DNA of 47,601 bases from Alphaproteobacteria bacterium (GTDB taxonomy: Bacteria > Pseudomonadota > Alphaproteobacteria > UBA7985 > JAUIBT01), in contig JAUIBT010000026.1 of assembly GCA_030428255.1 (NCBI GenBank), positions 1-47,601 of the forward strand, in the 5' to 3' direction. The notes beneath the pieces are model-generated. The model saw only the letters and a program-made list of their open reading frames with translations, ran no database searches and was not told where the DNA came from. A program made the position numbers and the translations under genes. Shown piece by piece: positions 1-47,601 of the stretch. Numbering within the stretch: position 1 is the stretch's first letter; each line of letters opens with the position of its first letter.

Positions 1-96
1 GCCTACCTAAAGGCAACCCTTGAGGCAATCGCCGCGGGCCACCCCGCTAGCAGGCTTGACGAATTGCTGCCTTGGAACTTCCAGCAGTCAAGATGA
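1..96 (+). CDS. IS66 family transposase, C-terminal fragment (truncated by window edge)
   Basis: Frame 1 reads from the first base to a TGA at 94-96 and gives 31 residues containing HPASRLDELLPWNF. This matches the conserved end of IS66 transposases (the IS66 C-terminal element, where a DELLPW motif precedes the stop). Only the tail is present because the gene starts outside the window. The stop codon overlaps an ATG in another frame at 93-95 that reads into the disrupted neighbouring gene, so a short fusion product could be made from that neighbour. The assignment rests on motif recognition only. Confidence 0.8.
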   Translation, partial: AYLKATLEAIAAGHPASRLDELLPWNFQQSR

Positions 97-125
97 AATC
101 CCTGTGGGACCCAGGCAACGCATAC
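1..125 (+). mobile_element. Right end of an IS66-family insertion sequence
   Basis: Positions 1-96 encode the C-terminal tail of an IS66 transposase. They are followed by a terminal segment ending in gcatac at about 120-125, which resembles an IS66 terminal inverted repeat (IS66 ends usually read GTAAGCG inward; here the outer end reads GTATGCG on the other strand). From about 126 the sequence is homologous to an MttB-family gene, so the element boundary is placed at 125. The rest of the element lies left of the window, so the left inverted repeat and the 8-bp target duplication typical of IS66 cannot be checked here. Confidence 0.75.
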
Positions 126-974
126 ATCTCTATTAACTCGCCGCGCCGCGTGGACGAGGCCATGACAGACGGCTTAGAGGTCATGGCGCTGCACAATCAG
201 GTTTGCTCCATCACACCCTTTACGCTGATGGGAGCCATGACGCCTGTGACCCTGGCAGGTGCGCTGGCCCAACACAATGCCGAGGCGCTGTCGGCCATCG
301 TGCTGACCCAGCTCATCAATCCTGGCGCGCCGGTGCTGTATGGCACCTTTACCTCCAACGTCGATCTGCGCAGCGGAGCGCCGGCCTTCGGCACGCCTGA
401 GAACAGCCGCGCCAACCTGATTGCTGGCCAGCTGGCGCGCAAATACAAACTGCCCTACCGCTCCTCGAACGCCTGCAGCTCCAACCTGGCGGACGGTCAG
501 GCCACCTATGAGTCTATGATGTCGCTGTGGTCGGCGATTGCCGGTGGCGCGCACTTCTTGCACCACGGCGCGGGTTGGCTTGAGGGCGGCCTCAAGGCCT
601 CGTTCGAAAAGCTGGTGCTGGACGCCGAGCTATTGCAGGAAATGGCTTTGACCTTTGGCCCCTTCACCGCCGAGGTTGCTGATCTGGCCGTTGAGGCCAT
701 CCGTCAAGTGCCGCCGGGCGGCCACTTCTTTGGCGAGCAACACACACTGGAGCGTTATGAGACCGCCTTCTACGCGCCCATGATCTCGGACTGGCGCAAC
801 CACGAGACCTGGGAGGCCGATGGCTCCAAGTCAACGCGTGATCGCTTAGCCGAGATCTGGCAACAGGCGCTGGCCGACTTCCAACCGCCTGCCCTGGCCG
901 ACGACCGCCGCGAGGCCCTCGACGCCTTCATGGCCAAGCGCAAAGAAGAGCTGGCAGGCCGCGATCCGAACTGA
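126..974 (+). pseudogene. MttB-family (trimethylamine/betaine-type) methyltransferase, 5'-truncated by IS66
   Basis: The roughly 280 codons match the C-terminal half of the complete MttB-family protein at 45286-46854. Shared blocks include GAMTPVT/GAMSPVT, GAPxFGTPE, AAGWLEGGL/GAGWLEGGL and FETAFY/YETAFY. Homology begins at about 126, directly after the IS66 end, so roughly the first 240-250 residues are missing. An open frame runs back into the IS end (TTG at 72 or ATG at 93), so a truncated fusion could be translated, but it would lack half of the TIM-barrel. MttB proteins transfer a methyl group from a methylamine or betaine to a corrinoid protein. No in-frame TAG (pyrrolysine codon) occurs in the surviving part. 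Being the relic of a second paralogue, it suggests the pathway was once duplicated. Confidence 0.85.
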
Positions 975-981
975 GCTGGCG

Positions 982-1962
982 CTACCAAGTCAGGCCCAGT
1001 TTCTGCAGGTCGCTGCGCGCCTCGCTATGCCCATTGCGTGCCGCAAAGACGAGCCAGGTCACGCCAAGTTCCTCGTCGTAGGGCACATCTTCATTGAGAA
1101 GGTAGGCCAAATCCAGCGAATACTGGGCTTCGACGAAGCCTTGGTTCGCCGAGGATTTCAGCAACGCCAGGCCGCGGCCTGGATTTTTGCCGACACCTTT
1201 GCCTTCAAAGTAATAGTGGCCCAGCAGGTACTGTGCGTCAGGGACGTTCTGCTCGGCAGCTTTCTCCAGCCACATCGCGGCTTTGGTAGCGCCCTCTTGG
1301 CTGCCGATCGTCCGCGCGTACATCAGGGCCAGATTGAACTAAGCGATGGGTTCATCGGCTTGTGCGGCCTCGGTCATAAGGCGGAAGGCGCGCTCAACGT
1401 CTTTTTTGATCCCTATGCCGTCCAGGTACAAGTTGGCCAAATCGCGTTTGGACTCTGGGTAGTGCTGAGCAACCGCCTTTCGAAACCAATAGATCGCCTT
1501 GCCAACATCTTGATCGAAACCCATGCCTTGCAAGTAAAAGGTCGCAAGATTTTGCTGGGCCGTTGCGATCCCTTGCTGCGCTGCCTTTCGATACAACTTG
1601 CCCGCTCGTTTTAAGTCACTGGGCCCCTTGCTGTGTTCTTCCAGGTGAAGGGCCAGGTTGTACTGGGCTTCTGGCAGGCCTTTGGCGGCTGCCTTGCTGA
1701 ACCATTCGACCGCGATTTGCGTGTCTTGCGCAACGCCCCGGCCTATCTGATAAGATACGCCCAAATAGAATTGGGCGAGCGGATCACCAAGGTCTGCTGC
1801 GCTGCGAAATTGCTTTAGGGCTTGTTCAAAGTTGCCAGCTTCAAAGTAGGTGATCCCGCGATCCGTCGCTCAATTTTGGGCCTGTGCCAAGCAGGCGCTG
1901 GCAAAGATGGCCAGCCCCGCAGCAAGCACAACGCGAAGCAGAGATTTCAATCGGCCACTCAT
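982..1962 (-). pseudogene. Exported Sel1-like repeat protein gene with two in-frame nonsense codons
   Basis: Read from ATG at 1962 (preceded by aaaaggag), a single frame runs 327 codons to the stop at 982. It begins with a clear signal peptide (a charged start, then VVLAAGLAIFASACLAQAQ) and continues into a series of about 36-residue Sel1/TPR-like repeats of the type A-x-x-x-L-G-x-x-Y-x-x-G-x-G. The frame is broken twice: TGA at 1872-1870, just after the signal peptide, and TAG at 1341-1339 inside a repeat where Gln (as in AQFNLALMY) would be expected. Both stops are one C-to-T change away from sense codons (CGA and CAG). No frameshift is needed to join the parts. Sel1 proteins are usually scaffolds for protein-protein contacts. 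Sequencing error is the alternative, but two independent errors of the same kind are less likely. Confidence 0.8.
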
Positions 1963-2176
1963 TGGCGTTTGGCTCCTTTTTTAGTTCAATATCTTAATCC
2001 ACACCTTGGCATAGAAATCAAGCGCCAACCGCGCTAACGCTTCGATCTTGCCAGACCTGCCAATCTGCTCAGCAAAGCGTCGGTATTGGAATATGGCCCT
2101 TGCGCTTTGCTGCGTTATGCTCGCGCCAGCACTAGAATTCCGGCGCGAGGTCGGCACGGGCAAGAGGGAGACAGAC

Positions 2177-4612
2177 ATGAAAAATCAATACCGCGTTGTG
2201 GTGATCGGCGGCGGCGTCGTTGGGGCCTCGGTGCTCTATCACCTGGCGAAGTTCGGCTGGAGCGATTGCGCGATCATCGAGCGTAACGTGTTGACCGCAG
2301 GCTCATCCTGGCACGCGGCGGGCGGCATTCACGCGCTGAACGCCGACCCCAACATGGCAGCACTGCAGGCCTATACCATCGACCTGCTAGCTGAGATCGA
2401 GAAAGAGTCGGGCCACAACATCGGCCTGCACATGACCGGCGGCATCACCATTGCCACCACGCCCGACCGCTGGGAGTGGCTGCAGGGCGCTTACCGCACC
2501 TTCCAATCCATCGGTATCGACGATTGCCACATGCTGAGCCCCGAAGAGGTGAAAAAGCACTGCCCCGTGATGGATGTGGGTGAGGTGATCGGCGGCATGT
2601 GGGCCGATCGCGAAGGCTATGTTGATACGACAGGCACCGTCCACGCCTACGCCACCGCCGCCAAAATGCGCGGCGCTGAGGTGATCGAGCACAACCGCGT
2701 ATTGGAGCTGAACCAGCGCGCCGATGGCTCTTGGGATGTGGTGACCGAAAAAGGCACCATCCATGCCGAACACGTGGTCAACGCAGGCGGCCTGTGGGCC
2801 AAGCAGGTTGGCCGCATGGTTGGTTTGGAGCTGCCGGTCTCTCCCCTGTCTCACCACTACTTGGTGACCGAGAGCATCCCAGAGATCGAAGCACTGGACT
2901 TCGAAGTGCCCATGATGGTGGACCCCGACGGCTTTACCTACATGCGCCAAGACCAAAAGGGCATGCTGATCGGCATCTATGAGGTTAACCACCAGCACTG
3001 GATGATGGATGGCGCGCCCTGGAACTACGGCATCGAGCTGCTCAACGAAGACATCGACCGGATCTCGGACGAGCTGGAGCTGACCTTCAAGCGCTATCCC
3101 GTCTTGAACCACGTCGGCATCAAGACTTGGGTCAATGGGGCCTTCACCTTCTCGCCCGATGGCAACCCCTTGGTGGGTCCGGTGCGCGGGCTCAAGAACT
3201 ATTGGCTGGCCTGCGGTGTCATGGCGGGCTTCCTGCAGGGCGGCGGCGTGGGCAAGACCCTGGCCGAGTGGATGATCCACGGCGAAACCGAGGCCGACGC
3301 CTGGTCGATGGACATTGCCCGCTATGGCGATTTTGCCTCGAACAAGCAGTACATTAAGGAGACCACCGGCCAGTTCTATTCGCGCCGCTTCGTGATGACC
3401 TACCCCAACGAACAGCTTTGGGCGGGGCGGCCGCTGAAAAAGGCCCCGGCCTATGAGGGCATGGATCAGGCGGGGGCTAAGTGGGGCGTTTCTTGGGGCC
3501 TTGAGGTGCCCTTGATGTTCGGGCCTAAAGGCTATGAAGAAAACCCGACCATGAAGCGCTCCAACGCCTTCGAGCATGTGGCCGCCGAGTGCAAGGCCGT
3601 GCGCGAGCAGGTGGGCTTGCTGGATATCACCGGTTTCTCGCGCTACGAGGTGACTGGCCGCGATGCCGCGATCTTCCTCGACTACGTGATGGCGTCTAAG
3701 CTGCCGAGCCCCGGCCGCTCCAAGTTGGCACCCATGGTCGGCCAAGACGGCAAGCTGAAGGGCGATTTGACAGTCTTCAATTGGGGCGATGGCTCTTGGT
3801 GGGTCATGGGCTCCTATTACTTGCGCGAATGGCACATGCGTTGGTTCCATGACCGCCGCGCGGATCTGGACGCCGGGCTGGATATTCAGATCAACGATGT
3901 GTCCGACGCCATGTGTGGCTTCGGCATTGCCGGGCCCAACGCACGCAAAGTGCTGGAAAAGTTGACCCACCAGGATGTGTCAAACGAGGCTTTCAAATTC
4001 GCCCAGTGCCGCACGCTGGACGTGGGTCTTCTTCGCTGCAAAGTGGGCCGCCTGTCGGTCATGGGCGAGCTGGGCTATGAGATCAACTGTGCCGCAGCCG
4101 AGCACATCACCTTGCGCGACATGCTGTTGGAGGCAGGCGCGGATCTGGGCATGCGCGAGGTTGGCTACTACGCCATGAACGCGCTGCGGCTGGAGAAGTC
4201 GTTCGGCATCTGGTCGGCGGAATTCACCCAGCGCTTTACGCCGGGCGAGACCGGCATGGATCGCTGGATCGATTGGTCCAAAGACTTCTATGGCAAGGCG
4301 GAAGCCGAAAAGGAGCGCGCTAACGGGCCCAAGAACAAGCTGGTGACGCTGGAAATCGACACCAACGTGGCCGAGGCTGCGGGCTATGAGCCTATCTGGG
4401 CAGGCAACACAGCGGGCGAGACCATGATCGGCTTCACCACCTCGGGCGGTTATGGCCATACGCTTGGCAAGTCGCTGGCCATGGCTATGATCGACGCCAC
4501 CTATGCCGAGCCCGGCACCGAGCTTAAGACCCACATCATTGGCGTCGAGTGCGGCTGTCGCGTGCTGGCGCCCAGCCCCTATGATCCCCAAGGCCTGCGC
4601 CTGCGCAGCTAG
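2177..4612 (+). CDS. FAD-dependent dimethylglycine/sarcosine dehydrogenase-like protein with GcvT domain
   Basis: An 811-residue flavoprotein of the DMGDH/sarcosine dehydrogenase family. Start chosen at ATG 2177, behind gaggga, rather than earlier in-frame codons. Residues 7-16 form the Rossmann motif VVVIGGGVVG. The motif SSWHAAG places His46 where family members bind FAD covalently. A DAO-type oxidoreductase domain (about 5-365) is followed by an FAO_M-like linker, then a GcvT (aminomethyltransferase-like) domain and its C-terminal barrel (about 430-805), which in the family binds tetrahydrofolate and collects the formaldehyde-level carbon. The expected reaction is oxidative demethylation of an N-methylated glycine. 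It sits 1.2 kb from a broken MttB gene and heads a probable operon with the next two genes (gaps 27 and 32 nt). The exact substrate (dimethylglycine, sarcosine or another methylamine) cannot be read from the sequence. Confidence 0.85.
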   Translation: MKNQYRVVVIGGGVVGASVLYHLAKFGWSDCAIIERNVLTAGSSWHAAGGIHALNADPNMAALQAYTIDLLAEIEKESGHNIGLHMTGGITIATTPDRWEWLQGAYRTFQSIGIDDCHMLSPEEVKKHCPVMDVGEVIGGMWADREGYVDTTGTVHAYATAAKMRGAEVIEHNRVLELNQRADGSWDVVTEKGTIHAEHVVNAGGLWAKQVGRMVGLELPVSPLSHHYLVTESIPEIEALDFEVPMMVDPDGFTYMRQDQKGMLIGIYEVNHQHWMMDGAPWNYGIELLNEDIDRISDELELTFKRYPVLNHVGIKTWVNGAFTFSPDGNPLVGPVRGLKNYWLACGVMAGFLQGGGVGKTLAEWMIHGETEADAWSMDIARYGDFASNKQYIKETTGQFYSRRFVMTYPNEQLWAGRPLKKAPAYEGMDQAGAKWGVSWGLEVPLMFGPKGYEENPTMKRSNAFEHVAAECKAVREQVGLLDITGFSRYEVTGRDAAIFLDYVMASKLPSPGRSKLAPMVGQDGKLKGDLTVFNWGDGSWWVMGSYYLREWHMRWFHDRRADLDAGLDIQINDVSDAMCGFGIAGPNARKVLEKLTHQDVSNEAFKFAQCRTLDVGLLRCKVGRLSVMGELGYEINCAAAEHITLRDMLLEAGADLGMREVGYYAMNALRLEKSFGIWSAEFTQRFTPGETGMDRWIDWSKDFYGKAEAEKERANGPKNKLVTLEIDTNVAEAAGYEPIWAGNTAGETMIGFTTSGGYGHTLGKSLAMAMIDATYAEPGTELKTHIIGVECGCRVLAPSPYDPQGLRLRS

Positions 4613-4639
4613 CCGGGACAAAAGATAAGGACATTTGCT

Positions 4640-5248
4640 GTGACCCCTTGGCCTGATGCCGTCACCCTAGAGGGCCACGGCGTTCGCCTTGAGCTTCTGT
4701 CCCAGGCTCACGCAGGCGACCTGGCGGAAGCCTGCCAGGACGGCGACCTGCATCGCCTGTGGTACACCAGCGTGCCTGGTCCGGCGGGCGTCGAGGCCGA
4801 AATAGAGCGTCGCTTGAGCCTGCGCCAGGCGGGCTCCATGCTGCCCTTTGCGGTCGTCGCCACTGCGCCAGGCCCTTTGCAGGGCCGCGCGGTCGGCATG
4901 ACCACTTATATGAACATCGACGCGGCCGCCAAACGGGTCGAGATTGGCTCGACCTGGTATCGCGCCGCCGTGCAGAGATCGTCGTTGAACACAGCCTGCA
5001 AGTTCTTGCTGCTGCAACACGCCTTCGAGGCGCTGGACTGCATCGCCGTTGAGTTTCGCACCCACTTCATGAACCAGCAGAGCCGCCGCGCGATCGAGCG
5101 GCTGGGCGCCAAACTGGACGGCGTGCTGCGCGCCCACATGCGCATGGCCGACGGCAGCCTGCGCGATACGGCAGTCTATTCCATCATCGCCTGCGAGTGG
5201 CCCGCCGTGCGCGCCAACCTGGCCTGGCAGCTCGCCAAACCGCGCTAG
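4640..5248 (+). CDS. GNAT family N-acetyltransferase
   Basis: A 202-residue protein of the RimJ/RimL-like GNAT group. It opens with the typical LEGHGVRLELLSQAHAGDL strand-helix. It then has the family's central IGSTWYR segment and the late NQQSRRAIERLGAKLDGVLR motif, where acetyl-CoA binding and the following helix lie. Start is a GTG at 4640 behind aagg. It lies 27 nt after the dehydrogenase and 32 nt before gluQ, so co-transcription is likely. Proteins of this group acetylate amino groups of proteins or small molecules; the substrate is not evident. The region around RAAVQRSSLN differs from the more usual RGTGVNTEAK-like motif, which may alter CoA contacts. Confidence 0.8.
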   Translation: MTPWPDAVTLEGHGVRLELLSQAHAGDLAEACQDGDLHRLWYTSVPGPAGVEAEIERRLSLRQAGSMLPFAVVATAPGPLQGRAVGMTTYMNIDAAAKRVEIGSTWYRAAVQRSSLNTACKFLLLQHAFEALDCIAVEFRTHFMNQQSRRAIERLGAKLDGVLRAHMRMADGSLRDTAVYSIIACEWPAVRANLAWQLAKPR

Positions 5249-5280
5249 CCAGGCTCGTGCTCTTGGCCTAAAACAGCGGC

Positions 5281-6141
5281 ATGACTGCTTTGGCTCACAC
5301 CACTCGCTTTGCACCCTCGCCCACGGGCTACCTGCACCTGGGCCATGCCTTTGCCGCGCGTTTTGCCGCTGAGCGCGGCCAGCGCTTCTTGCTGCGGTTG
5401 GAGGATATCGACGCCACCCGCTGCCGCCCTGAATTCAGTGCTGCGATCTTAGAAGACCTGGCCTGGCTGGGCCTGGTTTGGCAGCCCGAGGTGTGGCAGC
5501 AGTCCCAGCGCTTGCCTGCCTATCAAGCCGCCTTGGACCAACTCCACGCCAAGGGCCTGCTCTATCCCTGCTTTTGTACCCGTAAAGCCATCCAGGCCGA
5601 GCTTGCCGCCATGGAGGGCGCACCGCACCCGGGCCTGGACGGACCCGCCTACCCCGGCACTTGCCGCGCCTTGAGCCCCGCAGATCGCCAGGCCCAGATC
5701 GCGGCTGGCGCGGCCCACTGCTGGCGGCTGGATACAGCAGCGGCGGCCAAGCAGTGCGGTCCCTTGCGCTGGCACGACCGCGACCAAGGCTGGATTGAGG
5801 CCGAGCTTTCGACACTGGGCGACGTGGTGCTGGGGCGGAAGGAGACGCCCACCTCCTACCATCTGGCGGTGGTGGTGGACGACGCGGCGCAAGGCGTGGA
5901 CTTGGTAACGCGCGGCATCGACCTGCGCGCTGCGACCCACCTTCACCGCCTGCTGCAAGCCTTGCTAGGGCTGCCGACGCCCGCCTATGCCTTCCACCCC
6001 TTGTTGTTGGATGCACAAGGCCAGCGTTTCGCCAAGCGCAACCGCAGCGCCACCATTCGCAGCCAGCGTGAGGCGGGGCTCAGCGCGCAACAGGTCTGGC
6101 AGGCGGTCGAGGCCTGCCCCAAGCAGACCCGCTTGCCTTGA
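5281..6141 (+). CDS. gluQ: Glutamyl-Q tRNA(Asp) synthetase
   Basis: A 286-residue shortened glutamyl-tRNA synthetase paralogue without an anticodon-binding domain. It shows FAPSPTGYLHLGH at 10-22, whose HLGH is the class I HIGH motif, the LRLEDIDATR block, and a KMSKS-equivalent RFAKRNRSATI near residue 245. The CFC pair near residue 97 belongs to the zinc site region of GluQRS. Members activate glutamate and transfer it to queuosine at position 34 of tRNA(Asp). The length matches the family (about 290-300), while full GltX proteins are near 470. It is the last gene of the + strand group that starts with the dehydrogenase. Confidence 0.92.
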   Translation: MTALAHTTRFAPSPTGYLHLGHAFAARFAAERGQRFLLRLEDIDATRCRPEFSAAILEDLAWLGLVWQPEVWQQSQRLPAYQAALDQLHAKGLLYPCFCTRKAIQAELAAMEGAPHPGLDGPAYPGTCRALSPADRQAQIAAGAAHCWRLDTAAAAKQCGPLRWHDRDQGWIEAELSTLGDVVLGRKETPTSYHLAVVVDDAAQGVDLVTRGIDLRAATHLHRLLQALLGLPTPAYAFHPLLLDAQGQRFAKRNRSATIRSQREAGLSAQQVWQAVEACPKQTRLP

Positions 6142-6286
6142 TTACACCATGTCTAACGCCCCGCATGGAGCGGCCCGGCTTGTGACTTGGTCGCCGCGCC
6201 GCAGCACAGGACTGTGCGCTTGAAAAGTCAAGGCGACTCTAATGGGAATGCGCCGTCGCCCCGCATGGAGCGGCCCGGCTTGGAGT
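6142..6286. repeat. Convergent intergenic region with two 26-bp REP-like copies
   Basis: Between the convergent gluQ and GMC oxidoreductase genes a 26-bp sequence occurs twice, identical at 6157-6182 and 6257-6282, with starts exactly 100 bp apart. Each copy holds a small hairpin (CCGC-ATGGA-GCGG). The spacer also has self-complementary pieces (gcaca/tgtgc near 6204-6217, cttga/tcaag near 6219-6232, ggcgac/gtcgcc enclosing 6233-6260). The reverse complement of the copies resembles 33-bp elements at 17974 and 35480 (18 of 25 aligned positions against the 17974 copy). Possible roles are transcript-end stabilisation or termination for both genes. Confidence 0.7.
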
Positions 6287-7918
6287 TTACGCCCCGCGCC
6301 AATCACGGCGGATCAAGGCCGCGGCACGCTCGGCCAGCATGATCACCGACGCCAAGGGCGCGGCGCTGAGTTCAGGCGGCAAAACCGAAGCATCAACGAC
6401 CCGCAAGTTCTGCGTCCCAAAGGGATGCAACCCCGCGTCCAGCACGGCCAAAGGATCATCCTCAACGCCCATGCGGCAGGTGCCGCGATAGGCATGGCTT
6501 GGCTTGAGCGCCTCTTGAATTGCGCTGAAACTGGTGAGCGCCTCCACCCCGGCTTGCGGCTCGACCAACAGCGGCTCCAACGGCGATTGCTGACAGATTT
6601 GGCCCATGGCCCGCAAGCCGGTCTCCAAGGCAGCCATGTCCTGCCCGTCGCTCAAATAGCCAGGATCGATCCGCGCTGCGACCTCGGGATCGGGCGAGGC
6701 GATGGCGAGCGAACCACGGCTTTGCGGCTGGCTCACCGTCAGGCGCAGGCTCAGCCCCGGCGCCCCGCGCTGGTCGGCCCCAAAGATCCAGCGGCCCAAA
6801 CGCGCCCGGCTGGCCCAGCCGTTGGCCTGCTGCGGTTCGCGCGCACTCAAAGCCAGAGGGGCGAAATCCAAGCGCAATCCGGCCTGCGAACCCGGGAGCA
6901 GACGCGCCGACGCGCCCCAAAGGCTCGCCGCTGCCAAGCCCTGCCCGCGCGCCGCGTACAACAGCGCCTGCCAAGCTGCGCGGTCCCAGCGCAGATCAGC
7001 CCCGGTGCTCAGCGTTGGGTCTTTCAGCTCAAGCGCCAGCGTCAGGCTGGGCGAGTCGGTCAAGCCTTGGCCAACACCCGCGAGGTTTTGCAGGACCGGC
7101 AGGTCATAGCGGCGCAGCACCGCCGCCGGACCAAGGCCTGACGCCATCAGCAGCGACGGCGTTGCCAGCGCCCCCAGCGCTACAATCACCTCGCGTCGGG
7201 CCTGAAAGCTGGTCAGCCAGCCCTGACCGCGCACAACTTCAAGGCCGACCGCGCGGCGTTCGATGAATTGCAGGCGGCGCACGCGGGCGCGATCAATCAC
7301 CGTCACATTGGGCGGTAATGGCTGTAAATAGGCGCTGCGCGCGGTTTGCCGCCGCCCGCTTGAAACCGGGCTATCCGCGCGCCCAACCGCCGGGCCTTGT
7401 GCCAAGCTCAGGTCATCGCTGATCGGCAGGCCGCTGCGGTGCGCCGCGCGGACAAAGGCTTGGCTCAGGACATCGAAGTGGCCAGCGCGCGTGATTGCAA
7501 CGCGCCCTTCCGCGCCGCGCATTATGCTGTCGTGATGAGGCGCTGCCTCAGCGCGCTGGGCTGCGGCCCAAAGGTTGCGCTGGTCCCAGTCTGCAAGCCC
7601 GGCGTCAAGCCAAGTCGCAAAGTCGTTTGCCTCTGGTACTTCCCACAGCCCTTCGCCGAGGTTCGAACTGCCCCCCAGCCCCTGGCCCCACCGCAAAGCC
7701 AGCTCGCGCCCCGCCAAGCCGCTTTGTCCGGTTGAGGTCGTAGTCTTGCTGTCGTCCGCGCTGCAGGCAATCGGAACCTGGCTCCAGGCCGAGGGTTGGG
7801 CGGGTCCCGCCTCGATCAAGCCTATGCTGACCTTAGGATCTTCGGCCAAGCGCGCCGCCAGGACACAGCCCGCCGTTCCGCCCCCGGCAATCAAATAGTC
7901 AAAGACTTGCAGCTCCAT
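6287..7918 (-). CDS. GMC family oxidoreductase with atypical active site
   Basis: A 543-residue flavoprotein of the glucose-methanol-choline family. ATG at 7918 is preferred because GAGGAG precedes it by a few bases; an upstream GTG at 7939 would add seven residues. Recognisable are the FAD motif AGGGTAGCVLAARL (11-24), a divergent signature GQGLGGSS, the second signature around GALATPSLLMASGLGP, and the C-terminal GTCRMG and NLRVVDAS blocks. Family members oxidise alcohols or choline-like substrates. Two usual catalytic positions look changed: the His that normally sits in HPxGTC is displaced by one (SHAYRGTC, His475), and the later N-x-N-A-P region reads AAPLAS. Function may therefore be altered or lost. 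It is transcribed away from the oxygenase gene group and faces gluQ. Confidence 0.8.
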   Translation of the reverse strand: MELQVFDYLIAGGGTAGCVLAARLAEDPKVSIGLIEAGPAQPSAWSQVPIACSADDSKTTTSTGQSGLAGRELALRWGQGLGGSSNLGEGLWEVPEANDFATWLDAGLADWDQRNLWAAAQRAEAAPHHDSIMRGAEGRVAITRAGHFDVLSQAFVRAAHRSGLPISDDLSLAQGPAVGRADSPVSSGRRQTARSAYLQPLPPNVTVIDRARVRRLQFIERRAVGLEVVRGQGWLTSFQARREVIVALGALATPSLLMASGLGPAAVLRRYDLPVLQNLAGVGQGLTDSPSLTLALELKDPTLSTGADLRWDRAAWQALLYAARGQGLAAASLWGASARLLPGSQAGLRLDFAPLALSAREPQQANGWASRARLGRWIFGADQRGAPGLSLRLTVSQPQSRGSLAIASPDPEVAARIDPGYLSDGQDMAALETGLRAMGQICQQSPLEPLLVEPQAGVEALTSFSAIQEALKPSHAYRGTCRMGVEDDPLAVLDAGLHPFGTQNLRVVDASVLPPELSAAPLASVIMLAERAAALIRRDWRGA

Positions 7919-8009
7919 GGGGCTCCTCGAGCAAACCACGAGAAAGCTGTAAGGCTCTCGATTATGGATTTGCGTTCAAAAACAATAAGCGAGCAAAGCC
8001 CCAGGATCG

Positions 8010-9044
8010 CTAGGTGTCCGCGTTAGGCAATCCTCTTGGCGGCCGCAGCGCTTCCAAGCCAGCTTGCTCAGGGAATTTGGTCGTGACCTCCCACAGATAG
8101 TCACCGTAGACGAAGGGTTCAAAGGGGGTGGCCCCAGAAAGTGGCAAGGGGCGGATCACAGCCGCGATGCTGGGCTCGAAAAAGAAGGGGATGGAAAAGC
8201 GCTCCTCGCCCCGTCCCCAGATGCGATGTAGGGTTGCACGGATGCGCCCGCCGGTCCAGCGCTCCAGCAACTGCCCGAAATTGACCGCAAGCTGGCCTTC
8301 TGTCGGTGGCACGTCCAGCCAGTCTCCGGCGCGGGTTTGCGCTTGCAGCCCGGCGACGCCGTTTTGTGCCAACAGGGTGATAAAGCCCGAGTCTACGTGC
8401 GGCTTGCCGATCAAATGGCGTTCGGAATCGATCCAGGCTTCCGCGCCCAGATCACCGAAGCTCTCAGGCGTGCGCGGGGGATAGCGGATCATGCGAAGGG
8501 TCGAGATGGGCTGCTCAAACGCTGCCAGCAAAAGGCTGGCATCCAACCCCAAAGATCGCGCCAACGAGGTCAAGATCGCCCGCCCGCAGACCTCCATGGC
8601 GCAATAGTAGTCAGATGCGGCCTGCAGCCAGATCGCATCGTCTGGCAAGGGTGTGGCCTCGCCCAAGGGGTCGCCATCAACACAAGCCCCAGAGCCGTGG
8701 GCCACGTCGGGGCCCAGATCGATGCCTTCTTTATAGGTAGGCAGGCCCGGTGTGACGGGGAAATATCCGCGGTAGTAGTTGGGGTTGCTGGGCTCGAAAT
8801 TGCGTTTGTAGAGGCGGCGCTTGTCGGCCTCGCTCAGCGCAAATAGCCGCAAAAGGTCGGCGCGACGCTCGGCGCTCAGGGTATCGCCCGGCAGGCCGGT
8901 GATGACCATAAAGCCCAGGTCGCTGGCCGCCGCCATGATAGCCGCATCGCAGGCTTGGCGCTCAGGGCTGTCGGCGCCATAGAGCGGTGCGATGTCGATG
9001 GCGTCGAACTCTGCGCTGGTTGTGTTTGCGTTTGCACTGCTCAT
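8010..9044 (-). CDS. 2-oxoglutarate/Fe(II)-dependent oxygenase, isopenicillin N synthase-like
   Basis: A 344-residue protein of the IPNS/flavonol synthase fold. The N-terminal DIOX_N-type region (IDIAPLYG ... GFMVITGLP) is followed by the catalytic jelly roll with iron ligands His216 and Asp218 (KPHVDSGFITLL) and His273 (ATLHRI), and the 2OG-binding pair Arg282/Ser284 (RFSIPFFFEP). All expected residues are intact. The start at 9044 has GGAGGG seven bases upstream. Bacterial members hydroxylate or desaturate diverse small molecules; no neighbour fixes the substrate. It lies 91 nt upstream of the GMC gene on the same strand, so the two could be co-expressed. Confidence 0.88.
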   Translation of the reverse strand: MSSANANTTSAEFDAIDIAPLYGADSPERQACDAAIMAAASDLGFMVITGLPGDTLSAERRADLLRLFALSEADKRRLYKRNFEPSNPNYYRGYFPVTPGLPTYKEGIDLGPDVAHGSGACVDGDPLGEATPLPDDAIWLQAASDYYCAMEVCGRAILTSLARSLGLDASLLLAAFEQPISTLRMIRYPPRTPESFGDLGAEAWIDSERHLIGKPHVDSGFITLLAQNGVAGLQAQTRAGDWLDVPPTEGQLAVNFGQLLERWTGGRIRATLHRIWGRGEERFSIPFFFEPSIAAVIRPLPLSGATPFEPFVYGDYLWEVTTKFPEQAGLEALRPPRGLPNADT

Positions 9045-9121
9045 AGTGCAGCCCTCCGAACGGTCAACAAGTCAGACCGCCAGTCTAGGGGCAAAGGCAA
9101 CAAAGGCCCGCTCCAAACGCG

Positions 9122-9160
9122 ACACCCCGCCCAGCTTGCGCGCAAGATTGGACGGGGTGT
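9122..9160 (-). terminator. Long hairpin after gcdH, possible terminator
   Basis: A 12-bp stem (acaccccgccca at 9122-9133 with tggacggggtgt at 9149-9160, one G-T wobble) encloses a loop holding the palindrome ttgcgcgcaa. It lies 48 nt beyond the stop codon of gcdH and 77 nt before the oxygenase start, on the same strand. No uridine run follows on either strand, so it may act as a weak terminator, a 3'-end stabiliser or an mRNA processing site. Confidence 0.5.
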
Positions 9161-9207
9161 TGATCAATGTCGGCGACCCAGAGCTGGCCGCCTCCGGCCG
9201 CAGCCAA

Positions 9208-10386
9208 TCAGAAAAAGGCCTGGATACCGGTCTGAGCGCGCCCCAAGATCAAGGCGTGCACATCGTGAGTGCCCTCGTAGGTGTTGACCGTCTCCAGGTT
9301 GGCAGCGTGACGCAGCACGTGGTAGCCAATCTGGATGCCGTTGCCACCGTGCATGTCGCGCGCCATGCGGGCGATGTCCAGCGCCTTGCCGCAGTTGTTG
9401 CGCTTCACGATCGAGATCATTTCGGGCGCAAACACCTTTTGATCGATCAAGCGGCCCACACGCAGAGAGCCCTGCAAGCCCAAGGTAATCTCGGTCTGCA
9501 TATCGGCCAGCTTCTTCTGATAGAGCTGGGTCGCAGCCAGGGGCTTGCCGAACTGCTTGCGGTTCATGCCGTAGTCATACGCGCGCATCCAGCAGTCTTC
9601 CGCCGCGCCCATCGCGCCCCAAGAGATGCCGTAGCGCGCCATATTGAGGCATGAGAAGGGCCCCTTCAGCCCCTCGACGCCGGGCAGGATCGCATCCTCA
9701 CCAACCTCAACGCCTTCCATCACCACCTCACCGGTCACAGACGCGCGCAGCGACAGCTTGCCTTCGATTTTGGGCGCGGACAGGCCCGCCATGCCCTTTT
9801 CCAGCACGAAGCCGCGAATTTTGCCGTCGTGCGCGTCGGACTTAGCCCACACCACAAATACATCTGCGATTGGCGCGTTTGAAATCCACATTTTCGAACC
9901 GGTCAAGCGGTAGCCGTTGGCTGTCTTCTCGGCGCGCGTCTTCATGCCGCCAGGATCAGAGCCCGCCTCGGGCTCGGTCAAGCCAAAGCAGCCGATCATC
10001 TCACCGCTGGCCAGCTTGGGCAGGTAACGCTGCTTTTGCGCTTCAGAGCCAAAGGAATAGATGGGGTGCATAACCAGCGAGGACTGAACCGACGCCATAG
10101 AGCGATAGCCAGAATCGACGCGCTCGATCTCGCGTGCGATCAAGCCATAGGCCACATAGGAGGCACCGACGCCGCCATATTCTTCGGGCAAGGTCGCGCC
10201 CAACAGGCCGGTCTGTCCCATCAGGCGGAAGATCTCGGGCTCCACGCCTTCGTTGAGGTACATGTCTTCAACGCGCGGTGCCAGTTCAGCCGCAGCAAAG
10301 GCCGCCGCTGTCTCCTTGATCATCAGCTCGTCTTCGCTAAGCTGCTGGTCCAGCAAAAAGGGATCTTGCCAAGTAAAGGGACCCAT
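9208..10386 (-). CDS. gcdH: Glutaryl-CoA dehydrogenase
   Basis: A 392-residue acyl-CoA dehydrogenase of the glutaryl-CoA branch. Diagnostic features are [15 protein letters not shown] (Arg95, equivalent to the substrate-carboxylate Arg of human GCDH), the FAD/substrate loop [13 protein letters not shown], and the ending [18 protein letters not shown], where Glu371 is the catalytic base. The reaction is FAD-dependent oxidation and decarboxylation of glutaryl-CoA to crotonyl-CoA in lysine, hydroxylysine and tryptophan breakdown. ATG at 10386 is preceded by GGAGG. The divergent neighbour looks like a kynurenine formamidase-type hydrolase, compatible with aromatic amino acid degradation, though the middle steps are not in the window. 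Confidence 0.93.
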
Positions 10387-10579
10387 GGTGTCCTCCGTCT
10401 AGTGTCCGAGCGCTTGGCCCTGCACCCCAGCGCGGTTGCGCTGTAAGGCGTGCCTGGGGCCGCTTGGCTTCTTGTTCTCCTAAAGGCGCACAAGTTACAA
10501 GGGCTTGCTTGGTCGCAGATGCGCGCTAAGGCCTAGGTTCGGCGCAAAGTTGAAGTTTCCGTTAGAAAGCGAACATGCC

Positions 10580-11428
10580 ATGAAGTCGGTTTTGCACTCC
10601 ATCCAAGATTGGGACCAGGCCTATAGCAACCAAGGCTATGTGCCCCACGCTCTTGAGATCATGGATGCCTGCGCAAGCAAGGCGGCGGCCTTTCGCGAGG
10701 CCCTGTCAGCCCAAGGCCGCGCTGAGCTGGGCCTCAGCTACGGTCCCGGCGCGCGCAATACGCTGGATCTGTTTTGGCCGACTGGTGGTCGCGAGGCTAC
10801 TAAGGGCCTGGTGGTCTTCGTTCACGGCGGCTATTGGCGCGCCTTTGATCCCAGCTTTTGGTCGCACCTGGCTCAAGGTGCGGTTGAGCGGGGGTGGGCG
10901 GTCGCCATGCCGGGTTATACCCTGGCCCCACAAGTCCGCCTGCGGACGATTGGGCAAGAGGTGGCCCAAGCGGTCAACTTTGCCGCTCAGCAGGTGGCCG
11001 GACCCATCCGCCTGACGGGGCACTCGGCGGGCGGTCATTTGGTAGCGCGCCTCATGTGTCAGAACTCCGAGCTTAACCAGGCCGTGGCCGAGCGCGTGGC
11101 GCTGTGCTTGCCGCTGTCGGGCCTCCCCGACCTGCGCCCTCTGCTGCGCCTCGAGCTTAACAATGACCTGCTGTTGGACGCGGAAGAGGCCGCAACCGAG
11201 AGCCCGGCGCTGTTGGAGCCCCGCGCGCTGCCGCGCTTGACCTGTTGGGTTGGCGGCGGTGAGCTGGATGAGTTCCGCCGTCAGAACGCTTTGTTGGCCA
11301 ACATCTGGGCGGGTTTGGGAATCGAGACGCTGTGCGTCGAAGAAGGAAACTTGAACCACTTCAACGTGATTGACGGCTTAGAGCGCGCCGACAGTGCGCT
11401 GGTGAACGCCCTTCTGGCGAATGGTTGA
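10580..11428 (+). CDS. Alpha/beta hydrolase, arylformamidase (KynB-like)
   Basis: A 282-residue serine hydrolase. The oxyanion motif HGGYW (82-86) and nucleophile GHSAGGHL (Ser149) are the pattern of alkyl/aryl formamidases and hormone-sensitive-lipase-like esterases. The acid is probably Asp in GGGELDEF, and the base His260 in NLNHFNV. Start placed at ATG 10580, where the conserved part begins; a longer frame from 10505 has no good ribosome site. Kynurenine formamidases split N-formylkynurenine to kynurenine and formate. The gene is divergent from gcdH, 193 nt apart. A general carboxylesterase role cannot be excluded. Confidence 0.72.
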   Translation: MKSVLHSIQDWDQAYSNQGYVPHALEIMDACASKAAAFREALSAQGRAELGLSYGPGARNTLDLFWPTGGREATKGLVVFVHGGYWRAFDPSFWSHLAQGAVERGWAVAMPGYTLAPQVRLRTIGQEVAQAVNFAAQQVAGPIRLTGHSAGGHLVARLMCQNSELNQAVAERVALCLPLSGLPDLRPLLRLELNNDLLLDAEEAATESPALLEPRALPRLTCWVGGGELDEFRRQNALLANIWAGLGIETLCVEEGNLNHFNVIDGLERADSALVNALLANG

Positions 11429-11464
11429 TTTTGGCCGAACTTCAGCCCACGCACACCGCGCCGC

Positions 11465-11518
11465 GTAATCAGTGACGGCACAGTAATCAGTGACGGCACA
11501 GTAATCAGTGACGGCACG
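11465..11518. repeat. 18-bp tandem repeat, three units
   Basis: The unit gtaatcagtgacggcaca occurs three times head to tail at 11465-11482, 11483-11500 and 11501-11518. The last base of the third copy is changed. It sits between the converging stop codons of the arylformamidase-like gene and the DUF4259 gene, starting 36 nt after the former. The unit is a multiple of three but lies outside both reading frames. No function is evident; perfect short arrays like this usually arise by slippage and vary between strains. Confidence 0.95.
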
Positions 11519-11523
11519 AGGCG

Positions 11524-11937
11524 CTAGGTCAAATCGGCGATGATCTCCCGCACGGTTGCCCGCCAGGCGTCGAAATCGTCGGTCTCTTCCCACTGTTCGC
11601 GCAGTTCAGACTCGGCCTTCAAGACCCGCTTGAGCGAGCGCACAAGCTTGTTGAGCAAACCAACTTTTGGCTGTGGCAGACCAAAGGCCCAATCCAGGCT
11701 GTCTTCGTCCTCGTCCTCGCCAAACAGCTCCTCAATGGTCTCGTTGACCACGGCGCTTAACACGGCACCGGCCGCCACGGCCCGCGCAGCTAGATCGGCC
11801 TCCAGGTAGGAATCCTCCATGTCCAACACCTCGGACAGAAGTTCATCCACAGGCTCGTAGTCCTCGCCCTCTTGCCATTCGCTCAGAAAGTCTTGCGCCT
11901 CGTCATTGTCCAGCGCGCCTACATCCCAGGTTGCCAT
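11524..11937 (-). CDS. DUF4259 domain-containing protein
   Basis: A 137-residue acidic cytoplasmic protein. The start MATWDVGALDNDEAQDFLSEW matches the DUF4259 signature (M-G-T-W-G-x-G-x-F-D-N-D-x-A-x-D), a small family of unknown function. Residues 30-60 continue the domain (an alternation of acidic and alanine-rich helices). An acidic stretch (ELFGEDEDEDSLDW) follows, then a basic helix (LLNKLVRSLKRVLKAE), so the molecule is strongly charge-segregated. ATG at 11937 has AGGAGAGGGG upstream. It stands alone, convergent with the hydrolase gene, and has no functional neighbour that suggests a role. No signal peptide or membrane segment is visible. Confidence 0.8.
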   Translation of the reverse strand: MATWDVGALDNDEAQDFLSEWQEGEDYEPVDELLSEVLDMEDSYLEADLAARAVAAGAVLSAVVNETIEELFGEDEDEDSLDWAFGLPQPKVGLLNKLVRSLKRVLKAESELREQWEETDDFDAWRATVREIIADLT

Positions 11938-12070
11938 GACCGCCCCTCTCCTTCGCTCCAGCCTAGTTGCCCATTTGTATTGCAGTCAGAATCTTAAGAG
12001 CAAATCGGGTCAAGGCACCAGCAAAAAGTCATGCTTCCGCCCTTAGTTTTTCACCCGATCGGCGCGTGCG

Positions 12071-12895
12071 CTAGCCCTTGGGCTCGGGGATCTCTGCCGG
12101 GCTGAGGCAGCCACCAAGGCGCACGGGTTCAATCACCTGAACCAGGCCGGTCTTGTCGTCGGTTTCGACAAAAACGCCGCTCAAGGTGGCCTCACCGGTG
12201 GCAGGCGTGAAGCGCTCGCTGGGTACCTTTTTCAAAAACCGCTTGATCGAGGCTTCGGGCTGAAAGCCGATCACCGAGTTATAGTCGCCGCACATGCCAA
12301 GATCGGTCTGAAAACCGGTGCCCTTGGGCAAGATGCGCGTGTCCGACGTGGGGATGTGGGTGTGGGTGCCAAAGACCAGCGACACCCGCCCGTCCAGATA
12401 CTGGCCCAGTGCGCCCTTTTCCGAGGTCGCTTCGGCGTGAACATCAACAATGATGGCCTGCACTGAGGCCCCCAGCCTGTGGCTGGCCAACAAGCGATCA
12501 AGCGCCCGGAAGGGATCGTCCATGGTGTCCATGAAGACCCGGCCCATAGCCTGCACCACCAAGACCTTGCGCTGATCGCGCAGAGTCAGCAGAGCGGCCC
12601 CGCTGCCAGGCGTGCCGTCTGGATAGTTCAAAGCCCGCACGATTCGCGGCTCTTTATCAATGATGGTCAGAATATCGCGTTGATCAAAGGCATGATCGCC
12701 CAGCGTCAGAACATCCACGCCTGATTTAAGCAGATCGCGGCATTGGTTGGCATTGATGCCAAAACCGCTAGCGGCGTTCTCGCCATTGACCACCACAAAA
12801 TCGAGTTTCCAGCGCTGTTTTAGTGCGGGCAAGGTCTGCATGACGGCGGTTCGCCCCGCCCGGCCCAGCACGTCGCCGAGACAAAGAATGCGCAT
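12071..12895 (-). CDS. TIGR00282/YmdB-family metallophosphoesterase
   Basis: A 274-residue binuclear metallophosphoesterase. Start placed at ATG 12895 (MRILCLGDVLGRAGR), where the family begins; upstream codons add a non-conserved stretch. Metal-binding positions visible are Asp8, Glu39 and Asn40 (NGENAASGFG), His68 (LGDHAFD), His153 (VDVHAEATSEK) and His178/His180 (FGTHTHIP). The residue before His68, Asn in Bacillus YmdB (N67), is Asp here. YmdB hydrolyses 2',3'-cyclic nucleotides and affects biofilm and RNA turnover in Bacillus. In many alphaproteobacteria this gene follows 5-formyl-THF cyclo-ligase on the same strand; here a foreign-looking gene on the other strand separates the two. Confidence 0.88.
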   Translation of the reverse strand: MRILCLGDVLGRAGRTAVMQTLPALKQRWKLDFVVVNGENAASGFGINANQCRDLLKSGVDVLTLGDHAFDQRDILTIIDKEPRIVRALNYPDGTPGSGAALLTLRDQRKVLVVQAMGRVFMDTMDDPFRALDRLLASHRLGASVQAIIVDVHAEATSEKGALGQYLDGRVSLVFGTHTHIPTSDTRILPKGTGFQTDLGMCGDYNSVIGFQPEASIKRFLKKVPSERFTPATGEATLSGVFVETDDKTGLVQVIEPVRLGGCLSPAEIPEPKG

Positions 12896-12954
12896 GTCTA
12901 AGCTCTCGCCAAGCAGCAGGCGTTCGCAACAGCCCACAGGTCAGGCGCAGGTTT

Positions 12955-12984
12955 TTGTTGCGTTTTCGTATTATGTTCTATAAT
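12955..12984 (+). promoter_or_regulatory. Predicted sigma-70 promoter for the tail-fibre-like gene
   Basis: A perfect -10 hexamer TATAAT is at 12979-12984. An 18-bp spacer separates it from TTGTTG at 12955-12960 (four of six matches to the -35 consensus). The stretch is AT-rich compared with its surroundings. Predicted transcription would start near 12991, giving a leader of about 80 nt that contains the hairpin at 13033-13060. Confidence 0.55.
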
Positions 12985-13032
12985 TGTTCTGAACCCTTGG
13001 AGAAGTCCGCTCATATGAGCGCGTGCTCCGAC

Positions 13033-13060
13033 CGGGTTGGGGCGCGTTTCTCCCAACCCG
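13033..13060 (+). promoter_or_regulatory. 5' leader hairpin just before the ribosome site
   Basis: The perfect inverted repeat CGGGTTGGG/CCCAACCCG (13033-13041 and 13052-13060) has a 10-nt loop and ends immediately before the AAAAGGAG ribosome binding site of the gene at 13074. It could protect the mRNA 5' region, expose the ribosome site, or bind a regulator. It is not followed by a T-run, so it is unlikely to be a terminator. Confidence 0.6.
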
Positions 13061-13073
13061 AAAAGGAGCCCTT

Positions 13074-14054
13074 ATGGCACAATTTGATCCTCAAGGCCGT
13101 GTATATTGGGGCAAAAGCCCCAGCGATTTCCCGGCCGCGATTTGGTACGATACCTCTGCTTACCCCAACGTCTCGATGAAATTCAATGTTGGAGATGGCA
13201 GCTATCTGGAAATTGCGACCTTTGACGCCGGCGACCCCAACGGCAGCCTAGCTGTGAATGGCGCGTCGGTCGGCGCAGTTTCCTTGAGCCTTGACGACCT
13301 CAGCGACGTTTTGGCGGCCACCCCTACCAGCGGCGATCTCATCTCCTATGACGGCAGCCAATGGGTTGCAACCGCCAACACCGCAGCCGCGGCCTTGGGT
13401 GAATTGAGCGATGTTTCCACCGCTGGCGCGCTTGCCAACCAAGTCCTGACCTTCGACGGCACAAGCTGGAGCGCGCAGGCCATCTCGCAATCGCTTGACG
13501 CCCTAAGTGATGTCTCTGCTGCCGGAGCCACAGCAGGCAAAGTGTTGCGCCACGATGGCACGAACTGGGCACTAGGAAGCAGTGCCGACGTGCTGGGCGG
13601 CGGCCAAATCGCCGATCTTTCCAATGTGTCGGCTACCGTCCCCAATACCGGCGACATTTTGCAGTTTGACGGCACCAACTGGGCGCCGGCTGCCGATTCA
13701 GGCGGCGGCGCGGGTGGTCTTGGCACCTGGAGCGAGGTCGGCGCTGCTGGTGCAGCGGCTTGGACCAACGGTTCCAGCTATCTGCCAGGCACTTACGGCA
13801 ATGTTCGCTATCGCAAGGATGACCGCGGCGTGGTCGAGCTGGCAGGTATGGTGACCGGTGTGGCGCACCAACAATCCGTCTTCACCCTGCCGGTTGGTTT
13901 CCGCCCAGCAACCGATCAGTTCCTCAGCTCCATTTACACCGGCGGCTCGGGTGGCGTCTTCATCAACAGCAACAACGTTTTGATCTACAACGGCGCGATT
14001 ACAACCAGCCAGTGGACCAGCTTGTTCAACCTGCGTTTTGAAGCCGTGGCCTAA
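13074..14054 (+). CDS. Tail-fibre-like protein with four internal repeats
   Basis: A 326-residue protein. Start at ATG 13074 with AAAAGGAG seven bases upstream. After a short N-terminal domain (about 1-65, opening MAQFDPQGRVYWGKSPSDFP) come four copies of a roughly 27-residue unit of the form L-x-x-L-S-D-V-S ... G-x-x-L-x-F-D-G-T-x-W-x-A at about 73-99, 108-134, 141-166 and 179-204. Such units are known from phage tail fibres and related appendage proteins. A Gly-rich hinge (208-217) leads to a C-terminal domain (218-326) with RYRKDDRGVVELAGMVTG and FTLPVGFRPA, as in receptor-binding tips. No signal peptide, membrane segment or other phage gene is nearby. It stands alone on + between two housekeeping genes on -. 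Origin by horizontal transfer is inferred; its role (phage remnant, tailocin fibre or surface protein) is unknown. Confidence 0.7.
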   Translation: MAQFDPQGRVYWGKSPSDFPAAIWYDTSAYPNVSMKFNVGDGSYLEIATFDAGDPNGSLAVNGASVGAVSLSLDDLSDVLAATPTSGDLISYDGSQWVATANTAAAALGELSDVSTAGALANQVLTFDGTSWSAQAISQSLDALSDVSAAGATAGKVLRHDGTNWALGSSADVLGGGQIADLSNVSATVPNTGDILQFDGTNWAPAADSGGGAGGLGTWSEVGAAGAAAWTNGSSYLPGTYGNVRYRKDDRGVVELAGMVTGVAHQQSVFTLPVGFRPATDQFLSSIYTGGSGGVFINSNNVLIYNGAITTSQWTSLFNLRFEAVA

Positions 14055-14080
14055 GCCCTGGCGAGCAGCCTGCTTCTGCT

Positions 14081-14701
14081 CTACCAACGAAACTGGCGGC
14101 TGGGTGTCACCATGGCATCCAGCCGTTGGTCTGTCGGCTCGATCACGACGCGCTCGACCTCCTGGGCATCATAAGCCAGGCCGATGGCCAGCGTCGGTTG
14201 CTTAGCGCGTAGATCCTCCAGCGTGCGGTCATAGTAGCCGCCGCCATATCCCAAGCGATAGCCCAGTGCATCAAAGGCCAACAGAGGCACCAGCACCACT
14301 TGCGGTTCGACCAGAGCAGCGTTTTGGGGCGGTGTTTTGGCTCCAAAGGCACCTTCGACCAGCGCCGCCTCACCGTCAAAGCTGCGGAACTCTAGCCGCA
14401 CATCGGGGCCCGGCACAATCGGCAAGCACAGGGCGTGGCCTTCAAACTGCAAGCGGCTGATCAAGGCGCGCGGATCCAGCTCAGTGCGGATCGGCCAATA
14501 GCCTGAAATGCGCAGGCTTTGAGGCTGGCTGTGGCCGCTGGCTTGGGCCAAAGCTTGCTGCTCCAACAGCCAGTCGTCGATCAAGGCCACCACCGGATCG
14601 ATGATCGCCAGCGACGCCGCAGACGCTTGGCCGCTGTGAGCCGCCTTGCGCCGCGCGAATTGTTGTTGGCGCAGGGCTTGTTTGTCGTCTGCTCGGCTCA
14701 T
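14081..14701 (-). CDS. 5-formyltetrahydrofolate cyclo-ligase
   Basis: A 206-residue enzyme that converts 5-formyl-THF to 5,10-methenyl-THF using ATP. The hallmark LGYGGGYYDRTL (nucleotide/folate site) lies near residue 150-161, after the VVLVPLLAFD strand. The N-terminal RRKAAHSG and the middle RISGYWPIRTELDP fit the family. ATG at 14701 has GAAGGG eight bases upstream. It could feed one-carbon units that also arise from the folate-linked demethylating dehydrogenase at 2177. In many bacteria the 6S RNA gene is next to this gene; no 6S-like sequence was recognised in the 139 nt upstream. Confidence 0.92.
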   Translation of the reverse strand: MSRADDKQALRQQQFARRKAAHSGQASAASLAIIDPVVALIDDWLLEQQALAQASGHSQPQSLRISGYWPIRTELDPRALISRLQFEGHALCLPIVPGPDVRLEFRSFDGEAALVEGAFGAKTPPQNAALVEPQVVLVPLLAFDALGYRLGYGGGYYDRTLEDLRAKQPTLAIGLAYDAQEVERVVIEPTDQRLDAMVTPSRQFRW

Positions 14702-14750
14702 GGGGCGCCCTTCTTCACATCAGCGGTTGATAGACCATCAGCGGAAATAG

Positions 14751-14788
14751 AAAAGGGCTGCCCTGGCCCGCTCGCCAAGACAGCCCTT
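14751..14788 (-). terminator. Rho-independent terminator of gapA
   Basis: The inverted repeat aagggctgcc/gacagccctt (arms about 14753-14762 and 14779-14788) forms a stem of about 10 bp with one wobble and a GC-rich loop. On the minus strand it is followed by TTTTC. It lies about 50 nt beyond the gapA stop and before the cyclo-ligase start, so it should end gapA transcription. Confidence 0.8.
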
Positions 14789-14840
14789 CGGTGTCTTTTT
14801 GCGCCCAAGCTGCCGCGCCCGAGCGTTTGAATGAGGCCGC

Positions 14841-15848
14841 TTACAGCGTGCCCGCGACCGCCCTGGTCATGTCCAGCATGCGGTTGGCAAAGCCCCACTC
14901 GTTGTCGTACCAAGAGACAACGCGGATGAAACGATCGCCAAGGATCTTGGTCTCTGTCGCATCGAAGATGGATGAGTGCGGGTCGCCGTTGAAATCGCAA
15001 GAAACCAGCGGCTCGTCGTTGTAGGCCAAAATGCCCTGCAAGCGCCCCATAGAGGCTTCCTTCAGCGCTGCGTTGATCGCCTCGACCGACGCCGACTTGG
15101 AAATGCGCGCGGTAAAATCGATCATAGAAACGTTGGCGGTCGGAACACGCACCGCAGCGCCGTTCAACTTGCCTTTCAGCTCGGGCAGAACTTCACCGAC
15201 GGCCTTGGCCGCACCGGTCGAGGTCGGGATCATCGACATAGCTGCAGCGCGCGACCGGCGCGGATCCTTGTGGCGCGAGTCGATCAGGTTCTGATCGCCG
15301 GTGTAAGCGTGAACGGTGGTACAAAAGCCCTCTTCGATGCCAAAAGCGTTGTGCAGTACGCTCGCAACCGGGGCCAAGCAGTTTGTGGTACACGACGCCG
15401 AAGAGACCACCAGGTGCTCGGCACTGACGATGTTGTCGTTGACGCCATAAACCACGGTTGCATCGGCATTCTTGCAGGGCGCAGACACCACGACGCGCTT
15501 GGCACCAGCATCCAAGTGGCCCGCCGCCTTGTCGCGCTCGTTGAAAGCACCGGTGCATTCCAGAACCACGTCTACGCCGTGATCGCCCCAAGCCAACTGC
15601 TTGGGATCGCGTGAGGACAGGGCGCGGATGGTGCCGCGACCCAGGTCGATGCCTTCTGCGCCGACCGCAACCTGGCCGTTAAAGCGGCCATGGATCGAAT
15701 CGTACTTAAACAAACGCGCTGCGCTCTCCAGGTTTGACCAGTCGTTAACGGCAACGATGTCAATATCGTTGGCCTTGCTTTCATAGAGCGCCCGCAGGGT
15801 CAGGCGGCCGATGCGGCCAAATCCGGAAAGTCCGACACGAATTGTCAT
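14841..15848 (-). CDS. gapA: Glyceraldehyde-3-phosphate dehydrogenase, type I
   Basis: A 335-residue enzyme; ATG at 15848 gives exactly the usual length and has AAGGA upstream. GLSGFGRIG (6-14) is the NAD-binding loop. Asp36 in AVNDW, at the end of the second strand, favours NAD over NADP. Cys153 in SSASCTTN is the catalytic thiol, and the partner His lies in the TTVHAYTGDQ segment. It oxidises glyceraldehyde 3-phosphate in glycolysis or runs in reverse for gluconeogenesis. In many alphaproteobacteria transketolase precedes gapA and pgk follows it; neither is here. Instead a 342-nt gap separates it from the divergent DUF4164-like gene. Confidence 0.95.
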   Translation of the reverse strand: MTIRVGLSGFGRIGRLTLRALYESKANDIDIVAVNDWSNLESAARLFKYDSIHGRFNGQVAVGAEGIDLGRGTIRALSSRDPKQLAWGDHGVDVVLECTGAFNERDKAAGHLDAGAKRVVVSAPCKNADATVVYGVNDNIVSAEHLVVSSASCTTNCLAPVASVLHNAFGIEEGFCTTVHAYTGDQNLIDSRHKDPRRSRAAAMSMIPTSTGAAKAVGEVLPELKGKLNGAAVRVPTANVSMIDFTARISKSASVEAINAALKEASMGRLQGILAYNDEPLVSCDFNGDPHSSIFDATETKILGDRFIRVVSWYDNEWGFANRMLDMTRAVAGTL

Positions 15849-16190
15849 AGGGTCTTGTCCTTGCACTTTTGGGGTCATCTTAGGGGTGTTTGTTAGGAGT
15901 TGGCCTTGAAGTGCCAGGCTGTGATGCGACCTGCAAGCGGACGCTGGCATCAAGCCGCCTTTCATCGCCAAATTGCGCGAATTCGAACATCGCGCGGTTC
16001 GAGTTGAAAAATCCGGCCAGCCGCATCCTTGGAACAGCCCGTTCCAGTCGCCGGCTTGTGAATTCTTTGCCAAGGTCAGGCTTAGAGTCTCTCACCTCAG
16101 GTTGCATGCTTCGCAAGACTTGAGATTTCGCTTTAATCCCCGTAGACACAAGAAGGGCCAGGCGTTTGGCCCTTGCTCACAAGCCAAGCG
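15849..16190. other. 342-bp divergent intergenic region
   Basis: This region between gapA and the divergent coiled-coil gene must hold promoters for both, but no convincing -35/-10 pair was picked. No open frame is supported. One clear structure is a hairpin AAGGGCCA/TGGCCCTT at 16153-16160 and 16167-16174 (6-nt loop), 16 nt before the downstream start. In relatives a transketolase gene often occupies this divergent position, so the gap may mark a deletion. No remnant of it was recognised. Confidence 0.5.
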
Positions 16191-16559
16191 ATGATGCGAA
16201 TGCCCAACGACGCTCCGACCAACGATCTGCCTGCCATCGACGAAGACGCGCCAGCGCACGGCCAGGGGCTGGATTCCGCCGACAAAATGGAGGCCGCCAA
16301 GCGCCGCCTTGATCGCGCACTCAACGGCCTTGAGCGCCGGGTAGCCACCCACAGCGACCGGCTGCGCCAGACCAATGCCCGCGACGTGGCAGCCCTGCGC
16401 GCCCAGGCTCAGAGCGTCGAGCGCGAGAGGCGCCACCTGGCCGAAGAGCTTCAACGACTGGACGCTTATTTGGGTGAGATAGAGCAGGGCCTCGCCAAAA
16501 CCCAGCCAGCCACCCAACCAGCAGGCCAGCCGCCTGCCCTGCCCCAGCGCGAGGTCTAA
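16191..16559 (+). CDS. DUF4164-like coiled-coil protein
   Basis: A 122-residue protein, probably of the alphaproteobacterial DUF4164 group, which typically lies directly before zapA. The centre (about 28-95) is a continuous heptad-like helix rich in Ala, Arg, Glu and Leu (AAKRRLDRALNGLERRV, VERERRHLAEELQRLDAYL), suggesting a dimeric coiled coil. The C-terminus is a short Pro/Gln/Ala tail with a TQPA-type repeat. Several ATG codons stand close together (16191, 16194, 16200), so the exact start is uncertain. It ends 3 nt before zapA, so the two are very likely co-translated, which suggests a cell-division-related role. Confidence 0.7.
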   Translation: MMRMPNDAPTNDLPAIDEDAPAHGQGLDSADKMEAAKRRLDRALNGLERRVATHSDRLRQTNARDVAALRAQAQSVERERRHLAEELQRLDAYLGEIEQGLAKTQPATQPAGQPPALPQREV

Positions 16560-16562
16560 CTC

Positions 16563-16991
16563 ATGGCTGAAGTCGAAATCATCATTGGCGGTTTCGCTCA
16601 TCGGGTCATCTGCGCAGAGGGCCAAGAGCCGCGCATTCAAATGTTGGGTCAACGCATCGCGCGCGAAATCACCAACCTGGCTGAACGCAACCCTGGCCAC
16701 TCACCCACGCGCCTCTTGCTGTTGGCCGCCCTGCACTTTGCCGATCAGGCCGACGAGCGCGAGCGCTGCCACACCCAAGCCGTCCTACACGGAACGCTTG
16801 AACCAGAACCGGACGCTGAAAACCAAAACGCCAACACAGCACGCGCGCAAGAACAGGTGCTGGAGGCAACCCAGCTCTATCTGGCGCAGGTGTTTGATGA
16901 GATGGCCCGCCGCCTGGAGGGCCTGGACCGCGACCTGGCCAGCGTCGAAGCGCGCTTGCCCCTGGAGCGCGACCTTGAGAAAAATGCCTGA
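16563..16991 (+). CDS. zapA: Cell division protein ZapA
   Basis: A 142-residue ZapA-type FtsZ-ring stabiliser. The globular head opens with AEVEIIIGGFAHRVICAEGQEPRI, which corresponds to the family's V-x-I-x-G-x-x-Y-x-I-x-x-x-x-E-x-E-x-x-L pattern, and continues into LGQRIAREITNLAER. The second half is a long helix (VLEATQLYLAQVFDEMARRLEGLDRDL) that forms the antiparallel coiled coil. It is somewhat longer than classic ZapA (about 110 residues). It starts 3 nt after the DUF4164-like gene and overlaps fdhD by 8 nt, giving a tight three-gene operon. Confidence 0.85.
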   Translation: MAEVEIIIGGFAHRVICAEGQEPRIQMLGQRIAREITNLAERNPGHSPTRLLLLAALHFADQADERERCHTQAVLHGTLEPEPDAENQNANTARAQEQVLEATQLYLAQVFDEMARRLEGLDRDLASVEARLPLERDLEKNA

Positions 16992-17961
16992 TCTGATCCC
17001 CGCCATGGCCCCCAAGCCCGACACGACCGACACAGATAGCCAGCCCGCACCTGACCGTGAGCCCGGAGTTGCGCGCCGCCGCGCCGCGCCCAGCAAAGCC
17101 AGCGCCGAGGAGCTGGCAAGCTATGTGCTGCGTCCAGCGGTTGACGACCAGGGCAACGACCTGGCGGCCCTAACCGAGCTTGACCAAGGCCTGGACGAAC
17201 ATGGCCAACCGCAAAGTCTCGCGGTGATCAAAGAGCGCGCCTTAACGCTCTATTTGAACGACCAAGAGATCGTCACCATGATGACCATCGGCGATCATCC
17301 CAAAGATCTGGCACGCGGCTATTTGCTCAATCAGAATATGTTGGGCGCTGATGATGACATCACCGACATCGACTATGACGACGACCTTCAGGTGGTGGTG
17401 GTGCGCACCCGCCATCAGGTCAACTATCTGGAAAAGCTGAAAAAGAAGACCCTGACCTCGGGCTGCGCACAGGGTACCGCCTTTGGCGACATGATGGAGC
17501 GCTTCGATCAAGTCCGCCTGGACCCGGGCGTGCGGCTGCGCACCTCAGAGCTTGCCCCTTTGCTGTCGCTGATCAATCGCACCCCCAGCCTCTATTTGGC
17601 AGCGGGCGCCATTCACGGCTGTGTGTTGGCCGCGGGCGCAAGACCCCTGGTCTATATGGAGGACGTTGGCCGCCACAACGCCGTGGACAAGATCGCGGGC
17701 TTTGCCCACCGCCAGGGCCTGAGCCTGCGCGATAAGGTGTTTTTTACCACCGGTCGCCTGACGTCTGAGATGGTGATCAAGACCGTGCAAATGGAGATTC
17801 CCATCTTGGTCTCGCGTTCGGGCTTCACACAGTGGGGAGTCGAGCTGGCCCGCCAAGCCGGGCTGACGCTGATTGGCCGGGCAAAGGGCCGCCGCTTTAC
17901 GCTGATGGCGGGCGAAGAGCGCCTGATTTTCGATAGCCAGGCCAGCGACCTGGGGGACTGA
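16984..17961 (+). CDS. fdhD: FdhD-like formate dehydrogenase accessory sulfurtransferase
   Basis: A 325-residue FdhD-family protein. ATG at 16984 overlaps the zapA end, implying translational coupling. The conserved blocks are ERALTLYLNDQEIVTMMTIG, the DLARGYLLNQ helix, AAGAIHGCVLA, and DVGRHNAVDKI, followed by FFTTGRLTSEMV and VSRSG. FdhD passes sulfur from IscS to the bis-MGD cofactor of formate dehydrogenases. The E. coli enzyme uses a C-x-x-C pair; here only one Cys remains (Cys161 in TSGCAQGTAFG). This may mark a variant branch rather than loss. An extra 50-residue polar N-terminus precedes the domain. No formate dehydrogenase gene is in the window. Confidence 0.85.
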   Translation: MPDLIPAMAPKPDTTDTDSQPAPDREPGVARRRAAPSKASAEELASYVLRPAVDDQGNDLAALTELDQGLDEHGQPQSLAVIKERALTLYLNDQEIVTMMTIGDHPKDLARGYLLNQNMLGADDDITDIDYDDDLQVVVVRTRHQVNYLEKLKKKTLTSGCAQGTAFGDMMERFDQVRLDPGVRLRTSELAPLLSLINRTPSLYLAAGAIHGCVLAAGARPLVYMEDVGRHNAVDKIAGFAHRQGLSLRDKVFFTTGRLTSEMVIKTVQMEIPILVSRSGFTQWGVELARQAGLTLIGRAKGRRFTLMAGEERLIFDSQASDLGD

Positions 17962-17973
17962 TGCACTCCTAAC

Positions 17974-18006
17974 CCAAAGCCGCGTCGTGCCATGCCGTGC
18001 AACGCC
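17974..18006 (+). repeat. Dispersed REP-like element, copy 1
   Basis: This 33-bp sequence matches 35480-35512 at 29 of 33 positions, the first 14 being identical. It lies between the convergent fdhD and addA genes. A related but more diverged sequence occurs twice at 6157-6182 and 6257-6282 on the other strand (shared core around CCATGC). Placement after gene ends suggests a role at transcript 3' ends, or simply tolerance of small mobile repeats there. Confidence 0.7.
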
Positions 18007-18052
18007 GTGATTCGACCTGTCGCCTGCGGCCTTGTGGTCGTCTGAGCTAGCT

Positions 18053-21000
18053 CTAAACCGCCACCGGCATGATCGACGCGTTGCGGCTCCACACCAAATA
18101 GGCCTCGATGGCCCGTCCTGGATAGATTTGGCGCAGCACCGCAGCATAGAGCGCCAACTGCCGCGCATAAGCATTGGGTGCATGGGCGCCGTTGGGCGGA
18201 GCCCCGGTCTTAAAATCCACAATGACGATGCGCTCAGCACCGACGAACAAGCGGTCAATGCGCCCGGTGATCAGATCTTTGCCAACCTGCCCGCTCAGTG
18301 GCACCTCAGCGCGCGAACCAGGACCAAAGACGAAGGCCAGCGCCGAGTTTTCCAGAACCTGCTGAACGTCGTCACTGATGGCCTGGTGCTCTTGGTCAGA
18401 CAGCGCGCTTTGCTTGGCCAGATAGGCGTCCATGGCAGGCAAGCGCTGGTCTTCTGGCAGTTCGGGCAGATACTGCAACAGCCGGTGGATCTGAATACCG
18501 CGCTCCACTGCGCGCTGGGCATCGCCGACCAGGCGGAAGAAGGAGGGCGGCGCTTCTTGCTCGCTGGGCTTCAGCGGGCGGGGCGGCTGCGGCTCGTCGG
18601 GTACGGGCCCGCTCAGCCAAGCCGGCAAGGGCGGTGCATCTGTCGAGGCCATGCCCTTGCGCGCGGCTGCCCCCTGCTCGGCCTGAGCGGCAGGCTCGGT
18701 CAGCAGGGCATCGGGCGAGAGCGCCGGGGCGCGTTCTTGCAACAAATTGAACTCCTGCGGCGGCTCGGGCAAACGCGCCTCGACTTGTGCGGCACTGGCT
18801 CTGCCGGGGGTCAAGACATCTTTCAAGCCGCCCGCCACCAGATCGTACCAGCCCTTACCCTGAGTTTCGGCCCCGCAGACCAACAGGCGATCAGACGCGC
18901 GGGTCATGGCCACATACAGCAAGCGGCGCTGCTCTTCATCCTCGCGCTGGTCGGCTTCGGCAACCAAGCCCTGTGCATAGGTCTCGGCGGACTCCTTGTT
19001 TGGCAGCCACAAGGGCATCTCGTCCTGGTCAAACAGCCAGCCATCGCCCGCCTTCTTCTTGGTCCAGATCAGCGGCAAGACCACAATCGGCGCTTGCAGC
19101 CCCTTGGAGCCGTGGACGGTCATGATCCGCAGCTTGCCGTCGCCCGCCTCCATATCGCGTTTGATCTCAACGTCGTCGCCTTCCATCCACTTTAGGAAGC
19201 CTTGCAGCGAGGGCGGATGCTGCGCGTCGTAGTCCATCGCCAGGTTCAAGAATTCGTCGATGGCGTCTTCGGCGTCCAGACCCAGGCGGTGCAACAGCTT
19301 GGCGCGCCCGTTGTGCTGGCCCAAGACCCAGACAAACAGCTCATAGAGTGGCACCGCGTCGGCGCGATCCAGGCAAGCCCGTAAGAAGCGCCGCGCGTCG
19401 CTCAGTTCACGGCCAAGCTCGGGAGCCGCCTGCAGGCCATCTCCGCTTGCCAGCCGCTCCCACAAGCTGGACTTGCCCCGCCCGTCGGCCAGCGTGAACA
19501 ACGCCTCTTCGGACACCTCCAGCAAGGGCGATTTTAAGAGCCCCGCCAAAGTCAAGTCATCGTCGGGCAGCACCAAAAAACGCGCCAGCGCCAGCAGGTC
19601 TTGCACTGCCAATTGTTGGGCCAAGCGCATGCGATCGCGACCAGCGATCTGGCTGACGCCCAAGCCCTTAAGCTGGGCGTTCAGCTCAGCCACAAAGGCG
19701 GTGCGATTGCGCACCAACACCAAAATGTCACCGGGCTGGATGCGGCGGCGCTTGAGTGGCGCGCTGCCGCCGCTATCCTTGGGCTTGATGGTCAGGTAGC
19801 AGTCGGGATCGTCCAAGCCCTGCGGATCGTTGCACCAATAGGCGATCTGTTGGGCTAAGGCGCGGGCCAAAGCGCTGTCAGATTTGACCTCGGCCTTGGG
19901 AACCAGCGGCAAGACCCAACCGCTTTCCTCGCCCGCCACGGCATCGCCAACGCCCTTTTTTTTGCTGGTCTTGGGTTTGTCGGTCTCCAGCGAGGGCCAG
20001 AGCGTCAAGCTGCCCGGCTCATCGGCGCGCGCGGCTTGGTGGCTGGGCCAGGCGTTGGCGGCCTCGTCGATCACACCGCGATGCACGCTGGCCGGTTCAA
20101 ACACCCGATTGACCGCCTGCAAAATGGCGGGCACCGAGCGGAAGGAGACATCCAGGCTCAGATCTTCAAAGCGCTGATCGCTGGCCTTCGCGCGCTCAGC
20201 AAAGTACTTGCGCATGCGGCCGAATTCACGCGGATCGGCTTGTTGGAAGCTGAAGATCGACTGCTTTTCATCGCCGACGACAAACAAGCTTCGGCGGCGC
20301 TCGCTGGCCTCTTGGTCCAGATCAAAGAACAGGTCTGCCAGACCGCGTACCACTGCCCATTGCGCGGGGTTGGTATCTTGCGCCTCGTCCACCAAAATGT
20401 GATCCAGGCCCTGGTCCAGCTTGTAGTGAACCCAGATCGCGCCCTCTTTCAGCAACAGGCCCGCGCGCTCGATCAAGTCATCAAAGTCCAGTAAGGAGCG
20501 GGCCAGCTTGGCGCGTTCAAAGCGAGTCAGCAGCTCGGCCAGCAGGGTTAAGAAGGCCTCGTTCGCGCGGTACAGCTCTTGGGCCTGCAAAGCGTCGAAG
20601 GTGCGCTTAACCCCGTCTTGGAAGCTGCGCAGTGCTGGGATTTCGGCGGGAAAAGCCTCGGCATCTGATCGAGACGGGAAATGATGGTCACGGATCTTGG
20701 CCCCGCCGTTCGACAGCAGCTCTTTGCAAGCCGCCTCCCAGGCTTCGTCAAGATCTGCACTGCCATCAATCAGCGCCGCCAGGGGCAGCAAAAACTTGGT
20801 GATCGATTTGCCCGCTCCCTGGCTCAAGGTCTGCCAAGCCGGACGGAAGGCCGCCACGGGCTCAGGTCCAATGGCGCTAAGGATCAGGTCTTGGCGGCTT
20901 TGGTTCAGATCGACGCCAAGCTTGCCCCGCAGCTCGTCCAGCACCACCGGCAGCCCCTGGCCGATCAGGCGGTGCAAACGCGCCCGCTTGTTGGCTGCGG

Positions 21001-21625
21001 TCAGCATGGCGTCGCGAAACCTGGTGTCCTGCAACAAGCCGGTCATCAGGGTCGCCGCGCGCCCCATGTCCCCGTCGGGGTCTTGGTAGGCGTCTTGGAT
21101 CAGCTCAGTCAGCTCTTGATTCAACAGCTCGGCGCGGCCGCGATCATCCAGCAGGCGAAAGCGCGGCGGGGTCTGGCTCTCCACCGGAAAGCGCCCCAAT
21201 AGCGACTGACAAAACGAGTGGATGGTCTGAATTTTCATCCCGCCCGGCGCTTCCAACACCCGCGCAAACAGGGCTTGGGCCCGCGCCAGTTCTTCTTCGC
21301 TCGGCGAGCGTTGCAACAAGTCGTCTTTCAGCTCTTCAGCCAGTTTCGCGCGCGCCATCACAGCCCATTCGGCCAGCTTGGCTTGCAGGCGGTTGGCCAT
21401 CTCTGCGGCTGCCGTGTTGGTGAAGGTCAGCGCCAAGATGCGGTGCGGCTCGGCGCCATCGACCAGCAGGCGCAGCATGCGATCGATCAAGACCTTGGTC
21501 TTGCCCGAGCCCGCCGAGGCCCCCACCCAAGCCGAGGCCCCAGGATCGCTGGCTAAGCGCTGAATGTGGCTGGCTCTAGCGACCTGTTCCTGTCCACCGC
21601 TGAGCGGTTGATCGTCACGTGTCAT
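18053..21625 (-). CDS. addA: Double-strand break repair helicase-nuclease AddA
   Basis: A 1190-residue UvrD/RecB-like helicase with a C-terminal nuclease. Start at ATG 21625, 11 nt inside the end of addB, replaces a longer upstream frame. Walker A is GASAGSGKT (35-43). Walker B/motif II is VDEAQDTNPAQW, preceded by the typical LLDFDDLIERA. Motifs V-VI appear as TVHGSKGLQAPIVVLP and LLYVAMTRASDRL. The C-terminal PD-(D/E)XK nuclease shows IVIVDFKTGAPP. With AddB it resects broken DNA ends and loads RecA, replacing RecBCD in alphaproteobacteria. The length fits the family. Overlap with addB indicates one transcript. Confidence 0.95.
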   Translation of the reverse strand: MTRDDQPLSGGQEQVARASHIQRLASDPGASAWVGASAGSGKTKVLIDRMLRLLVDGAEPHRILALTFTNTAAAEMANRLQAKLAEWAVMARAKLAEELKDDLLQRSPSEEELARAQALFARVLEAPGGMKIQTIHSFCQSLLGRFPVESQTPPRFRLLDDRGRAELLNQELTELIQDAYQDPDGDMGRAATLMTGLLQDTRFRDAMLTAANKRARLHRLIGQGLPVVLDELRGKLGVDLNQSRQDLILSAIGPEPVAAFRPAWQTLSQGAGKSITKFLLPLAALIDGSADLDEAWEAACKELLSNGGAKIRDHHFPSRSDAEAFPAEIPALRSFQDGVKRTFDALQAQELYRANEAFLTLLAELLTRFERAKLARSLLDFDDLIERAGLLLKEGAIWVHYKLDQGLDHILVDEAQDTNPAQWAVVRGLADLFFDLDQEASERRRSLFVVGDEKQSIFSFQQADPREFGRMRKYFAERAKASDQRFEDLSLDVSFRSVPAILQAVNRVFEPASVHRGVIDEAANAWPSHQAARADEPGSLTLWPSLETDKPKTSKKKGVGDAVAGEESGWVLPLVPKAEVKSDSALARALAQQIAYWCNDPQGLDDPDCYLTIKPKDSGGSAPLKRRRIQPGDILVLVRNRTAFVAELNAQLKGLGVSQIAGRDRMRLAQQLAVQDLLALARFLVLPDDDLTLAGLLKSPLLEVSEEALFTLADGRGKSSLWERLASGDGLQAAPELGRELSDARRFLRACLDRADAVPLYELFVWVLGQHNGRAKLLHRLGLDAEDAIDEFLNLAMDYDAQHPPSLQGFLKWMEGDDVEIKRDMEAGDGKLRIMTVHGSKGLQAPIVVLPLIWTKKKAGDGWLFDQDEMPLWLPNKESAETYAQGLVAEADQREDEEQRRLLYVAMTRASDRLLVCGAETQGKGWYDLVAGGLKDVLTPGRASAAQVEARLPEPPQEFNLLQERAPALSPDALLTEPAAQAEQGAAARKGMASTDAPPLPAWLSGPVPDEPQPPRPLKPSEQEAPPSFFRLVGDAQRAVERGIQIHRLLQYLPELPEDQRLPAMDAYLAKQSALSDQEHQAISDDVQQVLENSALAFVFGPGSRAEVPLSGQVGKDLITGRIDRLFVGAERIVIVDFKTGAPPNGAHAPNAYARQLALYAAVLRQIYPGRAIEAYLVWSRNASIMPVAV

Positions 21626-24600
21626 GATCGTTGCCCTGCCATTCTGCCATACGGTGAAGGTGCTCGTAATCGTCGTAGGATTTCTTGGGCCCGATATCGG
21701 CAAAGGAGTAATAGGCTTGATCGGGCTCGAAATAAGCATCCACCAGCGCCCGCAAGCCCGCTTCGGCCTCTTCGATCAGTGCGGCCAGGCCGTCTTTCTC
21801 ACGCACCGGCTTGATTTCAGCCACCCCGCGCCCGCCGTGCAAACGCCAATGCTCCAAGCTGGTCACTGGCTGAGGGGCAAAGCTGTCCCAGCCCTTGTTC
21901 TGCGCGATCACCGCCTCCAGCGGCAACTGGGGTTGCAGGCCCCGACGCATGTCCGCCACGCTGGGCGCTTGGCCGGTCTTGTAGTCGATGATCGTCAGGC
22001 CGCCCGCCTTCATCCGGTCCACGCGGTCGGCGCGTGCCTTTAGAATAAACGGCAGGTCAGCCTTCAGCCCACTAAGCGGCCAGCGCTCTTCGAACTCGCC
22101 TTGGATGGCAGCGATGTCCGCCAAGCGCTCACGCTGGGTTGCGATGAACCAGGGGATGATGCGCTCCAGGCGCTCTTGCCAAAAACGGCGCTCCAAGGGG
22201 GCGTTCAGCTTGGCCTCGGCGCAAACCTTGGCGTGTGCCAGCAACCAGGCCTCGGCCTCAGGCGGCAGGGTGACGCCGTAGCGGATCAGAAAATCCTCCA
22301 GGCTCTTGTGCAAGGCATTGCCACGGTCGGCTGGCGAGGGGTCCGCGTCGACGGGCTCCAAAGCGTTGAGGTTCAAGATCTTCTTGGCATAGAGGTCGTA
22401 GGGGTCGCGCATCCAGGTGCGAATGTGGGTGACCGACAAAGATTGCGGCCGCTTGTCTACTGGTGGCAGCGCTGCGGGGCGCGAGCGCGGCTGAATGCCC
22501 TCAGGATGGCGCAAGCGGTCCAGCCACACCGTATAGGGCTCGTTTGGGGTCAGGTCGGCCAACTTGGCCCCCGGCGGCAGCACCGAGTCCAAACGCGCCA
22601 GCCAGCGCGAGCGCACCGAGGGTGCACTGCCCTGTTTGGCCGCGCGGCAGACCATGACCTGGCGCGCGCCAAAGGCTTGGCAAAAGTCGTGTGCAGACAG
22701 GCCGATCTTGCGCTCAGGAGCGGGCAAGCCGATGGCTGCGCGCATGGGCCGCGACATCCAGGGCCCTGTGTCGGTCGGCACCGGCCAGACGCCTTCATTG
22801 AGCCCGCCCAGGATCATCAGGTCAGCCTTTTGCAGCCGCGCCTCCATGGTGCCCCAGATGGCCAAGCGCGGATGGGTGCCATAGGCTTTGCGGATCGGCA
22901 GATCGCCCATCAGGCTGTCAAAGACCTCGTGGTAGGTCTTGGCTGGCACCAATAAGTCGGCCAATCCTTGAGCGGCGTTCATGATTTCCACGGCCAGGTG
23001 TTCGAAGGCCTGGCCCTCTTCGCCTTGCCACAAGGGCGAGGCCGCAGGGCCAACTTCGCCAGCAGGGTCATCGGTCGCTTGCGCTTCATCCGCAGGCAGC
23101 TCGGCCAGGCGCTCCAGCACCTCCAAATGACAGGCCAGGCGCGCGTGCAAGTCCTGCTCGCCGCGTTGCCAGCCGGCATCGATCACCGCGCCCAGCGGCT
23201 CCAACAGCACCATAAGCGCTTGGGCGGGGGCGATGTGGCGCTCCAAACGCGCCAGGTGGCCGCCCTCTTCCTTGATGGCACGAATGCGCAGATCGACCGC
23301 CTCCGCAAGCCCTGCAAAGCCGCGCCGCGCCGGGCGCGGTCCGCGCAACACCAACAGCTCCAGCGCGCGCACTTGGCGGCGCAAAAGGCCGCGCTCGCAG
23401 CCCAAGCGCGCCATGGGGTGCTTGAGGACCGACAGCAGCGCGACCGGCGCCATATCCTCGGCCAGCAGCCGCGCGGTCAGACGAACAAAGGCCCCAAGCG
23501 CGGTGTTCTTGAGCGGCGTTCCGGCGCTCTCCTCCACCAGCACGTCAAAGCGGGCAAGCTCGGCCTGCACACGGCGCGCCAGTCCACGATCGGGCGTTAC
23601 CAGCGCCGCCGTGCGCTCGGGCGTCTCCAGTGCGTGGCGCAAAGCGAGCGCAATCACTGCTGCTTCTTGGGCACCGTCGGGGCTCTCTAGATAGGAGACA
23701 CCCTGCCAGGCCTCGGGCTGCAAGTCGCCGCGCGCCTGCCAGCCGTGTTCAGGGGCCGCGATGGCCTCGGCGGGCAGCATGGCGAGCTGCAACAGGGCCA
23801 AACGCTCAGGCGGGCAGAGGGTAAAGCGGGCTTGGCTGGCCAGCTCCAGTGCGGGCACGCTGGCCGGGTCAAAGGCTATGTCTTGGCGCAGCAGGGCAAA
23901 GCCGTACTGCGGATGGCTGGGTGCGCGCGCGATATCCTCCCAGACCTCAGCGGGCAAGCTGGTATCCAGGCCCGGCAGGATCAGGCGACCGCGCGGCAAG
24001 CCAAGCACCGTTTTCATCAGCGCGCGCGTGGCTTTGATCGAGCCCGTAGAGCCCGCCAGAATAAAAGGTTGCGGCGGCGTTAGGTCTGCCCAAAGCTGGG
24101 CTTGCAGCATCATGAGGTGATGGCGGCGCTCGGCCGGATCGCTGCGCCCTCGCTCGGCCAACAGCGCGGGCCAAAGTTCGCGGATGATGGTGAGAAATTT
24201 TAGCGTCTTTTGCCAGTGCTCGGACAGCTCGGCTTCTTGCGCCAAGGTGTCAAGCTGGCCAAGGTCGATGGCTTCGGTCTGGCATTGATCCAGTAAGCGT
24301 GCCAGCTCGTCAGCCATGGCCAGCGCTTGTTCAATCGAGTGCGAGAACAGCCCCTTGGCCGCCAGAATAAGGCGCGTCAGCAGCAGGCGTCGATCTTGGG
24401 GCGCGATGGCCTCGGGCATGTCCTGTTCGAACGCCAAACGGGTCGCGACCTCGGTTGGCAGCGCCATGAGGTCCAGCGCCTCAAGTTCGTCGCTGTCCAA
24501 GTCACCCACCGCCATCAGGCGCGGCAACAACAGCGCCTTGGCCTCGGACTGGCGTAAGAAAGCCTCTTGCAAGCTGCGCACCGCGCGCCGATTGGGCAGC

Positions 24601-24725
24601 AAGATGGTAGCCTCTTCCAGCACCAGGCTGCCCTCTGCCACCTCGTGCAGCAATTGCGCCGCCAGCACGTCTGTGAAGGCGCAACAGGCGGGGATCGTCC
24701 AGATCTTGGCTGCGGGGTCGCTCAC
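21615..24725 (-). CDS. addB: Double-strand break repair protein AddB
   Basis: A 1036-residue partner of AddA. The N-terminal inactive helicase-like domain contains ATILLPNRRAVRSLQEAF near residue 40, and the central part has LILGGLNEGVWP. The C-terminal nuclease domain carries IIDYKTGQAP, the PD-(D/E)XK core. AddB recognises recombination signals and cuts one strand. No iron-sulfur cysteine pattern like that of Firmicutes AddB was noted. It is followed with an 11-nt overlap by addA and preceded by an AI-2E-type permease on the same strand, 13 nt apart, so all three may be co-transcribed. The usual alphaproteobacterial upstream neighbours (tsaE and a nucleotidyltransferase) are absent. Confidence 0.95.
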   Translation of the reverse strand: MSDPAAKIWTIPACCAFTDVLAAQLLHEVAEGSLVLEEATILLPNRRAVRSLQEAFLRQSEAKALLLPRLMAVGDLDSDELEALDLMALPTEVATRLAFEQDMPEAIAPQDRRLLLTRLILAAKGLFSHSIEQALAMADELARLLDQCQTEAIDLGQLDTLAQEAELSEHWQKTLKFLTIIRELWPALLAERGRSDPAERRHHLMMLQAQLWADLTPPQPFILAGSTGSIKATRALMKTVLGLPRGRLILPGLDTSLPAEVWEDIARAPSHPQYGFALLRQDIAFDPASVPALELASQARFTLCPPERLALLQLAMLPAEAIAAPEHGWQARGDLQPEAWQGVSYLESPDGAQEAAVIALALRHALETPERTAALVTPDRGLARRVQAELARFDVLVEESAGTPLKNTALGAFVRLTARLLAEDMAPVALLSVLKHPMARLGCERGLLRRQVRALELLVLRGPRPARRGFAGLAEAVDLRIRAIKEEGGHLARLERHIAPAQALMVLLEPLGAVIDAGWQRGEQDLHARLACHLEVLERLAELPADEAQATDDPAGEVGPAASPLWQGEEGQAFEHLAVEIMNAAQGLADLLVPAKTYHEVFDSLMGDLPIRKAYGTHPRLAIWGTMEARLQKADLMILGGLNEGVWPVPTDTGPWMSRPMRAAIGLPAPERKIGLSAHDFCQAFGARQVMVCRAAKQGSAPSVRSRWLARLDSVLPPGAKLADLTPNEPYTVWLDRLRHPEGIQPRSRPAALPPVDKRPQSLSVTHIRTWMRDPYDLYAKKILNLNALEPVDADPSPADRGNALHKSLEDFLIRYGVTLPPEAEAWLLAHAKVCAEAKLNAPLERRFWQERLERIIPWFIATQRERLADIAAIQGEFEERWPLSGLKADLPFILKARADRVDRMKAGGLTIIDYKTGQAPSVADMRRGLQPQLPLEAVIAQNKGWDSFAPQPVTSLEHWRLHGGRGVAEIKPVREKDGLAALIEEAEAGLRALVDAYFEPDQAYYSFADIGPKKSYDDYEHLHRMAEWQGNDHDT

Positions 24726-24738
24726 GCTGCGGGCCGGC

Positions 24739-25809
24739 CTAGGGCCGGTTCTCCGTCAAGCTGCCGTCGCGGGACAGCAGCAAGGCGATGGCGCGGGTGT
24801 TGGGGAATTCGGCCATGATAATCATCGCCACGACGGTCAGCGGCACGCACAAGAACATGCCCGGCAGACCCCACATGGAGCCCCAGACCGTCAAGGACAA
24901 GAGCACCACAAAGGGCGAGATGTTCAGCGAGGAGCCCATAAGGCGCGGCTCGACCAGCGAGCCCAAGACCTGTTGCACGATGGTCAATGCGATGGCCAAG
25001 CCCAGTGTAGACCCCCAATCACCGGTCTGCAGTAAGGTCATGAGCACGGGCATCAGCACCGCAATCACCGAGCCTATGTTGGGAATATAATTCAACATGA
25101 AGATCAAGAAGGCCCAGAAAATGCCGTGATCAACCCCAAGGGCCAGCATGATAACGCAGGAGATCGCGCCTGTCAGAAAACTGACCAGGGTCTTGACCGC
25201 CACATAGGACTGCACGCGCCGCTGGATTTGGGTCAGGGTCTTTTGCACCGCGGCATGCGCCTCGCCCTTGCCAAAGATGGCGGTCATTTTCATGGGGAAG
25301 AGGTGCTGCTCCAACGACAAAAGCAAGACGTAGAGCAAGACCAAAAAAGACGAAGTAACCAGACCGCGCGCGGTATTGGCCAAACTGCCCGCCAGAGCGA
25401 CGAAGTTGAATTGATCCAGCACCATGTTGATGTCGCTGCTCTCTAGCCCGACGCGCGTTGCGAGATCGCGAAATAGCGCGGTGAGTTTGGCTTGATAAAC
25501 GGGAGCCTCAGCCTGAATCGCCCAAAACTGGGCGAAGATGATTCGACCGGCGACGTAGAACAGTGAGGCCAGCGCCATAATGGTGAAAAGCTGCGCGAAC
25601 CAGCGCGGGAGGCGGGTGATCTTATGGATGCGATACGACAGCGCGGAGATCAGGAACCAGGTCATAAAGGCTATAGCCACTGGCACCAAAACCGCGCGCC
25701 AGGTGGACAGGAAGTAGCCAATAGCCCCAATGATGACCAGCGTTGCGGCGGTGATCAGAATGTGGGTCGGGGTCACGCGATTGTTGCCCCAGCCAGATGC
25801 GTTGTTCAT
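24739..25809 (-). CDS. AI-2E family transporter (PerM/TqsA-like membrane protein)
   Basis: A 356-residue polytopic inner membrane protein. Two N-terminal hydrophobic segments (about 17-55), a third near 70, a soluble domain (about 95-150), then further segments at 150-165, 205-235, 245-270 and 300-330 give the layout of the AI-2E permease family. FAFLIFMLNYIPNIGS-type signature appears as FWAFLIFMLNYIPNIGSVIA; also present are VEPRLMGSSLNISP and LSLTVWGSMWG. Members export autoinducer-2 (TqsA), act as Na+/H+ antiporters or have unknown substrates. ATG at 25809 follows AAAGGAG. It ends 13 nt before addB, so it may be co-transcribed with the repair genes without a shared function. Confidence 0.9.
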   Translation of the reverse strand: MNNASGWGNNRVTPTHILITAATLVIIGAIGYFLSTWRAVLVPVAIAFMTWFLISALSYRIHKITRLPRWFAQLFTIMALASLFYVAGRIIFAQFWAIQAEAPVYQAKLTALFRDLATRVGLESSDINMVLDQFNFVALAGSLANTARGLVTSSFLVLLYVLLLSLEQHLFPMKMTAIFGKGEAHAAVQKTLTQIQRRVQSYVAVKTLVSFLTGAISCVIMLALGVDHGIFWAFLIFMLNYIPNIGSVIAVLMPVLMTLLQTGDWGSTLGLAIALTIVQQVLGSLVEPRLMGSSLNISPFVVLLSLTVWGSMWGLPGMFLCVPLTVVAMIIMAEFPNTRAIALLLSRDGSLTENRP

Positions 25810-26016
25810 AGCGCTCCTTTCCCATCAGGTTCAGCGAGCAAGCCTAGCCCAAGCGGGCGCGATGCTGCACGGACTTTATTTCGGGTAACGAACATAGCGT
25901 CAAGCGCGGACACATGCGTCCTGCTAGCGTAGTGGTGATTTGGCTTGATAATCAGAGCTGACTACGGTGCTAGGCACTGTGCTTCCACCCCACCCTTGCG
26001 GAAAGACCCTGCTTTG

Positions 26017-26409
26017 ATGTTTCCTGCCCACCGCTTGGTTGCTTTCTTGGCCGTATGCTTGGCCGCTGGTACTCTGCTTAGCAGCCTGCCTGCCCGCGCC
26101 TCGCTCTACAGCGACAGTACCGCGATTTTCCGCTTTGACGCCACCATGTGCCTGATCCAAAACGCACCGGTTCATGCGGCGCCTGTTGCAGACTCCCCGG
26201 TCTTGTTCCAACTGCAAGGCGGCGGGCCAGGTCGCCAGATCCACGTCTATGGCGCGACTCCCGATGAAGCCTGGGCTGAAGTGTACGAGCGCCAAACCGT
26301 CGGGTACATTCCCGCTGCCGCGGTCGAGTGGGAAGGCTGTTGGGGGGCAGACGCTCAGCCCGCTGGACCGACCCTGTACGAGCAACTGCCCGAAGATCAG
26401 TGGCCCTAA
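26017..26409 (+). CDS. Small exported SH3-like protein
   Basis: A 130-residue protein with a Sec signal peptide (RLVAFLAVCLAAGTLLSSLPARA, cleavage likely before SLYS near residue 28). The mature part of about 100 residues contains a beta-rich module (SPVLFQLQGGGPGRQIHVYG, then AWAEVYERQTVGYIPAAAVE) of the bacterial SH3 type, and two Cys (in MCLIQ and EGCWG) that could form a disulfide. Bacterial SH3 domains often bind the cell wall. ATG at 26017 was chosen; TTG at 26014 is equally possible. Its stop codon overlaps that of the convergent formyltransferase gene (26406-26409). Confidence 0.65.
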   Translation: MFPAHRLVAFLAVCLAAGTLLSSLPARASLYSDSTAIFRFDATMCLIQNAPVHAAPVADSPVLFQLQGGGPGRQIHVYGATPDEAWAEVYERQTVGYIPAAAVEWEGCWGADAQPAGPTLYEQLPEDQWP

Positions 26410-27434
26410 AGATGTCCTCGGCTTTGCCAGAAACCACGCAACGATGGATTGAGCCGCTTGCCCGGAAATTCGCGGCCAAACCGCTCTAGGATGGTCGTGA
26501 CCTGCGCCCTAGCATCGCTACTCACCAAGCGCTGGCCAGGCTGAAGCGTAACAGATGGCAGCCCACAGCCCCGTGCTAGCGCATCGATCTGCAGCCCGCC
26601 GCCCGCCGCCTGCACCAGTACCGCGCCGCTTTCCAGAGCTTCCAGGACCTCACCAGGTTCGCCCTGCTGGCCAATATCTCGGGGCGTGGCGCTTTCAATG
26701 CGCACCATTCGCCCTGCCACCAAACAGCGAGCCTGCGGATAAGGATGCGCCAGCGCGCGGACCAGGTTGGCGACATCGCGAAAGTCCTGCCGCCAGTCGA
26801 TCAAGCCGTCGTCTGCTGTACGCTTAGGGAAATAGGCAAACGGGCCAACTTGCGGGCGCGCCCGGTCAATCATCCCAGCGTCGCTCACAACCTGAGCCAG
26901 CATGTCCGCCGAGGCTTCGGCAACCTTCGCGTAAGATTGGCGAATGGTGTCACTGGCACTCAAAGCAAAGCGGCGGCTCGCGACAACCGCGCCGTCATCT
27001 ATACCGGGCGTAATGCGAAACAGCGACAGCTCAAAGCTGGTCTTGCCCATGATAAGCGCCCAATTCTGGGGCGAGCGGCCACGCCCCAGGCGAATGCCAT
27101 CACAGCTGCCATGAACACCCAAAGCCCCCCATCGCGCGGCGTTCAAGAAGGCAGGCGGCAAAAGCCGCTGCCAGCCCGTGACCCAAAGCAGGTCCGGCGC
27201 GGGGCCCAGCAAACTGAGATCATCGCTGCGCAGGCTGTAGTCTTGGGCATAAGCAAAGTTGAGCCCCTGGGATTGGGCAAAGTCTGCGATATCGACAAAG
27301 CCCGAGACCCGGTCGCGGTCGCGGACGGCATCAGGGTTCAGACCAATGAGCTTAGCAATCGGCACGCCCTGGCGCAGAGCCCGGCTGATGGCGGGCAAGC
27401 CGGTCGAAAGCGTGCAAATGACCACAATGCGCAC
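26406..27434 (-). CDS. Formyltransferase-fold protein (Fmt/ArnA-like)
   Basis: A 342-residue protein with an N-terminal formyl-THF-binding Rossmann domain and a C-terminal Fmt_C-like domain. GRGRSPQNWALIMG and LFRITPGIDDGAVV match the formyltransferase active-site region. His108 and Asp146 of the usual Asn-His-Asp triad are present, but the Asn two residues before the His is Gly (Gly106 in ALGVHGS). It starts with GTG at 27434. Sugar N-formyltransferases and Fmt paralogues are both possible; it is not the housekeeping Fmt, which normally sits beside def. It lies 12 nt after the aldo/keto reductase on the same strand, suggesting an operon. Confidence 0.7.
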   Translation of the reverse strand: MRIVVICTLSTGLPAISRALRQGVPIAKLIGLNPDAVRDRDRVSGFVDIADFAQSQGLNFAYAQDYSLRSDDLSLLGPAPDLLWVTGWQRLLPPAFLNAARWGALGVHGSCDGIRLGRGRSPQNWALIMGKTSFELSLFRITPGIDDGAVVASRRFALSASDTIRQSYAKVAEASADMLAQVVSDAGMIDRARPQVGPFAYFPKRTADDGLIDWRQDFRDVANLVRALAHPYPQARCLVAGRMVRIESATPRDIGQQGEPGEVLEALESGAVLVQAAGGGLQIDALARGCGLPSVTLQPGQRLVSSDARAQVTTILERFGREFPGKRLNPSLRGFWQSRGHL

Positions 27435-27446
27435 AGCCCCGCACCT

Positions 27447-28499
27447 CTAGGGGCAAGGGTTGGTGAATTGGCGATGAATGGCGTCGATGCCCTCAAGTAC
27501 CTCTTGGCTGAGCGTCATGTCTGCGGCCTTCAGATTGTGCGCCAACTGCTGGATCGAGGTTGCCCCGATGATGTTGCTGGTCACAAAGGGCCGATCATTG
27601 ACAAACGCCAGCGCCATCTGCGCCGGGTCCAAGCCATGCTCGGCGGCCAGCGCCAAATAGGCGTCCAGTGCCGGTTGCATGTATGGGGCCTTCAAATAGC
27701 GTGGGTTCTGCCAAACAGTGAACCGTGAGCCTTCGGGCATAGCACCGCCCTGGTACTTGCCGGTCAAAAGGCCGTTGGCCAGGGTCGAATAGGCCAGCAG
27801 GCCGCAATCTTCGTACAGCGCCACCTCAGCCAAGTCGCCTTCAAAGGTGCGATTGAGCAGCGAATAGGCGTTCTGAATGCTGGCCATGCGCGGGCGCTGG
27901 TCGGGTTGGATCTCGTGCGCCGCTAGATAGCGCATGGTGCCCCAAGCGGTCTCGTTCGACAGCCCAACTTGGCGCACTTTGCCTTCCTTCACGAAATCTT
28001 GAAGCGTGTCCAGCACCTCCAGAAAAGGCGTGAAGTCGTGGTCGATGTCGCGCATAAAGGTGGTGCCGCCTCGGCCAAACTTTTGAACATCGCGCTCAGG
28101 CCAGTGCAGTTGATAGAGATCGAAGTAATCGGTCTGGCAGCGCTTAAGACTGTCGTCCAGGGCTTGGGTCAGGTGCGCAGGGGTAAAGCGGTTTTCGCCA
28201 CCGCGAATCCACTTAGCCTCGCCCATGGGGCCAACGACCTTGCTGGCCAGCACCACCTGATCGCGCCTGCCGCGCGCGGCCAGCCAGCTCCCGATATAGC
28301 GTTCGGTCAGCCCATAGGTTTCAGCCTTGCGCGGCACGGCATAAAGCTCAGCAGTGTCGATAAAGTTGACGCCACGATCGCAGGCCAAATCAAGTTGGGC
28401 GTGGGCCTCGGCCTCCGAATTCTGCTCCCCCCAAGTCATGGAGCCCAAGGCCATGACCGACACGCGAATGTCCGATCGCCCAAGCTTACGAAATTCCAT
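27447..28499 (-). CDS. NADP(H)-dependent aldo/keto reductase, Tas-like
   Basis: A 350-residue TIM-barrel oxidoreductase. Start at the second ATG (28499, MEFRKLGRSDIRVS), which has GGGGA at good distance; the ATG at 28511 does not. FIDTAELYAVPRKAETYGLTE contains the catalytic Asp and Tyr, VVLASKVVGP the Lys, and DYFDLYQLHWPER the His. The inserted segment FGRGGTTFMRD and the overall length are typical of Tas/YghZ-type members rather than classical AKRs of about 280 residues. Substrates are not known. It is divergent from the Bax inhibitor-1 gene and precedes the formyltransferase gene. Confidence 0.9.
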   Translation of the reverse strand: MEFRKLGRSDIRVSVMALGSMTWGEQNSEAEAHAQLDLACDRGVNFIDTAELYAVPRKAETYGLTERYIGSWLAARGRRDQVVLASKVVGPMGEAKWIRGGENRFTPAHLTQALDDSLKRCQTDYFDLYQLHWPERDVQKFGRGGTTFMRDIDHDFTPFLEVLDTLQDFVKEGKVRQVGLSNETAWGTMRYLAAHEIQPDQRPRMASIQNAYSLLNRTFEGDLAEVALYEDCGLLAYSTLANGLLTGKYQGGAMPEGSRFTVWQNPRYLKAPYMQPALDAYLALAAEHGLDPAQMALAFVNDRPFVTSNIIGATSIQQLAHNLKAADMTLSQEVLEGIDAIHRQFTNPCP

Positions 28500-28542
28500 A
28501 TTTTTCCCCATAATCGCTTAAATAATTCGCCAACCAGAGCGA

Positions 28543-28570
28543 TTGACATTGTTCTTATCGTTCCTACATG
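28543..28570 (+). promoter_or_regulatory. Possible promoter of the Bax inhibitor-1 family gene
   Basis: A consensus -35 hexamer TTGACA lies at 28543-28548. The best -10 candidate, TACATG at 28565-28570 with a 16-bp spacer, is weak. The leader to the ATG at 28609 would be about 30 nt. The -35 match is good, but the call as a whole is tentative. Confidence 0.4.
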
Positions 28571-28608
28571 GCAAGAACAAACATCTTCCATTTTGACAGG
28601 GAAATGAC

Positions 28609-29337
28609 ATGGTAAACCAAACTCGCTACGCGACCAGCACGGCTAGCTCGCAGGCCGCCTATGACGAGGGCCTGCGCCAGTATATGCTGCGCGTTTACAA
28701 CTACATGACTTTGGGCGTTGCGCTGACCGGTGCAGTGGCCTGGCTGGTGTCCAGCAGCCCCGCGCTGCTTGCCCCGCTCATGTCATTGAAGTTCGCGCTC
28801 TTCTTGGGCGTTATCGGCATGGGCTTCTTTGCCAATCGCCTGTTCTTTGCGCGCAACCCCATGGTGGGCTACGTCGCCTTCTTCGTCTACGCCGCCTTGT
28901 GGGGCATCCTGATTGCGCCTTGGTTCTACATTTTGCAAGCCTCACAGGTGATCAACGCCTTCTTCATGACTTCGGCCATGTTCGCGTCCACCAGCCTGTT
29001 CGGCTACACAACCAAGCGTGACTTGGGGCCCATGGGTCGCTTCTTGTCGATGGCAGCCTTTGGCTTGTTCTTCATCGTGCTGGCAAGCTGGATTTTGCCG
29101 CTGTTCGGCATCACCTTCTTCACCCTTGGCTCGACCTTCCACATGCTGATGGCGCTTGCAGTCATCTTGGTCTTTGCTGGCCTGACCGCCTATGAGACCC
29201 AGAACATCAAGCAGATGTACGCTCAGGCGGCTGCGCACGGCATGGACAAGCAGTTCGCTGTCATGGGTGCGTTTGTGCTGTACGGCTACTTCGTGACCAT
29301 CTTCGTGTGGATGATGAGCCTGTTCAGCAGCGACTGA
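28609..29337 (+). CDS. Bax inhibitor-1/YccA family membrane protein
   Basis: A 242-residue protein with seven predicted transmembrane helices after a short polar N-terminus (about 1-30). QYMLRVYNYMTLGVALTGAVAW, VNPMVGY-like RNPMVGYVAFFVYA, and the late YETQNIKQMY and FAVMGAFVLYGYFVTIFVW segments are characteristic of the bacterial YbhL/YccA branch. Relatives form pH-sensitive calcium leak channels or interact with the FtsH protease; the physiological role in bacteria is unsettled. ATG at 28609 follows aggga. A strong terminator 68 nt past the stop makes it a single-gene transcript. Confidence 0.92.
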   Translation: MVNQTRYATSTASSQAAYDEGLRQYMLRVYNYMTLGVALTGAVAWLVSSSPALLAPLMSLKFALFLGVIGMGFFANRLFFARNPMVGYVAFFVYAALWGILIAPWFYILQASQVINAFFMTSAMFASTSLFGYTTKRDLGPMGRFLSMAAFGLFFIVLASWILPLFGITFFTLGSTFHMLMALAVILVFAGLTAYETQNIKQMYAQAAAHGMDKQFAVMGAFVLYGYFVTIFVWMMSLFSSD

Positions 29338-29404
29338 TCCAGGTCTGATTGAGGATCCTGACTTGGCGCAGACCGCGTTGAGCTGGAGCCCAAGGCATCC
29401 ATCA

Positions 29405-29434
29405 AAGGCCGAGCGTCCCAGCTCGGCCTTTTTT
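29405..29434 (+). terminator. Rho-independent terminator
   Basis: A perfect 10-bp stem aaggccgagc/gctcggcctt (29405-29414, 29421-29430) with a 6-nt loop is followed by a run of T. It ends the Bax inhibitor-1 family transcript. Convergent transcription from lpxK would meet it from the other side, where an A-run (T on the minus transcript is absent) makes it one-directional. Confidence 0.92.
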
Positions 29435-29482
29435 GTTGTTCCGGCGCGCGATGGCCAAAGCAGCGGCGGGCCTGACTGCAGT

Positions 29483-30523
29483 TCAGCTCGGGTTCTTGCC
29501 CCCCGCGCTCGCCCTTTCAATCGCAGCTTCAATCAAGGCCAAGGCCTCGTTGCGCGGCCAGCGCAAATGCAGAGGCGCGAAGTGGACCTTGGAGCGCCAG
29601 GCCTCGGGCAGGCGTAACCAATCTTTTTCGGTGGTGATCAACTGGGCTTCATCGGCCCGCGCACGGCGGTAAAGATTGCCCAGGGCTGCCTCCGGGAACG
29701 GCTGGTGATCGCCGAACGGCTGGGTATCGGTCAAGCGATAGCCCGCCTCACTGAGCGAACGGAAGAACTTGGCCGGGCGCGCTATGCCGCAAAAAGCCAG
29801 CACCAGAGGTCGCGCCGGGGCTGGCTGTAAAAAGGTCTGCCCCTCCAGCAGCACCAACCCTCTGGCCTTCGCGGACTGCAAGAGGCCGGGCAAACTTGGG
29901 TGGTCGGGCTCTTCACCGGTGCGCAAGACGATCAACGCCTGACTGCGCGCCAAGCCCAATTTCAACGGCTCGCGCAATGGGCCCGCAGGCAAGGTGCGCT
30001 GATTGCCAATGCCGGTGCCTGCATCCACCACTGCGAAGGTTAGGTCCGGGCGCAACGCCGGGTTTTGCAGACCGTCATCCATGACGATGACATCAAAGCT
30101 CGCCGAGCCCGGTGCAGCCAAAGCGCGGCGCAAGAACGCCATGCCTTGCGCGCGAGAATGGGCGACCAGGACCGGGCAGTTTTCGGCCAGCAACAGGGGT
30201 TCGTCGCCAACCTGCGCGGCCGTGTGGTTCAGGGGATCAACCCACAAGGGACCACTGAGTTGCCCGCCGTAGCCCTTAGAAAGAACAAGGGGGCGATGGC
30301 CGCGCCCGCTCAAGCCTTCGACCAGCGCGCGCACAACGGGCGTCTTACCGGCACCGCCTGCGGTGAAATTGCCGACACAAATCAGCGGCAAAGGCGCCTT
30401 CACGGGCCGCTTAAAGGCGCGATAACCGCGCACCAGCCCCCCATAGGCCCAAGCCACTGGAGCTAGAGCCTGCGCCTGCCAGCCCCCTTCAGACCAGAAG
30501 CGTGGGGCCTTCAGCTCAACCAT
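29483..30523 (-). CDS. lpxK: Tetraacyldisaccharide 4'-kinase
   Basis: A 346-residue lipid A pathway kinase that phosphorylates the 4' position of the tetraacyl disaccharide at the inner membrane. The Walker A sequence GNFTAGGAGKT (51-61) is the LpxK hallmark, followed by VLSKGYGG, the VGDEPLLLA motif, and VIVMDDGLQNPAL, which carries the catalytic acid. The N-terminal amphipathic region (about 5-40) would contact the membrane. It overlaps waaA by 8 nt (waaA stop within the lpxK start), so translation is coupled. Confidence 0.95.
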   Translation of the reverse strand: MVELKAPRFWSEGGWQAQALAPVAWAYGGLVRGYRAFKRPVKAPLPLICVGNFTAGGAGKTPVVRALVEGLSGRGHRPLVLSKGYGGQLSGPLWVDPLNHTAAQVGDEPLLLAENCPVLVAHSRAQGMAFLRRALAAPGSASFDVIVMDDGLQNPALRPDLTFAVVDAGTGIGNQRTLPAGPLREPLKLGLARSQALIVLRTGEEPDHPSLPGLLQSAKARGLVLLEGQTFLQPAPARPLVLAFCGIARPAKFFRSLSEAGYRLTDTQPFGDHQPFPEAALGNLYRRARADEAQLITTEKDWLRLPEAWRSKVHFAPLHLRWPRNEALALIEAAIERASAGGKNPS

Positions 30524-31847
30524 GGCTCGGCTCGGCTACAGAAATCTTGGCAAAGTCGCCAGCTTGATAGCGCCCCTCCAGAAGAGCCCGCAAAGCTGCC
30601 AACACAGCCTGGCTACGCCGTTGATCTTGCAAACTAAAGCGTTCAGCAGCCGCCATCATTGCGCTTTGCTGCTCGGGCGAGTCCAACAGGCTCGCCACGA
30701 CATCGGTCAACGCTTGGCCATCGTCGATTTGGCGAGCCGCACCGGTTGCGATCAGATCATCGGCAACACGGCGCAAATTGGCCATGTCCGGGCCAAAGAT
30801 CAGGCAGGTCGGGGCGCGCAGCGGCTCGAACGCATTGTGCCCGCCCAACCCCAGGTTCATGCTACCGCCCAGAAAAGAAATCGGCACCGCTGCATACAGA
30901 CCTTGCAACAGGCCCATGCTGTCAACGATCAAGACCTCTGGCTTTGGGTCTTGCTCGGGTTGCCAGCGCGACATGAGGGTCACACTCAGCCCGGTCGCCT
31001 CGGCTTCGCTCACCAGCTCGGGGACGCGATCTGGGTGGCGGGGGGCCAAAACCGTGACCAGGCCGTCAAACCGTTGGCCCAACTGAACGGCGCTGGCAAA
31101 CACTAAGGACTCTTCGCCTGGGTGGGTGCTGGCCGCCAGCCAGCACTTGGGATAGCAGCGCAGCGCGTCAAGCTTGGGCAGGGCCGCATCGGGAACCTGG
31201 CGCGGGCGGTCAAAGATTTGCTTTAGATTGGCGATGCCATCGACCGACACGCCTAGGTCGCGCTCAAAGCGCCGAGCCACCGCCTCGTCTTGAGCTAAGA
31301 TCAGGTCAAAGCGCGCCAAAATGCTGGCGAAGAAAGCCCGCCCTACCCGCCGCCAGCGCCGCGCCGAACGCGCCGACAAGCGCGCATTGATCAGCGCAAG
31401 CGGTATGCCTTGCTTGGCGGTAAGGCCGATCATGTTGGGCCACAACTCGGATTCGATCCACACAGCACAATCGGGCCGCCAATGGGCCAAAAATCGCTTG
31501 ATCCAATGCGGGTTGTCCAAGGGCGCATACTGGTGAAACGCGCGCTCTGGCAGACTGCCTGCCAACAGCTCGGCTGAGGTGCGCGTGCCGGTGGTGATCA
31601 GCACCGACAAGCTTGCATCGTCCGCCAGCAGGGCGTCGATCAATGGCAAAACCGTCTGGCTCTCGCCGACGCTGGCACCATGAAACCAGATCAAGCGCCC
31701 ATCTGGTCGTACCTGGCTGGGCTGACCCATGCGTTCGACCAAGCGATGCGGGTCCTCTTTGTCTTTCTTGCGCCGCCAGCCAAGCAGCGCACGCAGCACC
31801 GGACCAGAGGCGGCACTGAACAAAGCATAGGCGTGACGTAGGGGCAT
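30516..31847 (-). CDS. waaA: 3-deoxy-D-manno-octulosonic acid transferase
   Basis: A 443-residue GT30 glycosyltransferase that adds Kdo to lipid A precursor. Glu62 in HGASVGES is the catalytic base. NARLSARSARRW, the ASTHPGEE block and FLGGSMNLGLGGHNAFEPLR (CMP-Kdo site) are all present. An N-terminal hydrophobic anchor is weak (residues 6-24). ATG at 31847 fits the family start; a TTG 33 nt upstream is less likely. It is the middle gene of DUF374-waaA-lpxK, but an unusual 303-nt gap separates it from the DUF374 gene. Confidence 0.93.
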   Translation of the reverse strand: MPLRHAYALFSAASGPVLRALLGWRRKKDKEDPHRLVERMGQPSQVRPDGRLIWFHGASVGESQTVLPLIDALLADDASLSVLITTGTRTSAELLAGSLPERAFHQYAPLDNPHWIKRFLAHWRPDCAVWIESELWPNMIGLTAKQGIPLALINARLSARSARRWRRVGRAFFASILARFDLILAQDEAVARRFERDLGVSVDGIANLKQIFDRPRQVPDAALPKLDALRCYPKCWLAASTHPGEESLVFASAVQLGQRFDGLVTVLAPRHPDRVPELVSEAEATGLSVTLMSRWQPEQDPKPEVLIVDSMGLLQGLYAAVPISFLGGSMNLGLGGHNAFEPLRAPTCLIFGPDMANLRRVADDLIATGAARQIDDGQALTDVVASLLDSPEQQSAMMAAAERFSLQDQRRSQAVLAALRALLEGRYQAGDFAKISVAEPSHG

Positions 31848-32150
31848 GGGCGACGCGCTGACTGGATCACGGGCGCACAAATCTTCACTGCAACAAGGCT
31901 GCGGGGAGTGCGGCTCCGGACAAGGGAAACTGGCTTTAGGCTATGCCTGATGGCGGCCAGGCGTGCAAGCGGCAAACCGACTCGCCTGGCTGGGATGCGG
32001 CGCTGGCTGCCACCGACCCTCTGCCCTCTTTGCATTGATAATGCGGGCAAAAATCATGCGCTTGACCACAGATTGCCACCTGTATGAGCCGGCCTCGAAT
32101 CAGAATTTTTTTCACGATCATGGCAGCTGCGCTTGGGCGGACGCCGCCGC
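31848..32150. other. 303-bp gap inside the LPS module, with a hairpin
   Basis: The DUF374 and waaA genes usually abut, yet here 303 nt separate them. An 8-bp perfect inverted repeat, gccaggcg/cgcctggc (31956-31963 and 31983-31990), encloses an inner cgg-caaa-ccg stem, giving a 35-nt folded element. A short open frame (61 codons, 32121-31936 on -) has no recognisable protein character. A promoter for waaA probably lies here but was not pinned down. Confidence 0.55.
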
Positions 32151-33152
32151 CTAGCCGCCAAGGTGTTTACCGTCGCCAGCGCGCGGCGCAGCCTGATCGT
32201 TGTTTTGGTCAGCAGTTGCACTGGCCGTCGCAGTCTGCGCATTTCCCAGGGAGGTTTCAGGCTGCGTTTCGGGCTGTGTTTCAGGTGGGGCGAGCTGGCC
32301 AGCATCTTGGGCCTCAACCGCAGCCGCTTCCTGGACCCCTGGCTGAGCCTGCCGGTTGCGCTCGTTCAAACGAGCCTCTTCATAGCGCGCTTTGCGCCGC
32401 TTGCCGTGCTTATCGCGCGCCTTGGCAATCTTGCGCAGGGCCGCCTGCCGCTCGGCGGCGTCGGGCATGACCAAGGGCCCGCGGCCACAAAGCCTGTCCG
32501 CCTCCTCGGTCAGCGCATTGAGGCGCTCGGCCATCTCCTCTTGGTTTTGATCATCGAGCCAAAACGGGCCGTCGATTAGCAACACGCCTCGACCAAAAGG
32601 CAGCGGCACCAACATGTGATCCCAGGAGCGGGTCACCAAGAAGCCTTTGGTACAAGAAAAGCTGCACAAAAACAGTGGCACCTGGTGATCCTTCGCCAGC
32701 TTGTGACCCACCGAGTTGAATTCGTAACGCGGACCGCGCGGACCGTCGGGGGTAATGCCGATGGCATCGCCGCGCCTTAGAGCACGCACCATTTGCCGCG
32801 TGGCCGCAATCGGTGCCTCAACGCCCGAGCCGCGAATGGTCTTGATACGAAAGCGCCAAGCCAGGCGCTCAACGATATCGCCATCACGCGATGGAGAGAC
32901 CAACATGCTCAACGCGTGCTTATGATTGATTTGAAACCCGTCGTAGTAGAGCGGAGCCATCATCAAGATGCGGCTGTGCCAAAAACACGCGACATAAGAC
33001 TTCTGCCCTTCCGAATAGGCCTCAGCCTCGGGCGACATGCGAATATCCCACGAGCGCTGGCTCTTGTAGATCCACCAAAGGACCGTCGGCAGCGCGTACT
33101 GAAAGACCGCGATCAAGGCCCGCAACAGCAGACGATTGAGCCTTTTCACCAT
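32151..33152 (-). CDS. DUF374-type lysophospholipid acyltransferase
   Basis: A 333-residue membrane-associated acyltransferase. After a hydrophobic N-terminal segment (about 8-30, LLLRALIAVFQYALPTVLWW), CFWHSRILMM (His59) corresponds to the active-site His. RGSGVEAP, then GDAIGITPDGPRGPRYEF and the FSCTKGFLVTRSWDHMLVPLPF block are typical of DUF374. Alphaproteobacterial members lie beside waaA and are assumed to acylate lipid A. ATG at 33152 is 13 nt after AGGAGG, a longish spacing. The C-terminal ~110 residues are an unusual low-complexity tail: a basic helix, then a Gln/Glu/Thr/Ala-rich region with a PETQ tandem repeat. Confidence 0.85.
   Translation of the reverse strand: MVKRLNRLLLRALIAVFQYALPTVLWWIYKSQRSWDIRMSPEAEAYSEGQKSYVACFWHSRILMMAPLYYDGFQINHKHALSMLVSPSRDGDIVERLAWRFRIKTIRGSGVEAPIAATRQMVRALRRGDAIGITPDGPRGPRYEFNSVGHKLAKDHQVPLFLCSFSCTKGFLVTRSWDHMLVPLPFGRGVLLIDGPFWLDDQNQEEMAERLNALTEEADRLCGRGPLVMPDAAERQAALRKIAKARDKHGKRRKARYEEARLNERNRQAQPGVQEAAAVEAQDAGQLAPPETQPETQPETSLGNAQTATASATADQNNDQAAPRAGDGKHLGG
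32254..32289 (-). repeat. 12-bp coding tandem repeat (PETQ)
   Basis: On the minus strand, three imperfect copies of a 12-nt unit encode successive PETQ motifs in the C-terminal tail of the DUF374 protein. The unit length keeps the frame, so copy-number change would only alter tail length. Confidence 0.75.
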
Positions 33153-33400
33153 GATTGCGGTCAGTCCTCCTGTGAGCTGGCGTTCGCTCGATACGCCCAG
33201 GGCCCGGCGATAGCAGCGCTGGCCTTCGTGTCTTGGGGTCTCATAAACGATTCCAAGCGGCATTTGTCCATGACTAAACCGCGCGCTTGGACAGGGAAAA
33301 GCGCCAAGCGCCTTGTTTCGCGCTGCTGGGCGGGGCAAAATAGCAGCACCTTTGCGCCGTCAGTGCTTTTCCGTGCTGATCTATTGTACTCGCCTGCTTC

Positions 33401-34492
33401 TTGCTGGATGCCTTCGTGTTAGATTCCGTCGCCCTAAAACCTCTCGACCGGGAGCTCTACGCGGCCTTTGCCGCCTATGATCACGGCCTGCTGGCGGTTG
33501 GCGACGGCCACACGCTGCACTGGAGCGTCGCGGGCAACCCTGAGGGCGTGCCCGTGTTGTACCTGCACGGCGGCCCAGGCGGCAGCTGCAACGCCATTTT
33601 CCGCCGCTTCTTTGACCCACAGCACTACAAGGTCATCATGCTGGACCAGCGTGGCTGTGGACGCTCGACCCCTTACGCCAGCGTTCAGAACAACACCAGC
33701 CAAGCCTTGCTGGACGATATCGAAGCGCTGCGCCTGCACTTAAATATTGAGCGTTGGATTCTTTTTGGCGGCTCCTGGGGCAGCACTTTGGCTTTGTTGA
33801 CCGCACAACGCTGGCCCGAGCGCTGTTTGGCGCTGTGCCTGCGTGGCGTCTTCTTGGGCAGCCAAGCCGAGATCGACTGGTACTTGAACGGCATCGCACA
33901 GTTCTATCCCGAGCAGCGGGCAGCCTTCTTGGAATGCCTGCCTGCCGAGGACCGCTGCCGACCGCTAGAAGCCTACTATCAACGCTTGATCGATCCAGCC
34001 CCAGACATCCATGGGCCTGCGGCCGCGCACTGGACCCGCTATGAAATGAGCTGTTCGAGCGTCGAGCCACGCGGAACCAACCACTCCAAAGGCCTAAGGG
34101 CGCGCACGGCTCCAGCCCAATCCGCCAGCGCGACCCAGCCCGCCAGCGCGACCCTGGTCGCAGGGCACCCCAGCCCGCCAGCCAAACACCAGCAAGCGGG
34201 CCCGGGCTCCTTGGCGCTCGCGCGCTTGGAAGCGCACTATATGGTGAACCGCTTCTTTTTGGAGCCCGAGCAAATCCTGTCCGCCATGCCCCGTATCGCA
34301 GAAATTCCTGGCATCATCATTCACGGACGCCACGATGTGATTTGTCCGCCTCAAACCGCCTATCGCCTGGCCGCCGCCTGGCCTGCCGCCCAGCTCCGCT
34401 TTATTGCGATGGGCGGTCATTCCGCCATGGAGACCTCCATGCGGCGCGCCTTGGTCGGGGCAATGGAAAGCCTCAAGACCGTCTGCCCCTAG
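33401..34492 (+). CDS. pip: Proline iminopeptidase with an internal low-complexity insert
   Basis: A 363-residue S33 peptidase that removes N-terminal proline. HGGPGG (56-61), nucleophile GGSWGSTLAL (Ser125), acid GRHDVICPP (Asp312) and base GGHSAMET (His340) are intact, as is DQRGCGRSTP. The family normally has about 315-325 residues. The excess is a Pro/Ala/Ser-rich insert at about 222-268, just before LALARLEAHYMVNRFF, where other members are short. The insert DNA (34064-34205) contains a near-tandem repeat of cgccagcgcgaccc. The start is uncertain: TTG at 33401 or GTG at 33416. It lies divergent from the LPS genes and 77 nt before dapB. Confidence 0.88.
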   Translation: MLDAFVLDSVALKPLDRELYAAFAAYDHGLLAVGDGHTLHWSVAGNPEGVPVLYLHGGPGGSCNAIFRRFFDPQHYKVIMLDQRGCGRSTPYASVQNNTSQALLDDIEALRLHLNIERWILFGGSWGSTLALLTAQRWPERCLALCLRGVFLGSQAEIDWYLNGIAQFYPEQRAAFLECLPAEDRCRPLEAYYQRLIDPAPDIHGPAAAHWTRYEMSCSSVEPRGTNHSKGLRARTAPAQSASATQPASATLVAGHPSPPAKHQQAGPGSLALARLEAHYMVNRFFLEPEQILSAMPRIAEIPGIIIHGRHDVICPPQTAYRLAAAWPAAQLRFIAMGGHSAMETSMRRALVGAMESLKTVCP

Positions 34493-34569
34493 CCCTCACA
34501 GCCACGCTCAACGAGCCTTGGAACCCTTTGTCACGGCTCCCAACCTTGCCCCTCGATGGAGACAAACGC

Positions 34570-35403
34570 ATGACCGCCACCTCGACCCGCTCGCACCCCC
34601 CGGCCATCAAGCTCGGTCTTATGGGCGCTGGCGGGCGCATGGGGCGCATGCTGATAAAGACGATCTTGGCACAACCGGGCGCAAGCCTAGCCGCAGGCGC
34701 GGATATGGCGGGCTCGGATGTTGTTGGCCAAGATCTCGCCAGCTTGGCCAACCGCCCGCCCATTGGCATTCTCGCCAGCGACAATCGGCGCGCGGTGTTC
34801 GAAGCTGCCGACGTGGTGATCGATTTCACCCACTTCAGTGCCACGGATGAAAGCTTGGCTCTGGCCGCTGAAACAGGCACGCCCTTGTTCTTGGGCACGA
34901 CCGGCCTGACCGAAGCCACGCAAGATCGGGTGCGCAAGACCGCTGAGCAGGTGGCCATCTGCTGGGCCGCTAACACCAGCCTGGGCGTCAACCTGCTGGC
35001 CTTGCTGGTCGAGCAAGCCGCCAAGGCCTTGGACCCCAGCTTTGACATTGAAGTGGTCGAAATTCACCACAACAAAAAGGTCGATGCGCCGTCCGGCACA
35101 GCGCTTATGCTGGGCGAGGCCGCCGCCAAGGGCCGCGCGCAAAACCTCTCAGAGGTCGCGTGCTATGCCCGCGATGGCCATGTCGGCGCGCGCCCGGATG
35201 GTGAGATCGGCTTTGCCACGCTGCGCGGCGGCGATGTCGCGGGCGAGCACACGGTCATGTTGGTCGGCGAGCAAGAGCGCATCGAGTTGACCCACCGCGC
35301 CACCAGCCGCTCGATCTTTGCCGCCGGTGCGGTGAAGGGCGCGCTCTGGCTGCCCGGCCAGCCTGCGGGCCTTTATTCCATGCGCCATGTACTGGGGCTC
35401 TAG
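34570..35403 (+). CDS. dapB: 4-hydroxy-tetrahydrodipicolinate reductase
   Basis: A 277-residue enzyme of lysine and meso-diaminopimelate synthesis. The nucleotide loop GAGGRMG (19-25) and the substrate motif EIHHNKKVDAPSGTAL (His166 acid/base, Lys170) match DapB. VIDFTHFSAT and the final FAAGAVKGALWLPGQPAGLYSM are also typical. ATG at 34570 is preceded by GGAG. It follows pip by 77 nt on the same strand. The cell-wall and lysine precursors made here have no other pathway genes in the window. Confidence 0.95.
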   Translation: MTATSTRSHPPAIKLGLMGAGGRMGRMLIKTILAQPGASLAAGADMAGSDVVGQDLASLANRPPIGILASDNRRAVFEAADVVIDFTHFSATDESLALAAETGTPLFLGTTGLTEATQDRVRKTAEQVAICWAANTSLGVNLLALLVEQAAKALDPSFDIEVVEIHHNKKVDAPSGTALMLGEAAAKGRAQNLSEVACYARDGHVGARPDGEIGFATLRGGDVAGEHTVMLVGEQERIELTHRATSRSIFAAGAVKGALWLPGQPAGLYSMRHVLGL

Positions 35404-35479
35404 CGCAAAGCCCGAGCAATCGCCCTCGAGTGTGCCAAAGGATCGCAAGGTGCATTTGCGTCAAAATTAAATAGTGAAG

Positions 35480-35512
35480 CCAAAGCCGCGTCGCCCCATA
35501 CCGTGCAAAGCC
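35480..35512 (+). repeat. Dispersed REP-like element, copy 2
   Basis: This is the partner of the sequence at 17974-18006 (29 of 33 positions identical, same orientation). It lies between the convergent dapB and MFS transporter genes. The surrounding 174-nt gap contains no open frame that can be supported. Confidence 0.7.
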
Positions 35513-35577
35513 TTGGCTCGGCGTGTATTGCAACGACGTATCAGCCTGGCCAGCGGTCACTGGAGCAAGGCGCTCGT

Positions 35578-36888
35578 CTACTCATCGTCGATGCTTTCCA
35601 GCTTTTCGTCCAAATGATCTTCGAAATCAGCGGTATCGTCCGTCAGATCCATCATCTCAATCGCGCCTGGCGTGGTCGGAAGGATGGTCACACTCTCCTG
35701 CATTTCTTCGGGCACCGCGTCGCGCTCAGTCATGCGGTAGGCGATAAAAGCGACCATAGCAGCGGAGAGCACAGCGGTGGTTAGGAACAAACCCTCCGCG
35801 CGCCACCGCATGGCGAAGGAGGCCAAGATCGGCCCCAGCGTCGCCCCAACCGAAAAAACAATTAGCAAGCCTGAAGCCGCTGAGACGTACTTTTGAGGCG
35901 CGATGTAGTCGAAGGCCTGGGCGATGGAGATCGGGTAGACCGACGCCTGTGCGCCCCCAAATACCACCATCAAGCCCAACAGCATCCAGATGCTCGGCAG
36001 GTGGCTGGCGCTGGTCAAAAGCAGCACAGAAATGGCCATAGCGACCGCCAGAAGCCCAATCAGCACCAAGCGGCGATCAAAGGCATCTGCCAAGCGCCCG
36101 ACCGGAAACGTCAACAGCATGCCGCCGACAAAGATCGAGCCGGTAAACAAAGATGTCTCGTAGACGCTTAGGCCCAAGCGCTGAGCAAAAACCGCGCCCA
36201 GCGCCTGCGTTGAGCCCACCAGTACCCCGCTGCCGATGGTCCCCGCAATCGCAGTCGGCGAGGCGTTGAACAGCTCGATCAGGCCCATGCGCTGGACATC
36301 GCTGAGCTCTGGCGCATGCAAACGGGTCATGGCGACAGGGATCAAGGACAAAGAGCCCAAAATTGACGCGACAATAAAGGGCTCGAACCGGGTAAAGTCC
36401 CAAACATTGACCAAAAGCTGGCCGCCGATTTGCGCGATATAGCTGGTGATGACGTAGATCGCCAGGACCGTGCCCCGGCTCTCAGCAGGCGTGCGATCAT
36501 TCATCCAGCTTTCGACCGCCGTAAAGATCCCCGCCAAACACGCCCCCGACAGCAGACGCAGTACCGCCCAAACCATCCAGTGGTCCAAAATGGGGTGGGT
36601 TAAGAACAGGGCCGATTGCAGAGTGGCAAATATTGCGAAGGCGCGAATGTGGCCGACTTGGTTGATTAGCCAGGTGGCATAGAGCGCGCCCACCAGAAAG
36701 CCCGCGAAGTTGCTGGCCATCACCAGCGAAGTCACTGTGGTGTCGTAGCCCCGGCTCTCCATCTGCAAGGCCAAGACAATTCCCAGCAGGGTCGTACCGA
36801 CCAAGGCAATCGCCGCGCCCCACAGCAAGGCACCGATGGTCAAGACCGTGGCAAAGGCGCTGTTCGGCTGCGGTGTGGTTGGGGTCAT
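35578..36888 (-). CDS. MFS transporter
   Basis: A 436-residue major facilitator with 12 predicted membrane segments in two halves (about 15-195 and 215-395). A short N-terminal cytoplasmic tail and an acidic C-terminal tail of about 45 residues (DLTDDTADFEDHLDEKLESIDDE region) are present. The first-half loop reads ESWMNDRTPAESRGTVLAIYV, resembling the YcaD-like subgroup. The substrate is unknown. ATG at 36888 is preceded by AAGGG. It is transcribed from the same strand as the next two membrane-protein genes upstream but separated from them by hairpins. Confidence 0.85.
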   Translation of the reverse strand: MTPTTPQPNSAFATVLTIGALLWGAAIALVGTTLLGIVLALQMESRGYDTTVTSLVMASNFAGFLVGALYATWLINQVGHIRAFAIFATLQSALFLTHPILDHWMVWAVLRLLSGACLAGIFTAVESWMNDRTPAESRGTVLAIYVITSYIAQIGGQLLVNVWDFTRFEPFIVASILGSLSLIPVAMTRLHAPELSDVQRMGLIELFNASPTAIAGTIGSGVLVGSTQALGAVFAQRLGLSVYETSLFTGSIFVGGMLLTFPVGRLADAFDRRLVLIGLLAVAMAISVLLLTSASHLPSIWMLLGLMVVFGGAQASVYPISIAQAFDYIAPQKYVSAASGLLIVFSVGATLGPILASFAMRWRAEGLFLTTAVLSAAMVAFIAYRMTERDAVPEEMQESVTILPTTPGAIEMMDLTDDTADFEDHLDEKLESIDDE

Positions 36889-37003
36889 GATTGGCCCTTG
36901 AGATGGCGAAAACAGGCAAAGGGAGGCAGGCCAAACTCTAGGCGGCGGTGGCCAAGCCTGGCAATCAGAAATCTACAATCCAACAGAGCCAGGCACAAGA
37001 AAC

Positions 37004-37070
37004 GGCCCGCACCTGCATGAGGCACGAGCCATTTTTGGATTCTAACCTGGCGCGATCAACACGCCAGGTT
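37004..37070 (-). terminator. Two hairpins after the polytopic membrane protein gene
   Basis: Just past the stop at 37081 lies the inverted repeat aacctggcg/cgccaggtt (37044-37052, 37062-37070). Next is an 11-bp stem with wobbles, ggcccgcacct/aggcacgagcc (37004-37014, 37020-37030), followed by GTTTCTT on the minus strand. The second has an ATTTTT tract on the plus side. Together they probably end transcription. Confidence 0.6.
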
Positions 37071-37080
37071 TGCCTGCGCT

Positions 37081-38409
37081 TTAGTGACCGGCGCTCACGC
37101 CCGCGCCCTTGCTTGCAGCTTCCTCAAGTGCGGCCTTCAGCACCTCGTCCATGCCCAGCATGACGCCCAGATCAACGAACCAGCCCATCTTGTTGGCCAA
37201 AATGATCAGCACAGCCAAGCCAATGTTCATCGGAATGACCAACAGCGTGTAGGCAATGGCCTCGGGCACGTAGGGTCCACGAAAGCCAATGGCGCGCGCG
37301 GGAATCAGCATCCAGCTTGGCAGTTCCTCGCGGCGGATCTGGTTGGTGAAAACCACAATCGCGACCAGCGAAGAAAAGACGAACATGGGCGCACCCAACA
37401 TGATCAGCGACAGGTTCCAATAGAACTCCTCCAGGCTGGCCGGCGGCGCCACCATCGCGCCGGCAAATGGCGAGGAAATCGCCGCGCCGACGAACAGACC
37501 TAAACCGTGCAACTTGGCTGTGATCATCTCGCCCATGCCCGGGATTTGCTGGATCAAGACCGCCAGCATGATCAGGCCCAGCGCGTTCAGACCGCCATCG
37601 GTCAGCTCGTGCGCCGTGCGGTGCACCAGGTCGAGCGTGTCTTTGTGGCCGCGCATGCCGTACCACAGGGGCGAAATCGCGGAATAAAGGAACACCAAGC
37701 CAATGCAGAAGAAGGGGTTGTGGGTAATGATAATTGCCAACAGCGCCACCACGAATTCAGCCCCGGCCATCGCCTGCTTGCGGTCAAAAGGAGCGGCTTG
37801 GATTTGCACCGGAAAAGCTGCGCCCGCAATCAAACCCAGCACGATGCTAAAGGGCGTCAGGACCAGCAGCAAGGGCCAGCCAGCGTTGGGATTGTCCAAG
37901 CCAGCGGTGATGTAGTAGGGCAAGCCCCACAGCTCACCCAAGTAGAAACCGCCGCCCACGGTCAGCGCCGCAAAGGCCGCCATCGCTTTGACGGCAAAGG
38001 CGTTAAAGTTGTTCGGCGTCTGGGTTGGGAAGAAGACAATGCCGGTCGACAGCAGCAATATTACTGCAAAGCTGTCAAAGAAGAGCGAAATATGCCCAGC
38101 GAACACCACCAAGGCAAAGGTGGACCAGAAATTCGAGCGGGTGAAGAAGGTCGGCATTTTAAAGCCGCAGTAGGCCACCACCATGGTCAGATACAGCGCG
38201 ACCAGCAACGTTTCGACGGTTGCGCTCAGGTGGACCGGGCCGTGCGAGATGTGACCATCTTTCCAAGGAAAAGCCCACCAAATCAAGACCGCCCCGAGCA
38301 AGAAGCCCAAAATTATACTCTCGGTCGTGATGATCCGCCGCTGGCCTTGCGACAGCTCGGGCAGGTCGTCATCCAACTCGGACTTATTCGGGTTCGGGGT
38401 CTCGCTCAT
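37081..38409 (-). CDS. Polytopic membrane protein, possibly a Na+/H+ antiporter-like transporter
   Basis: A 442-residue protein with about 10-12 hydrophobic segments (first at about 30-48, last at about 390-415), a polar N-terminus of 25 residues and a short polar C-terminus. The pattern of paired segments and phrases such as FFDSFAVILLLSTGIVFFPTQ and LTDGGLNALGLIMLAVLIQQIPG suggest an ion-transporter-like architecture. It recalls putative Na+/H+ antiporter families such as PF07399, but this is from memory and weak. No ATP-binding or Rossmann motif is present. ATG at 38409 lies behind a purine-rich GAGCGAGG. It is flanked by two MFS genes on the same strand. Confidence 0.5.
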   Translation of the reverse strand: MSETPNPNKSELDDDLPELSQGQRRIITTESIILGFLLGAVLIWWAFPWKDGHISHGPVHLSATVETLLVALYLTMVVAYCGFKMPTFFTRSNFWSTFALVVFAGHISLFFDSFAVILLLSTGIVFFPTQTPNNFNAFAVKAMAAFAALTVGGGFYLGELWGLPYYITAGLDNPNAGWPLLLVLTPFSIVLGLIAGAAFPVQIQAAPFDRKQAMAGAEFVVALLAIIITHNPFFCIGLVFLYSAISPLWYGMRGHKDTLDLVHRTAHELTDGGLNALGLIMLAVLIQQIPGMGEMITAKLHGLGLFVGAAISSPFAGAMVAPPASLEEFYWNLSLIMLGAPMFVFSSLVAIVVFTNQIRREELPSWMLIPARAIGFRGPYVPEAIAYTLLVIPMNIGLAVLIILANKMGWFVDLGVMLGMDEVLKAALEEAASKGAGVSAGH

Positions 38410-38473
38410 GCTTAGGCCTCGCTCTAGAAGATTTGCTTATCAGCGCCCTTATATACATTGCAAAGAAGTTGTG

Positions 38474-39649
38474 TCACCCCCCAGCGCTCGTACTGGTGGT
38501 TCGATGGACCGGAATTCGCCGGAACAAGGCCACCAACAGCATGCCGCCGGTCAAAGCGCTCAAGACCCAAATCAGCGCTTGAGAGCCAAAAAGCTGCATG
38601 CCCGTACCAGCGACCGGCGGCAAAATGATTCCCCCCAACCCCCAACCGAGCGAAAAGACCCCGTTAGCCGCTAGCAAGCTCTGGCCTGCAAAGCGCTCGC
38701 CCAGTTCAACCATGCACAAGATGAACATAGGCATCAGCGAACAGCCGAGCGCGATCGAAATCGGCCAGATCCAGATCGACTGGGCTGGCAGCAGCAGCAA
38801 GCCCCAAGGCAGAATGGTCGCAGAGGTCAAAGTCACGAGCCACAGCAGACGGCGCGGCGTCACATCAATCAACCAGCCATAGACCAGCATAAACACCGCT
38901 CCCGACGCCATGATCACAGACAGGAGTTGAAGCGCATCGTTCAACGCCATGCCGCGGTCCTGCATGAAAATGGCAAAGAAGGCCAAGATCACTTGATCCA
39001 GGCCGCCGATCATCAAGGTGGCCAGCGCCAAGAACAGCATGAGCGGCAGCACTGACCAGGGGCTGGAGGCCGCACGATCCGCCTTCCAGCGCGGCAGCTT
39101 GTGGTAGACGCAGGCCACCATCACCGCCACCCCGGTCGCAAAACAAGCACTGAGGACGAAGGGCGTCAGGTCTCGCGTCCCAACCCAGGCCAAAATCGAC
39201 GGCCCCAGAGCAAAGCCTGCCGAGGTCAAAAAATTGTAGAACCCAAGCACCCGCCCGCGCGCCGCATTGGGCGTCGCCATCAAGATCCAGGTTTCAGCAA
39301 TCACGAATTGCGAGGCAACACAAACTCCCAGCACAAATCGCAAAGGAAACCACAGCCAGATGTTTTGCACCATGCCGATGACCAGCATGGTTAGCCCCAA
39401 AATGAGCGCCGACAGGATCGCCCAGCGCCGCGCGCCCACCCGAGCTGTCAGCGGTGAGACGATCAGGCCCAAGGTCATGATGCCAATCGGGGTCATGGCG
39501 GCGTTCAGGCCGATCATCGCTTCGCCGTGGCCTTGGCGCGCCAAAATGGCTGCCAACAAGGGGTAGGACAGCCCTTGGCCCATGGAAAAGAGCGAAACCA
39601 TGGCCATGACCACAAAGGTCACCCAAGGCACAGCGCGAAGAGACTGCAT
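38474..39649 (-). CDS. MFS transporter
   Basis: A 391-residue major facilitator protein with 12 hydrophobic segments. The loop 2-3 region ARVGARRWAIL corresponds to the MFS motif A region, and ETWILMATPNAARGRVLGFYN is the fourth-segment loop also seen, in diverged form, in the transporter at 35578. The two are therefore related paralogues of a drug or sugar exporter-like group. The C-terminus ends soon after the last segment (FRRIPVHRTTSTSAGG). The substrate is unknown and the ribosome site is weak. It is 64 nt upstream of the unassigned membrane protein gene and divergent from the LysE-type gene. Confidence 0.85.
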   Translation of the reverse strand: MQSLRAVPWVTFVVMAMVSLFSMGQGLSYPLLAAILARQGHGEAMIGLNAAMTPIGIMTLGLIVSPLTARVGARRWAILSALILGLTMLVIGMVQNIWLWFPLRFVLGVCVASQFVIAETWILMATPNAARGRVLGFYNFLTSAGFALGPSILAWVGTRDLTPFVLSACFATGVAVMVACVYHKLPRWKADRAASSPWSVLPLMLFLALATLMIGGLDQVILAFFAIFMQDRGMALNDALQLLSVIMASGAVFMLVYGWLIDVTPRRLLWLVTLTSATILPWGLLLLPAQSIWIWPISIALGCSLMPMFILCMVELGERFAGQSLLAANGVFSLGWGLGGIILPPVAGTGMQLFGSQALIWVLSALTGGMLLVALFRRIPVHRTTSTSAGG

Positions 39650-39807
39650 AATGACAGAGCCAGATTAGGAGGGCAGATCGCCGCCTGAAATTCGGCTAGA
39701 CGGCAGCAAAGCAGCACGCTAGAGCCAATCGGGTTTAAGGGCAAGCACCGCCGCCCACCGGACCAATACCGCATCGTTGCCCGCCGCAAGGAGGTAAGAG
39801 CCTGACC

Positions 39808-40476
39808 ATGACCGATCTTGCTCAACTGACGCCCAGCGACCCCTGGCTGCTTATCAGCTTTATAACGGTCATGCTGGCGCTGAATTTCACGCCTGGACCG
39901 GCGGTGTTTAAGGTCGCCAGCGACGCCATGGCTTCTGGCCTTGGTCCCGCGCACGCCAGTATTGCAGGGGTCTTTGCGGCCAATTTCTTTTACGCCGTTT
40001 TGGCGGCCACAGGCGTTGCGGTGCTGGTCTTCGCCTTCCCCGGCGTCTTGTGGGCCATCAAGTGGTTCGGGCTTGCCTACCTGAGCTATTTGGCCTTTGG
40101 CGCTCTGCGCGCAGCCTGGCAGGCGCATCAAGGCCAACTCAAAACGCGGCCAGCACGCCCCCTGTGGCGCCTGTTCGTTGGCAGTTTTGTCTTGCAGGTC
40201 TCAAATCCAACCTCGCTGCTATCGTTTGGCTTGATGCTGCCGGTTTTTGCGGGCCCCGGCGACGGCCTGGCATGGCGCATGATCGCACTGGCTCTGTTGT
40301 CCTTGACCTTGGAGTATCCGGCCATGCTGTTCTATGCCAGCTTGGCGGCTTGGTCGCGCAAAACCCTGTTGGGCGGACGCCAAGCGCTGGTCTTACACCT
40401 GGTGTCGGCGTTGTTCTTGGCCCTGGCGGTGGTGCTAATTGCCCTGAAGGACTTCAGCCCGCCCGCAGCGACCTAG
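39808..40476 (+). CDS. LysE/RhtB family exporter
   Basis: A 222-residue protein with six predicted membrane helices. ALNFTPGPAVFKVASDAMASG matches the N-terminal signature of the RhtB/LysE family (N-x-T-P-G-P). FGLAYLSYLAFGALRAAW and FVLQVSNPTSLLSFGLMLP are the other conserved parts, with a basic cytoplasmic loop between them (QGQLKTRPARPLW). Members export amino acids such as threonine, homoserine or lysine. A strong ribosome site AAGGAGG lies upstream of ATG 39808. It is transcribed convergently with yifB. Confidence 0.9.
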   Translation: MTDLAQLTPSDPWLLISFITVMLALNFTPGPAVFKVASDAMASGLGPAHASIAGVFAANFFYAVLAATGVAVLVFAFPGVLWAIKWFGLAYLSYLAFGALRAAWQAHQGQLKTRPARPLWRLFVGSFVLQVSNPTSLLSFGLMLPVFAGPGDGLAWRMIALALLSLTLEYPAMLFYASLAAWSRKTLLGGRQALVLHLVSALFLALAVVLIALKDFSPPAAT

Positions 40477-40478
40477 CC

Positions 40479-40530
40479 AGCCCCCCCCCGAACCAGCCCC
40501 CCGAACCAGCCACGCTAACCAGCCACGCTA
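40479..40530. repeat. Nested short tandem repeats between convergent genes
   Basis: Two short doublets follow each other: a pair of about 13-nt units cccccCgaaccag, then a pair of 13-nt units ccacgctaaccag. They fill the gap between the LysE-type gene and the end of yifB. The last copy runs into the yifB stop region. They look like slippage products. Confidence 0.85.
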
Positions 40531-42072
40531 ACCACCAAAGCGGGTTTTGCTGGGCTGTGGCAGAGCGCGCCTGCGGTACTGTAGGGCCTCGGACAGATGC
40601 AGGCTGGTGATGGCCTCATCGCCCGCCAGGTCGGCGATGCTGCGCGCCACCTTGATCACCCGATAAAAGCCGCGCGCCGACAAGCGCAACTGCTCTACGG
40701 CGTTTTCCATCAGCGCGGTGGCGGCGGGGTCCAGCGGCGCGGCGCGTTCCAGTACATCGCCACTGAGTTCGGCGTTGCAGCGTAGGTCCGCCGGCGCGCC
40801 CAGGGCCGCAAAGCGCTGAACCTGGCGGTCTCGTGCCACCTCCACCCGCTGCAAGATCACCGCTGAGGCCTCGCCAGTGGCTTCTTTGGCCAGCTCAAGC
40901 GGTGACAGGCTGGTCATTTCGATCACCAAGTCAATGCGGTCCAACAAGGGCCCCGAAAGGCGGTTCTGATAGTCCTGCCCGCAGACCGGCGCTTTGTTGC
41001 AGGCCATGTCCGGATCGCCCAGATAGCCGCAACGGCAGGGATTCATCGCGCCAATCAACTGAAAGCGCGCCGGATAGGTAACGTGGGCATTGGCACGCGC
41101 CAGCGACACGCTGCCGGTCTCCAGCGGCTGACGCAGGGCCTCCAGCGTGCGGCGGTCGAACTCGGGCAGCTCGTCCAAGAACAGGACGCCACGGTGCGCC
41201 AGCGAGATTTCGCCCGGCTTGGCGCGCAGGCCGCCCCCAGTCAACGCGGGCAGCGACGCCGAGTGGTGAGGATCACGAAATGGCCTTTGGCGCAGCAGGC
41301 GGCCGCCGTCCAACTGCCCCGCAATCGAATGAATGGTGGAGACCTCCAGCGCCTCGGCAGGTGACAGGGGCGGCAAGATGCTGGGCAGGGCCGCGGCCAG
41401 CATGGACTTGCCCGCTCCGGGGGGCCCGATCATCAATACATTGTGACCGCCTGCCGCTGCGATCTCCATGACACGCTTGGCGCTGGTCTGGCCTTTGATG
41501 TGAGCAAAGTCGCTGCTGCGAAAGCTGGCCTCCGCCACCTGGGGTTCGGGCGGCTGCAAGGCGGTCTCACCCTTGAAATGGCCGATCAGGTCCAGCAAAT
41601 GCGCAGGCGCGAGCACGCTTGGCGGGCTGGCCCAGGCCGCCTCACCGCCTTGAGACTGCGGGCAGATCAGCCCCAAGTCACGCTCGGCGCCAAAGCGGGC
41701 GGCGGCCAGGATGCCCGACACCGCCGCCAAAGAGCCGTCCAGACCCAATTCGCCCAAGGCCAGGTAGCCATCGATTTCATCTTGGGCGATTAGCTCCATA
41801 GCTACCAGCAAGCCCAACGCAATCGGCAAATCGAAATGACTGCCCTCCTTGAGCATGTCTGCGGGAGCCAAGTTGACGGTGATGCGTTTGGGCGGTAAGG
41901 CCAGGCCAATGGCACTGAGAGCGGCGCGCACCCGCTCCTTGGACTCCGCAACCGCCTTGTCCGGCAGCCCCACCAGCGTAAAGGCCGGCAGGCCGCCCGA
42001 GAGCTGCACCTGCACGTCCACCGCAGCAACTTCGATGCCGCGAAAGGCCAGAGTTTGGATATGCGCGACCAC
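40528..42072 (-). CDS. comM: YifB/ComM family Mg-chelatase-like AAA+ ATPase
   Basis: A 514-residue protein. The N-terminal ChlI-like domain has VAHIQTLAFRGIEVAAVDVQ, then PDKAVAESKERVRAAL and NLAPADMLKEGSHFDLPIAL. The AAA+ module has Walker A IGPPGAGKSML (about 215-225) and Walker B GVLFLDELPEF. Four Cys (CRCGYLGDPDMAC region and VCGQDY) form the family's zinc-like site. ComM homologues are helicases for branch migration during integration of transformed DNA. Start is GTG at 42072, 12 nt after the gshB stop, so translation is probably coupled. The length matches the family. Confidence 0.93.
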   Translation of the reverse strand: MVAHIQTLAFRGIEVAAVDVQVQLSGGLPAFTLVGLPDKAVAESKERVRAALSAIGLALPPKRITVNLAPADMLKEGSHFDLPIALGLLVAMELIAQDEIDGYLALGELGLDGSLAAVSGILAAARFGAERDLGLICPQSQGGEAAWASPPSVLAPAHLLDLIGHFKGETALQPPEPQVAEASFRSSDFAHIKGQTSAKRVMEIAAAGGHNVLMIGPPGAGKSMLAAALPSILPPLSPAEALEVSTIHSIAGQLDGGRLLRQRPFRDPHHSASLPALTGGGLRAKPGEISLAHRGVLFLDELPEFDRRTLEALRQPLETGSVSLARANAHVTYPARFQLIGAMNPCRCGYLGDPDMACNKAPVCGQDYQNRLSGPLLDRIDLVIEMTSLSPLELAKEATGEASAVILQRVEVARDRQVQRFAALGAPADLRCNAELSGDVLERAAPLDPAATALMENAVEQLRLSARGFYRVIKVARSIADLAGDEAITSLHLSEALQYRRRALPQPSKTRFGG

Positions 42073-42084
42073 CGGGCGTTTGAC

Positions 42085-43038
42085 CTACAGGCGCTTTTCA
42101 ATCGCGTCCCAGATCAGCGCTGCCCCATCAACCCCGCTAAAGCGCTTCAGCTCTTGCAGGCCCGTGGGCGAGGTCACGTTGATCTCGGTCAGCACATCGC
42201 CGATGACATCAATGCCAACAAAAATCAGGTCGCGCTCGACCAGGGTCTGTTGCAGGCGTGCGCAGATCTCGCGGTCGCGGTCCGTCAGCTCGATGGGCTC
42301 CGCGCGGCCACCCACGTGCATGTTGGCGCGCGCCTCGCCAGCGGCTGGAACGCGATTGATGGCACCAATCGGCTGACCGTCGACCAGGATGATGCGCTTA
42401 TCGCCTTGGCGCACCGCTGGCACGTACTGCTGCACCATGAGTTGCTCGCGCGAGGTCGCCATGTGGTTTTCAAACAAAGCGCTCAGGTTCTCGTCACCGG
42501 GCTTCAGGTGGAAAACCCCCGCGCCGCCATTGCCGAACAGCGGCTTGACAATGATGTCCTCATACTCCGCGCGGAAGGCGCGAATGTCGTCCAGATTGCG
42601 AGTGATCATAGTCGGCGGCATGAGGTCTGGGAAGTGGGTCACCAACAGCTTTTCAGGCGAATTGCGCACGTGGAAGGGATGGTTGACCACCAGCGGGCGC
42701 GGGTGATCCAGCTCCAACAGGTGCGTGGCGGCGATGTACTGCATGTCAAAGGGCGGATCTTGACGCATCAGCACCACGTCGAAGTCTTTGATCGACTTGC
42801 GCGCTACCGTCTTACCGACGGTGAAGTGGTTGCCCACCTCGCGGCGCAGCGTCACCGGGCGCGCCGAGGCGCAGACCTGGCCGTGCCAATAGGTCAGATC
42901 GCTCACCAGATAGTGCCACAGCTCATAGCCGCGCTTTTGCGCTTCAAGGCCCAGCACAAAGCTGCTGTCGCCATCCAGATTGATCGGCTCCAGCGGGTCC
43001 ATTTGCAGTGCGACTTGTAGGGGGGACGAGGCGGACAT
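42085..43038 (-). CDS. gshB: Glutathione synthetase
   Basis: A 317-residue ATP-grasp enzyme that joins gamma-glutamylcysteine and glycine. Start at ATG 43038 with AAAGGAAA upstream; a longer frame from 43098 lacks a ribosome site. The N-terminal QMDPLEPINLDGDSSFVLGL, VLMRQDPPFDMQYI, then VKPLFGNGGAGVFHL (ATP-grasp glycine loop) and GIDVIGDVLTEINVTSPTGL (metal site) are all as expected. gshB directly before a comM-like gene is a frequent alphaproteobacterial order. Confidence 0.95.
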   Translation of the reverse strand: MSASSPLQVALQMDPLEPINLDGDSSFVLGLEAQKRGYELWHYLVSDLTYWHGQVCASARPVTLRREVGNHFTVGKTVARKSIKDFDVVLMRQDPPFDMQYIAATHLLELDHPRPLVVNHPFHVRNSPEKLLVTHFPDLMPPTMITRNLDDIRAFRAEYEDIIVKPLFGNGGAGVFHLKPGDENLSALFENHMATSREQLMVQQYVPAVRQGDKRIILVDGQPIGAINRVPAAGEARANMHVGGRAEPIELTDRDREICARLQQTLVERDLIFVGIDVIGDVLTEINVTSPTGLQELKRFSGVDGAALIWDAIEKRL

Positions 43039-43221
43039 GGGGCTTTCCTTTGCAGCTCTGCAGAGGCGCGACGGATCAAAGACGCGCCGTTCAGGCAAGG
43101 TTCAGATGGGGTTCAGACAGCATTCAGTGCAGCCTTGCTAAGACACATCCATGGTCATGCACAAGACCCAACCTCCCCAATTAAGACCAGCTTTGGTCAC
43201 AAGCCTCAAGGATGAAGTCCC

Positions 43222-44001
43222 ATGTTTGCACAACTCGCATCGCGTTCACAGGTCCAAACCAACCTGGTTCAAAAAACTGCTTGGCCCCTGATCGCAGGCC
43301 TTGCCCTGCTGGCCGTCGCTTCAAGCGGCGCCGAGGCCAAGCATAAGTTCAAGCCCTATGGCCCCAATTTTCAGGTGATCGTCAACCCCTTCCCGATCAT
43401 CGCCCCCAACCACATCGTTGCACCTAGCAATGTGGTTGCTCCGGCGCCGCTGCAACCCACAGTCATTGCGCCACCTGCTCCGACCCCGATCTTGCCGCAA
43501 CCGCCCTACGGTCAAGTCGGCCAGCACAAGATCGTCAAACCACCCAAAGACACTTGTGGCCCGACGACTTTTCAAATGAAGTCCAAGCTGCGCACCATGC
43601 TTCACGGCACCGGAGCCACCGTGAAACACAAGGGTCAGCGGATCATCGTCAACCTGCCCTCCAATGTGACCTTTGATTCTGGCTCGGCCTATGTGAAGCC
43701 TGGCTTCCGACCCATGCTGCGCCGCGTTGCGCGCCGCCTGGCGCGCTGGGATCACACCCGCGTACGCGTTCTAGGTCACACCGACAGCATTGGCGGCTAC
43801 CAGTACAACCAAGGCCTGTCAGAAGCGCGCGCCTCGTCTGTGGCCAGCATTTTGAACCGCAACGGCGTTGGCTGGAACCGCATGCGCATTCGCGGCTTTG
43901 GCGAGACCCGCCCGATTGCCGACAACTACAGCGCCGCCGGTCGCGCTGCCAACCGCCGGGTTGAGCTGACCATTGTGCGTCGCCCGCGCCCTGGTTGTTA
44001 A
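43222..44001 (+). CDS. OmpA-domain outer membrane/periplasmic protein
   Basis: A 259-residue exported protein. The signal segment (about 18-40, KTAWPLIAGLALLAVASSGAEA) is preceded by an unusually long polar stretch. Residues 43-105 are a Pro/Val/Ala-rich linker with APx repeats (VVAPAPLQPTVIAPPAPTP). Residues 110-259 hold the OmpA C-domain with TFDSGSAYVKPGFRPMLRRV and VLGHTDSIGGYQYNQGLSEARA, the peptidoglycan-binding Asp/Arg pattern ending in RAANRRVEL. Two Cys (112 and the last residue) could pair. It probably tethers the envelope to peptidoglycan. ATG at 43222 follows AAGGAT, and it is a single gene closed by its own terminator. Confidence 0.85.
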   Translation: MFAQLASRSQVQTNLVQKTAWPLIAGLALLAVASSGAEAKHKFKPYGPNFQVIVNPFPIIAPNHIVAPSNVVAPAPLQPTVIAPPAPTPILPQPPYGQVGQHKIVKPPKDTCGPTTFQMKSKLRTMLHGTGATVKHKGQRIIVNLPSNVTFDSGSAYVKPGFRPMLRRVARRLARWDHTRVRVLGHTDSIGGYQYNQGLSEARASSVASILNRNGVGWNRMRIRGFGETRPIADNYSAAGRAANRRVELTIVRRPRPGC

Positions 44002-44030
44002 GCCCAGCGCCAACAAGCACCTCGCCCAAC

Positions 44031-44069
44031 AACAAACCCCCGCTGGAGCTCTCCAACGGGGGTTTTGTT
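44031..44069 (+). terminator. Rho-independent terminator of the OmpA-domain gene
   Basis: A long stem (aacaaacccccgctggag against ctccaacgggggttttgtt, with one mismatch and one bulge) contains and is followed by T-rich sequence on both strands. It lies 30 nt after the OmpA stop. On the minus strand it also sits beyond the betaine-homocysteine methyltransferase stop at 44113, so it may be bidirectional. Confidence 0.9.
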
Positions 44070-44112
44070 ATGCACGGCGCCATTTGGTTGGGGTCGATTG
44101 CGCGGGGAGCTG

Positions 44113-45132
44113 TCAACCGCGACGGCGACGGCTGCGACGGCCAGCGCCATCAGCGCTGCCCTTTGGCCCTGAGTCCGGACGCGTGATCGCACCCAACACG
44201 GCTTCAATCTCGTCGTAGTCGGGCGCCAAACGCGGCGTATAGCTCTCCAGCGCCTCTTTCATCGCGCGGATGTGGGCGGGCGAGGTACCACAGCAGCCAC
44301 CGACCAACTGCGCGCCGGCGGCCAGCGCCAACTTGGCGTAGGCAGACATCAAAGCAATGTCGCCTGAATATTGGATTTTACCCTCTTTGAACTCCGGGAT
44401 ACCGCAGTTGGCCTTGGCCACCAGCAATTCATCCGGCTCAGCCGCAGCGCGCATGGCGGTGATGACCGCCACCAACTCAGACGGGCCCGTGCCACAGTTG
44501 GCGCCGAAGCCATTCGCACCGCCCAAATCGCGCACCAATCCTGGCATCGCACCCGGCGCTATGCCCATCATGGTGTGGCCGTTGGTGTCAAAAGACAGGG
44601 TGCAGAAGTGCGGTAAGCCGACATTCTTGCAGGCTTGCAGGGCCGCCGCCATTTCCTCAGAGGCCGAGATGGTCTCAACCCACAAAATGTCAGCGCCGCC
44701 GTCTTTCAGGGCTTGGGCTTGCTCTTCGAACGCCTCGACCGCACCAGCAGCGGTCAAAGCGCCCAAAGGCTCCATCAGCTCACCGGTGGGGCCCATTGAG
44801 CCCGCCACCAACACGGTTTGCTCGGCCTTGTCAGCTTCTTCGCGTGCCAGTTCGGCGGCACGTTGGTTGAGCTCCTGCACGCTGTCCTGGGCGTTGTGCA
44901 GCTTTAAGCGGTGGCGATTGCCGCCAAAGGAGTTGGTCAAGATCACGTTCGAGCCCGCCGCGGTCCAGTCCGCGTACAGCCCTTGGATGATTTCTGGCTT
45001 GTCCCTGTTCCACAGCTCGGGCGCATCGCCGCTGGTCAAGCCGCGCTCAAACAGGTTGGTCCCAGTGGCACCGTCCAGCAGCACGTAGCCTTGCTGATCG
45101 ATCAAAGTGCGGAGAGTGGCGAGAGCAGGCAT
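44113..45132 (-). CDS. Betaine-homocysteine-type S-methyltransferase
   Basis: A homocysteine S-methyltransferase (pfam02574) of 339 residues from ATG 45132; ATG 45144 would add four residues, but the predicted transcript start near 45155 favours the inner codon. LLDGATGTNLFERG and SNVILTNSFGGNRHRL form the barrel start. The zinc ligands are the Cys of GANCGTGP and the Cys pair of GGCCGTSP. Members transfer methyl groups from glycine betaine, dimethylsulfonioacetate or S-methylmethionine to homocysteine. The divergent MttB gene and the DMGDH-like gene elsewhere in the window argue for betaine as methyl donor. The C-terminus ends in a basic RRSRRRRG tail. Confidence 0.85.
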   Translation of the reverse strand: MPALATLRTLIDQQGYVLLDGATGTNLFERGLTSGDAPELWNRDKPEIIQGLYADWTAAGSNVILTNSFGGNRHRLKLHNAQDSVQELNQRAAELAREEADKAEQTVLVAGSMGPTGELMEPLGALTAAGAVEAFEEQAQALKDGGADILWVETISASEEMAAALQACKNVGLPHFCTLSFDTNGHTMMGIAPGAMPGLVRDLGGANGFGANCGTGPSELVAVITAMRAAAEPDELLVAKANCGIPEFKEGKIQYSGDIALMSAYAKLALAAGAQLVGGCCGTSPAHIRAMKEALESYTPRLAPDYDEIEAVLGAITRPDSGPKGSADGAGRRSRRRRG

Positions 45133-45161
45133 AGAACAACTCATAAATATAGCTTTATATT

Positions 45162-45190
45162 TTTATACTGGTAAATCACGAGCTCAGCAA
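45162..45190 (-). promoter_or_regulatory. Predicted promoter of the homocysteine methyltransferase gene
   Basis: Read on the minus strand, TTGCTG (45190-45185) is followed after 17 bp by TATAAA (45167-45162), a good sigma-70 pattern in an AT-rich stretch. Transcription would begin about 20 nt before the ATG at 45132. Confidence 0.55.
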
Positions 45191-45205
45191 GCGGGTTTTC
45201 GCGCC

Positions 45206-45229
45206 AAGCGATTTGTAGGTCGCTTTTTT
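45206..45229 (+). terminator. Small terminator-like hairpin in the leader of the MttB gene
   Basis: The stem aagcga/tcgctt (45206-45211, 45220-45225) with an 8-nt loop is followed by TTTT. It lies about 57 nt before the MttB-family start. If transcription begins upstream of it, it could act as an attenuator; if it begins downstream, it simply insulates. No alternative antiterminator fold was identified by eye. Confidence 0.45.
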
Positions 45230-45285
45230 AGCAATGCGATCGACGCCTTTGGGCCATGCTCTGCTTCAAATTATAGGAGTCGGTC

Positions 45286-46854
45286 ATGACCAACGAACAA
45301 GACACACCCACCTCTGACGGCGGCGCCCGTCGCGGACGCTCTAAGTCAGGCGGAGCGGCGTCGCGCCGCGCATCGCGCACCGCAGCGGTCCATACCAGCC
45401 TGCCTGTGCTGCAGCGCAACCTGCCGCTGATGGAAGTTCTGAGCCCTGAAGGCTTGGAAACGATTGAGGCCAACGCCGAGACCATATTGCAGGAAATCGG
45501 CATCGAATTCCGTGACGAAGAAGCCCTGGAGATCTGGAAAGAGGCCGGGGCCGATGTCCAAGGCCAGCGGGTGCGCTTTGAAAAGGGTATGTGTCGCCAG
45601 CTCTGCCAGACGCTGCCGTCTGAGTTCGAGCAGTTCGCACGCAACCGGGATCGGAACGTGATGATCGGCGGCAATCGCACCGTCTTCGCTCCGGTTTATG
45701 GCCCTCCGTTCTATCGCGACTACGAGACCGGGCGGCGCTACGCCACCATCAATGACTTCGAAAACCTGGTGAAGCTGGTCTATATGCTGCCCGCCCTGCA
45801 CCATTCAGGCGGCACAGTCTGCGAGCCGGTGGATGTACCGGTCAACAAGCGTCACCTGGACATGGTTTACGCCCACTTGCGCTGGTCGGACAAGCCCATC
45901 ATGGGATCGGTGACGGCACCCGAGCGCGCGCAAGACACAGTGGACATGCTGAAGATCGTGTTCGGCGATGAGTTTGTCGACCAAAACGCCTGCTCGATCA
46001 GCTTGATCAACGCCAACTCGCCGCTGGTGTTCGATGACACCATGCTGGGCGCATTGAAAGTCTACGCACGCAACAACCAAGCTTGTATCGTCTCGCCCTT
46101 CATCATCGCCGGCGCTATGTCGCCGGTGACGCCGATGGGCACCATGACCCAGGCGCTGGCCGAGGCCCTGTCTGGCCTGGCCTTCACCCAGTTGCTGCGA
46201 CCGGGTTCGCCCATGGTCTTTGGTACTTTCGCGGCCTCTATGTCCATGCAAACCGGCGCGCCGACCTTTGGCACGCCCGAGCCCGCGATGGTCATTATGG
46301 GCATGGCCCAGCTTGCTCGGCGCCTTGGCGTCCCCTTCCGATCTGGCGGCTCTTTGTGTGCCTCCAAGACCCCGGATGCTCAGGCCGCCTATGAGTCGTT
46401 GAACACCCTCTACCCCGCAGTTTGCGGTGGCGTGAACTTCATGCTGCACGCTGCGGGCTGGCTGGAAGGCGGCCTGGTGTCCTCACCTGAGAAGCTGATT
46501 TTGGACGCCGACAACCTGCACATGATGCAGATTATGCAGGGCGGTCCTGGCGTTGACGAGAATGCGCAAGCGATGGATGCCCTACGCGAAGTCGGCCCTG
46601 GCTCGCACTTCTTGGGGTCAGCCCACACCCAGCGCAACTTTGAAACGGCCTTCTACAAGTCCACCTATGCGGACTCCAACTCCTTTGAACAGTGGGAGGC
46701 GGAAGGCTCACGCGACGCCTACCAGCGCGCCAATGACATCTTCAAGAAGATGCTCGCCACCTATCAAGCGCCAACCATCGATCCTGCGATCGACGAAGCA
46801 CTTTGCGCCTATGTGGCAGAGAAAAAAGGAAGCCAGCCGGACTTGAACTTCTAG
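45286..46854 (+). CDS. MttB-family (trimethylamine/glycine betaine-type) methyltransferase
   Basis: A 522-residue protein of the COG5598/MttB TIM-barrel family. A basic, disordered N-terminus (residues 1-40, with RRGRSKSGGAASRRASR) precedes the barrel, which starts at LPVLQRNLPLMEVLSPEGLE. GGNRTVFAPVYGPPFYRDYETG, then FIIAGAMSPVTPMGT, GAPTFGTPEPAM and HAAGWLEGGLVSSPEKLILD are the family landmarks. There is no in-frame amber codon, so it is a non-pyrrolysine member, a group that includes enzymes demethylating glycine betaine and related quaternary amines. TAGGAG precedes ATG 45286. No corrinoid protein gene is in the window, so the methyl acceptor must be encoded elsewhere. Confidence 0.88.
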   Translation: MTNEQDTPTSDGGARRGRSKSGGAASRRASRTAAVHTSLPVLQRNLPLMEVLSPEGLETIEANAETILQEIGIEFRDEEALEIWKEAGADVQGQRVRFEKGMCRQLCQTLPSEFEQFARNRDRNVMIGGNRTVFAPVYGPPFYRDYETGRRYATINDFENLVKLVYMLPALHHSGGTVCEPVDVPVNKRHLDMVYAHLRWSDKPIMGSVTAPERAQDTVDMLKIVFGDEFVDQNACSISLINANSPLVFDDTMLGALKVYARNNQACIVSPFIIAGAMSPVTPMGTMTQALAEALSGLAFTQLLRPGSPMVFGTFAASMSMQTGAPTFGTPEPAMVIMGMAQLARRLGVPFRSGGSLCASKTPDAQAAYESLNTLYPAVCGGVNFMLHAAGWLEGGLVSSPEKLILDADNLHMMQIMQGGPGVDENAQAMDALREVGPGSHFLGSAHTQRNFETAFYKSTYADSNSFEQWEAEGSRDAYQRANDIFKKMLATYQAPTIDPAIDEALCAYVAEKKGSQPDLNF

Positions 46855-47172
46855 AGAACGTTTCACTAAATCGCATTCAGCTTACGCGCTCTATCTCTTT
46901 GATATAGCTGCAAATGCACCCCGGGCAGGTTTGGCGCAATCGAGCGCGATTGCTCGGCCTTTGCGCTAAGCGGGTTGGATCCAAGGAACGCAGAACAGGG
47001 CGGATCGCAAAGCGCGGGCTGCCCTGTCTTTTTGCGCTCAAGCGTCACGCGGCCTTCCCACAGGCCAAGCCGTCGATCCCTGTGGCAAGGAGTTTGCAAC
47101 TGACACCAGGCTATAAGCCGGGTTATTTTCGATCCATCATATTCTGTTGCGAAATGGTGGGCAGTAAGCGCT
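46855..47172. other. 318-bp intergenic region with terminator-like and hairpin structures
   Basis: No convincing gene is seen here. A hairpin gcaatcg/cgattgc lies near 46936-46953. A terminator-like stem acagggc/gccctgt (46995-47001, 47021-47027), whose loop is 19 nt, is followed by CTTTTT on +. It may end the MttB transcript or a short non-coding RNA transcribed through this region. Confidence 0.5.
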
Positions 47173-47469
47173 ATGCTGACTTCCACGCCCGCATCAACGA
47201 GCAAAACCCACGTGACCAGCAAGATTGAAGATTTGCCCAACCTTGGCCCCTATATGGCCCGCCGCTTGGCGGACATCGGCGTGAACACCGCAGGCGAACT
47301 GCGCGCGCTTGGTGCCGTCGAGGCTTATCGCCGCCTCAAATTCCAGTTCGGTCGAGAGATGACGCTGAACGCGCTCTGGGCCATGGAGGCTGCTTTGGTG
47401 GGTCTGGACTGCCGGCGCCTGTCAAATGAGCACAAACAAGCGCTGCGCACGCAGCTTGAGCAAAGCTGA
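47173..47469 (+). CDS. TfoX C-terminal domain protein
   Basis: A protein of up to 98 residues consisting almost wholly of the TfoX_C (Sxy C-terminal) helix-hairpin-helix-like domain: IEDLPNLGPYMARRLADIGVNTAGELRALGAVEAYRRLKFQ, then NALWAMEAALVGLDCRRLSNEHKQAL. It lacks the N-terminal TfoX domain. Many proteobacteria carry such stand-alone domains. In competence regulators this domain accompanies the activator region; alone its role is unknown. ATG at 47173 or GTG at 47212 may be the start. An IS630-type element follows within a few bases of its stop. Confidence 0.82.
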   Translation: MLTSTPASTSKTHVTSKIEDLPNLGPYMARRLADIGVNTAGELRALGAVEAYRRLKFQFGREMTLNALWAMEAALVGLDCRRLSNEHKQALRTQLEQS

Positions 47470-47475
47470 GCGGAT

Positions 47476-47601
47476 TAGAGCGTCGGGCGATTAGCCTGAA
47501 TCTGTTTTTGGGGTTCCCTTTTTGTTTGATTTGTGATTCTCCCTCCTTGGAGGTGGATCATGGGCAAACCCTTATCGGCGGATTTACGCGAGCGCATTGT
47601 G
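47476..47601 (+). mobile_element. Left end of an IS630-family insertion sequence
   Basis: The window ends inside this element. IS630 elements insert at TA; TA at 47476-47477 is followed by gagcgtcgggcgattag, a plausible terminal inverted repeat start, but the right end is outside the window so it cannot be matched. The transposase start lies about 80 nt inside. Confidence 0.6.
47560..47601 (+). CDS. IS630 family transposase, N-terminal 14 residues (cut by window end)
   Basis: ATG at 47560 opens MGKPLSADLRERIV, the characteristic beginning of IS630-type transposases (K-x-L-S-x-D-L-R-E-R-V), where a helix-turn-helix DNA-binding domain starts. GGAGGTGGATC is a strong ribosome site. It is part of a perfect palindrome cctccttggagg at 47542-47553, which could partly hide the site. 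The coding sequence continues beyond the window. Confidence 0.8.
   Translation, partial: MGKPLSADLRERIV

Follow-up and report, generated by a model that had tools for sequence, protein, structure and literature searches.

The fiber gene and its insertion site

The window that we analyzed, a 47,601-nt stretch of contig JAUIBT010000026.1 from an alphaproteobacterial genome, carries an orphan phage-fiber-type gene at positions 13074 to 14054. It is the lone plus-strand gene between two minus-strand genes, a YmdB-family gene on the left (12071 to 12895) and the 5-formyl-THF cyclo-ligase (5-FCL) gene on the right (14081 to 14701). The frame is intact, with 326 codons for a 326-aa protein and a stop at 14054. 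It remains open upstream to a GTG at 13023, and the ATG at 13074 is the favored start, since a ribosome-binding site (AGGAG, 13064 to 13068, plus strand) sits before it and is kept in each of the three species sequenced from the genus (this genome, G001, and G002).

The N-terminal domain (~67 aa; 13074 to 13274, plus strand) contains no recognized phage tail-attachment domain, and searching phage records and IMG/VR with it gave no match. Residues 68 to 210 (13275 to 13703, plus strand) comprise four degenerate repeats of ~34 aa, LxxLSDV...DGxxW, with each unit ending in DGxxW. These repeats matched PHROG 9729, “tail fiber protein,” in four stretches of a profile search (E = 4.6e-16), which together with the intact frame bears out the initial annotation of a lone four-repeat gene of phage-fiber type between YmdB and 5-FCL. 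The repeat also occurs in the fiber of a G002 prophage on contig C68 (54% over 24 aa; E = 6e-4); none of the fibers of the prophages found here resembles the orphan fiber over its length. A Pfam CBM_5_12 match on one repeat fell under the cutoff and was taken as a DGxxW look-alike.

The C-terminal tip (~109 aa; 13725 to 14051, plus strand) is predicted with low to medium confidence to be a beta-sandwich and shares 33 to 37% identity with phage tail and minor tail proteins. Its monomer model (pLDDT 64) had weak matches to phage fibers and receptor-binding proteins (Z of 4 to 7), and because adaptin and adenovirus fiber heads also matched in that range, the fold gives only mild support for a phage type. 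The monomer model of the whole fiber was uninformative (pLDDT 45). Searches of IMG/VR with the tip found one siphovirus-like contig, and those with the whole fiber or its N terminus found no relative. No fiber relatives were found among the plasmids searched, a PDB sequence search gave nothing convincing, and a defense-system library held nothing for the fiber. Neither a signal peptide nor a chaperone gene was seen on inspection.

Comparison of the flanks with outgroup genomes points to YmdB as the ancestral partner of 5-FCL. The two had been described as commonly adjacent, and of 11 outgroup loci in which each gene could be located, 10 had them separated by −4 to 44 bp. One of these, from the same order (L130), shows a 4-bp overlap (−4 bp); the exception had a gap of 727 bp (L132). 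In the window the gap is 1,185 bp, compared with a pair that abuts or nearly abuts in the outgroups, so a fiber gene appears to have been inserted into a directly adjacent pair, most likely in the ancestor of the genus. The fiber was found between YmdB and 5-FCL in all three species. Synteny places the G002 copy at the orthologous site; in G001, which is 86% complete, the copy is split over two contigs, with the N-terminal part adjoining YmdB on one and the C-terminal part adjoining 5-FCL on the other. All three genus genomes are draft assemblies, and at least two are metagenome bins. No fiber homologue was detected in 58 other relatives searched. As the initial annotation had noted, the gene has no phage neighbors in the flanks within the window, and neither phage genes beside it nor a complete prophage, a case which that annotation had also raised, was present at the site in any of the three species.

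Operator, leader, and selection

A predicted LexA operator, GTTC-TATAATT-GTTC, lies upstream of the gene (12975 to 12989, plus strand) and is a perfect match to GTTC-N7-GTTC, the alphaproteobacterial LexA operator (PMC3323433). Both half-sites are identical in all three species (GTTCTATAATTGTTC in this genome and G001, GTTCCTTAATTGTTC in G002), and noncoding DNA farther upstream has diverged among them. The motif was calibrated on lexA, which is preceded at ~60 bp by GTTCTATCTTAGTTC, identical in all three species; it also precedes ssb in the genus. A scan of this genome found 55 sites in 3.5 Mb, a density at which only ~1 gene in 600 should have a box in the 100 bp before its start. Inside the operator is a −10 hexamer, TATAAT (12979 to 12984, plus strand), which reads CTTAAT in G002. 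The gene had been credited with a near-consensus promoter; the TATAAT is indeed there, but a sigma-70 scan found no −35 element at a spacing of 16 to 18 nt, and the surrounding operator had been overlooked. Given the lack of a −35 at normal spacing, the promoter is, on its sequence, better read as an SOS promoter. Across this genome the 55 occurrences of GTTCN7GTTC compare with 341 of its backward control, an apparent depletion that perhaps reflects avoidance outside true operators; base-order bias is also possible.

The structured leader described previously was recovered as two plus-strand hairpins, the first at 13008 to 13021 and the second at 13033 to 13060 (GGGTTGGG ... CCCAACCC), directly before the ribosome-binding site. 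Both stems are kept in the three species, and the whole leader folds mildly better than shuffled sequences (z = −2.0).

Parts of the fiber have evolved at different rates (dN/dS of 0.05 to 0.27 overall). The first 79 residues are 96% identical between this genome and G001 (N-terminal dN/dS of 0.045). The tip is the fastest-evolving part, with dN/dS of 0.26 to 0.27 between this genome and G001 or G002 and 0.12 between G001 and G002 (dS of 0.5 to 1.1), and it diverges faster than the genes flanking the fiber, as a receptor-binding end would. Nearest relatives differ by part, with this genome and G001 closest in the N-terminal part and G001 and G002 closest in the tip; this discordance may reflect recombination, although the two G001 halves sit on separate contigs of a binned metagenome. 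The number of repeats also differs (4 in this genome and 17 in G002, with 7 or more in G001), and with near-identical repeats the counts may be wrong in short-read assemblies. The idea of a modular receptor-binding cassette, put forward previously, is in keeping with the variable repeat number and fast tip but is weakly supported, since the same fiber occupies the site in all three species.

Judged by these substitution rates, the fiber gene is maintained rather than decaying; its dN/dS and conservation disfavor a decaying prophage remnant. The initial annotation had also considered that the gene might prove fixed and conserved as an ordinary cytoplasmic protein. It is fixed and conserved, but as a phage-type fiber under an SOS-type operator. 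The proposal of a phage adhesin exapted into a housekeeping pair is supported by the phage-fiber domains, by purifying selection, by an apparent insertion that predates the split of the three species, and by the lack of a prophage at this locus in any of them. The gene is thus neither an artifact nor an ordinary cytoplasmic gene but a domesticated phage fiber with an SOS-type operator, fixed in the genus.

A second orphan module and the search for a particle

A second orphan module behind a LexA box is a cassette of a CHAP-domain endolysin, an SNase-type nuclease, and a 113-aa two-helix protein in which inspection found two hydrophobic stretches. Each of the three species has it at an orthologous site (L049:9912-11220, which is C28:89911-91219 of this genome; L112:306-1657; and L109:9203-10520), in conserved chromosomal surroundings and with a LexA box ~20 bp before the CHAP gene in each. 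In this genome the box preceding the CHAP endolysin gene, at C28:89911, reads GTTCTATCTATGTTC. Kindred cassettes are present in prophages of this genome (C4 and C39) and of G002 (C59 and C68), beside a LydA-type holin and tail genes, and since prophages of the genus carry the cassette in their tail and lysis region, it is phage derived. Comparisons between species indicate purifying selection on the cassette genes (dN/dS of 0.05 to 0.19, with several dS values saturated). Fiber and cassette share a distribution: each occurs in 3/3 species of this genus and in 0/8 other members of the order searched. The initial annotation had suggested a tailocin encoded in pieces; the lysis cassette, as a second SOS-box orphan module, would fit a particle of that kind, but no structural cluster shared across the genus was detected.

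Profile searches for GTA_TIM, the HK97 portal, and the HK97 capsid detected none of these in the three genus genomes; in Caulobacter, the positive control, all three were detected. A P2-like tail tube and tape measure were found by profile search on C4 and C39 of this genome and C59 of G002, and none were found in G001 (86% complete). The P2-like contractile-tail cluster on C4 (L108:5915-20000 plus L113) is interpreted as a prophage because terminase-, portal-, protease-, and capsid-type genes, assigned by gene order and sequence rather than by profile, are contiguous with it. The C39 cluster (L107) is a second P2-like tail piece that is cut by contig ends and has transposase-like genes at its ends. 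A search with the PF04984 sheath profile gave no match and so missed the P2-like sheath that hmmscan recovers on C4 (E = 5.6e-4). Family searches can therefore miss divergent relatives, and “absent” is to be read as not detected. No structural phage gene lay behind a strict LexA box at the sites inspected among the 55 boxes of this genome, and we found no structural cluster common to the genus; the phage-tail clusters recovered vary from one species to the next and are read as prophages, though the piece on C39 may be headless and tailocin-like.

LexA-type boxes in these genomes also adjoin genes of other kinds. A fast-evolving family of 300- to 320-aa proteins without a Pfam match lies beside such boxes at L050:10750-12554, L092:125-1138, L054:7228-8409, and L053:3811-5711. 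At L050 the family gene is followed by small membrane proteins, and the arrangement looks like SOS-induced bacteriocin and immunity genes; other parts of the genome hold what appear to be degenerate copies. In all three species, a family of ~180-aa proteins with a Gly-rich C-terminal region, candidate SOS-induced bacteriocins, starts ~57 nt after LexA boxes (L040, left of 1501; L085; L081; and L078, left of 1501 and shorter). Proteins with a serum amyloid A domain (PF00277; E of ~1e-19) likewise adjoin LexA-type boxes (L094, 140 aa, left of the box at 1501; L087, 112 aa, right of the box at 1501), and their genes are followed by one for a small membrane protein with conserved cysteines.

Possible roles of a putatively SOS-controlled orphan fiber

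Our preferred reading, to which we give a probability of about one-half, is that the gene encodes a captured phage receptor-binding fiber that is induced by the SOS response, freed by a matching lysis cassette, and most likely carried on an SOS-induced phage-type particle. The genus ancestor would have captured a phage tail-fiber gene into the 5-FCL–YmdB pair and placed it under the direct control of LexA. Cleavage of LexA after DNA damage would switch on both the fiber gene and the cassette of CHAP endolysin, SNase, and two-helix protein, and the induced cells would lyse, setting the fiber free. The N-terminal domain would attach to a structure of phage type, with the repeats serving as a shaft of adjustable length and the tip binding a surface glycan. 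The particle may be the tail of a resident prophage or of a kind outside the profiles used. LexA binding, induction, lysis, trimer formation, and receptor binding are inferred from sequence, and the particle most of all. A possible but less probable form of the same idea is a dispersed, host-owned, SOS-triggered system in which fiber and exit step are supplied in trans to an unrecognized particle or to any resident prophage.

The layout has parallels elsewhere. The gene transfer agent of Rhodobacter capsulatus (RcGTA) has at least 24 genes spread over five loci (PMC11409702), and its tail fiber is rcc00171 (PMC10218006). Like the system described here it is alphaproteobacterial and has its fiber and its endolysin/holin lysis loci apart from the structural genes, but GTA_TIM and the HK97 capsid and portal were not detected in this genus, so that RcGTA is the best-known parallel in layout, not in membership. 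R-type tailocins use SOS-induced, phage-derived fibers that set their target range (reviewed in PMC10598620). Their fibers are linked to sheath, tube, and baseplate genes and usually to a chaperone, whereas the orphan fiber, similarly phage derived and with SOS control predicted from sequence, stands alone. Phage tail fibers of the PHROG 9729 type share its repeat unit and beta-sandwich tip domain; the orphan differs in having its own LexA-operator promoter, a fixed host site, its own N-terminal domain, and no phage neighbors. SOS-induced colicins with lysis genes combine direct LexA control of a released protein with a lysis function. The control logic is alike, but the orphan is a fiber rather than a toxin and has no immunity gene. 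No prior description of an orphan fiber system was found in the literature searched.

Three other explanations were weighed against a fiber carried on a particle. The fiber may act on its own, with lysis freeing trimeric fibers that bind a surface glycan and serve to decoy phages, to block the receptors of competitors, or as a matrix adhesin. No genus-wide particle genes were found, both orphan modules carry LexA boxes, and other SOS-box genes here resemble released bacteriocin-type proteins, all of which would suit a free fiber, but the N-terminal domain is conserved and differs from shaft and tip, which points to a docking partner, and we know of no precedent for a free fiber as a selected trait. 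We consider this unlikely. We are similarly doubtful that the fiber is one piece of an SOS-induced tailocin- or GTA-like element scattered over the genome, with a main cluster of a family beyond the reach of the profiles used. The scattered fiber and lysis loci of RcGTA provide a precedent, and LexA sites are predicted in the promoter of the GTA cluster of Dinoroseobacter shibae (PMC6473078). However, GTA_TIM and the HK97 capsid and portal went undetected, and none of the strict LexA boxes inspected (55 listed) precedes a structural phage gene.

Least probable, and already disfavored, is that an ancient prophage left the fiber gene behind as cargo, that neutral persistence or recombination with incoming phages has preserved it, and that its LexA-like motif is due to chance. 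The tip groups unlike the N-terminal part, as recombination would give, and GTTCN7GTTC also arises by chance, as its five occurrences in the window illustrate. Against this, the gene is under purifying selection at a dS of ~1 with sequenced copies intact in all three species, the operator half-sites and leader are kept while DNA farther upstream has diverged, and a chance box so close to a given start is expected for only about 1 gene in 600.

Domesticated phage parts usually form linked clusters, whereas in this genus the fiber and the lysis cassette are unlinked. Host-owned phage parts are known; what is of interest here is that fiber and lysis functions are kept apart from any recognizable particle. 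That two unlinked modules both carry LexA boxes and are both fixed in the genus suggests that hosts can keep receptor binding and release apart from the particle, and scanning LexA boxes for orphan phage genes offers a way to spot further pieces.
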